NCBI RefSeq assembly: GCF_027595985.1
Contig: NC_073302.1
Location: 217,465,854-217,529,853 of the forward strand
Direction: 5' to 3'
Length of the DNA stretch: 64,000 nucleotides
Source: Sorex araneus
Taxonomy: Eukaryota; Chordata; Mammalia; Eulipotyphla; Soricidae
The translations under genes were made by a program, and so were the position numbers. Below the pieces are notes generated by a model, which was given only the letters and a program-made list of their open reading frames with translations, had not been told where the DNA came from and did not search any database. Positions 1 through 64,000 of the stretch are shown one piece after another. The stretch's first letter is position 1. Each line of letters opens with the position of its first letter.

Positions 1-15
1 GTATATCCAAGAAAT

Positions 16-454
16 TTTAGTCCTTCTTTGTTTTGGCAGCCTAGATCGGCCCTGAGATTTTATCAGCCTCTCCTTGTTCATCCTTCTTAACGCTGCCGTT
101 TTGTGGTCTCTTCCATGGTCAGAGGAAAGAGGCCCATTGTTGTTACTGTTTTTGGAATATTCAATATGCCACGAGTAGCTTGCCAGGCTCTGCCGTGTGG
201 GTGGGATACTCTCACTAGCTTGCCGGGCTCTCCGAGAGGGATGGAAGCTTTTAAGGCAGCCTCCAATCACCATTATAGGTGTTCCGATGGTTCACACCGT
301 ATTTGAACCCCATCAAATACGGTGAAGTAATGATGGAAAATGGGTAGGAAGTGTTTATGATGCAGTCTGGAAAGTGGTCTGGAGCGTGGTGACAGATGGG
401 TAGTGGAGGTCGGCTGATGAGGAATTTTTCTGATACCAGCAGGATGGGTCTTAC
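16..454 (-). mobile_element. Inverted RTE leader segment containing the SINE-body sequence
   Basis: Read on the minus strand, 41-245 matches the body of the RTE-tailed SINEs elsewhere in the window: a CTCTCGGAGAGCCCGGCAAG block, then GCAGAGCCTGGCAAGCTAC, then a GGCATATT-GATATGCC-like block, an AACAGTAACAA block and finally AAAATCTCAGGGC. No tRNA-like head lies upstream; there is unique sequence with a 12-bp hairpin (295-324). The longest match is to the composite elements at 39.3 and 61.4 kb. Being inside the TSDs of an RTE insertion, it is best explained as the RTE 5' leader. Confidence 0.6.
295..324. repeat. Perfect 12-bp inverted repeat (hairpin)
   Basis: CACCGTATTTGA at 295-306 is followed after the 6-nt loop ACCCCA by its exact reverse complement at 313-324. 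It lies in the leader-like part of the RTE insertion. Function unknown. Confidence 0.7.
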
Positions 455-724
455 GCGTGTGACTTCAAAGAAATGGTTAAGAGGACGAAGAACCTCCGAC
501 TCTGGCATATCTTTTCCACTCCACCAGCTCTGAGCACATCTTTTCAACTCCACTGTTCTTCCTGCACTAAAATATGCCTCATAGACCTGGGCCCTATGAA
601 AACAGAATGAGAATGCTATTCAGGTATCCCGAAAGGGAATCAAAAGAGCTATGCTTCGAGTATAATGTTTCACTCAAGTGAGATAAGGAATCCAGAGTTC
701 CGACCTCTGTTGATGATCAAGAAT
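455..724 (+). pseudogene. RTE LINE ORF fragment, region between RT and C-terminus (part 1)
   Basis: Translation gives VVKR-TKNLRLW, then HLFNSTVLPALKYAS-TWAL, KQDENAI and FTQVR-GIRSSELR. The same protein is encoded on the minus strand at 13433-13774, and this part follows the palm domain in RTE-clade reverse transcriptases. A short local duplication near 510-545 and stop codons break the frame. It runs up to AAGAAT at 719-724 and resumes at 1850 on the far side of the nested L1. Non-functional. Confidence 0.75.
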
Positions 725-1843
725 TATGGATGTTATAAGAAGAAAACATCCAATCCCATCAGAAAATGGGGCGAAAATATGAACAGAAAGTTTCTCAAGG
801 AAGAAATACGAGTGGCCAAAAGGCACTTGAAAAAATGCTCTTCATCACTAATCATCAGGGAGATGCAGATCAAAACAACTACGAGATACCACCTCATACC
901 ACAGAGACTGGCACACATCCAAAAGAACAAAAACAACTGCTGTTGGAGTGGATCTGAGGAGAAAGGGACCCTTCTACACTGCTGGTGGGAATGTCAACTG
1001 GTTCAGCCTTTTTGGAAAACAATATGGTCGCTTCTCAAAAAATTAGAAATTGAGCTTCCATTTGACCCAGCAATACCACTTCTGGGAATATGTCCTAGAG
1101 AGGCAAAAAAGTATAGTCGAAATGACATCTGCACTTATATATTCATCAAAGCACTGTTTACAATAGCCACAATTCCAAGTGCCCAAGAACAGATGACTGG
1201 TTAAAGAAACTTGGTATACCTACACAATGGAATACTATGCAGCTGTTACAAAAGATGAAATCATTAAATTTGCATATAAGTGGATTAACATGGAAAGTAT
1301 CATGCTAAGTGAAATGAGTCAGAGAGACAGACATAGAAGAATTGCACTAATCTGTGGAATATAAAACAACAGAATGGGAGACTAACACCCAAGAATAGTA
1401 TAAATAAGTACCAAGTTTGCTCCATGGCTTGGAAGTCAGCCTCACATGCTAGGGAAAAAGGCAGTTCAGATAGAGAAGGGAACACCAAGTAAAATGTGGT
1501 TGAAGGACCTACTCGGGGTGGGAGAGGTGTTATGAAAACAGACTATAGATTGAACACGATGGCCACCCAATACCTCCATTGCAAAACCAGAATACCCAAA
1601 AGGCAAGAGAGAACAAAAGGGAAGGCCATGCCACAGAGGCGGGGTGGGGTGGGAAGGATGGTATGGAAAAGTGGGAGAGATGCTGGGGTCATCAGTGGAA
1701 GAGAACGGGCACTGTTGGAAGAATGGGTACTCAAGCAGTGTATGATTGAAACACTAGCACAAAAATATGTAAATCTGTTTCTGTACCCTCACAGTGATTC
1801 ATTATTAAAAAGTAATTAAAAAACTAACTATGCAAAAAAAAAA
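725..1843 (+). mobile_element. L1, 5'-truncated, 3' end of ORF2 plus 3' UTR, nested in RTE
   Basis: Encodes the ORF2 C-terminus: [30 protein letters not shown], then the Cys/His region with [17 protein letters not shown], in which the second cysteine is replaced by serine, then FDPAIPLLGI. It continues through a G-rich 3' UTR (CACAGAGGCGGGGTGGGGTG at about 1632) to GTGATTCATTATTAAA and a poly-A. AAGAAT at 719-724 and 1844-1849 is the likely short TSD. Joining the flanks across it restores the continuous RTE sequence TCAAGAATCAGGGA, which is also present (on the minus strand) in the copy at 13.5 kb. Confidence 0.85.
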
Positions 1844-1849
1844 AAGAAT

Positions 1850-2156
1850 CAGGGACACTGTCTCATTTGCCAAGGCATCAAAAATCAAATGGGCCGGACA
1901 TGTAATGTGATTTAGCGATGACCGCTGGACTACAGCTGTTACTGACTGTATTCCACAGGACGTCAAAAAAACTCGTGCCCACCCACCTTCGAGATGGTCA
2001 GACTTCTTCATCAAGACCTTGAATGAATGGTTTGAGGCTCTTCGTGTTCCTAGAACAAGCAGATGTCATTGGGCTACACTAGCAAGCAACATTGACAAAT
2101 GGAGGCATTACTGGCACCTGCTCAAACAAACCGATGACCAATGGGATGACAAGTGA
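1850..2156 (+). pseudogene. RTE LINE ORF C-terminus (part 2)
   Basis: In one frame it reads SFAKASKIKWAGHVM, an in-frame TGA, then FSDDRWTTAVTDCIP, DVKKTRAHPPSRWSDFF, IKTLNEW, HWATLASNIDKWRHYWHLL and DDQWDDK, followed by stop. The RWSDFF...HWATLA...DKW..YW run is the conserved RTE C-terminal tail. The last ~55 nt (from TGGAGGCATTACTGG) also occur as the 3' end of the RTE-tailed SINEs. The internal stop shows it is dead. Confidence 0.85.
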
Positions 2157-2360
2157 TACAAGTGATATCCAAGAAATGGATAGGAATATCCTTACACTTA
2201 TTTAAAAAGCATCTAACAAAAACTGTAGCTTTTTTTAAAATCAAGTTTAACGTTGGTAGGATAGTAGGATAGCAATTAAAAAGAAAAGAAAGTTACAATT
2301 AAAAAGAAGAAAATAATCAGTATTTGTGTTAAGTATTTAAAAGAAGAAAATAAGACAGAG

Positions 2361-2548
2361 TTTTTTGTTTGTTTGTTTGTTTTGCTTTTGGGGTCACACC
2401 CAGCAATGCACAGGGGTCACTCCTGGCTCATGCACTCAGGAATCACCGCTGGCAGTGCTCAGGGAACCATATGGGATGTTGGGATTTGAACGGGGTCGGC
2501 CACATGCAAGGCAAACACCCTACCTGCTTTGCTATCACTCCAGCCCCT
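2361..2548 (-). mobile_element. tRNA-derived SINE, A-tailed (SOR-like)
   Basis: Read on the minus strand: CTGGAGTGATAGCAAAGC, a B-box-like block, CCATATGGTTCCCTGAGCAC, then GGGTGTGACCCCAAAAGC and an A-rich tail. GACAGAG at 2354-2360 and 2549-2555 is a possible short TSD. Confidence 0.85.
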
Positions 2549-2599
2549 GACAGAGATTTTTTTAAAAAGGAATCTTTAATGTTTTATTTTACATAAACC

Positions 2600-3000
2600 A
2601 GCCTATAGTACACCATTGAGCATGTCAATGTAACTAGAAAAGCTATGAAAACAAGAAGTACTCAATTAAGGGGAACAGAGCATCATAAAGACACAAATGT
2701 GAGGGACTAAAGTTGCAGATTTTATGAAAACTGACTGAGGACAGCCATATATTCTATGGTATTTTCTATCTTAATCAGCAATGAGAGGAGACCAGTGGAA
2801 AAATACCTTGATAGAACTACAAAAAGAAAAAAAAACATAGGTACTATAGGGAGAGATTATAAATATTAAATTTATAAAGGACAAATTAGAATGTCTTACA
2901 TATGCTTCATGAATCTCAGAAATTTTTGAGAGTAGAATTTTTTAAGTATAATAACAAGAATCAGTAAAGTTTATGAGAGATATCTGAGCACAAATTCAAG
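2600..3000. other. No recognisable feature
   Basis: AT-rich DNA with no coding frame or repeat that I can name. Confidence 0.5.
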
Positions 3001-3615
3001 AATCATCATGTCCTGCTCTCCAGAGCTGCACAAGCGTGAATCCAGACCCAGCTAAACTACTTTTGGCATGGGCAACTCCTCGGAGAATGTCTCCAGCCTG
3101 AGACCTAAGCTTCGGTTTTATGCCCGCTCAGGAGGGGAAAGGTATTTCTCTCTCGCCTCTTCCTTTCTGGGGATGAAGTGCGTGGTGACCGCCATATTAT
3201 GACAACCACAGATGGGGTTTACAAGCTTGCAATGATCCAATATCTGGAAGAAATCTCCCTGGACTTAGTTGTTAAAGTACAGAAATCCAAAACCGCGCGA
3301 CCTCATTTCTCTTCACAACAGGTCTGACTCTAGTGGGGTACTCCTAACAATAATAGTGAGGTTTGTGTTCAAATATTGATTGTAACCAAAGTAAACAGAA
3401 AGTAAAGTGAAACTTATCAGTTACAAGGCGGGGGGGGTGCGGGGGGTGCGGGATGGGAGGTGTACTGTGTGGGTTGTTTTTTTTTTTTGGTGGTGGGATA
3501 TGGGCACTAGTGAAGGGATAGTGGTTTCGGCATTGTATAACTGAGTCTTAAGCCTGAAAGCATTGTAATTTTCCACATGGTGATTCAATAAAATAAAATT
3601 CTTATTAAATAAAAA
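3001..3615 (+). mobile_element. Non-coding retroposon with L1 3' UTR (~615 bp)
   Basis: The flanks AAGAATCATCATGTCCT (from 2998) and AAGAATCACCATGTCCT (from 3618) differ at one position and are the probable TSD. The 3' half (from TTTGTGTTCAAATATTG through a G-rich tract to CACATGGTGATTCAATAAA) matches the 3' UTR of the minus-strand L1s at 15.8 and 45.4 kb. The 5' half, with AACTACTTTTGGCATGGGCA and GCCATATTATGA, matches the element at 25.9-27.2 kb. No ORF2 is present. Confidence 0.7.
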
Positions 3616-3779
3616 AAAGAATCACCATGTCCTCTAAGAAGAAGCAAAAACAAAAAATAAAAGCTATGATAAATGAAGCCAAAGAAAAGAAAAATACTTA
3701 CCTTTAAACAACTAAATATCTTTATAACTAAAAGTTCACATCTAAAATAATGGCGGCTAGGACAAAATTAAAATCACAG

Positions 3780-3965
3780 GGGCTGGAGAGATAGCACAGC
3801 GGGTAGGGCGTTTGCCTTGCACGCGGCCTACCCGGGTTCAAATCCCAGCATCCCATATGGTCCCCTGAGCACGGCCAGGGGTAATTCCTGAGTGCAGAGC
3901 CAGGAGTAACCACTGTGCATCGCCAGGTGTGACCCAAAAAGCAAAAAAATAAATAAATAAATAAA
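3780..3965 (+). mobile_element. tRNA-derived SINE, A-tailed (SOR-like)
   Basis: Starts GGGGCTGGAGAGATAGCAC, has A box TAGCACAGCGGG and a slightly altered B box GGTTCAAATCC, and ends TGACCCAAAAAGC plus (ATAAA)n. TAAAATCACAG flanks it at 3769-3779 and 3966-3976 (11-bp TSD). Confidence 0.95.
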
Positions 3966-4177
3966 TAAAATCACAGTTTTCAAGACAGAAGATATTCAAA
4001 TATAAACACTTTCAAATGGCAAAATAATATTACTTCAATTAAATGAAACTTAAGAAAAATATTGAAAAAGGACTGCCTGAAAATTTTTTCAGGTAGAAAG
4101 AATATGATATTTCAGATTTGGCAGACTGTGGATATTTAGGGAGTAATTTTGTGATTTTAACAAAAAACAGTGATTGT

Positions 4178-4306
4178 TGGAGTTAGATATTACAGCAGTT
4201 AAGTTGCTTGCCTCACACACAGCCAACTGCTATGTTGGGTTCATACTCAACATTTTATATGATCCCTTCACTCCCTACCAGAAGTTCAGGTGTGGTACAA
4301 AATAAA
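4178..4306 (+). mobile_element. Old degraded tRNA-derived SINE
   Basis: Weak match: AGTTAGATATTACAGCAGTT, GCTTGCCTCACACACAGCC, a B-box relic (GGGTTCATACTC), then AGGTGTGGTACAAAAT and an A run. Confidence 0.5.
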
Positions 4307-7305
4307 AAAAAAATAGTGACTAGTGAACTAAATGTGAACATTAACTTTATAATATAATGGCATATATATTTTAAATAATCAAATATCTGAATCTAAAGAC
4401 AAAAGGCAGAAGAGCTTAAATAAAATTAAATTGTTTTAAAGTTTTTATTGTCCGTAACTTGCAAGAATTGCTAATTTATAGAGCACATAAATAAATCAAG
4501 GTATTCCTGTTGCAATCTTAAAACTGTTTTTTAAAAATTAGTGTAAAGACATACAGCAACATAATTAAAGAAATAATAATAAAGAAATATACCTGAGATA
4601 CAGAAAAGAAAAAGAAAAGATAGAGTATAGAAGAATATGCATAGATAACCTGGGGTTATTTAAATGAATAGAAAGGTAAGAGATTAAGTTATATATATAT
4701 GAACAATTACATCCTGAATTCTCTAATTAATGGACAAAAAAATGGCAAGACTACTGAAACTATGTCTGTATACTACTTTATAAAGTTACCTATTGAATAT
4801 AGGGCACAGAAGATTGAAAGTTGGAAATCAGAAAAAATATATACAATGCCAATACTAAAGAAGAGTGATGATGACCTTAAACTAGTAAGACACTAATGAA
4901 ACAAATTAACACTTAGGATCAGAAGCCAAAAACCTTATTAGGCATAGACAGGCAGAGATATTCACAGGATCACTTTGAGGGCCAGTTGGCTGAGAAAAAG
5001 TCTTCTTGTTCGTTTTACAAGGATCCTTTCCTCATGAGTGCTGAATCTTAGCCTATATTGACTTTGAAAAAATTCTGAAATGAAAGTTGATACATGAAAG
5101 TTGATGCTTTCATTTTAGTCACTAATCCTTGAAAAGAGAAACATTGCTCCTCAAAAAAAAATTGAACATGTGAAAATCTCCAATAGAGATAAGAACATTG
5201 GAAATCCAGAAGCTGGAAAATAGATTGAAGATTGAACATGTGCTGGAATGAAAGCTCTTTCACAAGGAAATATCAAGGATATTAAAACATCCTCCTGCAA
5301 AGGACTATATGTATATATATAATTATACCCATTGCTAAGAGATAATTAACCACAGGTTCTAACTTTTCTATAACCAATCGTTTTTTGCATAATACTTTTC
5401 CTTACTGAGGTTCAAACCTCAAAGGCATTTTGAAGAATGTGAGTGAAGAAAACATAATAGTGAAAACACGAGTTCAAAATTATGCTCTCTTTGTCCCTGC
5501 AGATTTCCAAATGGGAAAAGGAGTTTTAAAATATGCAACTAATACTATAAATTAATTTTCTACTATAAAGAATTTCTAAAATTACTCACATGAAAATGTT
5601 TAGAAGACTGAAAAAGCAAGTAAAAATGAAACCTACTAAAACTTCCATTCAGAAATAGAAAAGAATGATCCCAAGGGATAGTTTTGAGGTACCTACAGAG
5701 AAAAAGAGAATATACACTTGATTTCTCCAGTGGATCCTTAATCTTTACTGGATCCAACATATTCAATATATTCTATATTAGAAAAAAATGAGCTTGTTTA
5801 TAAAGAAATTTAAAAATGTAAATTAATGCACTGACAACATTTTTCACACTTTAGATTGGCAAAATTTAAAAGAGTGATAAAACTCATTTTGTAAGCATGA
5901 AGGGAATGATAACTCTACCACAGTGTTGATAGAAATGACAACTAGTGAAGTATTTTTGGAAGGAAATTTGATATTTTCACACAGTTTTAATGCAAACCAT
6001 TTTATTTCATAATTCCTGTTGTAATAACTTATCTTTAAGTCCATTAGAACTGTGGAAAATATATGTATATGTGAATAGTTAAAGCTTGCTCTGAAATCAA
6101 TTTAAATTTTCATCATGATTAAATAAGAGTATATATTGATATGTTTATGTAATATTCATCTCCTCACCTCAATGCCATAAGCTGGCATGCTTAAATTTTT
6201 AATTCCACTTATACAGTTGAATCAGAATTTTTCTGACTTAGAAATGGTTTCACAATTATTCCTGTTTTATACATCTATCCACATCCTACCCCAACCTTCC
6301 TTGTTGTCAATTATTAAATCCTAGTTCTTTGAAGTCCCTGGCCATCCAACCAAACTATTAACAATTGTTCATTTATTTGTGAAAATCCATTGCTACAGTT
6401 ATTCTGCATAGGTAGACTGAGAAACCATACATATTGCTTTGAAAGACTTTCACTAATATTATTTCAGAAAGCACTCCAAAAATTAGGAGTTTCCATTCAA
6501 TAACCATAAAAGCACATTGTTCATGACTACCTGAGTTCAAAATCTTATTATCGATCACAGATAAAAATACTCAAGTGTATGACCAAGTGTCTCTCTACAA
6601 CCCTAGTTTATGGTGAAAATCACAAGACATATGGTCATGAAATGTTTTATATTAGAAATTCTATCTTTACCATGTCTCATCAGTAATTGAGTAACTCTTT
6701 CTCAAAATAGCAACAGGAAAATATAGGGTTTTTTCCCCAAACACTAGTACTCTGATCTATCACTCTCCTATGAGTGCTTCCCATAAATTTTATAAAGCAT
6801 CATACTTTGTTATAAGCATTTCAAGTTTCTGGCAGTAAATATTCTTATTCACCAGTAAAAAGTAAATAAATGAGCATTTTATTAGTTTTTTAAATTTTTA
6901 AACAATACACTTATCATTATTGGTATTTCAGTAATGACATATATAAGTATCACTTTATAAGATAGTCTTTTGAACATTCTTGAGTACTTTAATATCGAGT
7001 CTTAGCCTAAGAAAACTAGAATTACTTTGCAAAAATGTTATGCTGAAGTAAAGGTGCAAAGGTCACACTACACTTGGGCTTTATGATCCAACTGAACTAA
7101 TACTTGAAGTTCTCATGACAAATTATAATGCTGTTGAAATCTCAAAAGAAATTCTTGAAAGCCAATCATTTATTATCAACTTTATTAGATTTAGGCCTAA
7201 ATCAATTTAGCATGAGAAGGATGCTTTTTTTTTTGCCTTTCTTGTAGGCTAAATTTAAGGTCAATTCACTAGTTACAATTTTATAATAGTCCACATCACA
7301 CTTTC
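4307..7305. other. Three kilobases without recognisable genes or repeats
   Basis: AT-rich sequence with only short chance ORFs (at most 75 codons). A small tandem TGAAAGTTGAT repeat lies near 5090-5110. I see no exon-like frame, RNA gene or named repeat. Confidence 0.5.
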
Positions 7306-7768
7306 TGTGGAGCATGGCTACGGGCACTGGAGCAGATGAGACCCGACCTTACAAAGCAGCCAGGAAGCGAGGCCCCACAGAAGGGAGTACCTGGGCAAAG
7401 TTGGCAAGAACAGGTGTCAGCACCAGATGTCTGGCCTTGAGCCTCCCTTGACCTCCTACTGACATGAGCTCAGAAACTGTCACTATGCTTAGCATGTCAT
7501 CTTAACCACAGTATAGAGCCTTGAATGAGATTTGACCAGGGCGAAACAGAGAAGAAAAGGTGATAGGCCAATAATGCTAAACTTCATGTGATTGGACCTT
7601 CCTGTAAGCCAAGACCCTCTATAAAATATGTGTGTATTTGGCAATAAAGTGAACAGCTATCAGCTCCTCCCGGAGGGCTTTCTCCAGGCACCCATCATCC
7701 TTCACCCCACATCTGCCGAGACCCAGAGCACATGTCCGGGCACCTTGGGGAAAAACTGTTCCCCAACA
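7306..7768 (+). mobile_element. Probable solo LTR of an endogenous retrovirus
   Basis: Starts TGTGGAGCATGG and ends near CCCCAACA. It carries a TATAAAA-like promoter (7619-7625) and a polyadenylation signal AATAAA (7643-7648), followed by a C-rich U5-like stretch, the expected U3-R-U5 order. Flanks CTTTC / GTTTC may be a degraded TSD. GC content is clearly higher than in neighbouring DNA. Family not identified. Confidence 0.6.
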
Positions 7769-10308
7769 GTTTCAAATACATATTTCATAGAACATGAATT
7801 CTGGTTATTGCAGCACTTATATTTCAAATGTTTAGATCCCTGGAACCCATTGTGTTTACCCAGACTTTGTATTTTTTATCAAAATTACAAAAGACAAGAA
7901 TTTAATATAATACTCTGGATTGTCTTTACTCACTGTTATTGATAATTATTTCATGATACAGTGAATGTGTATACAGAAATCACTAATTCTAGTCTCATAA
8001 ATAAGTCAAGGATTTATTCTGGATATAAATATTCAACAAAATGAATCGTTACTTCCCATCCTTTACTTACGAAATGATAACCAAAAAAAGCTTTTTATTT
8101 GACAGGAAAAAAATTGGGTCACAAAATGAAGGCAAGATATTGTTACCAGTGTGAGGACAGATCTATCCATTTCACTCATCTCACTGAACTGAGGACCAAA
8201 GGAATAAAATGATTATAGCTCTATCTGGGCCACTGAAGAAATGGAATCATTAGTAAAAAGGCAATGTAGCAGGGTGCTCATTTCTAATCCTAACTCCTGG
8301 GAAGCACTGTAGGAAGTGGGGGAAGGGGGTAATAGAATTAGAGAAGCACCTTCTCTTCATCTATTTTGATGTTATTTTTTTAAAAAATGTAGCTTCAACC
8401 AAAAACCCCTTAATACCATCCCTGTAAAACATAATGTGTCTGTATTGACACAAGTATTTATATAATGTCTGTCTTTACTCTAAGAAATAGTAACATTTTA
8501 TTTTTAGGGTGCAGATTTTAAAAGTCAGTTTAAAGTGTTTGAACTTTCCTACCTCTATACATCCAAAGAAAAAGGCCAAGAGTAATCTATGTTATCACTA
8601 ACACTAAACTGAAAGAACTTCAAAAGCAAAACATATCAAATGGTACCTCTTTACTCAATAGCTTTGAATTGAATAACTCTAAAACTCATTTTCACAAGGA
8701 AAGATGCAGTTTGATAATGATATAAGCAAGTTACTCACAAAACTGTGAACATGATCATTCTTATGATTGTCATTTAAATAGAAATCTTAAAATCTCAATA
8801 TTTCTCAGCATTCAAATTAATATTTCTCAAATAAAAATCACATTATTTTAGCATTGTTTGTTGAATGTTTCAGATGAGTCAGTTGGACACTGCTTTTTAG
8901 AAAAAGTGGAAGAAAAGGCTAATAGATAACCTTCCATGGAGAAATAATGCAACCAATGATTTGGGAGGTTTCAATTTGTTCATATAACTAATTTAGAAAG
9001 AAAATCTCCCCCGGAAGATAAGGAGACAGCAACCACAGAATAAAAACACTCTCTTTAGGATGAAAGCATCCAAAATTTGGTGGTGGGAAGATGTAATGGT
9101 GGTGGGATTGGTGTTCAAATACTAAGCTTAATCAAATATTATAAACTAGTTTATAAAAATAAAATAAAATTAACAATATATAAACCCTGTTTTGTAAGAT
9201 TTGGGGGAAAGGGAGAGTTTCTGTGGAATTGGATTTAATGTATTGTCAAGATATTTAAAAAAAAGAACAAAAATCTTTGTAACTCATTTTAAATTACATG
9301 CTGAGTATAAAAATGTCTTTAATGTTTTTATTAGCATCCACAATGGCTGAAATCCATATCTTACTTCTAACCTTCACATAAAAGTTCTTCAGAATCTATG
9401 GACTATTACTCAATATCACCCACATTGATTTCTTTTGCCCAGTGTGGTATATTTCTTCACTTCAGAGAGTTGACAAGTTCAAATTTCATCTTTATTAGTA
9501 CATCTATCAAAGTGTCTTTAAATCTCTTTTCCTCTAATGCCTCTATCTTTTCATTATCTTTTATATTAATATATGAAAATTACCTTTCTGGGGTTAATGT
9601 TACTCCACAAATGACAATATAAAACAGTTTATCTCCACTATAACAACAATAAAGTTGTTATAAATTTGTTATAATCAAATTTGGGGGGATCCTGTAGCCT
9701 CATAAAAACAGGTTAGGGGGGCAGATGTCAGCCCATACATTTAATGTATAGCCTTGCAGTCATAGGGGTGCCCTGCTTTTCTTGGTATGTCTGCTCCATT
9801 TTCTGTCTTGCAGACTTGGTAAATCTACCCAAACTTGAACTTTCTCTAAGACATTTCAGCTTGGGTCTAAGTGGGAAATATCTGACCCTATCCGGCCCCA
9901 GCTGGATATTTTCACCTAGGTCTGAACTGTCCTTATACTGGTTTAACCCAAGACACGGCCTGTATTTTCAGGCAATTTCCCAACAAGGATCAAGGGAATA
10001 GTTAAAGAAGAAATGCCACTAAAATTATGTCAGAATGTAGAGCAGAATTTAAAATTCTCAGATCAGCAAGAGAAATGTGTGATTGTAGGAAGATGGTAGG
10101 ATTTTAAAATGGAAGAACCACATTCCAAAATGGAGAACAGTGATGACTTTGTTAGCTATAAATTTTTTTTCTGTTTCAGGTGGCACTCTAATGGCTAAGC
10201 TCAAGAATTTTCTTTGCTTTCACTTATTTCAGAGACTGCTTAGGGCTAAATCCTGGGTGATGTTATGGATAATCTTAAAGGCAGATATGTTAACTCCTAC
10301 TCCCTTAT
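7769..10308. other. No recognisable gene
   Basis: Mostly AT-rich. Around 9076-9170 a GGTGGTGGGATTGGTGTTCA segment followed by AATAAAATAAAATT resembles the extreme 3' end of an L1. Around 9683-10000 there is a slightly GC-richer stretch with an 85-codon frame that I cannot assign. Confidence 0.4.
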
Positions 10309-10552
10309 ACCACTGTATCACTGTCATCCTGTTGCTCATCGATTTGCTCGAGTGGGCACCAGTAATGTCTCCACTGTGAGACTTGTTAGTATTTTTGACA
10401 TATCAAATATGCCACGGGTAGCTTGCCAGGCACTGCTGTGTGGGTGGGATACTCTGTAGCTTGCCAGGCTCTCTGAAAGGGACGAAGGAATTGTATCCGG
10501 GTCGGCTGTGTGCAAAGCAAACACCCTACCAGCTGTGCTATCACTCCAGCCT
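10309..10552 (-). mobile_element. RTE-tailed tRNA-derived SINE
   Basis: On the minus strand it has a tRNA-like head (GGCTGGAGTGATAGCACAGC with a degraded B box), body blocks GGCAAGCTACCCGTGGCATA and GATATG, and ends ACTGGTGCCCACTCGAGCAA followed by ATCGATGAGCAACAGGATGA, the RTE-derived tail. Confidence 0.9.
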
Positions 10553-10620
10553 ACTCCCCTACAGAGATAAAATCCTGGAAAAACAGAAACCAAGGATTTC
10601 GCTTTCACAGGGATCGAAAA

Positions 10621-10790
10621 CTTCTTTGTTTGTTTGCTTCGTTTGTTTGTTTGGGGTCACACTGACAGGTGCTCAGGTCCTGAAAGTTTCTCCAAGCACT
10701 ACTCAGGGGATGTTGAAGTGTCAGGTATTAAACCTGAATTTTCTCTGCAGGCACAGCATGCTTCAGCCCACTGAGTTCTCTTTGGCCTTA
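10621..10790 (-). mobile_element. Old A-tailed SINE
   Basis: Reverse-complement matches to the 3' half of the A-tailed SINE: an A-rich tail (seen as TTGTTTGTTTG), then GGGGTCACACTGACAGGTGC and GCTCAGG blocks. The head is poorly preserved. Confidence 0.5.
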
Positions 10791-11240
10791 TAGGATATGC
10801 TCTGCATGCCAAGTCACAGGTTTGATCAAGCACTTTAAGGGCACTTCATGCTTTTGCAATGGCAGAACTGTTTTGAATGTTATGCCAGGAGTTATACAGA
10901 GCACTGTTAGGTGAGACCCCAAAATTAAACAAAATAAATATCTGAATAAACAGTAGGCATGTCAAAAAGCTGTACAAAGAAAATATATATATACATACCT
11001 TCCATATATACCTTATATATAAGATATAGAGCATTAAAACATATTTGCATGTCCCAGAGAATCTAAAACACCATATCCATGCCTAAAACTGAACACATTT
11101 TCATAAAAAAGCTAAGAAAATCAAATCTAAACTTCACTTTTGGCACCCCCAAAAAATAAAGTGAAAGCTGAGATATGTGGCAAAGAGTCTAGATAAGCAT
11201 TGGATATTCCAGTTTGCTAAAAGCAAAAGCACTTACTGTT

Positions 11241-11552
11241 CCAATAGCTTGGGATGGGAGATGTGTGCTGAAAGTAGATAAAGGACCAAACATGATGGCC
11301 TCTCAGTATCTGTACTGCAAACTGTAATCGAATACCCAAAGTAGAAAGAAACTAAGAAGGAAATTGTTTGCCACAGAGGCAGGGGTGGAGTTGGGGAGGT
11401 GGTAGCAGGAGGTATGTTGGGGACACTGGTGGTAGAAAACATACACTAGTAGAGGAATGGATGTTCGATCAATTTATGACTGAAACTCAATCACAAAAGC
11501 TTTGTAACTGTATATCATGGTGATTCAATAAAAAAATATATAATTTTAAAAG
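11241..11552 (+). mobile_element. L1 3' UTR fragment
   Basis: Contains GATGGGAGATGTGTGCTGAA, GACCAAACATGATGGCC, the G-rich tract and ATGGTGATTCAATAAA, like the 3' ends at 35.0 and 49.8 kb. AGCACTTACTGTT (11228-11240) and AGCACTTATTGTT (11553-11565) are the TSD (12 of 13 identical). Only 3' UTR was inserted. Confidence 0.85.
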
Positions 11553-11565
11553 AGCACTTATTGTT

Positions 11566-12223
11566 GATGTTGTTTTGTCTGTTTCATTTTTGGACTGCAA
11601 TAATTTAAGAAAATTTGTACAATATATGACTAAATACTACTTAATAGAAAACCATGGGCAGTATTTGAAAGTATTTTTCAGAAGCTATTATAAAAATAAA
11701 TTATTTAACTAATTAAGAAAACATAAAACATACATTTTAAATAGACATTGTATTAATATTGTATAGAGAGTACAAAATATATAATTTATTGTATGAACAA
11801 TTGAATTCAAGTGTGGGGGACACTGACTTTAAGTATTCAAACTGATTAGTATTCTAAAGAGAAAAAAAAGCATGCAGTGAATGTATGCATCAAAATGTAT
11901 ACTGTCATGTAGATATGTGTATGAATAAATTAATTAACAAAAACTGTGCTGAAGAAAACTTGACATAGTAGAGAAATTTTTCAATCTAGCTGCCTGAATT
12001 ATGCTCAAAAATCCTGAGGAAATCATTGATAAAAGAATAATGGAAACCAGAAGAACAATGCTTCAACAAGTAGAGAATAAAAATAAAGAGTTAGAAAAAA
12101 AATTAGAACTATTTTGGAACTCGAAATTATAACTGACATAAAAAAATGTACCTTAGTAGTTTAATAACATATTAGGACAATTTGAATAAAAATAATCAAT
12201 GATAAACAAAGTGAATAAATTTA
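11566..12223. other. No recognisable feature
   Basis: AT-rich DNA; nothing supportable on either strand. Confidence 0.5.
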
Positions 12224-12427
12224 AGGCCAGAGGGACAATACAGTAAGTAGGGCACTTGCCTTGCACACATTTGACTTCTCAAATCAGTGTTGAGAAGTTT
12301 CTCTTCCAAAGTCATAGTGACCCCAGTACTCTTATGGTCCCCTGAGCCCGACAGTTTTGATCCCTGAGCTCAGAGTCAAGAGTAAGCCCTAAGCACCTCA
12401 GGGTGTGTGCACCCCCCAAAAAAAAGA
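12224..12427 (+). mobile_element. Old tRNA-derived SINE
   Basis: GGCCAGAGGGACAATACAGT and GGGCACTTGCCTTGCACACA form the head, followed by TATGGTCCCCTGAGC and CAGGGTGTGTGCACCCC plus an A run. An extra TCTCAAATCAGTGTTGAGAA segment replaces part of the B-box region; the same segment occurs at about 17320. Confidence 0.7.
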
Positions 12428-12984
12428 TAAATTTAAATTTAAATTTAAAAAAATAATGAAGCATCATATATACACATATATATATACATAAATATGTCTG
12501 AAGAACAAGAATCTGAAGACTAATAAAACATACCACACAGAAATTTATAACCTAATATTTTTAATGTCAGATAAAGAATATTAAAAGCATTGAGAAGTGA
12601 CCTATCCAATGTAAAGAATATTAAATAATATGGAAAGCTAAAATCATTTAGGCCATGTGACATATTTACATTACAAAGAAAATCTTTTTAATGTGCAATA
12701 TTAAACAAAATATTTTATCCAACATGGTCATTAAAGTGATGGAGTAGTCTTTTTCATGCTTTTATTCTCCCACAAAAATAGCTGAAACTCAAAACTAAAG
12801 TTTTCAGCCTCCTAGTATTTAAGTTTGACAATCAATCAGTCTCTGAACACAAACCAAAGCAAGAAAAAACTTCAGACAGCACATAATTTATACATATATA
12901 TATATTTACAAAAATGCTTTAGAAAAGTCACTAAAGAAGTGCACTACTAAAACTTTCAAAAGATAAAATTCAAATATCAGTAAA

Positions 12985-13160
12985 GTATATATAGAGATAG
13001 CACAGTAGTTAAGATAATTGCCTTGCACATAGCAAAATCTAGATAATCCTGGCACAATTTATAGTTCCCAAGCAATAACAAGAATATTCTGAAGCACAGA
13101 GCTAGGAGGAAGCACTAAGTACTACCCCTCAAGGAAAATAAAATAAAACAAAATAAAATT
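12985..13160 (+). mobile_element. Old tRNA-derived SINE, target of the RTE insertion
   Basis: GAGATAGCACAGTAGTTAAG and TTGCCTTGCACATAG, then GAAGCACAGAGCTAGGAGG and an (AAAAT)n tail. The RTE copy that follows is inserted in this A-rich tail. Confidence 0.65.
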
Positions 13161-14371
13161 CACCTGTATCACTTGTTTTCACGTTGATCTTCCATATGCT
13201 CGAGCAAGTGCCAGTAACGTCTCCATTTGTCCCTGTCACATGCTAGTGTAGCCCAGTGATATCTGCTTGCTCCAGGAACAGGAAGAGCCTTAAACTGTTC
13301 ATTCAGGGTTTTGACAAAGAAGTCTGACCATCTCGTTGGTGGGCAGCCAGGAGGTCTTTTGATGTCCCATGGAATCTAGTCGGTAACAGCTCTAGTCCAG
13401 CAGTCGTCTCTGAATCTCATTACATGTCCAGCTCATCTGATTTTTGATGTCTTGGCAAACGAGATAGCATCCCTGATTCTTGACCATCGACGGAGGTCGG
13501 AACTCCGGATTTCTTCTCTCACTTGAGTGAGATGTGATACTCCTAGCATGGCTTTTTCAATTCCTCTTTGGGATACCCAAAAAGCGTTCTCATCCTGTTT
13601 GTGTAGGGCCCAGGTCTCTGAGGCATACTTTAGTGCAAGAAGAACAGTGGAATTGAAAAGATGTGCCCAGAGTCGGAGGCCCTTTTTCCTCTTAACCACT
13701 TCTTTGACGCTTTTGAAGGTGTTCCATGCTGCTCTCTTCCTCCTGCGCACTTCTGGTGCCAAGTCATTCCTCATGTTGAATTCTCAACTCAGGTACACAT
13801 AGCTTCTGCATTCGAAGATGTTCATTCATTGAGATCAAATGGAGCGTCGGGGACTAGTTCGTTTTTCATGAGCATTGTCTTGTTGAGGTTCAGCTGCAGT
13901 CCGACCTTTCCCACTTGCGGTAAAAGTCGGCCAGCATTTGTGCCACTTGGCTAATGTTTGGCATTATGAAAACAATGTCATCAGCGAAGCGGAGGTGGTG
14001 TGGTTGCCGATCATCTATCTTCACTCCCATTCCTACCCATTGCAGTTGTCACATGACGTTCTCATGAGAGTGGCACTGAAGAATTTCGGTGAAATGGTAT
14101 CGCACTGCCCAACCCCTCTCTTTACGTCAATGATCATTTCCTTGTAGAATGGTGAGATCCTGGTAGTGAACCCGTAATACTGCTCACAGAGGATCTTGAT
14201 GTACTGAGTTTGAATGCCTTGTTTGGCTAGAGCTTTGGTGATCACTTCAATCTCAACAAAATCGAAGGCCTTCTTTAAGTCGATGATGAACGTTAGACAG
14301 AGCGGCATCTTGAACTCTCACGAAACTTCAATGAGTTTGGTCACTGTGTGGATATGGTCAATCGTGCTGAA
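13161..14371 (-). pseudogene. RTE LINE ORF: reverse transcriptase palm to C-terminus
   Basis: Minus-strand translation in order: FSTIDHIHTVTKLIEVS, PLCLTFI-DLKKAFDFVE (RT motif with the first catalytic Asp), IDVKRGVGQCDTISPKFF, HHLRFADDIVFI at about 13969-14001 (FADD motif at 13977-13988), MRNDLAPEVRRRKRAAWNTF, LKYASETWALHKQDE, QVREEIRSSDLRRWSRI, then [36 protein letters not shown] and stop. The order and motifs are those of the RTE clade. From memory the protein looks much more like nematode RTE than like BovB. Scattered stops and frameshifts make it a pseudogene. Confidence 0.85.
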
Positions 14372-14401
14372 TCAGTCATGGATATGGTCAACAGTGCTGA
14401 A
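14350..14401. repeat. 30-bp tandem duplication at the inversion junction
   Basis: GGATATGGTCAATCGTGCTGAA (22 bp) at 14350-14371 recurs with two substitutions at 14380-14401, separated by TCAGTCAT. It sits where the minus-strand and plus-strand halves of the RTE copy meet. Confidence 0.85.
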
Positions 14402-14402
14402 C

Positions 14403-14569
14403 AGCAGGACTGTTCTGTTGTACAAGAAGGGAGACATCCACGACATCAGCAACTATTGCCCAATTTGCCTGCTGTCTGATGTCTACAAGTTGTTCACTCG
14501 TGTCATCCTGAATAGAATAGGCAGAACACTATGTAAAGGAAAACAATGTGAGCAAGCCATGTTCCAAAA
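14403..14569 (+). pseudogene. RTE LINE ORF, inverted segment upstream of the palm
   Basis: Plus-strand translation gives SRTVLLYKKGDIHDISNYC, PICLLSDVYKLFTRVILNRI and GRTLCKGKQCEQAMF, the RT finger region. In an intact RTE this directly precedes the FSTIDHIHTVTK segment that begins the minus-strand part, so the inverted piece ends almost exactly where the other starts. Confidence 0.85.
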
Positions 14570-14601
14570 AAGGAAAATAAAATAAAATAAACAATAAAAT
14601 T

Positions 14602-14948
14602 GGAGGAAGGAGTGATTCTGATTTTCAAGTAAATACATTATAATACTAAAATTTTAGTAACCAAAAACAGAACAGAATCATAATGTACACCAAAAAAGGA
14701 AAAAAAAATAGGAATGTTTATGACGCTTTCAGTGAAGTAAGCTAAAAATTGACAAACTGACAAAAATAAGTCTCATGGAAATCCAGATATTGAGTATACT
14801 TAAAAAAACCTAAAATAACTTAAGTAAAAAAGAGTAAATTTTGTACTTTTTTATAATGTCAGCAAATTATACATATCACAAATAACTTTTTTGGAACTGA
14901 GAAATTGGCAAGAAAATCAACGCAAAATAGAATTTTATTTACTGTACT
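14602..14948. other. No recognisable feature
   Basis: AT-rich, no repeat or coding signal. Confidence 0.5.
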
Positions 14949-15030
14949 GCCAGGAATGACTCCTTAGCACATAGTCAGGTGTAGCTGCAGAGCAGCACTG
15001 GGTGCGGCCCAAACAAGCAACACCCCCCCC
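14949..15030 (+). mobile_element. 3' fragment of an old SINE
   Basis: GCCAGGAATGACTCCTTAGC, AGCAGCACTGGGTGCGGCCC and an A/C-rich end resemble the second half of the A-tailed SINE; no head. Confidence 0.45.
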
Positions 15031-15159
15031 AATAATATCTGCTATGATAAATTAAATCTTCCAATGTAAATAAATCTATCACCAATAAGATATAAAAGTA
15101 TATTTCATATAGATATCATATTTAATGTATTTTAATACACTTTAGAGACATCTGACATC

Positions 15160-15310
15160 AGTTTGGTTGGATTCTTTTGGTTTGGGGGCCACACCCTGGA
15201 AAGCCATTGATTACACCTGAGTCTCTGCTCATAAATTACTCCTGGTGCTGAGACCCATATGCAGTATGAGTGATCTAACTACAGCAGGTCCCATACAAGG
15301 AAAGCCCTTT
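15160..15310 (-). mobile_element. Old A-tailed SINE
   Basis: GGTTTGGGGGCCACACCCTG, ACTCCTGGTGCTGAGACC and CCATATGCAG are antisense to the SINE 3' part; the head is nearly lost. Confidence 0.5.
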
Positions 15311-15332
15311 GCCTTCCGTTTCATTGGTTTTT

Positions 15333-15371
15333 AATATGGTCCATATGGTCCAATATGGTCCATGTGGTCCA
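15333..15371. repeat. Short minisatellite of ATGGTCC units
   Basis: Four variants of the unit A(T/C)ATGGTCC/ATGTGGTCC lie in tandem. Confidence 0.7.
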
Positions 15372-15777
15372 GAGTTATCAGTTTAAGTTTCAATTATTAT
15401 TCACCCTTTTCTGTCTTCATTTATAGTACTACAATATGAAAATGTATTTTTACACAAATGTGAAGTAAAAGAAGTCGAATAATTAAAAAATAAATAACTT
15501 AAGTGTACTCTTAACTGAACTCTTGAACGATTTATTATACACAAAGAGCTTTAAAAAATGAAATTGGAAAAGCCAATCATGAGCAAGTGGAAATAGTAAC
15601 AGATAGAAATGCAAAAAAAGAATAAAACAGGAATTTTGAAAAGCACAATACTTGAAATAAAATTTGTGTTGGTGTGGATCACATTGTTTTCACCAGATAA
15701 AAGAATAAATCAATTTGAAGACATATACTTTATTTTTTTAAGTGATCAAAATGCTAATTATTGAAGACACACACTTT

Positions 15778-17081
15778 TTTTTTAAATATTTTTTTTCTTT
15801 TATTGAATCACCATGTGGAAATTTACAAAGGTTTCAGATTTAAGTCTCAGTTATACAATGCTCGAACACCCATCCCTTCACCAGTGCACATATCCCACCA
15901 CCAAGAATCACAGTATAGCTCCACCCCGCCCCACACATCCCCAGCCCCCCACCCCGCCTGTGTAACTGATAAATTTCACTTTACTTTCTCTTTACTTTGA
16001 TTACATTCAATATTTCAACACAAAACTCACTATTATTATTTGGAATTTCTCCCCCCTAGAGTCGGACCCGCAGAAAAGGAAGCATTTGATAATTTGTTTT
16101 ACATTGCTGAGAATGAAGCGATATGAGGTCAAGTGGCCGCACTAGCGGCCACACACTTTTGGATTTCCATATTTTAGTATTTTACTAAGTCCAGAGAAAT
16201 ATCTGCCAGAATTTGCAGAATTGCAAACTTGTACTTCTCAGCTATATTATATTCCACATATGAGTGCAATCTTTCTCTGTCTGTCTCTTTCTTTCTGACT
16301 CATTTCACTCAGCATGAAACTTTCCATGTTGATCCACTTATATGCAAATTTCATGACTTCATGTTTTCTGACAGCTACATAGTATTCCATTGTGTAGATG
16401 TACCAAAGTTTCTTTAACCAGTCATTTGTTTTTGGGCACTCTGTTTTTTTCCAGATTGTGGCTATTGTAAACAATGCTGCAATGAACATAGAAATGCAGA
16501 TGTCATCTCTACTATACCTTTTTGCCTCTCCGGGATATATTCCCAGGAGTGGTATTGCTGGTTCAAATGGAAGCTCAATTTCTAATTTTTTGAGAATCGT
16601 CCATATTGTTTTCCAAAAGGGCTGAATCAGTTGGCATTCCCACCAGCAGTGAAGGAGAGTCCTTTTCTTCCCACATCCATGTCAACACCAGTTGCTTTTG
16701 TTTTTTGGGATGTGGGCCAGTCTCTGTGGTGTGAGATGATATCTCATTGTTGTTTTGATCTGCATCTCCTGATGATTAGTGATGTTGAACATTTTCTTAT
16801 GTGCCTCTCAGCCATTCGGATTTCTTATTTGGGAAAGTTGCTGTTTATTTCATCACCTCATTTTTTGATCGGGTTGGCAGTTTTTTTCTTGTGGAGTTCA
16901 CCCAGTGCATTGTATATCCTTGATATCAACCGTTTATCGGATGGGTACTACGTAAATAACCTATCCCATTCTGTAGATTGTCTTTGTACTTTGGTCACTG
17001 TTTCTCTTGAGGTGCAGAAGCTTCTTAGTTTGAGATAGTCCCATTTATTTATCTCTGTTTTCACTTGCTTGGCCAATGGCA
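15778..17081 (-). mobile_element. L1, 5'-truncated, 3' UTR variant i
   Basis: On the minus strand the element encodes the ORF2 C-terminus and ends in a 3' UTR with CACATGGTGATTCAATAAA and a poly-A. TGAAGACACACACTTT (15762-15777) and TGAAGACAAACACTTT (17082-17097) are the TSD, 15 of 16 identical. The 3' UTR contains the TGGCCGCTAGTGCGGCCA palindrome also seen, altered, in the non-coding elements at 3.0 and 25.9 kb. Confidence 0.9.
16254..17081 (-). pseudogene. L1 ORF2 C-terminal remnant
   Basis: Minus-strand frames give DWLKKLWYIYTMEYYVAVRK, KFAYKWINMESFMLSEMSQK and ERDRQRKIALICGI, then stop; upstream are [14 protein letters not shown], the CCAACTGATTCAGCCC-type L1 sequence and the NPIKKW region. 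Frameshifts prevent a continuous ORF. Confidence 0.8.
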
Positions 17082-17295
17082 TGAAGACAAACACTTTAAA
17101 TGATCAAATTTGATGAAAACAAAATTAATTAAAAGGAACTGAGACTAAATAAACAGAAGTGATCAAATGGACCAAGACAATCATTATGAGCATCATCATA
17201 AGAGTTAAATAAAGAAGGGGTAGGGAAAACATTTAATACTGACCAGCTACATACCCCAATTGGAAAGAGGCATGAATTTAAAAATCAAGGAAGCA

Positions 17296-17505
17296 CTCTT
17301 GAGAGTGAAGAGCAGCAAATCAGTGTTGAGAATTTTCTCATCCAAAGTCATATCGACTAAACTTGCTTTGCCTGCAACCCTGTTTTAATGTCCATAAAAC
17401 ATGATCATCTTTGCACATATTGGAGAAGCCCCCAAGTACAGAGCTGGGAGTAGGCCCAGAGTACAACAGAGTGTGGCACTAACACCCCTTCCCCACAAAA
17501 AATAG
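17296..17505 (+). mobile_element. Old SINE variant
   Basis: Shares CAAATCAGTGTTGAGAA and CTCATCCAAAGTCATA with the old SINE at 12224, then AGAGCTGGGAGTAGGCCCAG and an A-rich end. The tRNA-like head is not recognisable. Confidence 0.5.
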
Positions 17506-17894
17506 AAAGTCATAGTGGATAGCAAGGAAAGGAATGGTATGTTTTAAGTTTCAAATGAAATCTTCCTATTAAACAAGAATTATATATCCAGTTGAACTAT
17601 CCTTTAAAAAAAAAGAAAGAAAGATAAATATACTTACCCTGAACCAAAAGTCTAGGTAGTTTTATTAACAGCATCCATGCTCTATAATGAAAGCAAAAGA
17701 AAACTTCCGATTGAAGTACAAAGCAATAGTAACATGAAATTCTACAGAAAGGAAGTTAGGACAATGCTGGAGGGTCTTGGGTAAATTAGTGGGAGAAAGG
17801 ATATAAGAACTTTGCAAAATAATAAAATAAAAACATACAAATTACATTATTGTTACCATGTGAATAAAAACAAATAATTTTAAAAGTAAAATAG

Positions 17895-18080
17895 GGGGCT
17901 GGAGCAATAGCACAGTTGGAAGGGCATTTGCCTTGCACGCGGCTGACCCAGGTTCGATTCCCAGCATCCCATATGGTCCCTTGAGCACCGCCAGGGGTAG
18001 TTCCTGAGTGCACAGCCAGGAATAACCCCTGTGCATCTCAGGGTGTGACCCAAAAAGCAAAATAATTAAAAAATCAAAAA
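17895..18080 (+). mobile_element. tRNA-derived SINE, A-tailed (SOR-like), recent
   Basis: Perfect 14-bp TSD TAAAAGTAAAATAG at 17881-17894 and 18081-18094. Head GGGGCTGGAGCAATAGCAC, B box GGTTCGATTCC, tail GTGTGACCCAAAAAGC plus A-rich. Confidence 0.95.
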
Positions 18081-18155
18081 TAAAAGTAAAATAGAATAAT
18101 TAAAAACTAAAGATTTCTGATAAATATAACACAAAAATATCCGTTATATTATTAT

Positions 18156-18407
18156 GGGCTGGAGCGCTAGCACAGCAATAGGGCATTTGTGTTTCATGAG
18201 GCCGACTAGTGTTCGATTCCTCCGCCCCTCTTGGAGAGCCCTGCAAGCTACCGAGAGTATCGTGTCAGTGTGGCAGAGCCTGGCAAGCTACCTGTGGTGT
18301 ATATGATATGCCAAAAACAGTAACAATAAGTCTCACAATGAGAGACGTTACTGGTGCCTGCTCAAACAAATCGATGAGCAACGGGATGACAGTGACAGTG
18401 ACAATGA
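18156..18407 (+). mobile_element. RTE-tailed tRNA-derived SINE, recent
   Basis: 11-bp TSD TATATTATTAT at 18145-18155 and 18408-18418. Head GGGCTGGAGCGCTAGCACAG, B box GTTCGATTCC, body CTTGGAGAGCCCTGCAAGC and GGCAGAGCCTGGCAAGCTAC, tail ACTGGTGCCTGCTCAAACAA then ATCGATGAGCAACGGGATGA and (CAGTGA)n. Confidence 0.95.
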
Positions 18408-18418
18408 TATATTATTAT

Positions 18419-18753
18419 AGTTTGGGTTGAGTACACTGCATTTTTATACTACATAACTTAAAAGAAAATACAATTAAATATTATAAATCTGTATTACTGA
18501 ACAAAGACTAATAAATAATTTTTCTGTATGCTACCATATGTTGATTATATCACAAAGCAACGGAAAAATTACAAATATGGTAATAGTAATGGGGTTCTTA
18601 TTTTTTAAGATGTAATTTGTAACAATAATATAAAGTTATATAGGATTGCAGTTTTGTAATGATTTGTAATTGTCTGAAGCATTTTTTTAAAATAATACGA
18701 ATAGCATATTTATTGTAATAAATAGAAGAATTAAATTAGAATTTCAATAAATA
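18419..18753. other. No recognisable feature
   Basis: AT-rich filler. Confidence 0.5.
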
Positions 18754-18815
18754 GGGACTGAAGAGAAAGTAGACGGGGTAGAGAATAAGCCCTGAGTAAG
18801 TGTGGCCCCTACAAT
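18754..18815 (+). mobile_element. Internally deleted old SINE
   Basis: AGGGACTGAAGAGAAAGTAG joined directly to AAGCCCTGAGTAAGTGTGGC; the middle is missing. Confidence 0.4.
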
Positions 18816-20370
18816 ATTTTATTTTATTTTTTAATTTATTTTTTATTAATGAATCCCCATGAGTATACAGTAACAGATTTACTTATTTTCGTGCTTGTTT
18901 CAAGTCATACAGTGCTTGAGTACCCATCCCTCCACCAGTGCCCATTCTCCTGCACCGATGACCCCGTATCCCTCCTACCCCCCTCCCATTACCCCCACCT
19001 CACCCTCCTCTGTGGCAGGGCATTCCCTTTTGTTCTCTCTTTCCTTTTGGATGTTGTGGTTTGCAATAGAGGTATAGGTTGGCCATCGTGTTCAATCTAT
19101 GATCTTCTTTCAGCACGTGTCTCCCATCCCGAGCGGGTCTTTCAACCACACTTTACTTGGTGTTCCCTTCTCTATCTCAGCTGCCTTTTCCCCCAGCATG
19201 TGAGGTCAGCTTCCAAGCCATGGAGCAAAGCTCCTGGTACATATTTCTACTATTCTTGGGTGTTAGTCTACCATTCTGTTGTTTTATATTCCGCAGATGA
19301 GTGCAATCTTTCTATGTCTGTCTCTTTCTTTCTGACTCATTCCACTTAGCATGATACTTTCGATGTTAATCCACTTACATGCAAATTTTATGACTTCATC
19401 TTTTCAAACAGCTGCATGTATTCCATTGTGTAGATGTACCAAAGTTTCTTTAACCAGTCATCTGTTACCGGGCACTTGGGTTTATTCCAAATTCTGGCTT
19501 TGTAAATAGTGCTGCGATGAATATATAAGTGCAGACGACATTTCAACTATACTTTTTTGCTTCTCTGGGATATATTCCCAGAAGTGATATTGCTGGGTCA
19601 AATGGGAGCTCAATTTCTAATTTTTTGAGAAGCGACCATATTGTTTTCCTAAAGGGTTGAACCAGTTGGCATTCCCACCAGCAGTGTAGGAGGGTCTCTT
19701 TCTCCCCATCCAAGCCAACACCGGTTACTTTTGTTCTTTTGGATATGTGCCAGTCTCTGTGGTATGAGGTGGCATCTCATAGCTATTTTGATCTGCATCT
19801 CTCTGATGATTAGTGAAGAAGAGCATTTTTTTCATGTGCCTTTTGGCCATTCCTATTTCTTCCTTGAGAAAGTTTCTGTGTCATCTTTGAAGATACCTTT
19901 AGCTTCAATATCGCGGAGGGTTTTGCCAAACTTGTCTTCAACGTACCTTGTGGATTGTGGTCTGATGTTGAGGTTTTGAATTCATTTTGCTCTGACTTTT
20001 GTGCTTGGTGTTAGGTCGAGGTCTAAGCCCATTCTTTTCATGTGGTTGTCCAGTTATGCCAGCACCATTTGTTAAAGAGGCTTTCCTTGCTCCACTTCAC
20101 ATTTCTTGCTCCCTTATCAAAGATTAGATGATCATACATTTGGGGTTGTGTGTAGGGATATTCCACCCTGTTCCATCTGTCTACAGCTCTGTTTTTGTTC
20201 CAGTCCCATGCTGTTTTAACTGTTACTGCTTTATAGTAGAGTGTAAGGTTGGGGAGGGTGATGTCTCCCATTGTCTTTTTCCCAAGAATTGCTTTAGCTA
20301 TTTGTGGGTGTTTTTTCTTCCATATGAATTTCAGGAGTGCTTGATCAATTTCTTTGAAGAATTTCATGGG

Positions 20371-21041
20371 TGTTGTGTGAATATTCGTGTGGTCAGAGGT
20401 GCTGAGACAAGGAACGTGGTAGAAATGTATTTCATGGAGGCCAAGGTTCACTCTGACTCTTGACAAAGGTAGAGAGCCTTGTAGTCTCCTTTTATTGATC
20501 ATGGTACCTCAAAGTGACGTGATCAAGGCATCAAAAGAAGTTACAGGAAGAACTTTGAGACAGAAAAACATATTGTTTTCCTTCTACCTGCAAGCTTGTA
20601 GCCTCAGGGGAGAAAGATACAAAGCTAAAACTGAAACCTTTCTTGGGCTACAGGCACTTGGATTTACATCTTAAAGACAAGGCTGGGCTGCCACCTAAAA
20701 TCTACACTTAATATACAAACTGGGCTGGCACCTGAAATCTACATCCCAAAGACTAGGCTGGGCCAAAGCCTGCAATTTACTATATCAAAGATCAGGCCTG
20801 ACTGACACCTGAGATCTGCATGTCAAAGACCAGCCAGGCTTCTGTGAGAAAAGGAAAAATGCCCCTTTCAATATACTAAATTATTTTCTGAAGGCAGCTT
20901 GAAGGGGTAGAATGTTCAGCTTCATCCAAAGCAGTCAGGACACACAAAAATCTTGCCCATTTTCATGTGTCCCCATGTTTCTGTCCGTAGTACAGTACAG
21001 TACACATGGGCTCACCCTGTTAGCTCAGTCCAGCCCCAACA
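20371..21041 (-). mobile_element. Solo LTR of a class II-like endogenous retrovirus
   Basis: Sense-strand ends are TGTTGGGG...CACAACA. It sits inside L1 ORF2 between CATGGG (20365-20370) and CATGGA (21042-21047), a 6-bp TSD with one change. The sense strand carries AATAAA (complement of 20491-20496) and several ~45-nt imperfect repeats of the GGTGCCAGCCCAG / TTTGGGATGTAGATTTCAGG type, which also occur in the LTR at 29.9 kb. The 6-bp duplication is typical of beta-retrovirus-like (class II) elements. Confidence 0.8.
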
Positions 21042-21214
21042 CATGGATATCCTTATAGGGATAGCATTGAATCTGTATAATGCTTTGGGGAGTATTGCCA
21101 TTTTCACAATGTTGATTCTCCCTACTCATGAGCAGGGGATAGGTTTCCATTTCCTCATGTCCTCTTTTATTTCATGGAGTAGTATTTTATGGTTTTCTTT
21201 GTAGAGGTCCTTTG

Positions 21215-21725
21215 TGTAAAACACAAAAATAAAAAGAAAGTCGCAGGCGAGGGAAGGGACGCCTCACCTCACCGAGCCAGGGTCTAGGGCAGCAGCGCTG
21301 TCTCTCCCGCCACCCGAGTTCGGTACTCTCCGGCTGCTTCCCCCACCCCAGGGAGGTTGACAGCGATGACAAGGCAGGTGAAGGAAGGAACGGAGCCAAG
21401 ATGGTTGGTCTCACCGCAGTTTATTCCAAACTTCTTTCTCCATTCTCCTCTGATTCTCCTCCTCTTCTTCCTCCCCCATCCTACTTCATTCTCCTTCTCT
21501 GCTTCCCCTCGACTCACCGCAGCCCCCTCACACAGCTACCTTAAAACTCCCGCATCAGCTCCGGATGCCAGATGCCGCAGGCCAGGGCTTACGCGTAGGT
21601 GTGGTTACAATCCACAGGGGGTAAAGTTCTATCCCTTAGAAGATGCTTTCACTAGGACAGAATCTCTCTCAGTGGGACATCTGCCCAAGAGCGGAATTCC
21701 ATGGGTGTGTTTCTCCTCTCTTTTA
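21215..21725 (-). mobile_element. Partial LTR, related family
   Basis: Sense strand: GAGAGGAGAAACACACCCAT, then ACTTTACCCCCTGTGGATTG, a purine-rich tract, AATAAA (complement of 21420-21425), and a GC-rich U5 ending near GTGTTTTACA. The first part aligns with 35.93-36.05 kb in the LTR at 35161. The U3 start is missing at the L1 junction. Confidence 0.65.
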
Positions 21726-23187
21726 GGATTCTCTAGATATAGTATCATATCATCTGCAAATAGTGAGAGTTTGATTTCTCCTTTCCTATATGAATGTCCT
21801 TAATATCTTTTTCTTGCCTGACCACTATTTCAAGTACATCCAGTACTATATTGAACAGAAGTGGTGAGAGTGGGCATCCTTGTCTTGTCCCTGATATTAG
21901 AGGAAAGGCCCTTAGTTTTTCCCCATTGAAGATTATGCTTGCCATGGCTTTGACTATCTAGAGGAATGTTCCTTCAAATCCCATTTTGGTGAGAGTTTTC
22001 ATTATGAATGGGTGTTGGATCTTGTCAAATGCTCTCTCTGTATCTATTGATATGATCATATGGTTTTTATCTTTACTTTTGTTGATATGATGGATTATGT
22101 TGATTTATTTCTGAATGTTAAACCATCATTGCATCCCCGGGATGAATCCCACTTGGTTATGGTGTATGATCTTTTTGATGAGTTGTTAGATTCTATTTGC
22201 TGATATTTTGCTGAGTATCTTCGCTTCAGTTGGTCAGGAATATTGGTCTATAATTTTCTTTGTTAGTGGTGTCTTTGTTTGCTTTCGGTGTTAGGGAGAT
22301 ATGTGCCTCATAGAAGCTGTTTGGGAGAGTTTCTATTTCTTCAATTTCCTGAAAAAGCTTAGAACATTGGCAACAAGTCCTCTTTAAATGTTTGGAAGAA
22401 TTCAAGAGTCAATCCGTCTGGACCTAGGCTTTTGGTTTTGGAAAGACTTTTCATTACAGCTTCAACTTCCTTGATATTAATGGGTCTATCCAGTTGTTCC
22501 AAGTCTTCTTGGTTCAGTCTTGGGAGATTGTAGGAATCAAGGAATTCATCCATTTCTTTTAGGTTTCTTGTTTTATGGCATACAGATTTTCAAAGTAGTA
22601 TCTAATGATCTTTTGAATTTCATTGGTTTCTGTTGTGATGTCCCCTTTTACATTTCTGATTCGGTTTATTAGGGTTCTCTCTCTTTATTTGTGAGTCTTG
22701 CTAGCGGTTTATCAATCTTGTTTATTTTCTCAAAGAACTAGCTCTTTGTTTCATTGATCTTTTGGATTGCTTTTTGGGTTTCTATGTTGTTAATTTCTGC
22801 TCTAAGTCTTATTGTTTCTTTCCTTCTGGTTTGGGTTCCTTTTGCTGGTCCTTTTCTAAGATCTTGAGCTGTGAAGTCAAGCTGTCTATGTAGACCCTTT
22901 CTTCCTTCCTGATGAATGCTTGCAGAGCTAAAAGTTTTCCCCTTAACACAGCTTTAGCTGCGTCCCATAGGTTTTGGTAGCTTGTGTCTTCATTCTCATT
23001 TTTTTGAGGTATTTTTTGATTTCTTCCTTGATTTATTTCCTGACCCACTCATTTTTCAACAATGAGTTGTTTAATTTCCAGGTGTTCAATTTTGTGCTCG
23101 CGTCTGTGTGTGATTAGCTTCTATCTTCAGCATATCGTGATCTGAAAAGATAGTTGATACCATTTCTACCTTCCCAATTCTATTGAG

Positions 23188-23290
23188 TGTAGAGTGACAT
23201 TGCTTTCTCCTTTCCCCCCTTGCCACAAGGAGCTTAGATTTATCCCGGTCACACCCATCAAGGTGCTCCTGAGTCACTCCCATTCGTTTG
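23188..23290 (+). mobile_element. 5' ~100 bp of an LTR (same family as 35.2 and 43.8 kb)
   Basis: TGTAGAGTGACATTGC, CTTGCCACAAGGAGCTTAG and ACACCCATCAAGG align with the starts of the LTRs at 35161 and 43796. The match stops at about 23290, where L1 promoter-like monomers begin, so the rest was lost or recombined. Confidence 0.6.
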
Positions 23291-23657
23291 GCACACAGTT
23301 TGGAGGCATTTTGGGGGTGCCGCTCGTGTCCAAAGTGGTTCAGTTGCCTCTGGGGTCGATCTCGCGCGGGGCCAGAAAGGAGTGTCCCCACATGGCTCTG
23401 TGCTTAAATGTCGGCCGGCACAGGGCGGATCCGGAAGTCCCGCCCATCGGCTTTCCCGGGCTTCCTGTATAGTCTAAAAACCAGCTATTGCCTCGCTGCG
23501 TTCAAAAAGAAAGAGTTGAGAGAGAAAAGACCATACCCCGCCGGCAGCGCCTGGGCCAGAAGCTCCGAGCACACAGTTTGGAGGCTTTTTGGGGGCGCCG
23601 CTCGTGTCCAAAGTGGTTCAGTTGCCTCCGGGGTCGATCTCGCGTGGGGCCGGAAAG
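23291..23657 (-). promoter_or_regulatory. Candidate tandem L1 5' UTR monomers
   Basis: An 89-bp GC-rich block at 23291-23379 recurs at 23569-23657 with about five differences, giving a 278-bp period. Read on the minus strand, like the adjacent L1, a unit contains CAACTGAACCACTTTGGACA and GCGGGACTTCCGGATCCGCC, then ACATTTAAGCACAGAGCC. The same order (TATTTAAGCACAG, then GCTGAACTACTTTGGACACG) opens the non-coding L1 element at 25926. I infer monomer-type L1 promoter units. No start codon follows because ORF1 and most of the endonuclease are absent. Confidence 0.5.
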
Positions 23658-25907
23658 TATCTGCTGTCTTTAACAGGTCCATTTTATATATAAAAACAAA
23701 AATACAGTGAGAGTGAAATAAGGAAATCTGAAAAACTACTACTATATATAAATTAAACAGTTTGTTATTCAATGACAATAAGGCAAATAAGAGACAAAGA
23801 GTCAGAGAGACCACAGAGTAAACAAAAATTCATAGAATAAAAAGAGAATTAAAAGGCACAATATGACAAAGTTTAAAGGAAGCAGCAAAAGTTGTGCTTT
23901 ACAGTTAAAAGGACTACAATTTTTAAAAGAACATATCTCAATAGTATTCTAACTTTACAACTTGAGAAAAATGAATTAGAAGTTCTTCAGCAAATAATAC
24001 ACATTACAATATTACCTAGCCATCATAGGACCAGGTATACTGTAATGTTATGAAAGTAGGTTTTCAAACAAAAACTTGTGTGTGATTTCTCATAGCAAAC
24101 TATTCATTGTAACACCAGAATTAGAAGGAACTAAAATTATGGTCAACTGCTAAATATACAAATATTATTTTGTATATCCATCTAGCACAATACTATTTGC
24201 ACAATAGTACTATTTAAATAGCACAATAGTATTTATTTTATAAATACTATTTATAAAAGTAATTGATCAATGCCATAGTGTGAATATGATACTTAAATAT
24301 ATATTATGATACTTAGATACTTAAATACATATTATGATATTAGATATCATATTCACATAATATGAAGGTATATGCAGCTTATATGAACAAGTATAAATAC
24401 TTGTAAACAAGTGTAAATACTTGTAAGCATTTAAATATGCACACCCCTATATTATACATAAATATATAGTATTTTCATATATACAAGTATATGTTAGTAT
24501 GCATGTTTATAATTTATACCAAATAATAGGTTTTCATTAAATAAGCTTGTCAACAACAGAAGTAGAGTTGAATTAATCGTAATTGTGTTGATGCAACATA
24601 GGACAGTCTAATTAAATAAATTTTAATAAGAAAACTCCTATGTTCAAAGCCCTGTGATCCAAACAATAAATAACCCCCTGAATAAGGCATATTTACTTAA
24701 TAAAATAAATTACTTTATTTTCTTCAAGAAAATATTACTTTATTTTCTTCAAGAAGCGTAGTAGCAGGGGAGGTAGCAAGAAGCTTCAACAGAGTGATAG
24801 CATTTGAGCTAGGTATTGAAGGAAATATTTAACAGGTAAAAATATCAATCCAGGCAAAGGAAAAAAAGAACATAACAATGATCTCTGCAGGAAAAAAAAA
24901 GATCTATAAGAGACAATTAACATCCCTAGAAAAAAGTGTCAAATCAGCAATGTGAAAAAAATGCTAGAACTTTGAAGTCTCAAGCAAACTGTGTAGAGAA
25001 AAACCCCAAATTTGTTGAACAGTAACAACTCATGATTAGTGGAAACAAAAAGTTTGAAATCGTTTCTAATATCTCATGTGTTTTGTATTTGAGTGCAATG
25101 ACTTTGGGGTGTGTGTTTCTAGTCACCAGGGATATTAAAGTTTGGAGAGTCAAAGCAAAAGTCATTTTCTGCCTTAGGGATGTATAGGTCTCTGCCAGCT
25201 CAGTTAATTTAAGTGCTTAACTTTTACTGGTTCACTTAGTAGAAGTTGCTGCTTAAAAAAAAAATACTGAATCTCAATTATTATATGACCTTTTGAGGAT
25301 TTAAAAGACAGTCTTGTCACTGAGTTCAAAAGCATCCTGTGCCCTTTCAGGAAACTTTTTCTTCATAGAAGGAAAGGCTTCCCTTCCTTTATTCACAGTT
25401 GTGTGTTCTCTAATAAGTGTGCCTTTTCCTTTAGGGCTGACCTGCTTTCACTTCAGTGCATGTTGTTTTCAAAGAGTCATTTGATGTACAAGAAACCTTT
25501 TGCTTAAAAATAATGAAAGGAGGTTGAAAAAGTAAAATGGGATAAGATGGAGGGATGAAAAATTTTATTTTTTCTTGTTTGTTTTTTGTATTTGAAGGTG
25601 GGTGGGAGGTATGAATGTAAGTTATTCATGTCCATTAACTTTTAATTAATATTAAAATTTAAAATATTTATTGCTTTATTTTATCTTAATTTTGGCCCTC
25701 ACTTTGACCAAATCAGGACATAAACAGACACATTCTAAAGAAACTATTTTTTCCTTTAGAAATGAGAAGAAAAAGAAATCATATCTTTATTATCTTATTT
25801 AAAATTCAACCTTTTGTATAATTTTTAGAAATTCCCAAGTAGGTCAATTACCACAATTAATTCCTTTATCTTGCTCTTTGAATACTAGCAATCTTGAAAA
25901 TTATCTT
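23658..25907. other. AT-rich stretch without genes
   Basis: No recognisable gene or repeat family. It includes self-complementary AT-rich DNA (about 24180-24360) and a 22-bp direct repeat with a 25-bp period (ATTACTTTATTTTCTTCAAG core at 24709 and 24734). Confidence 0.5.
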
Positions 25908-25925
25908 AAGAAATAAAAATTGTTG

Positions 25926-27213
25926 CCCCGCCCTCTGCCAATATTTAAGCACAGTGGCCACACATGTGTGGCCTTTTCGCTGCTGCACGAGCACGATCCA
26001 GGAGGCCAGCTGAACTACTTTGGACACGAGCAGCTCACAAAAATGCGTTCAGACTATGAACTGAGCCACTGCCCCATGCAGCGTCAGTGGGCAAGGGTTT
26101 TTCTCTCCAGGCTTTTCCATTTTATGAGCACCACAAAAGTGAAGTAAAAGCTTGCAGTGATGCAGTTTCTGGCAGAATTTTCCCTGGACTTTATACAGAA
26201 ATCCAAAACCACGCGGCCACTGTGCGACCTAATATCTCTTAATTGTCAGCAATGTGAAATAGTTCCTTTTTAGCAGGTCTGACTTTGGGGGGAAACTCAA
26301 AACAATAATAGTGAGTTTTTTGTTGAAATTTTGAAGGTAATCAAAGTAGCAGCCATTTCTCTAGACTGTGAACTCAGCTATAGCCCCATGCTGGCCAAGG
26401 AGAGGAAATATCCTTCTTTATCGATTCTTTTCCTTTTTCGGGGAGAAACGCAGCATGGTGTCCACCATATTATGAAGTCTATTAAGCAGACACTAACTTG
26501 TTGGCACGGGAAGGGGAAAGAAAAATTATGTACTTGGAACAGCGGGGCGCTTGGGCAGTCTCGGGCCAGGACTGATACCAGCACATGCTCCACCAAGATT
26601 TGACCCAGGTGGCCACACTTTTGTGCGGCCGCTTTGCTGCTAATCAACCAGAATCCAGAGGCCAACTAGACTACTTTTGGTTCCAGAAACTGCCTGCTGC
26701 CATGTCTCTAGACTGTGAACTAAGCCATAACCCCATGCCGGCCGAGAACGGGAAATATCCTTCTTGCTCATTTTTTTTTTCCCTTGTCGGGCGGCGTGGC
26801 GTCAGCCATATTATGAGGATGATTAAGCAGGCATGAACTTGGTGGCGCAGGAAAGAGGAAAAAAAAAGAGTTATATACTTGGAACAGCAGGACTTCATTT
26901 CTCTTCATTCTTAGCAATGGAAAACTAACTATCAAATGCTTCCTTGGCAGTAGGACTGTCTTTTTTGGGGGAGAAACTCCAACAACAATAGTGAGTTTTG
27001 TGTTGAAGTATGGAATGTAATCAAGGTAAAGAGAAAATGAAGTGAAATTTATCAGTTACGCAGGCGGGGGTCAGGGGCCAAGCGGGGAGGTATACTAGGG
27101 TTTTTGGTGGTGGAATATGGGCCCTGGAAAAGGGATGGGTGTTTGAGTATTGTATAACTGAGACATAAGCCTAAGAACTTTGTAACTTTCCACATGGTGA
27201 TTCAATAAAAAAA
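25926..27213 (+). mobile_element. Complete non-coding L1 derivative (promoter-like head + L1 3' UTR)
   Basis: Perfect 18-bp TSD AAGAAATAAAAATTGTTG at 25908-25925 and 27214-27231. The head (CCCCGCCCTCTGCCAATATT, TAAGCACAGTGG, GCTGAACTACTTTGGACACG) matches the candidate L1 monomers at 23.3 kb. The 3' part matches L1 3' UTR variant i and ends CCACATGGTGATTCAATAAA. A middle section repeats the module CTAGACTGTGAACT ... CCATATTATGA ... TACTTGGAACAGC, so modules occur twice. No ORF1 or ORF2 sequence is present. A non-autonomous element moved by L1. Confidence 0.75.
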
Positions 27214-27867
27214 AAGAAATAAAAATTGTTGAACTTTGATTTTTTTCTAAATCAGCTCAGAATTTTGCTAGTTAACAAAGGAAAAATAGAGAAAAAAATC
27301 TAAACTTAAGTAACCAAAATGGTTCCACAATACTGACCTGTTACTTCTAGTAATTGTAGCACAACAATACACATATGTATTTTTGAATCGATGTGTTTGT
27401 GCTCTTGGATTAGATGCCAAGTAATGGATTTTCTGGGTGTTATGTACTTTTCTTGAGATGTCTCCATACTGTTTTCTATAAAAGCTGATGTAGATAGTAT
27501 ATCCACCAATAGTAATTGAGTTTTTTCACCACACTCCCACAAATACCTGTTGCTTGCACTCTTTATTGTTTAAACTATTTTTATTGTTGTGAGATATCTC
27601 ATTGTCAAATTAATTTGCATTTCCCTGAAAAAAATATAAATGAACATTTTTTTATTACATGCCTACTGGAAATCATATACCTTCCTTGGATATCTATATG
27701 TTCACCACTTATCCCCATATTTTTTGAGGAAGTTATTGGTTATTTTATTTATATATGAGCTTTATGAGAGCTTCATATATCTTTGACTTTAATCCTTTAT
27801 CTATTTATGATGCAAAAACATGTTTTTACTATACAGTTGGTATCTTTGTTGCTTGTTATACTTTGTT

Positions 27868-28029
27868 TGGGGGCCACACTTTGCAATGCTCAGGGATTAT
27901 TCCTGGGCTCTGTGCTTAGGTATCAGTCCTGGCTGTTTTGGGGGACCATATGGGGTCCCAGGGTTGGAATCCAGGTTGTTTGGACTCAAAACAAGCTCTC
28001 CACTCATTGTACTGTCACTCCAATCCAAG
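27868..28029 (-). mobile_element. A-tailed SINE, diverged
   Basis: GGGGGCCACACTTTGCAATG, GGGACCATATGGGGTCCCAG and TGTACTGTCACTCCAATCC are antisense to the A-tailed SINE. Confidence 0.8.
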
Positions 28030-28039
28030 TGAGGTCTAA

Positions 28040-28256
28040 TTTTATTTTATTTTATTTTATTGGTTTTGGGTGTTTGGGGGGGGGTTGTGTGTGTGGGGAG
28101 GGCACACACAATGATGCCCAGAGGTTACTCCTGGTTCTACACTTAAGAATCACTTCTGACAGTGCTCAGGCACTATTTGGTACCTGACGGGGACTGAACA
28201 CCAGGGGTCCAATTGCCTTACTCATTTTGCTATTCCTCCAGCTCCAGTGTCTTTTT
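28040..28256 (-). mobile_element. A-tailed SINE, diverged
   Basis: A (TTTTA)n run complements the tail; then AATGATGCCCAGAGGTTACT, CTTCTGACAGTGCTCAGG and TTTGCTATTCCTCCAGC. A G-rich insertion lies near 28075-28105. Confidence 0.75.
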
Positions 28257-28275
28257 ATTCTAGTTAAGGCTTATT

Positions 28276-28525
28276 GGGCTGGAGAAATAGCACAGCGGTT
28301 GGGCATTCGCCTTTCACACGACCGACCCATGTTCAATTCCTCCGCCCGTCTCAGAGAGCCTGGCAAGCTACCAAGAGTATTGAGCCCACGCAGCAGAACC
28401 TGGCAAGCTACCCGTGTGTATTGGATATGCCAAAAACAGTAACAATAAGTCTCTCAATGAGAGACATTACTGGTGCCTGCTCGAACAAATTGATGAGCAA
28501 CGAGGTGACAGTGACAGTGACAGTG
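28276..28525 (+). mobile_element. RTE-tailed tRNA-derived SINE
   Basis: TSD AAGGCTTATT (28266-28275) and AAGGTTTATT (28526-28535). Head GGGCTGGAGAAATAGCACAG, A box TAGCACAGCGGT, body AACCTGGCAAGCTACCCG, tail ACTGGTGCCTGCTCGAACAA then ATTGATGAGCAACGAGGTGA and (CAGTGA)n. Confidence 0.95.
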
Positions 28526-28930
28526 AAGGTTTATTACCCATATAAAACTTTTGAGTTAGATTCAACTTGCTACATAATTATAATTTGTTAATTTTCTGTT
28601 ATCATCTTGTTAATAAAATCTAGTCATAGTGTTATCTCTGAGATTCCTACCCTGGAGAGTTCTCCTTATGTTATTTCCTGAACTGATTTTGTGAAAACTT
28701 GTCTAATGTTGAAGTTTTTAATCCATTTTGATTTAACTTTTGTTTTTTATGTGAGATAGATGTAATAATTTTTCATTTGATTATTAAGTATTCCCATTAT
28801 CACTCGTTGAAGAGATTTTCCTTTGGCCTCTTCATAAATCAACTCATTTGTATCACTTCTTGAACTTTTTGTTAAAATCAAGTGTAATATTTATCTTATT
28901 GGCCATGAGCTCTTTTGACTACTCCATAAG

Positions 28931-29609
28931 ATAACACAGAAGTTTTTATGTTATTATATTATGTGAAATATAATGTAAAGACTATAAGTGGAAAATAGGA
29001 TGTATTTATTCATTCACTCATTATATTTTTATTAAATTTGGTTTTTGCCACAAGTATGGATCTATGCCGTAGGTACTTGGCACTGTGGAATAGATTTGAG
29101 AGAAACAAATCTGTACTCCCAAAACACATATAAAGATTATGAACAAAATTACCTCCAAATAAAAGTTTTATAAAAGGAAAAAAATAAAAAGTCCAAAAGA
29201 AATGTAATTTCTTCTCTTTAAGTTTATATCATAACTCTAGACCATATTAATAAGGAAAGACAAATCTGTATTTGTCCTGTATCATGGATTTATTTCCAGT
29301 TACAAAGGATCTTCTTCACAGAAGTATCACAATCTATATAATGATTGTTTGTGTCTGAGGAAAATATATGTACTACCTTAATGTGAAATTATACTTATTT
29401 GTTGTTGCTTACAGTAGGCAGGCATAAATATATTTACTGATGCAATACATCAAAACTACTTAGTCCTGAGCAGTTACACTGATGTGATCTCTCGCATCTA
29501 AGAATTTTCCTATTGAAGTAAACTATATTCCTTCTAGTGGGGATTGATTGATATAAAATTCAATTATCCTTTTATAATTTTTCTATTTCATAACAAAAAA
29601 TTTACAAAT
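28931..29609. other. No recognisable feature
   Basis: AT-rich DNA without supportable genes or repeats. Confidence 0.45.
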
Positions 29610-29621
29610 TTACTGAATAGA

Positions 29622-32594
29622 TACAAGGATGCCCACTCTCACCACTTCTGTTCAGTACAGTACTGGAAGTTCTGGCAATAGCAATTAGACAAGAAAAAGA
29701 TATTAAGAGCATCCAGAAAGGAAAAAAGAAATAAAACTCTCACTATTAGCAGGTGATATGAACTATATTTAGAGAACCCTAAAATCTCTACCAAGAATCC
29801 TAGAAACAATAGACTTGTATAGTAAATTTGCAGGCTATAAAATCAATTCCCTAAAGTCCATGGCTTTCCTACATGCAAATAATAAGAGAGAAGAAAGTGA
29901 CATGAAAATAGCAATCTCGTTCACAATTGTGCCTCAGAAAATCAAATACTGTAGGATTACATAGCTTCAGGTAGTTTAGGTTTATTGGGTTACTCCTGTC
30001 ACAGTGCTCCCATTCCTCTGTGTTTATTTGTAGCTTCTTTCTTAGTGTTCTGTTGACTTGTGGATGATGTTTTTCTCTTCTCCTTGAGTCCTTTGCACAG
30101 TTTATTCAGAGCAAGTCCTTTTTGTATGGACAAAGAAAGACATTTAATTGGCTTTGAATATTATTAATTCCCAGGCATCTGCTTTCTTGACTGTAGCCTT
30201 GGTTGCCCTCAGTTCCTAGCCCTCTAAAAGGCAGGGTCCCAACGGGGGACGAGACAGACCCAAGGCAAGCTGTAAGTTATGTGCTACCCTGGCATCGAGA
30301 TGGGCCTGGCCAAAGAGCCTCATTCTTAACTGTAAATTAAGAGTCTGATCGTGGACAAGTGCTGTCATGATCTTAAAGTAATGACGAGACTAGGACCCTG
30401 CTAGGGATAGGAAAGACTAATCTGGCCTGGGCACTGTAGTCTGAGATTGAGATGACCCCAGGAGAGCAATTCTAAAAGTTTAATGCGTCTCTTGCTATGC
30501 CCATATAAAACTCATATGTTTGTTGGACAAGGAGAAGAGAAACACAACCATGGGATTTCATCATTGATGGGTCCTGCTGAAAGAGAGAATAGGTGTTCTG
30601 CTATTGTTATTGAACCTTTTAAGCTTGAATTGTTACATTGTAGATTCCAGGCTCTGGCCCAGCCTAGTCTTTGGGATGTAGATTTCAGGTGCTGCCTGGT
30701 TTGTAATTGACAATGTAGATTTCATGTGGCAGCCCAGCCCAGTCTTTGGTATGTAAATCCAAGTGCTTTTCAGCCCAAGGAAGGCTTAGGTTTTATATCT
30801 TCTTTCCGGAGGCCTAGATTACTGGCCTGCAGATACAAGAGAATAATGTTGCCTCAATGTTCTTCCTGTAAGATCTTTTGGTGCCTTTGGTGATGTCAAT
30901 GCACTGCGCCATGAGCAAAAAGGGGTTCCGAGAGAGAGAGACATAGGGAAGGAGAGACTAGAGAAGGAAGCTGAGTAGGTCCAGAGAGAGGCTGGAGCTG
31001 GGAGTGGTCCTCGTTCTTCCTTCTTAACCACCGACCGTACTGTTCCAGTCCACGGTGAGACTTACTTTTTTACAAAATACCTCAGAATCAGCTTAACTAA
31101 GGAAGTAAAGGACCTGTATAAAGAAAACTACAAAACGCTACTTCACAAAATAAAAGAAGACACAAGAAAATGGAAAGATATCCCCTGCTCACGGATTGGG
31201 AGAATTAACATTGTCAAAATGGCAATACTCCCCAAAGCATTATACAGATTCAATATGATCCCTATAAGGGTACCCATGACATTCTTCAAAGAAGTTATCA
31301 AACACTCCTGAAATTCATTTGGAACAACAAACCCTCACGAATAGCAAAAGCAATTCTGAAGAAAAAAAAAAGATGGGAGGCGTTAACTTCCTCAAACTCT
31401 ACTACAAAGCAGTAATAATTAAAACAGCATGGTACTGGAAAAAAGGCAGAGCAGCAGACGAATGGAACACGGTGGAATATCCTTATACACACCCTCAAAT
31501 ATATGATTACTTACTCTTTGATAAGGGAGCAAGAAATGTGAAGTGGAGCAAGAAAAGCCTCTTTAACAAGTGGTGCTGGCAAAATTGGACAACTACCTGC
31601 AAAAAACTGGGTTCAGATCTCTACCTAACACCGTGTACAAAAATCAGATCAAAATGGATTAAAGACCTCAACATCAGACCAGAATCCATAAAATACATTG
31701 AAGACAAGGTTTGCAAAACCTTCCATGACATTGAAGCTAAAGGTATCTTCAAAGATGACATGCCATTGGTCAAGCAAGGGAAACAGAGATAACAAATGGG
31801 ACTATCCTAACTAAGAAGCTTCTGTACCTGAAAAGAAACAGTGACAAAAATACTAAGAAAGTCAACAGAATGGGAAAGAATATTTACCCAATACCCATGG
31901 GATAAGGGGTTGATAACAAGGACATACAAGGCACAGTTGAACTCTACAAAAGGAAGACATCCAACCCCATTAGAAAATGGGGCAATGAAATGAACAGAAA
32001 CTTTCTCAAAGAAGATATCCGAATGGCCAAAAGGCACATGAAAAAGTGCTCTTCATCAGTAATCATCAGGGAGATTCAGATCAAAACAACAATGAGATAT
32101 CATCTTACATCACAAAGACTGGCCCACATCCAAAAGAACAAAAGCAACTGGTGTTAGCACTGATATGGGGAGAAAAGAACTCTCCTTCACTGCTGGTGGG
32201 GATGCTGACTGGTTCAGCCCTTTTGGAAAACAGTATGGATGATCCTCAAAAAAATTAGAAATTGAACTCCCATTTGACCTAGAATATACCACTTTTGGTA
32301 ATATATCCTTGAGAGTCAAAAGAGTATAGTAGAAATAACATCTGTACTTGTATGTTCATTGCTATTGTTTACAATAGCCAAAATCTGGAAAAAACTCTAG
32401 TGCCCAAGAACAGATGATTGGTTAAAGAAACTTTGGTACATCTACACAATTGGAATACTATGCAGTTGTTAGAAAAGATGAAGTCATGAAATTTGCCTAT
32501 AAATGGATCAACATGGAAAGTATCATGTTAACTGAAATGAGCCATAAAGAGAGGGAGAAACATAGAAAGATCACACTCATCTGTGGAATATAAA
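29622..32594 (+). pseudogene. L1 ORF2 remnant (RT to C-terminus), split by LTR
   Basis: Upstream of the LTR the FADD site is degraded to LAGDM. After it, 31319-31792 gives a readable frame with [60 protein letters not shown] and RSKWIKDLNIRPESIKYIED. Further frames give FKDDMP, the [13 protein letters not shown] region and the ORF end before ATAAAGTAACAGAATGGG. Several frameshifts. Confidence 0.8.
29950..31074 (+). mobile_element. Solo LTR, class II-like endogenous retrovirus
   Basis: Begins TGTAGGATTACA and ends CTTTTTTACA (TGT...ACA). A perfect 6-bp TSD AAATAC lies at 29944-29949 and 31075-31080; joining the flanks restores L1 ORF2. It shares GGCATCGAGATGGGCCTGGC and CTGCTAGGGATAGGAAAGAC with the LTR at 35161. 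It also has GGTGCTGCCTGG/TTTGGGATGTAGATTTCAGG repeats like the LTR at 20371. No internal viral genes are present. Confidence 0.9.
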
Positions 32595-33194
32595 GTAACA
32601 GAATGGGAGACTAATACCCAAGAATAGTAGAGATAAGGACCAGGAGGTCTATTCCCTGGTTTGGAATCCAGCTTCAAATGCTGGGGGGAAAGGTAGCTCA
32701 GATAGAGAAGGGAACACCAAGTAAAGGATATTTGGAGGACCAACTCTGATAGAAAGATGTGAGCCGAACGTAGATTATAGATCAAACACAATGACCACTC
32801 AATGCCTCTAGTGAAAACTACAACACCCAAAAGGAAAGAGAGAACAAAAGGGAATTCCCTGCCACAGAGGCGGGGTGGGGTGGGGGTGGGGTTGGGGTGG
32901 TGTGAAGGATACTGGGATCATTGGTGGTGTAGAATGGGTACTGGTAGAGGGATCTTGATCTTTGTATGACTGACATGCAAGCACGAAAGTTTGTAAGTAT
33001 GTAGCTGTATTCCACAGTGATTCACTAATAAATTTTTTTAATTACTGAATAGAAATTTTAATGGAGAAACACATACATGATCAAAATACACAAGATAGCT
33101 AGACAGGGCTGGGGTGGGGGGATGGCATAAGAAAAATATAAGACTTATGGCCACATAGATACAAAATGGCATATTGAAATAATTTGTTTCTTGT

Positions 33195-33395
33195 TGCACA
33201 TTTTTTGTTTGTAGTTGTGTTTGTGGCAGTAGTGAGCATGTCAGGTGATTGTCAAACTTGTTTTCCCAGGAATCCTAATTAGTGGTACCAGTGGTCCAAC
33301 CCAATGATTTGGGGAGGTGTTGAAGATCAAACACAGTATTTCACACATGCCAGAGATGTGCACTACCACTGAACCACAGCCATACCCTTCCAAAT
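33195..33395 (-). mobile_element. Very old SINE relic
   Basis: Antisense weak match: GTTTGTGGCAGTAGTGAGCA, GTGTTGAAGATCAAACACAG, CACATGCCAGAGATGTGCAC and CTACCACTGAACCACAGCC, in the order expected for a tRNA-derived SINE. Confidence 0.4.
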
Positions 33396-34160
33396 GCTTT
33401 TCTTTTGTACAACAACAATGCATACAGAATATAAAACATAAGAGAAGTGATAATCTCACCTTTCATGTTCTTCCACACTGAATATATCAAATACTTTTAG
33501 TTAGTTCTTTTCTGAATAGCATGAATATGAATAATATGGGCTCTTTTTTCATGGCTTCTGGAGAATTTTCAGTCACAATTTAAATGTGCAATTCAAATTC
33601 ATATACATCTATCATAGACACTATTTCATATGATCACGTTTGTAGTTTCAATTAACCCATACATCCCTGAAGATTGCTACTACACCTGTTATTTTACATT
33701 CGAACACTGTGGCTCACAGCAGTGATCCCTCAGTCAAATAACAATCTTGGAATCTCTAGAATCAGGATATTACCCGCTAGATTGCTCTGCCTCAAGATGA
33801 CTGCAACAATGCATTATTTTGAGATACCATATTTAACAGGAGTAATATTTTCTGAATAATCATTAGCACATTATAATAAGAACAGGTTAAACAATAATTA
33901 ATGGAAGTGTAAAGCAAAAAATAGACTGCAAGAAAAATGGTAAAGGATACATTAACTACCAGGTGGTATGGACTCATTATATACACTATTTGCATTCAAG
34001 AAATAAGTCACCAACTCCATTTAATATAGAAAATAAATCTTCATCTTCAATCAGTCCTTCAATTTTAAGAACATATAATAAATATTAGGAAATGTTTTAA
34101 TGGATATTGTAATACAGAATTGAGACTGAATACTTATTATGTGAAGATATAATTAAAAAA
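33396..34160. other. No recognisable feature
   Basis: AT-rich DNA with no supportable element. Confidence 0.45.
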
Positions 34161-34324
34161 CACTCTATCTATACAAGACACTAGTAGAATTATACAAGAA
34201 AGAAAACCCTCCAACCTCATCAAAAAATGGGGAGAATAAATGAACAAAATTTTCCTCAAAAAAGAAATACAAATGGCTAAAAGGCACCTGAAAAAAAGGT
34301 TCCACATCGCTAGTCATCAGGGAA

Positions 34325-34849
34325 ATGCAAGTCAAAACAACAATGAGATATCATCTCACACCACAGAGACTGGCACACATTCAAAAGAACAAAAGCAACC
34401 AGTGCTGGTGTGGATGTGGGGGGAAAGGGTCGCTCCTTCACTGTTGGTGGGAATTCCGACTAGTCCAGCCTTCCTGGAAAACAATATGGACAGTCTTTCT
34501 AAAACTAGAAAGTTATCTTCCATATGACCCCGCAATACCACTTCTAGAAATATTTCCCAAGGATGTAAAAAAGCACAGTATAAATGATATCTGTACCTAT
34601 ATGTTCATTGCAGCACTGTTCACAATAGCCAAAATCTGGAAACAACCCAAGTGCCCTAGAACAGATAACTGATTAAAGAAACTTCGGTACATCTACACAA
34701 TGGAATACTATGCAGCTGTTAGGGGAGGAGATGAAGTCATGAAATTTGCTTATAAATGGATATATATGGAGGTAGACATGCTAAGTGAAATGAGTCAGAA
34801 AGAGAGGGACAGACATAGAAGAAACTGCACTCATTTGTGGAATATAGAA
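34325..34849 (+). pseudogene. L1 ORF2 C-terminal remnant
   Basis: A 115-codon frame at 34325-34672 holds the Cys/His region and [31 protein letters not shown]; a stop (TGA) then interrupts it before the LRYIYTMEYYAAV-type segment that follows. Confidence 0.8.
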
Positions 34850-35160
34850 TAACATCACATGAGGATGACACCAAGGGCCAGGAGGATTGCTCCATAGCTG
34901 GAAACCTGCTTTATGAGCAGAGGGGAGAAGGCAGATGGAATAGAGAAGGGATCACTAAGAAAATGATGGTTGGAGGAATAAGTCAGGATGGGAGATGCGT
35001 GCCGAAAGTAGATAATGGACCAAACATGATAACCTTTTAGTGTCTGTGTTGCAAGCCATAATGCCCAAAGGTAGAATGAGTATGGGAAATATTGTTTACC
35101 ATGGAGGCAGGGGGAGGTTGGGAAAGTGGGGGGTGCATACCAGGGATATTAGTGGTGGGG

Positions 35161-36344
35161 TGTAGGATGACATTACTTTGTCCTCTCCCCTCCTTGCCAC
35201 GAGGAGTTTGTTCCAGTTTTTCCCGGAGTTTAGGCTTACCCCAGTCTCACCCATCAAGGCGTTCCCGAATCTCTCCCATCCCTTTGTTTAGCTGTAATCA
35301 TTTCTCTATGGTCTCTTCCCCAAAAAGAGTTAATCAGCTTCTCCCCCTAATCTGATTCTGCTAATTTGTAAGGACAGACCTTCCTAGGATACTGAACATA
35401 TATTATAAGTTAATATTGCCTTTCCTTTCTCCTCTTCTTGTGCCTTTTGAATAATATACTTTAAAGCAATGTCCTTTTTGTATGGACATGAGAAGATAAT
35501 ATTATGCTTTTGTAACTTGGGATTTAATCGGCCTCGAATATTATTCCCTCCCTGGCATCTGCTTTCTCCACTTAAGCCTCAGTTGCCCTCAGTTCCTAGC
35601 ACCCCAAAAGCAGGGTCCGGACAAGGGACCAGACAGATCCAGGGCAAGCGGTGAGTTATGTGCTACCCTGGCATCGAGATGGGCCTGGCCAAAGTGCCTA
35701 ATTCTTAACTATAAGTTAAGAGCTTGATCATAGACAAATGCTGTCATGATCCAAAAGTAATGATGAGTCTAGGACCCTGCTAGGGATAGGAAAGACTGAT
35801 CTGGCCTGAACACTGTAATCTAAGATTGATATGGCCCCAGGAGAGCAATTCTATAAGCTTTAATGCATCTCTTATTGTGTCTATACAAAATGATTAATAT
35901 TATGAATGCTTATATGTTTGCTGGATGAGAAGAGGAGAAACACACTCATGGGACTCCACCCCTGGGTGGATTCTCCTGCTGAAAGGGAATTAAATTCTAG
36001 GAGAAGCACCCCCTAAGGGAAAGGAACCTCAACCTTATTGATGGTGACCACACCTATGTGTACACCCCAACCCCCTCATGCTGGGGAGATTTAACTAGGC
36101 TGTAAGAGTAGGTGGGGGGGCCAGATCCACAGATCCAGAGAGAGATCGAGAGCCGGGAGAGAAGCAGAGAGAGAGAATGAAATAAACTGATCGAGCAACT
36201 AGTTTGGCTTTCTTCCTTCCGTCGCCTGCCCTTGACCGAGAGCCCATACACAGCGATTCCAGAGCACCGAACGCGGGCGGTGAGACACAGCCACCTGGAG
36301 AGCCTGCGAGTGCACACGCCCCTCAGCGTGCTTAGTTTTTTACA
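35161..36344 (+). mobile_element. Solo LTR, class II-like endogenous retrovirus (1184 bp)
   Basis: TGTAGGATGACATT...TTTTTTACA, with perfect 6-bp TSD GTGGGG at 35155-35160 and 36345-36350. Joining the flanks restores GGTGGGGAATGTGCACTG of the L1 3' UTR, as seen intact at about 49990. AATAAA lies at 36181-36186, followed by a CTTTCTTCCTTCC U5-type tract and an R/U5 end rich in GC. No gag, pol or env remains. Confidence 0.9.
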
Positions 36345-36455
36345 GTGGGGAATGTGCACTGATAGAGGGAAGGAGGTTTGATCATTGTATGATTGTAACC
36401 CAAACATGAAAGCTTGTAACTATCTCACGGTGATTCAATAAAATTTAAAAAAATA

Positions 36456-37440
36456 AACACCATCACAAATGAAAAAGGAAGTTCCATTAAATGTTTTTTA
36501 TTCTATATCTTTTATTTTATAGGTAAGATAGTATATCAAAGAGAAATCAACTTGAGTAAATTAAAGAAAGAGGAGAGTCTAATGATAGAAAACTTCAGAC
36601 ATAGTATCATGGTCATTAACAGTGAAATGTTGGCATGGATTGAGCAATTTCCTTCACACCATATTAGTGCTGGGGAATTGATTGGCAATTAAAAGAACTT
36701 GTAGAATTAATTAGCACAGGCTCCCAGTGGAAATGAAAACTTATTGTTGTCCTTGTGAACTCTGAGCAATCAGTGATGAGCATATACCTGCACTGCAGCC
36801 CGCTGGGAACAAAAAATAAATAGATTCATCATGAGGGTCACCCTTCTAGGCTGTTCTAGGAAAAATTACTTTGCCTTTCTTTGACAAATACCTTGGAGTA
36901 TATAGTGATTTGGAACCCAAATATAAATTTTTGTTGCAATCAAAGAAATAAATCCCAGGATCAATAACTCACAATAGTTCTGACATTTCCTGGGGTCAAG
37001 AATTATAAGTCTGCAGGAAAAACATTCTGCTCAGAAGTATCACAGAGAGAAATGGGAAAACAGTCACCAACAGTATTTTATTTTCAATTACAACAAGGAA
37101 GGTCAGGATAAGCAATTTTATTGTACCTTACAAATTAATGAACTACTTAGATTTTAGACCCAAAGCCAATGGTCTAATGTATGATATCTGAGGAACTCAT
37201 AAACACAAATAATGCAAAAAAACCCAAAAAACCTCTCATCAATAATGAATTGCAGAAAGTACCTTTATTTAATGGTGGGTATGGTGAGGCTCACAATCAC
37301 ACCTTAACTATTTTTCACTTTTAAGAATTTCCTTTATTAACTTTGATTAAATATAATTGGAAGATTACAGAACTTAATAGTGCATCTAGAAATTGTGTGA
37401 ACTGTATCCCTAGTATATATCAATGCATCTACATACATTC
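36456..37440. other. Mostly unassigned DNA
   Basis: No genes. 37290-37398 resembles 38552-38660 (see that repeat entry). Confidence 0.4.
37290..37398 (+). repeat. Unclassified dispersed repeat, copy 1
   Basis: ACCTTAACTATTTTT, TTAACTTT-ATTAAA, AATTGGAA and GCATCTAGAAA recur in the same order at 38552-38660 with substitutions. Confidence 0.5.
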
Positions 37441-38008
37441 TGCCTCTCTCGCCAGGCTGTCTTCACTGGGACACCTCAGAGGGGGGGCGGTTTGAGTTTC
37501 CCTCCCCACCCCAAGCAGAGCCTTGGCAGCTGAAAACCTCCAGAACCCAGCCACAGCCATGTTCAAGGCCACCCAGCCACAGCCATGCTCAAGGACACTC
37601 TCCACACGTTCAGATGAGCCTCACCCATAGAGGAACTGACAGAGGAACCCAGGTATGCAGGACCCATGGTTGAGATCTCTAAGCCTGCTCAGATCGGGAC
37701 TGGGCCTCCTCCACCCAGGTCCCCCATATTCCAGTAACTTGGCAGCCACACCCACAAACTGCCTCCAATGCCATGTAATCTCATCAACAGCCAAGATCCA
37801 GAAACTATAAAACAAACCTCCCAGAAGAAAGTAATGCAGAATCTTGCACAGCAGAACCTGGCAAGCTATCTGTGGCATATTTGATATGCCAAAACTAGTA
37901 ACAATAATGGGCCTCATTTTCCTTCTCCTGAATGTGACAGGGATGAATAAGACGTCACTGGCACCCACTCGAGCAAATTGATGAGCAACTTGACCACAGT
38001 GATACAGT
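37441..38008 (+). mobile_element. Composite RTE-tailed retroposon (leader module + body + RTE tail)
   Basis: The ~390-bp GC-rich module (GAACCCAGCCACAGCCATG, CAGATCGGGACTGGGCCTCC, CAGAAACTATAAAACAAACC) is followed by the SINE body (AACCTGGCAAGCTATCTGTG, GATATGCC), a linker and the RTE tail (CACTGGCACCCACTCGAGCA, AATTGATGAGCAAC). No tRNA head. The module is about 85-90% like those at 39.7 and 61.1 kb by eye. Confidence 0.7.
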
Positions 38009-38551
38009 GATCTATATATATGATTTTATGAATTAATGTTATGTCAGTAAAATGCAAATATTAATTAAGAGGAATATAAATACAAATTAAAATAATAAAT
38101 AGGTCTTCCCAAAGGAGCGTGTGGCAGCATCATTAGAACATAGCTTCTGGTATCAAGTTATGAATGATGTTGAGGAGTCATATATAAAAATACCCCAGAA
38201 ACAGAAGCCTTGATTTCTATTCTTGGCAATGGCAGATATTATCTTGCAATTGCTCTTGCAAACCCTTAACTCTAACTTAAAAATTTAAGTTTAAAATGAC
38301 TACAGGAGACCAAGAAGGTCAGATAGATAAACTAGAACCAGAGTGAACCAGAAAGTCCATGCCATAACTAAAAGGAACGGGCCTTTTACAGTCCCAAGTG
38401 ATTGTTGCCAAAGCCCATATTTTCCAACATTTCTATATAGTTCTAAACATAATTTTTATGTGAAATACTCTGATTTATACATTTTAGCATCTAATTCAAT
38501 ACTTTAGAAATATTGTAATTATCAAAGCACACTTGGCCTAGATATAGCTCA

Positions 38552-38660
38552 AAATCTCACCTTAACTATTTTTGGTTTTGAGTTTGTTTTGTTAACTTTC
38601 ATTAAACAGAATTGGAATATTAAAGAACATGATGGTACATCTAGAAAGACCTAAAGCTGT
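38552..38660 (+). repeat. Unclassified dispersed repeat, copy 2
   Basis: Second copy of the repeat at 37290, same orientation, on the other side of the composite element. Confidence 0.5.
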
Positions 38661-38827
38661 GTTCGACACTAATAAAATGATAGCATAGCTACAAAGTTAT
38701 AGTCCACAGTCAGTATTTTTCTCTTGATGATCTTAGATGAGTTAAAAAATTTAGGACTAGTAGTTATAAATACTAGTTCACTTTAAAATTTTTTAAAAGA
38801 ATCATTCTAATATTTAAAAAAATTAAT

Positions 38828-39000
38828 TAGACTGGAGTGAGAGATTAATTGGCTGTACATAGTCAGTGTATGCAGAAAGAACAGGTTTCTGGTGCACTGG
38901 TGCCATACGGTCTCCCAGCAGCACCAACAGTCACCCCAAAGACAGAACTGAGAGTAATCCTTGAACACGACTGAGCATAGCCCAAAAGCAAAACAGATAA
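38828..39000 (+). mobile_element. Old A-tailed SINE
   Basis: GACTGGAGTGAGAGATTAAT, CATACGGTCTCCCAGCAGC, GAGAGTAATCCTTGAACAC and TGAGCATAGCCCAAAAGC follow the SINE order. Confidence 0.65.
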
Positions 39001-39314
39001 ACAAACATGTTAAAATTATCATTGACTTCCATATAATATGTATTTTACTATTGAATAAATGTTCAAAATTCATGTGGCACTCTGGCTCTGATCTTTCATT
39101 TTAGTAACATTTCTGATGAACTACATCAAATTTCATGAAATTTCTATAGCATTTTTTAGATACAATAAGATAATATATTTAAAATGTCTATAATGTTTTG
39201 AGTGTTATGCAAATGTTAAGATGAGAAGTAACAGTGTGTAGACCAATCTGATTCATCATAAACTTCTACGTCAGATGAAAATTTTCTAAAGAAGAATTAA
39301 AATCATTAAAAATG

Positions 39315-40149
39315 AATATCACTATATCACTGTCATCCCGTTGTTTGTCGATTTACTTGAGTGGGCACCAGTAACGTCTCTATTACACTCAGCCCTGAGA
39401 TTTTAGCAGCCTCTCCTTACTTGTCTTTCCCAACAATTGGAGGCTCTTTCAGGGTCAGGGGAATGGGAATGAGACCTATCGCTACTGTTTTTTGATATAT
39501 CGAATATGCTACAGATAGCTTGCCAGGCTCTGCCTGTGTGGGCAGATACACTCGGAAGCTTGCTGAGTTTTCTGAGAGGTATATATATATATATATACAT
39601 ATGTTACTATATTTGAGATATGAATATGCCACGGGGAGCTTGCCCAATTCCCCCCTGTGGACAATAAACTCTCAGTAATTTGTCAGGTTCTTCAAGAGGG
39701 AGAACTAGGCTATTATATGTCACTTCTGGGAGCTTGGTTTTAGTTTCCGAATGTTGGCCATTGATGGGATTACACGGCTCCAGGGGCAGTTTCTGGGTGT
39801 GACTGCCTAGCTACTGGAAAATGGGGGATCTGGGTGGAAGAGGACCAGTCCCAATCTGAACAGCCTTGGAGATCTCGGCCCCGGTTCCCACACACCTGGG
39901 TTCCTCTGCCGGTTCCTTCATGCTGAGGCTTGTCTGAACATATGGAGATTGGCCTTGAGCAGGCTGTGGCTGGGTTCCAGAGGTCTTCAACTTTCAAATC
40001 TCTGCTTGGGGCGGGGAGGGAAAGGCAACCCGTCTCTTTCGAGGGGCCCCGGTGAAGACATCCAGGCACGGGGGACAAGAGACTCTGCGTTGCTCTTTTC
40101 TGGGAGTTTGGTTTTATAGTCTCTGGATATTGGCCGTTGATGGGATTAC
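39315..40149 (-). mobile_element. Composite RTE-tailed retroposon, longest copy
   Basis: Minus strand: RTE tail (complement of 39325-39385), linker with TGCTAAAATCTCAGGGCTGA, GAGCCTCCAATTGTTGG, SINE body, then the GC-rich leader module up to 40149. A (TA)n run interrupts the body at 39580. Part of the leader is repeated: TTCTGGGAG...GGTTTTA...GGGATTACA at 39724 recurs at 40098 (374-bp period), which suggests a tandem promoter monomer. A TATAAAA-like signal lies in it. Confidence 0.7.
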
Positions 40150-40535
40150 AATTAATTATTAGTTATTGATTATTGATTATTAATTAAATTAATAAAATAA
40201 GCAAAAGTAACAAAAAAGCAAAGCCTAATAAAAATATATATACCTCTGAAAATATAAATAAAGACAATAAGAAGACAAAAAGAGCACAGACATTTCTATG
40301 TAGACAAGAGGAAAGATTAGCAAGGAAGAATATAAAAACTTAGAATTAGGAGGGAATAATAATAATTACTTTTGGATATTTTAATATTTGACAAGAATTC
40401 TCATAATTCTAATTTCCTTTTAGACCTATTTTCTTTCATGCCAAAAGACATTCAAAATTACTGCTAAATTTCATTTTGTAGGAGGATAGACATAGTAAAC
40501 AATGGGGAAATGAGGAACTTATAATTTTATTTTTG
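40150..40535. other. No recognisable feature
   Basis: AT-rich, with short ATTGATTATT repeats at about 40150-40185. Confidence 0.45.
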
Positions 40536-40704
40536 TTTTCCCTTTGGGGGCCACACCTGGTGATGGTCAGAAGTTACTTCTACTCTTTGCTCAAGAATTA
40601 CTTCTGGTGGTGCTCAGGGAACCATGTGTGATTCCAAGGATGGAACCCTGGTCAGCAGCGTGCAAGATAAATATGCCCTACTTACTATACCATAGGTCTG
40701 ACCC
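40536..40704 (-). mobile_element. A-tailed SINE, diverged
   Basis: CCCTTTGGGGGCCACACCTG, GGTGGTGCTCAGGGAACCAT and GACCCC at the head end, antisense. Confidence 0.8.
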
Positions 40705-40737
40705 CAATGGAAGTTTTTAAAAATAAAGTCAGTGGTG

Positions 40738-41290
40738 TCAAACGGACGTGGAAATTCTCAGCATGCGCCATGAAAAACAAGCAGCACTCACTGACTGCAG
40801 GGAGAACTCAGGTTTATCACTTTGGTGGACAGGACTGAGTTTATGCTGGAAAGACTGGGCCCTTGACCAGAAGTGCCAGTGAAAGATAAGACAGTGGGTA
40901 GGTGTGCCTCTCATGCTGAATACCCAGGTTTTGCTCCATATCCTATGTGGTTCCCCAAACTCACCAGAATTCCTACTTGCAGAGCCAGGAGTAACCCCTG
41001 AGCATCAATAGGGGTGCCCCTCCTTTCTCCCCACAGTCCCCCTCCAAAAAAAAAAAAGGAAGCCTGGGCCAGGACAAGAGTCAATATGCTATTTTTAGGG
41101 GCACCTCGTGGAGAAGCGGCAGTGTTAGGCAGCTAGCAAATGTGCAAGAGGAAATTTATTTTGGACCGCACATTCTGAGCAATTTGGTGTTGTTGATTCT
41201 GTGAGTGCTGCAAATCAGTCACGGGGCACGGGGACAAAATGTCCTACAAGTTGGTCTGCAAGTGCATTCTTCTATTTCTTTTTTTAGAAT
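40738..41290 (-). mobile_element. Possible LTR fragment(s) interrupted by a SINE
   Basis: Moderately GC-rich DNA with an antisense AATAAA (complement in AGGAAATTTATTTTGGACC, about 41149) and a TGTC...GACA-like feel, on both sides of the SINE at 40885. I cannot place it in a family. Confidence 0.25.
40885..41058 (+). mobile_element. A-tailed SINE, diverged
   Basis: GACAGTGGGTAGGTGTGCCT, CCTATGTGGTTCCCCAAAC, CAGAGCCAGGAGTAACCCCT and a poly-A. Confidence 0.75.
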
Positions 41291-42867
41291 CCTGTGCATA
41301 TCGGTCATCTGGACTTTTTAAGAAATGAAACTATGACCGTCTCAAAAAGATCCCAAATGCAGTATGTGATTACATCATGTTACCCAGACTCTCCTGCCCC
41401 TCGCTGTTTCTGCTTCCCTATGTTAGTTTGCTTGAAATGTGTGTTAGTCTGCTTTCCTCATCAAAATCACATTAAACACCAGTGATTTTATCCAAAATAT
41501 ATTTTAAATTTAATAAAATTTAAACATGTTTTGCCCCATTGAGCTTTTCTTTTCCTTTTAGTATTTCATATTTTCTAAAACACAGGTGCAGCCCAAAACA
41601 AAATTAAGACTTAGGTTGTATTTCTTTGGGTGAACTTCATAAAGGTTTTATGGATATTTTTTAACATTTACACTTAAATAATTATTATACCTGTTATTTT
41701 CCCAAGTTGAAACACGCATCTGGTTTTAATTAGGAAAACAAGAAAACAGCATCTGGAGATTAGGCCTGGTTGCCCATAGAAATATTAGAAACAGTAACAA
41801 TGAAAATTCCGTTTATGCCAATACCCCACTTCAGAAATAAGACCTTCTTAATGAGTTATAAAATGTTCCACTCTGGCTAATATGGCATTAATATCTTACA
41901 GTGATGGATATTATAACCCATAAAGGCACTATAATGAGCTTCACAGTTCTGTTTAAATGTCCAGAAATTCCTCTTTTAGAAATCTGTGACTATGGCTGAG
42001 CAAATCTTGATAACCTGTGGACTGAAATAAATATGTTCTTCCCTATGTCCCACTACAAACTTGCTACTAACGTCCAGCTCTTTTCTCCATTTCTTAACAT
42101 CTTTAGCCAAGGATTCCTTCCTTTTATCAGCAACCTCCCCACCTCACGTGAAATACCCTACCACTGTGCTATCTCTCCAGTTCCAGCCATCTCAGTTTTT
42201 TAAAATAAAGTATATAATTATCTCACAACAGACTTTGTTTAAAAAAATCTCTATTTACCCATCACTTGTCCTACCAATCTTTTAAATCTCTCTCAAACTT
42301 CAAAAAGTGCCACAATGTATTTATTTCCTAACCTTCTACCTTGATCCTACTGTATCTGATTTCTGCATCACCAAACTACAAAACTTCTCACTAATATAGC
42401 AAATGATATATATATATATGTGTATCATATACTCATATACACACATATATGTGTATGCATTTGTATAGGCAGATAAATATGGAAAATTCAAGTCAGTTTC
42501 TAAAAATCTTGGTAGCACTTGGTATTTCTTCTTATACTCTTTAAAAAAAGATCATTTGTGATATTTCTCCCATTTTTCTTCCTGTATTTTCTTACATTAA
42601 CACTTAAATGTAGGTATTGCTTTTATAGTCTCTCATTAACTTCCTACTCTTGTCACCTTACATCTCATCCTGGGTTACAATCATATTTCATAGTCTATTA
42701 ACTCCATTAAATTAACTCCAATTCTCATCTCAGCTTCTGGCCAGAAGTTTTTACTTGAAAAATCTGAACAATTCATCCAAAATTTTCTTTCACATTTGAG
42801 TCCGATCCTTTCAACATTGAGAACTAAGATGAGATGTAGTCACTACGTACTCTTTAAGGAAAAAAGA
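41291..42867. other. No recognisable gene
   Basis: AT-rich; alternating purine-pyrimidine ATATAT/GTGTAT/CACATATATGTG tracts at 42406-42465. Nothing coding. Confidence 0.45.
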
Positions 42868-43004
42868 GGTACTAGTGAGCAGGGCACTTGCCTTCCATGT
42901 GTTCAATACCACGCACCCAATATGGACCCAGAGTTCTTCCAAAAGGGACCCTTGAGCAAAGAGTTAGAAATAATCCTGAGCATTTCTGCCAACCAAAAAA
43001 AATA
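42868..43004 (+). mobile_element. Old A-tailed SINE
   Basis: GTACTAGTGAGCAGGGCACT, TGCCTTCCATGTGTTCAATA, then GACCCTTGAGCAAAGAGTTA and AATAATCCTGAGCATTTC with an A run. Confidence 0.65.
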
Positions 43005-43117
43005 TAAGGATGTATATCAATAAGGATTTAAAATTTTTCATCACTTTCATTTGTTAATCCATTCGTATCAAATTATTTTATATAGTTATTTGTTTCTCAC
43101 ATTTTCCAATGAATAAT

Positions 43118-43200
43118 TTTGAAGTATCAAAAATACAAATTAATCAAATACAAATAAAAATTAATCAAATACAAATACAAATTAATCAAAACTATTAATT
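43118..43200. repeat. Minisatellite of (ATACAAAT)(TAATCAA) units
   Basis: CAAATTAATCAAATACAAAT-type units repeat three to four times, followed by a short palindromic TATGATATGCTTATCATACA. Confidence 0.75.
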
Positions 43201-43966
43201 TGTATGATATGCTTATCATACAAATCAAAACACGTGACTTTCTACTATTAAGCCCCACCATAGTAAACCCTCCCATAAGTCTCAAACATCATTCCTTACA
43301 TTTGGACTGATCTAACCTTCTTTCATCTGTGTATCTTTTAAAAAACTTAATTCAAAGCTAATGTCCCTCAGAACTGTTTTCTGATGTATTCATCTAAATT
43401 CTCCTTTATTATCTTATTAGTCACCTGTAATTATTATCACAATTACAAAACATATTTTCAAAATTGATTGCTGCTAAGATAATTAAAGTTGACCTAGTCA
43501 CTGTCCTTGCATAAACTAGATACCCACCTCTTTCTTTGAATATGTGAAGTTTCTGATCTTAGTAAAGTTCGTTTAATTTATAATAGCTGAGTATAAAACA
43601 TTGTATAATTGCAAGATGCATTAATGTACTAACTGTATGATTGCACTAATGATATGAGTGTGATCTTATGTATGCTATTTAATCTCTTTAAGATTTATGT
43701 ACAATGTAACTATCTTGTCTTCTGACCAGTACCCATAGGGCAAACTTTCCTGCTTCTTCTTACAAGGTTCTTAGCACGTTTACATCGTATTTCTTTGTAA
43801 GCTTAGGATAACATTGGTTTATCCTTTCTGCGTTGCCACAGGGAGCTTAGGTTTATTGAATTACTCTCATCACAATGCTCCTATTTCTTTTTGTTTTTTT
43901 GTAACCTCTTTCTTTGTGATCTGCTTCCCCAACCGGTCAATCATCTTTATCTCATAGTCAGACTTC

Positions 43967-44064
43967 GTTAACTTGTAAATATTGCTTTTTCTCTTCTTAT
44001 GTTCTTTGCATAGTTCAAAGCAATGTCCTTTTTGTATAGACACAGAAAGACAGTTAATGCTATG
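43967..44064 (+). repeat. Left arm of ~97-bp inverted repeat
   Basis: From GTTAACTTGTAAATATTGC to GACAGTTAATGCTATG; its reverse complement is at 44849-44945, differing only by one T in a T run. This arm aligns with the other LTRs, so it is the original. Confidence 0.9.
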
Positions 44065-44318
44065 CTTTTGAAACTTGGAAGTTAATTGGCTCCAAATAAT
44101 ATTCACTCTTGGACATCGTTTTTTCGATTTAAACCTCAGTTGCCCTTATTTCCTAGCATCCCAAAAGCAGGGTCCCAAGGAGGGACTGGATGGACCCAGG
44201 GCAAGCTGTGAGCTACTCTGGCATCAAAATATGCCAGGCCAAAGTGCCATAATACTTAACTATAACTTTAGAGCATGGTTATGGACAAATTTGTCATGAT
44301 CCAAAAAGTAACAACTAG

Positions 44319-44515
44319 GGGCCGGAGCGATAGCACAGCGGGTAGGGCGTTTGCCTTGCACGCGGCCGACCCGGGTTCGATCCCCGGCATCCCATATGGT
44401 CCCCCAAGCTCTGCCAGGAGTAATTCCTGAGTGCAAAGCCAGGAGTAACCCCTGAGCATCGCTGGGTGTGACCCAAAAAGCAAAAAAAATAAAAAAAATA
44501 AAAAAAATAAAAAAA
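44319..44515 (+). mobile_element. Very young, near-consensus tRNA-derived SINE (SOR-like)
   Basis: Perfect 17-bp TSD CAAAAAGTAACAACTAG at 44302-44318 and 44516-44532. A box TAGCACAGCGGG (44331-44342) and B box GGTTCGATCCC (44374-44384) fit the pol III consensus (TRGCNNAGYNGG, GGTTCGANNCC), 31 nt apart. The head aligns with tRNA-Ala(UGC): GCGTTTGCCTTGCACGC, then GGGTTCGATCCCCGGCATCC. The tail is (CAAAAAAAATAAAAAAA)-like. Best reference copy of the family here. Confidence 0.97.
44331..44384 (+). promoter_or_regulatory. Internal pol III promoter (A and B boxes) of the SINE
   Basis: TAGCACAGCGGG and GGTTCGATCCC, both without mismatch to the consensus. Confidence 0.85.
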
Positions 44516-44848
44516 CAAAAAGTAACAACTAGATTAGGAAAGATTAATCTGGCATGAGCACTGTAGTCTGGGATCTATAGCGAGATGCCCCCAGGAGAGC
44601 CACCCTACAAGCTTAATGTATATCTTACTGTGTCCATACAAAATGACTAACATATTAAGAAGTAGAATTAAGATAATTGTTTATATAATTGTTGGACTAA
44701 GGGAAGGAGAAATGGACCCAAGGTGTTATTTCGTCCTTGAGCAGATTTTCTGGCTGCAGAACATCAGAAAGGGCTTTGATATGTTGATTGTGCTACCTGG
44801 CCTAGGTGTGGTTGCTACCACCAAGAGGGAGTTGTGAGAGACTAGAGA

Positions 44849-44945
44849 CATAGCATTAACTGTCTTTCTGTGTCTATACAAAAAGGACATTGCTTTGAAC
44901 TATGCAAAGAACATAAGAAGAGAAAAGCAATATTTACAAGTTAAC
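44849..44945 (-). repeat. Right arm of ~97-bp inverted repeat
   Basis: Reverse complement of 43967-44064. Not part of the normal LTR order at this place, so probably the inserted copy. Confidence 0.9.
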
Positions 44946-45348
44946 TCACCATTTCAGGATGGTGAGTTGGAGTGCGGAGAGACTAGCAAGGGGGACAGGA
45001 GGAGATAGGAATGAGGGGCTTAATGAGATTGGAACTGGCACGTGGGAGGAATGGAAATGGCAGCTGATCACCAACCAGCCTGGCCCTCGTTTCCTCCTTC
45101 ATCTGCCCATGGCATTGGTCATCCCAGATGGGGAAGTGACCTGAGATGACCAAACAGAGGCAGCGAGAGAGAGCCGCAGGATTCCTAATCGTCCGGTGTT
45201 GTCAACTTTTCTTTATTGTAGCCATGAGCTATAAGTGCTAAAGTAGCTAATGGTGCCTTTTAGTATATGCAACAAATATTTGATCAGACAAAATAACAAT
45301 AAAAGAACTTTCTCTACTTCAGTCCATTATGTTTTTACCTATTACATA

Positions 45349-46670
45349 TATATTTTAATTTTTTTCTTTTATTGAATCACCATGTGGAAAGTTACAAAGG
45401 TTTCAGGTTTAAGTCTCAGTTATACAATGCTCGAACACCCGTCCCTTCACCAGTGCACATATTCCACCACCAAGAACCACAGTATACCTACCCCCTCCCC
45501 CCCACCTTCCCAGTCCCCCACCCCGCCGGTGTAACTGATAGATTTCACTTTACTTTCACTTTACTTTGATTACATTCAATATTTCAACAAAAAAAATCAC
45601 TATTATTGTTTGGAGTTTCTCCCCCCTAAAGTCGGACCTGCTGAAAAGGAAACATTTGATAATTTGTTTTCCATTGCTGAGAATGAAGAGATATGAGGTC
45701 GAGTGGCTGCACTAGCAGCCGCATGGTTTTGGATTTCTGTATTTTAGTATTTTAGTAACTAAGTCCAGATAAATATCTACCAGAAATTGCATATTTGTAA
45801 GCTTGTACCTCTCAGCTACTTTATATTCCACATATGAGTGCAATCTTTCTCTGTCTGTCTCTTTCTTTCTGACTCATTTCACTCAACATGATACTTTCCA
45901 TGTTGACCCACTTATATGCAAATTTCATGACTTCACGTTTTCTGACAGCTACATAGTATTCCATTGTGCGGATGTACCAGAGTTTCTTTAACCAGTCATC
46001 TGTTTTTGGGCACTCTGGTTTGTTGAGATTGTGGCTATTGTAAACAGTGCCGTAATGAACATAGAAATGCAGATGTCATCTCTACTATACCTTTTTGCCT
46101 CTCCGGGATATATTCCCAGGAGTGGTATTGTTGGGTCAAATGTAAGCTCAATTTCTAACTTTTTGAAAATCGTCTATATTGTTTTCCAAAAGGGCTGAAC
46201 CAGTCGGCATTCCCACCAGCAGTGAAGGAGAGTCCCTTTCTTCCCACATCCACGCCAACACCAGTTGCTTTTGTTTTTTGGGATGTGGGCCAGTCTCTGT
46301 GGTGTGAGATGATATCTCATTGTTAGTTTGATCTGCATCACCCTGATGATTAGTGATGTTGAACATTTTCTCATTTGCCTCTCAGCCATTTGGATTTCTT
46401 CTTTGGGAAAGTTTCTGTTCATTTCATCAACCCATTTTTTGATCGGGTTGGCAGTTTTTTTCTTGTGGAGTTCACCCAGTGCATTGTATATCCTTGATAT
46501 CAACCCTTTATCAAATGGGTATTGCATAAATATTCTTTCCCATTCTGTAGATTGTCTTTGTATTTTGGTCACTTTTTCTTTTGAGTACAGAAGCTTCTTA
46601 GTTTGAGATAGTCCCATTTATTTATCTCTGTTTTCACTTGCTTGGCCAGTGGTGTGTCAGCTTTGAAGAT
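45349..46670 (-). mobile_element. L1, 5'-truncated, 3' UTR variant i
   Basis: Same structure as the copy at 15.8 kb and about 95% like it by eye: poly-A complement and ATTGAATCACCATGTGGAAA at the 3' end, ORF2 C-terminus upstream. ACCTATTACATA (45337-45348) and ACCTATTATATT (46671-46682) may be the TSD. Confidence 0.85.
45830..46670 (-). pseudogene. L1 ORF2 C-terminal remnant
   Basis: A 147-codon minus-strand frame (46174-46617) has [58 protein letters not shown] and [18 protein letters not shown], a complete CX3CX7HX4C motif. It shifts frame shortly after FWKTI. Confidence 0.85.
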
Positions 46671-46712
46671 ACCTATTATATTTTTAAGTCTTTATTTCTT
46701 TCCTAAATGTAT

Positions 46713-46900
46713 CACTGTCATCCTGTTGCTTATTCATTTGCTCATGTGAGCGCCAGTAACATCTACATTCATCCCTGTTGCATGCTAGTGTAGCCCAATG
46801 GCATACTGGGGGCTCTTTCAGGGTCAGGGAATGAGAACCATCATTGTTACTGTTTTGGGCATATTGAGTACATCACGGGTAGCTTGCGAGGTTCTGCCGT
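46713..46900 (-). mobile_element. RTE-tailed retroposon with extended RTE 3' coding sequence
   Basis: Perfect 14-bp TSD TTTCCTAAATGTAT at 46699-46712 and 46901-46914. Minus strand: SINE/leader body (GCAAGCTACCCGTGATGTAC, AACAGTAACAATGATGG, ACCCTGAAAGAGCC) joined to ATTGGGCTACACTAGCATGC, which is RTE coding sequence (HWATLA region), and the normal RTE tail. It carries about 45 nt more RTE coding end than the other SINEs. Confidence 0.85.
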
Positions 46901-46914
46901 TTTCCTAAATGTAT

Positions 46915-47377
46915 TATAGACAAATCATGTCACATTTTTTTCTCTTATTGTTTTTTTCTTTTTTGAGTGGGGAGGGGAGAGGGGGGAGGATTTCCAGTAG
47001 CAATGAGAAAGCCTGCTAGACAAATTCTAAAAGAGCCGCAACACTTCACCCCAATTCTTAGTGTGGCTTGGCCCTTACCACGATATCAAGGATGGACTCT
47101 GACTGCATGCATTAAATTTATCAGTTGTTTATTTCTCTTTAGTGAAACAATTGATTCACAAAATAACATACAACTGCAATAAAACAATCAAAATTCAGAG
47201 GTATTTATGAAGAAATTATGCACAATTTATGTTATGAAAAACTTTCCATGAATTAGCTTAAAACTGAACTGTATTTTAAAAAAATGGGTTGAATTCACAT
47301 TTTATCAAATATGATTTAAAACATACCTAAAAATATTTTAGCAAATCTCAAGAGTTAAATAAAGCATGTGTCCAGGA
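46915..47377. other. No recognisable feature
   Basis: Includes a purine-rich GAGTGGGGAGGGGAGAGGGG tract near 46965; nothing coding. Confidence 0.45.
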
Positions 47378-47575
47378 AGACAAAGTGGTAAAGGGCATAT
47401 TTTTCATGCCAAATTAAGGCTCTTGCCATGCATGCAATAGTCCCTGGTTCAATTTTCAGCATCACAGATGGACTTTTCAGTTCCACAAGGAGTGAGCCCT
47501 AAGAAAAGTCAGGAATAATCTCTGTGAACTTTGTGCACTGATCCAAAACCAAACCAAAGCAAACAACAAAACAAA
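47378..47575 (+). mobile_element. Old SINE
   Basis: GACAAAGTGGTAAAGGGCAT, CTTGCCATGCATGCAATAGT, CCCTGGTTCAATTTTCAGCA and AACCAAACCAAAGC tail. Confidence 0.6.
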
Positions 47576-47830
47576 AACCTCAAAACATGTGGTTCAGATT
47601 TTTTAGTCAACATTACAGCAAGATCAGAACAGAGGCACCACAGACAAATGTATTAAGCATTACTTTAATCACCTTCAATGAGCACTTACTGAGTATGCTC
47701 TGTGTCAGCCAGATCCTTCTCATTTAACATATTAAAATTTGTCACAACTATATTACTAAATAAGTAAAAGTACAATATCATCACAGATTTCATGACAAAT
47801 TATTTGTTTTTCAAGAAATGATGGTGTTAC

Positions 47831-49667
47831 TCTTATTCAATATAGTACTGGAAGTCCTGGCCATAGCACTTAGACAAGAAAAAGATATCAAGGGCATACA
47901 GATAAGAAAGAAAGAGATCAAGTTATCACTATTTGCAGACGATATGAAATATACTTGGAAAACCCTAAAGACTCTACAGAAAAACTCCTAGAAACAATAA
48001 GTTAATATAGTAAAACGGCAGGCTACAAAATCAACACCCAAAAGTCCATGGCTTTCTAATATACAAATAATGAAAGAGAAGAAAGAGACATTAAAAAAAC
48101 AATCCCGTTCACAATAGTACCTCAGAAAATCAAGTACCTTGGAATCAGCTTAACCAAACAGGTGAAGGACCTATGCAAAGAAAATTACAAAACACTACTT
48201 CAAGAACTAAAGGAGGACACTAGGAAATGGAGACACATCCCCTGCTCATGGATAGGGAGAATTAACATTACCAAAATGGCAATATTTCCCAAAGCACTAT
48301 ACAAATTTAATGCAGTCCCTATCAGGATACCTATGACATTTTTTAAAAAAAATAGACAAAACACTCCTGAAATTTATATGGAACAATAAACCCCCACGAA
48401 TAGCTGAAGCAATCCTTGGAAAAAAGAAGATGGGTGGCGTCACCTTCCCCAACTTCAAACTCTACTACAAAGCAGTAGTAATTAAAACAGCATGGTATTG
48501 GGACAAAAAACAGACCTGCAGACCAATGGAATAGAGTTAAATATCCTGTCACAGACCCCCAAATATGTGGCCACTTAATCCTTGACAAAGAAGCAAGAAA
48601 TGCAAAGTGGAACAAGGAAAGCCTCTTCAACAAGTGGTGCTGGGAAAACTGGATAGCTACCTGAAAAAAAATGAACTCTGACCTCTGTCTAATGCCAGGC
48701 ACAAAAGTCAGATCAAAGTGGATTAAAGACCTCAATATCAGACATGAATCTATAAGGTTCATAGAAGAAAATATAGGCAGAATTCTCCATGACATTGAAG
48801 CTAAAAGCATCTTTAAGGATGAAACAGCACTGACCATGCAAGTGGAAGCAAACATAAACAAATGGGAATACATCAAACTAAGAAGCTTCTGCACTTCAAA
48901 AGAAACAGTGACCAAAATACAGAAAGGGCCCACAGAATAGGAAAGAATATTTACCCAATACCCATCTGATAAGGGATTAATATCCAGGATATACAAGACA
49001 CTAGTATAATTGTATAATAAAAAACCTCCAACCCCATCAAAAAATGAGGAGAAGAAATGAACAAAAGTTTCCTCAAAAAAGTAATACAAATGGCCAAAAG
49101 ACACATGAAAAAAATGGTCCAATAGCGAATCATCAGGAAGATGCAAATCAAAATAACAATGAGATATCATCTCACACCACAGAGACTGGCACACATTCAA
49201 CAGAACAAAAGCAATCAGTGTTTGCGTGGATGTGGGGAAAAAGGGACGTTCCTTCACTGTTGGTGGGAATGCCAACTGGTCCAGCCTTTCTGAAAAACAA
49301 TATGGACTGTCCTTCAAAAACTAGAAATTGAACTTCCATATGATCCCGCAACACCACTTCTAGGAATATATCTCGAGGATGCAAAAGAGCACAGTAGAAA
49401 TGACATCTGTACCTATATATTCATTGCAGCACTGTTCACAATAGCCAAAATATGGAAACACACAACCTGAGTGCCCTAAAACAGATGATTGGTTAAAGAA
49501 ACTTTGCTACATCTACACAATGGAATACTATGCAGCTGTTAGGAGAAATGAATTCGTGGAATTTGCTTATAAATGGATAAACATGTGAATATCATGCTAA
49601 GTGAAATGAGTCAGAAAGAGAGGGACAGACATAGAGGGACTGCACTCATTTGTGGAGCATTGAATAA
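47831..49667 (+). pseudogene. L1 ORF2 remnant, RT palm to C-terminus
   Basis: SLFADDM with catalytic FADD at 47932-47943, then [71 protein letters not shown] followed by TAG, and the zinc-knuckle-like region. At least five frame breaks. Confidence 0.85.
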
Positions 49668-50100
49668 CATCACATGAGGATGACACCCAAGCACAGTAGA
49701 TACAAGGGCCAGGGGGATTGCCCCATAGCTGGAAGACTGCTTCATGAGCGGAGAGGAGAAGGCAGATGTAATAGAAAAGGGATCACTAAGAAGATGATGG
49801 CTGGAGAAACCAGTTGGGTTGGGAGATGCATGCCAAAAATAAATAATGGAACAAACATGATGACTTCTCAGTGTCTGTATTGCAAGCTCTAATGCCCAAA
49901 AGTAGAGAGAGAGTATAGGGAATATTGTCTGCCATGGAGGCAGGTGGAGGGTGGGAAAGGGGGGCATACCCGGGATATTGGTGGTGGGGAATGTGCACTG
50001 GTGGAGGGATGGGTATTTGATCATTGTGAGATTGTAACCCAAACATGAAAGCTTGCAAATATCTCACAGTGATTCAATAAAATTTTTAAAAATTAAAAAA
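47831..50100 (+). mobile_element. L1, 5'-truncated in RT, 3' UTR variant iii
   Basis: TSD AAGAAATGATGGTGTTAC (47813-47830) and AAGAAATGATGGCGTTAC (50101-50118), 17 of 18 identical. Contains the RT catalytic motif, the rest of ORF2 and a 3' UTR ending ATCTCACAGTGATTCAATAA. It provides the uninterrupted 3' UTR that shows where the LTR at 35161 landed. Confidence 0.95.
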
Positions 50101-50118
50101 AAGAAATGATGGCGTTAC

Positions 50119-50860
50119 CATTATATGCAGTCTTTGAAAGGACATGTATCCCCAGAAACAAGAATATTAATTTAAAAGAACATCAAATATCTATGCTCAC
50201 TTCAGTGTTTAGTACAGTAGTCAAAATATGAAACACACCAAATTCCCCATTGTTACTGTCACTGTCATCCCATTGCTCATCGATTTGCTGAAGCAGGCAC
50301 CAGTAACATCTCTATTGTGAGACTTCTTGTTACTGGGTTTGGCATATCGAATATGCCCTGGAGCTTGCCAGGCTCTGTTGTGCAGGCTAGAGACTCTCAG
50401 TACCTTGCCCGTCTCTCGGAGAGGGGTGGAGTAATCGAACCCGAGTCGACTGTGTGCAAGGCAAGCGCCCTATCCATTATGCTATCGCTCAGCCCATTAT
50501 GGATGAATAAATCTACTATGGATGAAGGTTAGATATGTATACACAATGAAATACTATGAAGCTCTAAGAAAAGACATAATCATGTAATCGTTCACCACAT
50601 GGAAGAAACTGGAGGGCATAGTAATTAGTGAAGTCATTTAGAAGACAGATATAGGATGTTCTCTCATATGTAGAATTTAACTATAAAAAAAACAACTTGC
50701 CAAAGGCACGGAACTAGTGAGTGGATTCATAGAACTGAGTTTGGGGAACTGGAGATAGGACACCTGTGAAAATTGGATACTCTAGTGGTTGTAATGGTGT
50801 GTGCATGAAACCATCATTAATGGCATCATAACTCACAGTATTTCAATACAGATTTAAAAA
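50119..50860 (+). mobile_element. Older L1 3' end, interrupted by a SINE
   Basis: 50119-50251 and 50493-50860 read as one diverged L1 3' end: ATACACAATGAAATACTATG, GAAGCTCTAAGAAAAGACAT, CATGGAAGAAACTGGAGG and TCTCTCATATGTAGAATTTA, ending CAGTATTTCAATACAG. It lacks the 3' UTR types of the younger copies. Confidence 0.7.
50252..50492 (-). mobile_element. RTE-tailed tRNA-derived SINE
   Basis: CCCATT at 50246-50251 and 50493-50498 is a short TSD. Minus strand: head CTGAGCGATAGCATAATG, B-box region CGGGTTCGATTACTCC, body CTCTCCGAGAGACGGGCAAG, tail ACTGGTGCCTGCTTCAGCAA then ATCGATGAGCAATGGGATGA. Confidence 0.9.
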
Positions 50861-52829
50861 GACGTACAATGGCAATATGATAAAACATGGTAAAGAAGCT
50901 AACTAAACTTATTTGAACAAGAGTAAAATTCTAAACTATAAAACTTATTTTAAAGATTTAAATATACATGATGGAGAAAAACTGAGTACTGGCCAAATCT
51001 TTATTGAGAGCTATGGATAAAAAAGTGAAGTTCCTACCATGAGAGGAAGATAGTTGTTGCAACCTGAGATCTGATTAAATGTCAATATTGATGAATGTTT
51101 GAGATACTTTAATGCCACTGAGGCAGTTTTGGCTTATTCAGTAGTGGTGTCTATATTTCTTCTGATTGTAATTCTCTCCATGTACTGGCTAACATTTTTT
51201 TTCAGCAAATATTTAACATTGTGCTAAGGGTTACATCAGTTAGAGTCTTAATTATCATTATGAAAGATGATGCTTCTAGCTTCAGAGACTGTTTCATGTT
51301 TGTTACCTCTCATGGAGACAGTGCTAAATAGATGCCTCTTTGTTTGACTTACAGAAAATGTTATCTAAGAAGTATCATGTCATGGTAGACTTGAGAAAAG
51401 TAAAGTACACTGTGCCTAAAGTTCAGTGAAAATTGCAAGATGTTACTTCCTATTATGTAAATCTGATAAAATGGTAGGAAACCTATAAACAGGAAACTGT
51501 ATACACTGAGAGCTACCAATCCTATAATAGACCAAATTCATCTCCCTGCTGTTTTCAAAACCAGTTGAAAGACAGCCTACGGAAGATCAGAAAGTGTATA
51601 CATGAAACCTTACAGAATGTGATCAGCAGATTGCACTGACACAGACAGAAAATCACGCTGACCTTTTTTACAACACCCACAGGTGTGGCTCTCCACATGC
51701 TGCTACATTAATTGTACTTTCTCCCTTCTTTTCAAAATCCTTTTTCTCACTTTAAAGTTTAGTTCCATATATAGTTTAAGCAAAATAACATTAACCTCAC
51801 CGAAACTCTGAAATACAAAACTCTTTCAAATCAAGGGAAGCCCTCAAAGTCTTGTGTGCAAATGTTTAAAAATATTCTAATTTTTTGCATCAAAAACATA
51901 GAAAGGATCTTTAATCTGAACAAAATAAATGTAGCCCAAGACTAAAAAATGACAATCTTTTGTATTAGGCCACTATACAACAGAGACTGCTCAAGCAGAA
52001 GACTCTATAATTGCTTTGACAATTAAAAACGTACAAATACCAAGCTGCCGAAAGAAGATTATCTAAGTCTAGTAATTTGCTCTCCTGCTTGGCAGACAGA
52101 CTGCTTAAGGGCATATCACAAGAACATACAATTTGTTGTATAATGGTCGTGACATTTTCAGCCATCATTACTGCTATAGATAAAAGTCAACCAAATGTAT
52201 TATGTCAAACACTAGGTAGTGATGGTATGAATTTTAAAAGCATACTTAAATAAGAACCAGCAAAATGATAATAAGGAAATTTAATTCTGTCCCTTATTTT
52301 AATAGCAATGCACTTGAATTAACAAGCCAAGCTTAACATTTCACAGGTACTAAACTCGGAGTTTATTTCTCATTGATAGATGATTAAAAATGTTTTCTCT
52401 TTACATTTCTTGAACACCCATATTATTGTATTATATGCAAACTTTTAGAAGATACAAAAATAATTTTAACTTAACATTCTCAATAATTCTCACATTGTTA
52501 AAAAAAAACTTTGGAAAGCTTTATGATTTTTCCTATCTTTTCTGATGTCAAAATCTCAGAGTTTTTTATTTAATAGTGAGAAAAATGTAATAAAAGTATC
52601 TTGGATATGGATTTATTTATTGTGATATCCATAAAATTCATAGAATATAGTCAGCCTCTCATAGGTGGGTAGAACAGTAATATCTAACACTGATTAAGAA
52701 TTTTCTATAAACACTCTTCTGAGAATGCTGTTACTTGTCTTATTAACACCACAATACAGTTAACTAAAGTGGTACTAATATTATTACTATTTTGTAAATG
52801 AGTTAATTTACAGAAATATTGCATATCTT
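50861..52829. other. No recognisable gene or repeat
   Basis: Non-repetitive-looking DNA, slightly less AT-rich around 51480-51720. No exon-like frame with splice sites that I would defend. Confidence 0.45.
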
Positions 52830-52840
52830 ATTAGTAGTTA

Positions 52841-53097
52841 GGACTGGAGCAATAGAAGAGCCGGTAGGACTTTTGCCTTGGATGCGGCTGACCCGGGTTC
52901 GATTCCTCCACCCCCTTGGAGAGCCTAGCAAGCTATTGTGAGTATCCCGCCTATATGGCAGAGCCTGGCAAGCTACTCTTGGCATATTGCATATGCCAAA
53001 AACACTAACAACAAGTCTCACGATGGAGATCTTACTGGTGCCCGCTTGAGCAAATCGACGACAGTGCTACGACAGTGCTACGACAGTGCAGTGCTAC
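52841..53097 (+). mobile_element. RTE-tailed tRNA-derived SINE with altered tail repeat
   Basis: TSD ATTAGTAGTTA (52830-52840) and ATTAGTAGCTA (53098-53108). Head GGACTGGAGCAATAGAAGAG, B box GGTTCGATTCC, body GGCAGAGCCTGGCAAGCTAC, tail ACTGGTGCCCGCTTGAGCAA then ATCGACGACAGTGCTA; the terminal repeat is GACAGTGCTAC three times instead of CAGTGA. Confidence 0.95.
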
Positions 53098-53277
53098 ATT
53101 AGTAGCTACTCAGGTGATGAATGAAAGAGCCTAATCTAGACAAATTTAACTAAATTATACTTTGGTTATAGGTAAAGCTCATAACTGTTTTATCAAACAA
53201 ATACTAGCTAAATAATTTTCAAATTCACATGGAAACTTCACTGCCATGGCACTGAACCCTGGGGAAGCATCATTTTA

Positions 53278-54973
53278 TTTTTTTTTTTTCAATTGCCATA
53301 TATCTTTTATTTATTTATTTTTTTTTTAAATTTATTTATTTTTAATTAGAGAATCACCGTGAGGGTACAGTTACTGATTTATACACTTCTGTGCTCACAC
53401 TTCCCTCATACAAAGTTTGGGAACCCATCCCTTCACCAGTGCCCATTCTCCACCACCCGTAAACCCAGTGTCCCTCCCACCCTCCCCAATCCCATCTCCC
53501 CCCCACCCCACCCTGCCACTGTGGCAAGGCATTCCCTTCTGCTTTCTCTCTCTAATTAGCTGTTGTGGTTTGCAACAAAGGTGTTGAGTGGCCGCTGTGC
53601 TCAGTCTCTAGCCCTCATTCAGCCCGCAACTCCCTTCCCCCACATGGCCTTCGACTGCAATGTAGTTGGTGATCGCTTCTCTGAGTTGACCTATCCCCGG
53701 AACTTGAGGCCAGCCTCGAAGCCATGGAGTCAACCTCCTGGTACTTATTTCTACAGTTCTTGGGTGTTAGTCTCCCACTCTGTTATTCTATATACCATAG
53801 ATGAGTGCAATCTTTCTATGTCTGTCTCTCTCTTTCTGACTCATTTCACTCAGCATGAAACTTTTCATGCCCATCCACTTAACTACAAAATTCTTGACCT
53901 CCTTTTTTCTAACAGCTGCATAGTATTCCATTGTATAGATGTACCAAAGTTTCCTCAACCAGTCATCCGTTCTGGGGCATTCGGGTTTTTTCCAGATTCT
54001 GGCTATTGTAAACAGTGCTGCGATGAACATACATGTGCAGATGTTGTTTCGATTGTACTTTTTTGCCTCTCTGGGATATATTCCCAGCAGTGGTATTGCT
54101 GGGTCAAATGGGAATTCAATATCTAATTTTTTGAGAGTCGTCCAAATTGTTTTCCAGAAGGGCTGAACCAGTCGGCATTCCCACCAGCAGTGAAGAAGGG
54201 TCCCTTTCTCCCCACATCCTCTCCAACAGCGGTTGCTTTTGTTCTTTTGGATGTGTGCTAGTCTCTGTGGTGTGAGGTGGTATCTCAAAGTTGTTTTGAT
54301 CTGCATCTCTCTGATGATTAGTGATGCAGAGCACTTTTTCATGTGCCTTTTGGCCATTCGTATTTCTTCCTTGGTAAAGTTTCTGTTCATTTCTTCGCCC
54401 CATTTTTTGATGGGGTTGGATGTTTTCTTCTTGTAGAGTTCAACCAGTGCTTTATATACCATTGATATCAACCCCTTATCTGATGGGTATTGTGTAAATA
54501 TCCTTTCCCATTCTGTGGATAGTCTTTGTATTCTGGTCACTGTATCTTTTGCGGTGCAGAAGCTTTTTAGTTTAATGTAGTCCCATTTGTTGATCTCTGT
54601 TTTTACTAGATTGCTTAGTTCCGTGTCACCCTTGAAGATACCCTTATCTTCAATATCGTGGAGGGTTTCGCCGACCTTGTCTTCAATGTACCTTATGGTT
54701 TGTGGTCTAATGTTGAGGTCTTTAATCCATTTTGATCTGACTTTTGTGCATGGTGTCAGGTCAAGGTCTAAACCCATTTTTTTGCATGTGGTTGTCCAGT
54801 TGTGCCAGCACCATTTGTTAAAGAGGCTTTCCTTGCTCCACTTCACTTCTCTTGCTCCCTTATCAAAGATTAGATGGTCATACATTTGGGGTTGTGTGTA
54901 GGGATATTCCACCCTGTTCCATTGGTCTACGTCTCTGCCTTTGTTCCAATACCATGCTGTTTTAATTGTTACT
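53278..54973 (-). mobile_element. L1, 5'-truncated, young, 3' UTR variant ii
   Basis: Perfect 16-bp TSD GGGAAGCATCATTTTA at 53262-53277 and 54974-54989. Contains an uninterrupted ORF2 C-terminus, a 3' UTR with a G-rich tract (complement of CCCACCCTCCCC) and a long heterogeneous A-tail (53278-53345 complement). Confidence 0.95.
53788..54912 (-). pseudogene. L1 ORF2 C-terminus, 374 codons open
   Basis: The frame runs without a stop from the 5' truncation to the natural stop after RKIALIYGI. Motifs: [57 protein letters not shown], then the complete CX3CX7HX4C motif at residues 229, 233, 241 and 246 of this frame, then FPFDPAIPLLGIYPREAKKY and WYIYTMEYYAAVRKKEV. The RT catalytic part is absent, so it cannot be active. 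Openness marks a recent insertion. Confidence 0.9.
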
Positions 54974-54989
54974 GGGAAGCATCATTTTA

Positions 54990-55574
54990 AACATGATAGT
55001 TTCTCCTCTCACAAAGCTCACAAAGATCTCGAGGACAGATTAATAAAGTTATGGCAAAGCAAATCAGGCTTTTATTTGTTATGCTTGCACTTGGAAGAGT
55101 TTAAATTTGTGTCTCTGACTTCACATTTAAATATCTTGTGATATTTAAATCAAAAACTACTCCTTGTAAACTCCCTTTCCAATGCATTTTGGTTCATTCA
55201 CAGAAACTCTGTAGTATCAGAACTTCTTCCTTCTGAATAAAACTTGTCTTCTTACGTCAAGAATATAAAAGCAAGATAGCCACAGAAAAATGTTCCTGGA
55301 AACTTAAGTTTGGTAACCTTTAAATCTCTCTGCTATGTCTGCAGCAGCTTAGTTCCTATTGAAATAATTTATATCTAAAACCGTAATTTTAAGTCATTGT
55401 CTTGTTCTGCCACATGATACATGAAAAAAATGTTTAGAATTACTGTTGATTTGCTATATCGAAAAAAGCTAGTTTGATTCCTTTGAAGTATGATTAGTCC
55501 AAGTCAAAGACATGGAACAAGATAGGTCTTTCATGTTTAAAGTAAAAAAAATTAAGATGTCAGATTGGAGAGGT
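54990..55574. other. No recognisable feature
   Basis: AT-rich; no coding or repeat signal. Confidence 0.45.
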
Positions 55575-55745
55575 CGGAGTTAGAGAGATAATATAGGAAT
55601 TAAGGCACTTTTTTTTTGCAAATAACTAACCCCAGTTCAATACTAACATCACAAGTGGTCCACCAAACAGTTCCGGGGAAGATCTCTGAATACAGGTCAG
55701 GAATTATCCCTGAGCAGTGATGAATGAGTACCCAACACAAAACAA
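55575..55745 (+). mobile_element. Old A-tailed SINE
   Basis: GGAGTTAGAGAGATAATATA, CTAACCCCAGTTCAATACTA, CAGGTCAGGAATTATCCCTG and GAGCAGTGATGAATGAGTAC. Confidence 0.6.
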
Positions 55746-56689
55746 AACTGATGTCAGACTTTTGAGCACCTTTGACCATTTTCATGCAGCATAACAGATC
55801 TTCTTGATTCTAGAGTTTCATCAGGGTAGGCCCTCCATAAGGATTTACATGTGACATAAATGTTTTCTCAGATTCCTCGACCCTATCAGCTATTTATGAA
55901 TTACATTCACTTGGAAACATATACAATAAATCTTAATTGCTCCACAGAACAACATATTTTTTATGTATTTCAGAGAATTTAGTGTCAAAATCAAAACATA
56001 ATAATTCTGACAGAGGAATAACTTTAAAGATACCTTAAGGTAGAAACACTTTTTTTTAATTCTCAAATAATCTTTTCTGGATGTGGTATGTTAGAGGTAG
56101 CTCATATTAACTTATGGTTTTAAGAAATATAAAGAAACTTTTTTAAAACACATCAAGTTTTAAACACAGCCACTATTGAAAAGTAAGTTACATAAAATAC
56201 GATTGAGTAATTTAAAATATCATTAAATATACTTATTAAATAGCTTTACTCTTATTAATACTGAAAGTTATTTACATATACTTCACCCATATAGTGAAAA
56301 TATTTTGTGTTGATACCAATGCAATGTTCATTGTATCTCCTCCAATAATGTCCAGTAATGTTGGTTATTTAAAGTACGTTGTGCTAGGAGGGAATTTTTA
56401 CACCATAAGAATAGCAAATCCTAAAAACTTAAGCTGTTTACTCTAAAGACAGTGATTAAAGTTTACCATCACACCATTGAATATAGATTTTCTCTTCCTA
56501 GGCAGAAACTTATTTGGGGTCTGAAATTAAGTACTGGAATGGTAAATATCTTTGGAATTGTTGTTTGTGCTACTGATTTTTAATCATGGGACTCAGAAAG
56601 CAGTCACTCCTTCAATTAGGTAATATAAATAAGAAATGTTTTAGGTAAAATATTTCTGCTCAGAACTTGGTTATCCCTCAACTTTAAAA
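55746..56689. other. No recognisable feature
   Basis: AT-rich DNA; nothing I can name. Confidence 0.45.
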
Positions 56690-56700
56690 ATGTATCCTTC

Positions 56701-57225
56701 CAAATATTATTTTAAGTTAAATGAGTCAGAAAGAGGGATAGACATAGAAACATTGCACTTATTTGTGGAATATAAAGTAACAGAATAGGAGACCAACACC
56801 CAAGAACAGTAGAGATAAGTACCAGGGGGATTAGTCCCAGATTAGAAGCCCACCTCGCGTGCTGGGGGGAAAGGCAGCTCAGATAGAGAAGGGACCACCA
56901 AATAAAGGGTGCTAGGAAGGCCCATTTTGGATGGGAGATGCAGGCTGAAAGTAGATATAGACCAAACATGATGGCCACTTAATACCTCTATGCAAACCAC
57001 AACACCCAAAAGGAGAGAGAAAGAGTAAAAGGGAATGCCCTGCCATAGAGGTGGGGGGAGGTCAGGGTGGGGGTGATGGAAGGGATGCTGGAATCATTGG
57101 TAGTGGAAAATGGGCACTGGTGGAGGGATGGGAACTCGACCATTGTATGACTGAAACACAAGCAAGGGAGTTTGTGAGTCTGTAACTGTACCTCAAGGTG
57201 ATTCACTAATTTAAAAAAATTGTTT
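56701..57225 (+). mobile_element. L1 3' end, 3' UTR variant ii
   Basis: Starts in the last codons of ORF2 (AAATGAGTCAGAAAGAGGGA) and holds the full variant-ii 3' UTR: AAAGGGAATGCCCTGCCATA, a G-rich tract, CTCAAGGTGATTCACTAATT. AATGTATCCTT before and AATGTATCTTT after are a likely TSD. Confidence 0.9.
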
Positions 57226-57235
57226 AATGTATCTT

Positions 57236-57985
57236 TCTAAAGACTCCCCCTGAGCCATTATCTGACTTCTGAAATCTAACCATAAACTTTATAAATTGTA
57301 CATACGCTATGGCATTTCAGAACCATTTGTGTGATCCTCACTCCTGTTGTAGTGAGTCAATAAATCTCACTTTGCTTATATAACATTATTGTCTCGTTCC
57401 TTCATTTTCTTTTCAAAGATGGCTTTCTAATCTCTAATATAAAGGGGTTACATTTTAAGTACATGTTAGTCCTTAGTTTTTTGGAAATAAAATTTTAATA
57501 AAATGCAATCTGACAATTTAGTTCCAAGTAGAATGTTTAGCACCACATTAAATGTTGCATTTGGAATTTCTGTCAGTCTTGCAAACCCTGTATATCTGAA
57601 TGCTTTTTTAACATTTCAGAAGGATCCCATTTTATTCAATATTAAGACTTTCATTGATACAATCTTCTTGTTTCACAAAACTTGAATTGTTTGTACCTAT
57701 AATAGAGCAACTCTTGATTTTATAATAATCTAATCAGTAGTTGTCACATTCCCCCCAATTTAAAATCATTTTACAAAGTGTTAATGGTGTTAAATATACA
57801 AAGGAAAAATAGGAGGGCAATAGAAATAATATTTCACTTCATGCCACATGGCATGATTTCATTATAAACCTGTCTTCAGGATTTACTTCTTTGACTCTTC
57901 CTCCTCCTAAATATGTCTTTTTAATCCACTAACTTTCCTTATCAATCTCATATATACAGAAATTTCAACTAAAAGTCTCTTTCTC
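57236..57985. other. No recognisable feature
   Basis: AT-rich. Confidence 0.45.
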
Positions 57986-58125
57986 AGGCCAGAGAGATAG
58001 TACAGCAGCCCTGGCTCAATCCCCAGCATCATTTATGGTCTCCAGAGCCCAAGGTGATCCTGAGCATAGAACCCAAAGTAAGTCCTGAGAACTCTAAGGT
58101 GTGTTCCCCAAATCAAATATATATT
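57986..58125 (+). mobile_element. Old SINE, internally shortened
   Basis: AGGCCAGAGAGATAGTACAG is joined to CCTGGCTCAATCCCCAGCAT, then GTCCTGAGAACTCTAAGGTG; part of the anticodon-region head is missing. Confidence 0.7.
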
Positions 58126-58229
58126 TCAATTTCCTAATGAAATATTGATTATATCAGCTACTATAAACAATTTATCTACATTTTGATATGTTTCTAGATC
58201 AGAAATCTTCAAAATATTCTTATGATGTA

Positions 58230-58320
58230 GCACTGTAGCACTGTCATCCCGTTGTTCATCGATTTGCTCGAGTGAGCACCAGTAACATCTCCATTGCGAG
58301 ACTTGTTTTTTTTTATTTGA
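58230..58320 (-). mobile_element. 5'-truncated RTE-tailed SINE (~90 bp)
   Basis: Perfect 12-bp TSD TCTTATGATGTA at 58218-58229 and 58321-58332. Minus strand: AAATAAAAAAAAACAAGTCTC, then GCAATGGAGATGTTACTGG, TGCTCACTCGAGCAAATCGA, ACAACGGGATGACAGTGC. Only the RTE tail was inserted, preceded by an A run not found in other copies. Confidence 0.9.
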
Positions 58321-58332
58321 TCTTATGATGTA

Positions 58333-60896
58333 ACGATGATTAATATAGGACTATATAGAAAGTAGTTTATAATTAATTTACTTCAGAAAGTAAAGTTATT
58401 TAAAAAATAAAATAATGACTTTTAAAAAACATTGTATATTCCTTAGCATTCTTACCATGCTCACATACATAGAAAATTTCTAAATCAGAAAATCCTTGAA
58501 AGTACTTTCCTTTGGAGATCTTATTTTTTGTTTAATATTTTCAAAGGACATATTTTATGATACTTCTTACTCTAAATGCACTTTGCTTTATGCAATACAG
58601 AGGTTTCTAAGCTGAATAGAAAGCAAAAGGAGTTCTGAAGACTAGGGTACTATTTTTGATATTGAAAACGATGATATCACTAACCTTCCCTTTAACTGAA
58701 TTATGCCTTTGACCCTTTCAAGGAGCAAAACTCATGTGGAATAGTCTAGCTTCCAGACAGGTGCAAAATTGATGTGGTCCAAAAAAGGAGAGGGAAAATG
58801 TAAGAAGGAGGTTGCAAGGGAGATTAACATATTGACAAGAGACCCAAGGACATGTGGATAAAAGAATAGGAAGAGAGAGAAATCTTAAGAATTTTTTCAT
58901 TGTAAAAATTATATTTCCAGAAAGGCACACTGGAAATAAGAATATGGAAAATGTAAATTCAGACAATCTCATTTAAGAAAATTCCTGTAGTGAAAATTCT
59001 TTCACTGAATTCTGATAGGACAGTGAAATCTAGCAAGAAAATATGTGAAATTTTGTTAAACAAATGTCTTTTCTTATTTCTTTTTGAAAATGTCTATATC
59101 TTTTCTACCTCCAATCACACTTAGGTCTAGATGGAGTGAAAATGAAGAAGAATAAAGAAAAAATGTAGGGGAGAGCAGGGTGTATCAGAGGGGTCTTTTG
59201 AACATTAGTAAAGAGAAATTCTGCTTAGGGGTGGGGTGTTAGAAATATGTATGCTTGAAACTATAGTTAACAGTATTGCAATTGACATTAGTTAATAAAA
59301 CTTGGGAGTGGATAGATTGCATAGAATGATGGACAATAGAAATTATTAACAAAAGTCAGAATCAAGAGTCAAAAAGTATTGTGCACTGAATGACAAATGA
59401 AGTAGACAAAACAGAAAAAGAACAAATTTCCTATTCTGGAACCTCTTTCTACTCAGGCTACCTTGGCTTAGTAAAAGGAATAATCAAGGAAAGAGTGAAT
59501 TTCAAAAACCTAAGCAAGGTGCCCGCATTGAACGCCAATCTGAATGTCCATTTTTTCTCTAATAAGAGACCAGTTATTCATCTTGAAATTGGGGTTATCT
59601 GACTGATAAGAGCCAGAGGAGTTATCAGCCAGCTGAACTTCAGGATGCCCGGGAGGAAACAGAAAGACGGATACATGTGATGGACATGTTCAAGAAGGCA
59701 GTATAATTTTATGTCAGAGCCAGCCTCTGTCCTCCTCCACCTTCACCCTCAAATAGCCTGACAATTATACCTGTCCCTCAAAGCAAGAACACATGTTTTA
59801 CCTACCTTCAGCTCTTCCTCTCTCAATATAGCTTGTTTTCTCCAGCACCCTTACTTAGTCCTTAATCACTTAAAAAAATGTAAACCTTACTCTCATTTAA
59901 TATTGTCAATAAGACTGTTAAAATAATCAAATTTAAAATTCTTAGCATTAAATCATTTTAATCTTACATCAGTTGCAGACCTTCTACATCCCAGAAAAAA
60001 AGAGTTTCATTCTTTGGAGTATTGATAAATTACTTTCTCTTGTGAGTGGGTGTCTTATTCATCCAAATCTCAAACAATCACAGTCATGAAAATCAAAAAG
60101 AATTAGGTCAAAGAGGTAGATTAATTCTAGAAAGAATCCTGGCTAAAATATATCATATTTGAGCCAATCTCCACAAATGAAAAGGAATAAAGGAGGCCTT
60201 ATCAAATAACCAAGACAGGAGAAAGATCTCAGGCTCCAATGAAATATATGATATGTAAGAAAAAATTAAATCAATTGAGAATAGTGGTATAATACTAGAG
60301 ACTTGTTTGAAAAGAAAACATCAGGGTTATTTGTTCCAAGTATTCATGTGTGTCCAATTTTCCTAAATCTGCATAATGTGTTGATAAGCCCCTAAGTCCA
60401 AGCATGAAATATCAAATCAAGTGCATTAATTAGTGTAGCTGACTAGAGATGAATCCAAAACCAATATGGTTAGCTCTCAATTATCTGCTTTATTGGAAAG
60501 AAATATTGCCAAGGGGCTAATCCCTTATGTGTTTTTCCTTGGTTTTGGAATGTTTTATACGCTAAAATATCGTTGGAAGATTCCTTGTTTACTATTAAAC
60601 AGTATTTTCTTCTAGTTACTTTAACTTAAATATATCAAAGTTATCCCCTCCACCTTAGTGTTAATATTGTCTGACTTTCAGCATGAACATTGAAGCAGAG
60701 CCATAATTAGAATTGGGATGGGAGAACAGTTTATTGGTTAAATATGAAGCTGAATATCCACATTACCTAAGGGATGTGCTGTTGTCTGCAAGAGTTTTCA
60801 TCAGAACTATTTGCCATCCAAGAGAACCTTAACCATCATAAAGTTTGAAAGCAAGCATTTTGGATTCATAAAAAAATTAAATTGGTAAATAAGTGA
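58333..60896. other. No recognisable gene
   Basis: No named repeat. A 70-codon frame at 59390-59602 is unassigned; a TTAGTTAATAAAA end near 59290 could be an old LINE 3' end. Nothing else supportable. Confidence 0.4.
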
Positions 60897-61038
60897 GGTT
60901 TAGCACCAGGTTCCCATGAACATGCATTGGTGATGGGTGAACCCTTGTGTCCAGGGCTGACTGTCGATAGATTGCAGCGAGGGAGCTGCTCTGCTACATT
61001 TGAAACCCTGACCCAGAAGCAGGTCGTGTACGAAAGGC
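60897..61038 (-). pseudogene. 28S rRNA 3'-end fragment, circularly permuted
   Basis: Complementary to the end of 28S rRNA as I remember it. 60938-61038 covers the terminal ~100 nt (GGGAGCTGCTCTGCTAC, CCAGAAGCAGGTCGTGTACG). 60897-60937 (GGTTTAGCACCAGGTTCCCA) is the part that in rRNA lies just upstream on the sense strand, so it should follow 61038, not precede 60938. Both have the same orientation; breakpoints meet at GG. Not a functional rRNA. Confidence 0.7.
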
Positions 61039-61722
61039 AGTCTCTTGCACCCACTACTGGCTGTTTCACTAGGGACCCTCGGAAGGGGGCGTGTTGAGTT
61101 TTTCTCCCCACCCTGAGCAGAGTCCCATCAGCTGAGACCTCCAGAACCCAGCCACAGCCATGCTCCAGGCCACTCTCTAGACATTTGAACGAGCCTCTCT
61201 CATGAAGGAACCGGCAGAGGAACCCAGGTGTGCGGGACCCAGGGCTGAGATCTCCAAGCCTGCTCGGATCGGGACTGGGCCTTCTCCACCCAGATCCCCC
61301 ATTTTCCAGTAGCTTGACAGCCACACCCACAAACTGCCCCCTGGCCGGCCACATATTATCCCACCAACGGCCAAGATCCAGAGACTATAAAACAAAGTTC
61401 CCGGAAGCACGTGGCCGAGTTGGCGGCTGTTTAACCTTTTATAGCCTAGTTCTCCCTCTTGAAGAACCTAGCAAGGTACCAAGAACGTCCTGCCCGCATG
61501 GCAGAGCCTGGCAAACTTCCCATAGTGTATTTGATATGCCAAATACAGTAACAATGATGGATCTTATTCCCTTTACCCTGAAAGAGCCTCCAATGCGGCA
61601 CCACTGGGAAGAACGAGTAAAGAGAGGCTGCTAAAATCTCAGGGCTAAAATGAATGGAGACATTACTGGCGCCCACTCAAGTAAATCGATGATCAATGAG
61701 ATGACAGTAATACATTGATATA
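61039..61722 (+). mobile_element. Composite RTE-tailed retroposon, preceded by rRNA sequence
   Basis: GC-rich leader module (GAACCCAGCCACAGCCATG, CGGATCGGGACTGGGCCTTC, CAGAGACTATAAAACAAAG), link GTTTAACCTTTTATAGCC, SINE body (GGCAGAGCCTGGCAAACTTC, GATATGCC), linker ACCCTGAAAGAGCCTCC to GCTAAAATCTCAGGGC, and RTE tail (CATTACTGGCGCCCACTCAA, ATCGATGATCAATGAGATGA). No tRNA head. TATAAAA at about 61386 could serve as a promoter element. TSD not found. Confidence 0.75.
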
Positions 61723-61924
61723 CAGTGAAATATGTGTGAAGTTACTTATTCTTTCAGAGCTTTAAAAAATCTTCATTATTTTTAATGAATTCTGACATAT
61801 ATAATGGTATACATAAATATTTCTTCTGGAAAACCTAATCAAGTGTAGAGGTCATGACAATACTTTAATCCCCACTTTTCATAGTCATAAAAAACATTCT
61901 TTTTTCCCATTTATTAGTCTTGGA

Positions 61925-62960
61925 TTTATTTTAATTTTTTAAATTGGATCATGTGAGAACAGTTACAAAGCTTTCAGGTTTAAGTCTGTCATATAATGAT
62001 TAAACATCCATTCCTTCACCAGTGCACATGTTCCACCACCAAGAACCCCTGTATAACCCCCTCCCGCCCCCCACCCTGCCTGTGTGGCAGATGATTTTCA
62101 CTTTACTCTCTCTTTACTTTGATTACATTCAAATTTCGACAGATAAGCTACTATTATTATTTGGAATTTCCCCACAACAATCAGACCTGATGAAAAGGCA
62201 TCATTAGATCATTTCTTTTCTATTGCTGATAAAAGAGCATATGATGCTGCACAGCCGCGATAGTGGTGGCGTGGTTTTGGATTTGTGGTATTTTAGCAAT
62301 TAAGTCCAGAGGTATTTCTGCCAGCAGCCACTATGTCCCAAGATTGGTTTGTGTGCCTCTGGGGATCATGGCTGTTAGGAGTGGAGGAGCTGTTAGTGGG
62401 CGGCTGCTTGGGCAGGGAGCACGGATGGTTCTGCCCCCTCCACCCACATTGCAAGATTTCCCACGCGCCCCATGACTGCAAGCTCCTACCTCTCTGTCCA
62501 CTTGGATCTGAAAGGTGGTGGTTGCCATGCTGCTGCAAAGGGGAAAAGGCCAAGGGACAAAATCCCTCCTCCTCCTGGGGCTTCATGGGGTCATAGCTTA
62601 GTTAACAGCCCAGGAGTATATCTACCAGCAGCCGCTGCACTCCAAGATTGGTTTGTGTGCCCCTGGGATCATGGCGACTCAGGGGTGGAGGAGCCCTTCC
62701 TGAGAAGTTTTTTGTATATCAGGAAATAGTTTGGAGAAATAGTTCCGGTCCCCACATGCCAGAGTCATGTTAGTAAAAGCTCAGTGTCACTGGGATTCTA
62801 TCTGGAGAAGGTGGGGAGGATGCACCTTCTCCGTCTGGGGCACCCTGGTATCGTAGGCCCAGTCTAGGGTCCGGATCATTCTCCAGCTTGCAGTGCCAAT
62901 TGGCCAGGATTCTTCACTGCTGAGTGTAGCAAGATGACCAAAAACCCCATTCTTTTCAAA
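61925..62960 (-). mobile_element. Non-coding L1 3' UTR retroposon with internal direct repeats
   Basis: 61925-62330 is antisense to L1 3' UTR variant i (TTCACCAGTGCACATGTTCC, TTGATTACATTCAAATTTCG, AATTTCCCC). Upstream of it (higher coordinates) there is no ORF2 but a GC-rich region in which CCAAGATTGGTTTGTGTGCC occurs at 62339-62358 and 62643-62662, followed each time by TGGGGATCATGG-like and GTGGAGGAG blocks (~305-bp period). The 5' limit near 62960 is uncertain. Confidence 0.6.
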
Positions 62961-63171
62961 TTTCTTTCTACAAAAGACAGTAATTTGATTTGTAATCATA
63001 GTATTCTTCCCACATGAAATTTTTATATTGCAATAGAAATTCCTACAGACTAATCCTTAACCAAACGGCGATATAAGATTAAAATGGTTTTATAGAGGAA
63101 TTGATTAAATAGAACAGATGAGAATAAATATTAATGATAGTATCTTATAATAATAGTATTTATTTTATATT

Positions 63172-63442
63172 GGGCTGGAACGATAGCACAGCGGTAGGGC
63201 GTTCACCTTGCACGCGTTTGATTCCTCCGCCTGTTTGATTCCAACTGTTTGATTCCTCCGCCCCTCTCGGAGAGCCCGGCAAGATACCGAGAGTATCACG
63301 CCCACACGACAGAGCCTGGCAAGCTACCCGTGGCATATTCGATATGCCAAATACAGTAACAATAAGTCTTACAATGAGAGACGTTACTGGTGCCTGCTCG
63401 AACAAATCTATGAGCAACAGGATGACAGTGACCGTGAAAGTG
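63172..63442 (+). mobile_element. RTE-tailed SINE, recent, with triplicated B-box region
   Basis: Perfect 10-bp TSD ATTTTATATT at 63162-63171 and 63443-63452. Head GGGCTGGAACGATAGCACAG, A box TAGCACAGCGGT. GTTTGATTCC occurs three times (63216, 63233, 63247). Body and RTE tail are otherwise standard. Confidence 0.95.
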
Positions 63443-63619
63443 ATTTTATATTATTCTTTATATATGTACATATATATATAGTAGTACTCAAAGCATTCTA
63501 CACATAGTTCTTTATTTAGTCAGGTAGTTGTCAAGATTGCAGGAGAAAAGGGGCATGGTCTGGATGATAAGCAGATCTTTACTTTTCAAGTATAGGCTCC
63601 AAATTAGGTTAATGCTAAA

Positions 63620-63775
63620 AGAGGGGAGATAAAGGAACAAAGAGATTGGAAAGAGATTACAACAGATTGGGCCCTTGCCCTTGCATGTGCCTACTTGGTT
63701 TCCATCCTCAGCACCCCATACAGTAACCCTAGACCCGAAAGAAGTTATCTCAGATTGCAGACCCAGTAATCCCAT
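63620..63775 (+). mobile_element. Possible old SINE
   Basis: AAGAGATTACAACAGATTGG, CCCTTGCATGTGCCTACTTG, GTTTCCATCCTCAGCACCCC and CATACAGTAACCC follow the SINE head order weakly. Confidence 0.4.
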
Positions 63776-64000
63776 ATCAAGAGATCGTCAAAGGTATAGC
63801 AGAAAGATGCTTGAGTGCTTAACTACACAAGAAACTTCCTTGAACAAGGAATTTAATTAAATTAAGTAAAAGAATCAGACATATCTACCGATTTCTATGA
63901 ACTGTACTCTGGATCATCTGTCTTCACTTATAAACAAAAGGTTTACCAAGAGATTTTAGATTGTCTATAATTCACATGTAAATGTAAAATGGCATTTGCA

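Follow-up and report, generated by a model that had tools for sequence, protein, structure and literature searches.

Copies of a strongylid-type RTE retrotransposon in the common shrew and a bipartite SINE apparently built from both of its ends

Two RTE insertions in the shrew window

The window, that is the whole stretch of 64,000 nucleotides of the Sorex araneus genome analysed here, contains an RTE-clade LINE that inserted at two places independently (13161–14569 and 3–2177), as the preliminary description had claimed, and each insertion has its own target-site duplication. The insertion at 13 kb consists of the following parts:

13131–13148: target-site duplication, left, AAGGAAAATAAAATAAAA, 18 nt
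13165–14373, minus strand: RTE LINE copy, from the RT domain to the C-terminus and 3' end (RTE 2017–3221), with frameshifts and stops
14392–14569, plus strand: inverted 5' part of the insertion (RTE ~1836–2037; coding 14403–14570)
14570–14587: target-site duplication, right, AAGGAAAATAAAATAAAA, 18 nt

Its minus-strand part matches an RTE protein of Haemonchus contortus far above chance (tblastn, E 2.5e-120 at 14368–13172), and a shared word of 18 nt was reached by only one of 1983 random flank pairs. The copy had been read as one joined minus-strand translation; this reading fails, since frameshifts and stops interrupt the frame and 14403–14570 is an upstream RT segment lying on the plus strand, a 5' inversion like those made by twin priming. 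The other insertion, copy 1, which had been given as 16–2164, is again an RTE insertion: it comprises an inverted 5'UTR piece and two C-terminal pieces with an L1 between them. The duplications of copy 1 were read from the sequence; the random control refers to the 13-kb copy.

3–15: target-site duplication, left, ATATCCAAGAAAT, 13 nt
14–362, minus strand: inverted piece of the RTE 5'UTR (RTE 32–374)
465–736, plus strand: C-terminal coding piece (RTE ~2680–2919)
737–1843, plus strand: L1 3' end with A-rich tail, an 89% repeat of the L1 at 53996–54435
1844–2168, plus strand: C-terminus and 3' end (RTE 2906–3227)
2165–2177: target-site duplication, right, ATATCCAAGAAAT, 13 nt

Copy 1 also matches the H. 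contortus protein (tblastn, E 4e-32 at 1809–2153). The motif RWSDFF and the HWATLA...WHLL stretch, which had been reported from both insertions, do occur in both; FADD, reported likewise, is found in the 13-kb copy only, because copy 1 lacks that region. The open reading frame of the L1 at 53996–54435 matches human L1 ORF2p (E 2.4e-160), and as the L1 nested in copy 1 is a repeat of this element, a host L1 moved after the arrival of the RTE. Many L1 loci have a 1291-residue open frame (G000); recent L1 activity in the shrew genome seems likely.

Strongylid relatives of the shrew RTE

In the assembly searched (2.406 Gb, 65 contigs), the H. contortus protein gave at least 79 matches on 11 contigs, with 65–78% identity, from a search that scored the best 78 of 101,775 first-look candidates; four of the 79 are free of stops in the matched part. 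The 30 best copies differ from the column majority by 0.0175–0.0406, and the two window copies by 0.075 and 0.152 (K2P, CpG columns excluded in both cases). The closest pair among the 30 RTE copies differs at 6.6% of sites, versus 0.7% among eight L1 loci; from the closest-pair and majority distances, therefore, the RTE looks silent today, as far as the best candidates that were scored can tell, and L1 looks recent. The N-terminal region is partly inverted in 4 of the 30 loci (L010, L018, L032, L036) and in both window copies, so that 5' inversions are frequent in the shrew RTE. In most of the 30 copies the 3' terminus is made of (TACAAGTGA)n-like repeats, with several departing from this pattern; 3' ends that are short and carry a repetitive tail other than poly(A) are an RTE trait.

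A cleaner copy from the same genome, L010, served as protein query and for the identities. Its translation matches RVT_1 (PF00078) with 93 bits against a cut-off of 29.6, consistent with an RTE-clade reverse transcriptase. For the endonuclease, Pfam was run on a nematode relative (P0103), which carries PF03372, of the Exo_endo_phos kind, at residues 4–236; shrew copies such as L009 and L025 were placed by alignment to this protein, which they match from residue 1 on. Among the matches listed for the joined window protein (the best 120 of 674) and for L010 (the best 120 of 1236), all rows named to organism are nematode, beside some unnamed rows. The named genera are Haemonchus, Necator, Nippostrongylus, Ancylostoma, Parelaphostrongylus, Heligmosomoides and Angiostrongylus, with Caenorhabditis auriculariae among the matches listed for L010; apart from the last, we take them to be strongylids. 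Most of these strongylid genera are named in PMC6542046.

L010 is 74% identical to H. contortus, 72–73% to N. brasiliensis and 67–68% to H. polygyrus, being by plain identity less close to H. polygyrus than to H. contortus, and different strongylid species in the same table share 66% to 80% with each other. The preliminary description had placed the protein closer to nematode RTE-1-like proteins than to BovB. Searches, trees and identities all agree that it is nematode-like and not BovB; the nearest relatives are the strongylid RTEs, with identity falling to 45% for C. auriculariae, the only Caenorhabditis protein compared. BovB shares with the shrew element an RTE-type reverse transcriptase and horizontal spread, but L010 is only 25% identical to it over 217 aligned residues and BovB forms a separate branch in both trees; a BovB identity is accordingly rejected. 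Two ruminant-type BovB proteins (P0172, P0196) are filed under Cutibacterium acnes, on contigs of 1.1–1.3 kb, and are probably cattle DNA in bacterial records.

The tree that had been proposed as a check, with BovB and nematode RTEs, puts the shrew copies with the strongylid type. In a 33-row tree, the window copy groups with H. contortus, H. polygyrus and N. brasiliensis (97/97) and adjoins the latter two (91/86). When ten shrew copies and other nematode RTEs were added (40 rows), the 11 shrew rows formed one clade (100/100) and joined the strongylid type in a clade supported at 98/100; support went down to 83/74 for the join of the shrew rows to H. polygyrus and N. brasiliensis, and to 81/37 for the larger group that includes H. 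contortus. Because the shrew RTE lies near nematode RTEs and not near BovB, its spread was horizontal, and a transfer between the shrew and strongylid groups is clear. Such a transfer is already known: Dunemann & Wasmuth (2019, PMC6542046) reported RTE1_Sar as common to the common shrew and strongylid nematodes, with a patchy distribution and the same sister group, H. polygyrus and N. brasiliensis, expressing low confidence in that placement; PMC8384839, in its accessible text, merely cites this work. Like RTE1_Sar as published, the window element is abundant in the shrew, placed beside these two worms by the best trees, star-like in its copies and decayed, and no difference was found by the published description. 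We infer, by comparison with the published description, that the window insertions are copies of RTE1_Sar.

The direction of transfer is a separate matter. Of the parasite-to-shrew transfer first proposed, the horizontal part stands; the direction is not settled by the trees, in which the shrew rows join the two worms at 83/74. Forcing the 20 strongylid-type rows into one clade without the shrew costs 2.6 log units and is not rejected (p-AU 0.446), and the claim that the trees prove a worm-to-shrew direction was dropped after this test. The same result would suit a transfer in which strongylid nematodes took the element from a shrew ancestor, or a third source that supplied both; we consider this rather unlikely, as the best trees place the shrew clade beside two worms and as PMC6542046 reads nine nematode species and one mammal as a nematode origin, although its age landscapes left the direction unconfirmed; among heligmosomoid worms that live in shrews it names Longistriata. 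A passage from nematode to shrew is the probable direction.

A bipartite SINE with parts of both RTE ends

Six SINEs in the window are each made of a tRNA-like head of ~72 bp, a block of ~111 bp from the RTE 5'UTR and a tail of 54–70 bp from the RTE 3' end:

10291–10560, minus strand: bipartite SINE
18147–18410, plus strand: bipartite SINE, 11-nt target-site duplication
28267–28530, plus strand: bipartite SINE
50248–50505, minus strand: bipartite SINE
52829–53091, plus strand: bipartite SINE
63163–63444, plus strand: bipartite SINE, 10-nt target-site duplication

In these six, the block aligns with RTE 141–251, in the 5'UTR of copy A, at 78–86% and the tail with the 3' end of that copy at 77–87%. 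RTE copies A, B and C are 89–92% alike over ~3.2 kb including the 5' block, which is therefore RTE sequence; this part is missing from copy D. Two tails still encode a nematode-like C-terminus, reading LEQIDEQRDD and LEQIDEQQDD (E 7e-4 and 9e-4), where the H. contortus and N. brasiliensis proteins end in LEEIDDQRDDR and LEQIDDQRDDR. The two flanks have an exact word of at least 9 nt in common in 4 of 13 SINE copies, the other nine having a shorter one or none; a 9-nt word was reached by 74 of 1983 random pairs, in the control of the 13-kb duplication with its larger flanks. The majority sequence of 12 SINE copies yields a tRNA-Ala(TGC) call, one of three candidates, only when ARAGORN is run with a relaxed setting.

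Most young RTE copies end in GATCAACGGGACTACAAGTGA. A GATGACA-type end, nearer the nematode C-terminus, is found in L009, L035, window copy 1 and the SINE tails. The SINE may descend from an older RTE subfamily.

Further RTE-derived stretches in the window have no head or are fragments:

39312–39701, minus strand: headless RTE deletion, 5'UTR 146–342 + 3' end 3160–3227
61453–61729, plus strand: headless RTE deletion, 5'UTR 147–343 + 3' end 3160–3227
46699–46900, minus strand: headless RTE deletion, 5'UTR 192–289 + 3' end 3129–3230, between ATACATTTAGGAAA repeats
37845–38014, plus strand: RTE-derived fragment, 5'UTR 191–267 + SINE-like tail
58228–58332, minus strand: RTE 3'-end or SINE-tail fragment

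These deletions bear on the reverse route, in which a piece of a host SINE would have been taken up by the RTE to form its 5'UTR. The nematode relatives were compared as proteins, which leaves this route some room; nevertheless it is improbable, for the headless deletions hold the RTE 5'UTR, joined to the same 3' end, as far as ~343 while the SINE holds it to 251, the SINE tail encodes the RTE C-terminus, and the passage from LINE to SINE has been described for other RTEs (PMC7245038, PMC4844689).

A putative U7-headed SINE at 46702–47046 was considered and rejected: an A-rich stretch follows the U7 copy, and the adjoining headless RTE sits between its own ATACATTTAGGAAA repeats. The U7 snRNA match itself (46985–47046, minus strand; 53 bits, gathering score 34), with the A-rich stretch after it, is probably a retropseudogene made by L1.

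Abundance was estimated from 60 random 2-kb pieces (120 kb; 60 of 120 positions drawn). They contained 13 RTE-derived stretches, namely seven with head and RTE part, five headless and one coding, against none in the reversed sample, and the head alone occurred in 31 further stretches. Scaled to the genome, the seven in 120 kb correspond to 140,000 bipartite SINEs (56,000–289,000), and all RTE-derived stretches to 261,000 (139,000–446,000). The window is richer: its 64 kb yielded 16 records, of which some belong to the same copy, a density with a probability of 0.002 under the rate of the sample. One of the seven sampled SINEs (L077), with a poor head and tail, was excluded from the set of 12 copies used for divergence; these differ from their majority by 0.044–0.127 without CpG (mean ~0.10). 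At a rate of 2.2–4.5e-9 per site per year, uncalibrated for shrews, this mean gives a loose figure of 22–45 million years. The SINE would thus date from around or before the origin of shrews, put at 30 million years (PMC11544316), and the suggestion is that other shrews carry it.

Similar heads also occur outside the bipartite SINE:

3780–3845, 17891–17961, 44316–44492 and 2473–2546: A-tailed SINEs whose heads resemble that of the bipartite SINE

One A-tailed SINE is called tRNA-Ala(TGC) at 3784–3856, with a score beneath the Rfam cut-off. The primers of the shrew assay in PMC8608897, listed there as Soricidae-specific, match the A-tailed SINEs of the window. With up to two mismatches, the forward primer has 3 sites in the window and 22 in the 120-kb sample, the reverse primer 5 and 23 and the probe 1 and 9, and none of them has a site in the reversed sequences; these matches indicate that the host is a shrew. 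The A-tailed SINE resembles the bipartite one in its head and differs in having an A-rich tail, as in SINEs mobilised by L1, and no RTE part. The two families, having like heads, therefore seem to share the head and to differ in their LINE partner.

Proposed history and comparison with known systems

These results are very probably best explained by copies of RTE1_Sar, an RTE LINE that was transferred horizontally between the shrew lineage and strongylid nematodes. A single entry into the shrew lineage would have been followed by multiplication through target-primed reverse transcription and by decay; the SINE and the headless deletions combine both RTE ends, and the RTE enzyme may have mobilised the SINE by way of the 3' end that the two elements have in common.

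RTEs as a group are old and have a wide distribution, and vertical inheritance, from an ancestor common to nematodes and mammals, might be considered on that ground. We found no evidence in support of it, and it is highly improbable: 72–74% protein identity across phyla, in a non-functional repeat, is about that of strongylid genera among themselves (66–80%), and reads of hedgehog, solenodon and mole gave no significant hits according to PMC6542046. Contamination by worm DNA, which might be suspected since relatives of Trichuris and Trichinella were reported in an earlier shrew assembly (PMC6542046), is so very unlikely that we reject it, because the copies lie on 11 contigs of a mammalian genome, one (C1) of 452.7 Mb, with target-site duplications in host DNA, an L1 nested within one copy and 13 RTE-derived stretches in 60 random pieces versus none in the reversed control.

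The published transfer of RTE1_Sar between shrew and strongylids, a case of exchange between host and parasite, is confirmed here independently, in a chromosome-scale assembly. What is added is the bipartite SINE from both RTE ends, not met in the literature searched, to which Repbase, Dfam and SINEBase did not belong; the words SINE, UTR and non-autonomous have no occurrence in the main text of PMC6542046, where the SINE and the 5' inversions go unmentioned, and the text available of PMC3183009 and PMC4476161 has nothing on a shrew RTE SINE. We lean, by a modest degree, towards a fuller reading in which a LINE that the shrew has in common with parasitic nematodes was the source of a new and very abundant SINE in the shrew lineage, with copies on the order of 100,000, formed by deletion within the RTE and by fusion to a tRNA-like head also present in the host's L1-type SINE with an A-rich tail; this build came about independently following the AviRTE transfer between birds and nematodes. 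The SINE copies, at ~10% from their majority without CpG, are of such an age that all living shrews may have the SINE, and shared SINE sites could thus date the transfer: a SINE from a transferred RTE would make the date testable, as sites shared among Soricidae and lacking in moles would bracket the event. If this is true, it would show how a large class of repeats in a mammal can grow from a single transfer.

RTE deletions of the bipartite kind occur commonly, and some of them acquire RNA heads (PMC7245038). The RTE SINEs of hagfish belong to other RTE families and another host, with no parasite transfer stated in the accessible text of PMC7245038, but they are like the shrew SINE in joining an RNA-derived head to part of the RTE 5'UTR and the 3' end by way of internally deleted RTEs. 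AviRTE, compared here by description, differs in its birds and filarial worms and in its heads from tRNA-Glu, 5S, 28S and others; it resembles the shrew RTE in being common to a vertebrate group and nematodes and in having SINEs with a tail of 5'UTR and 3'UTR (PMC4844689).
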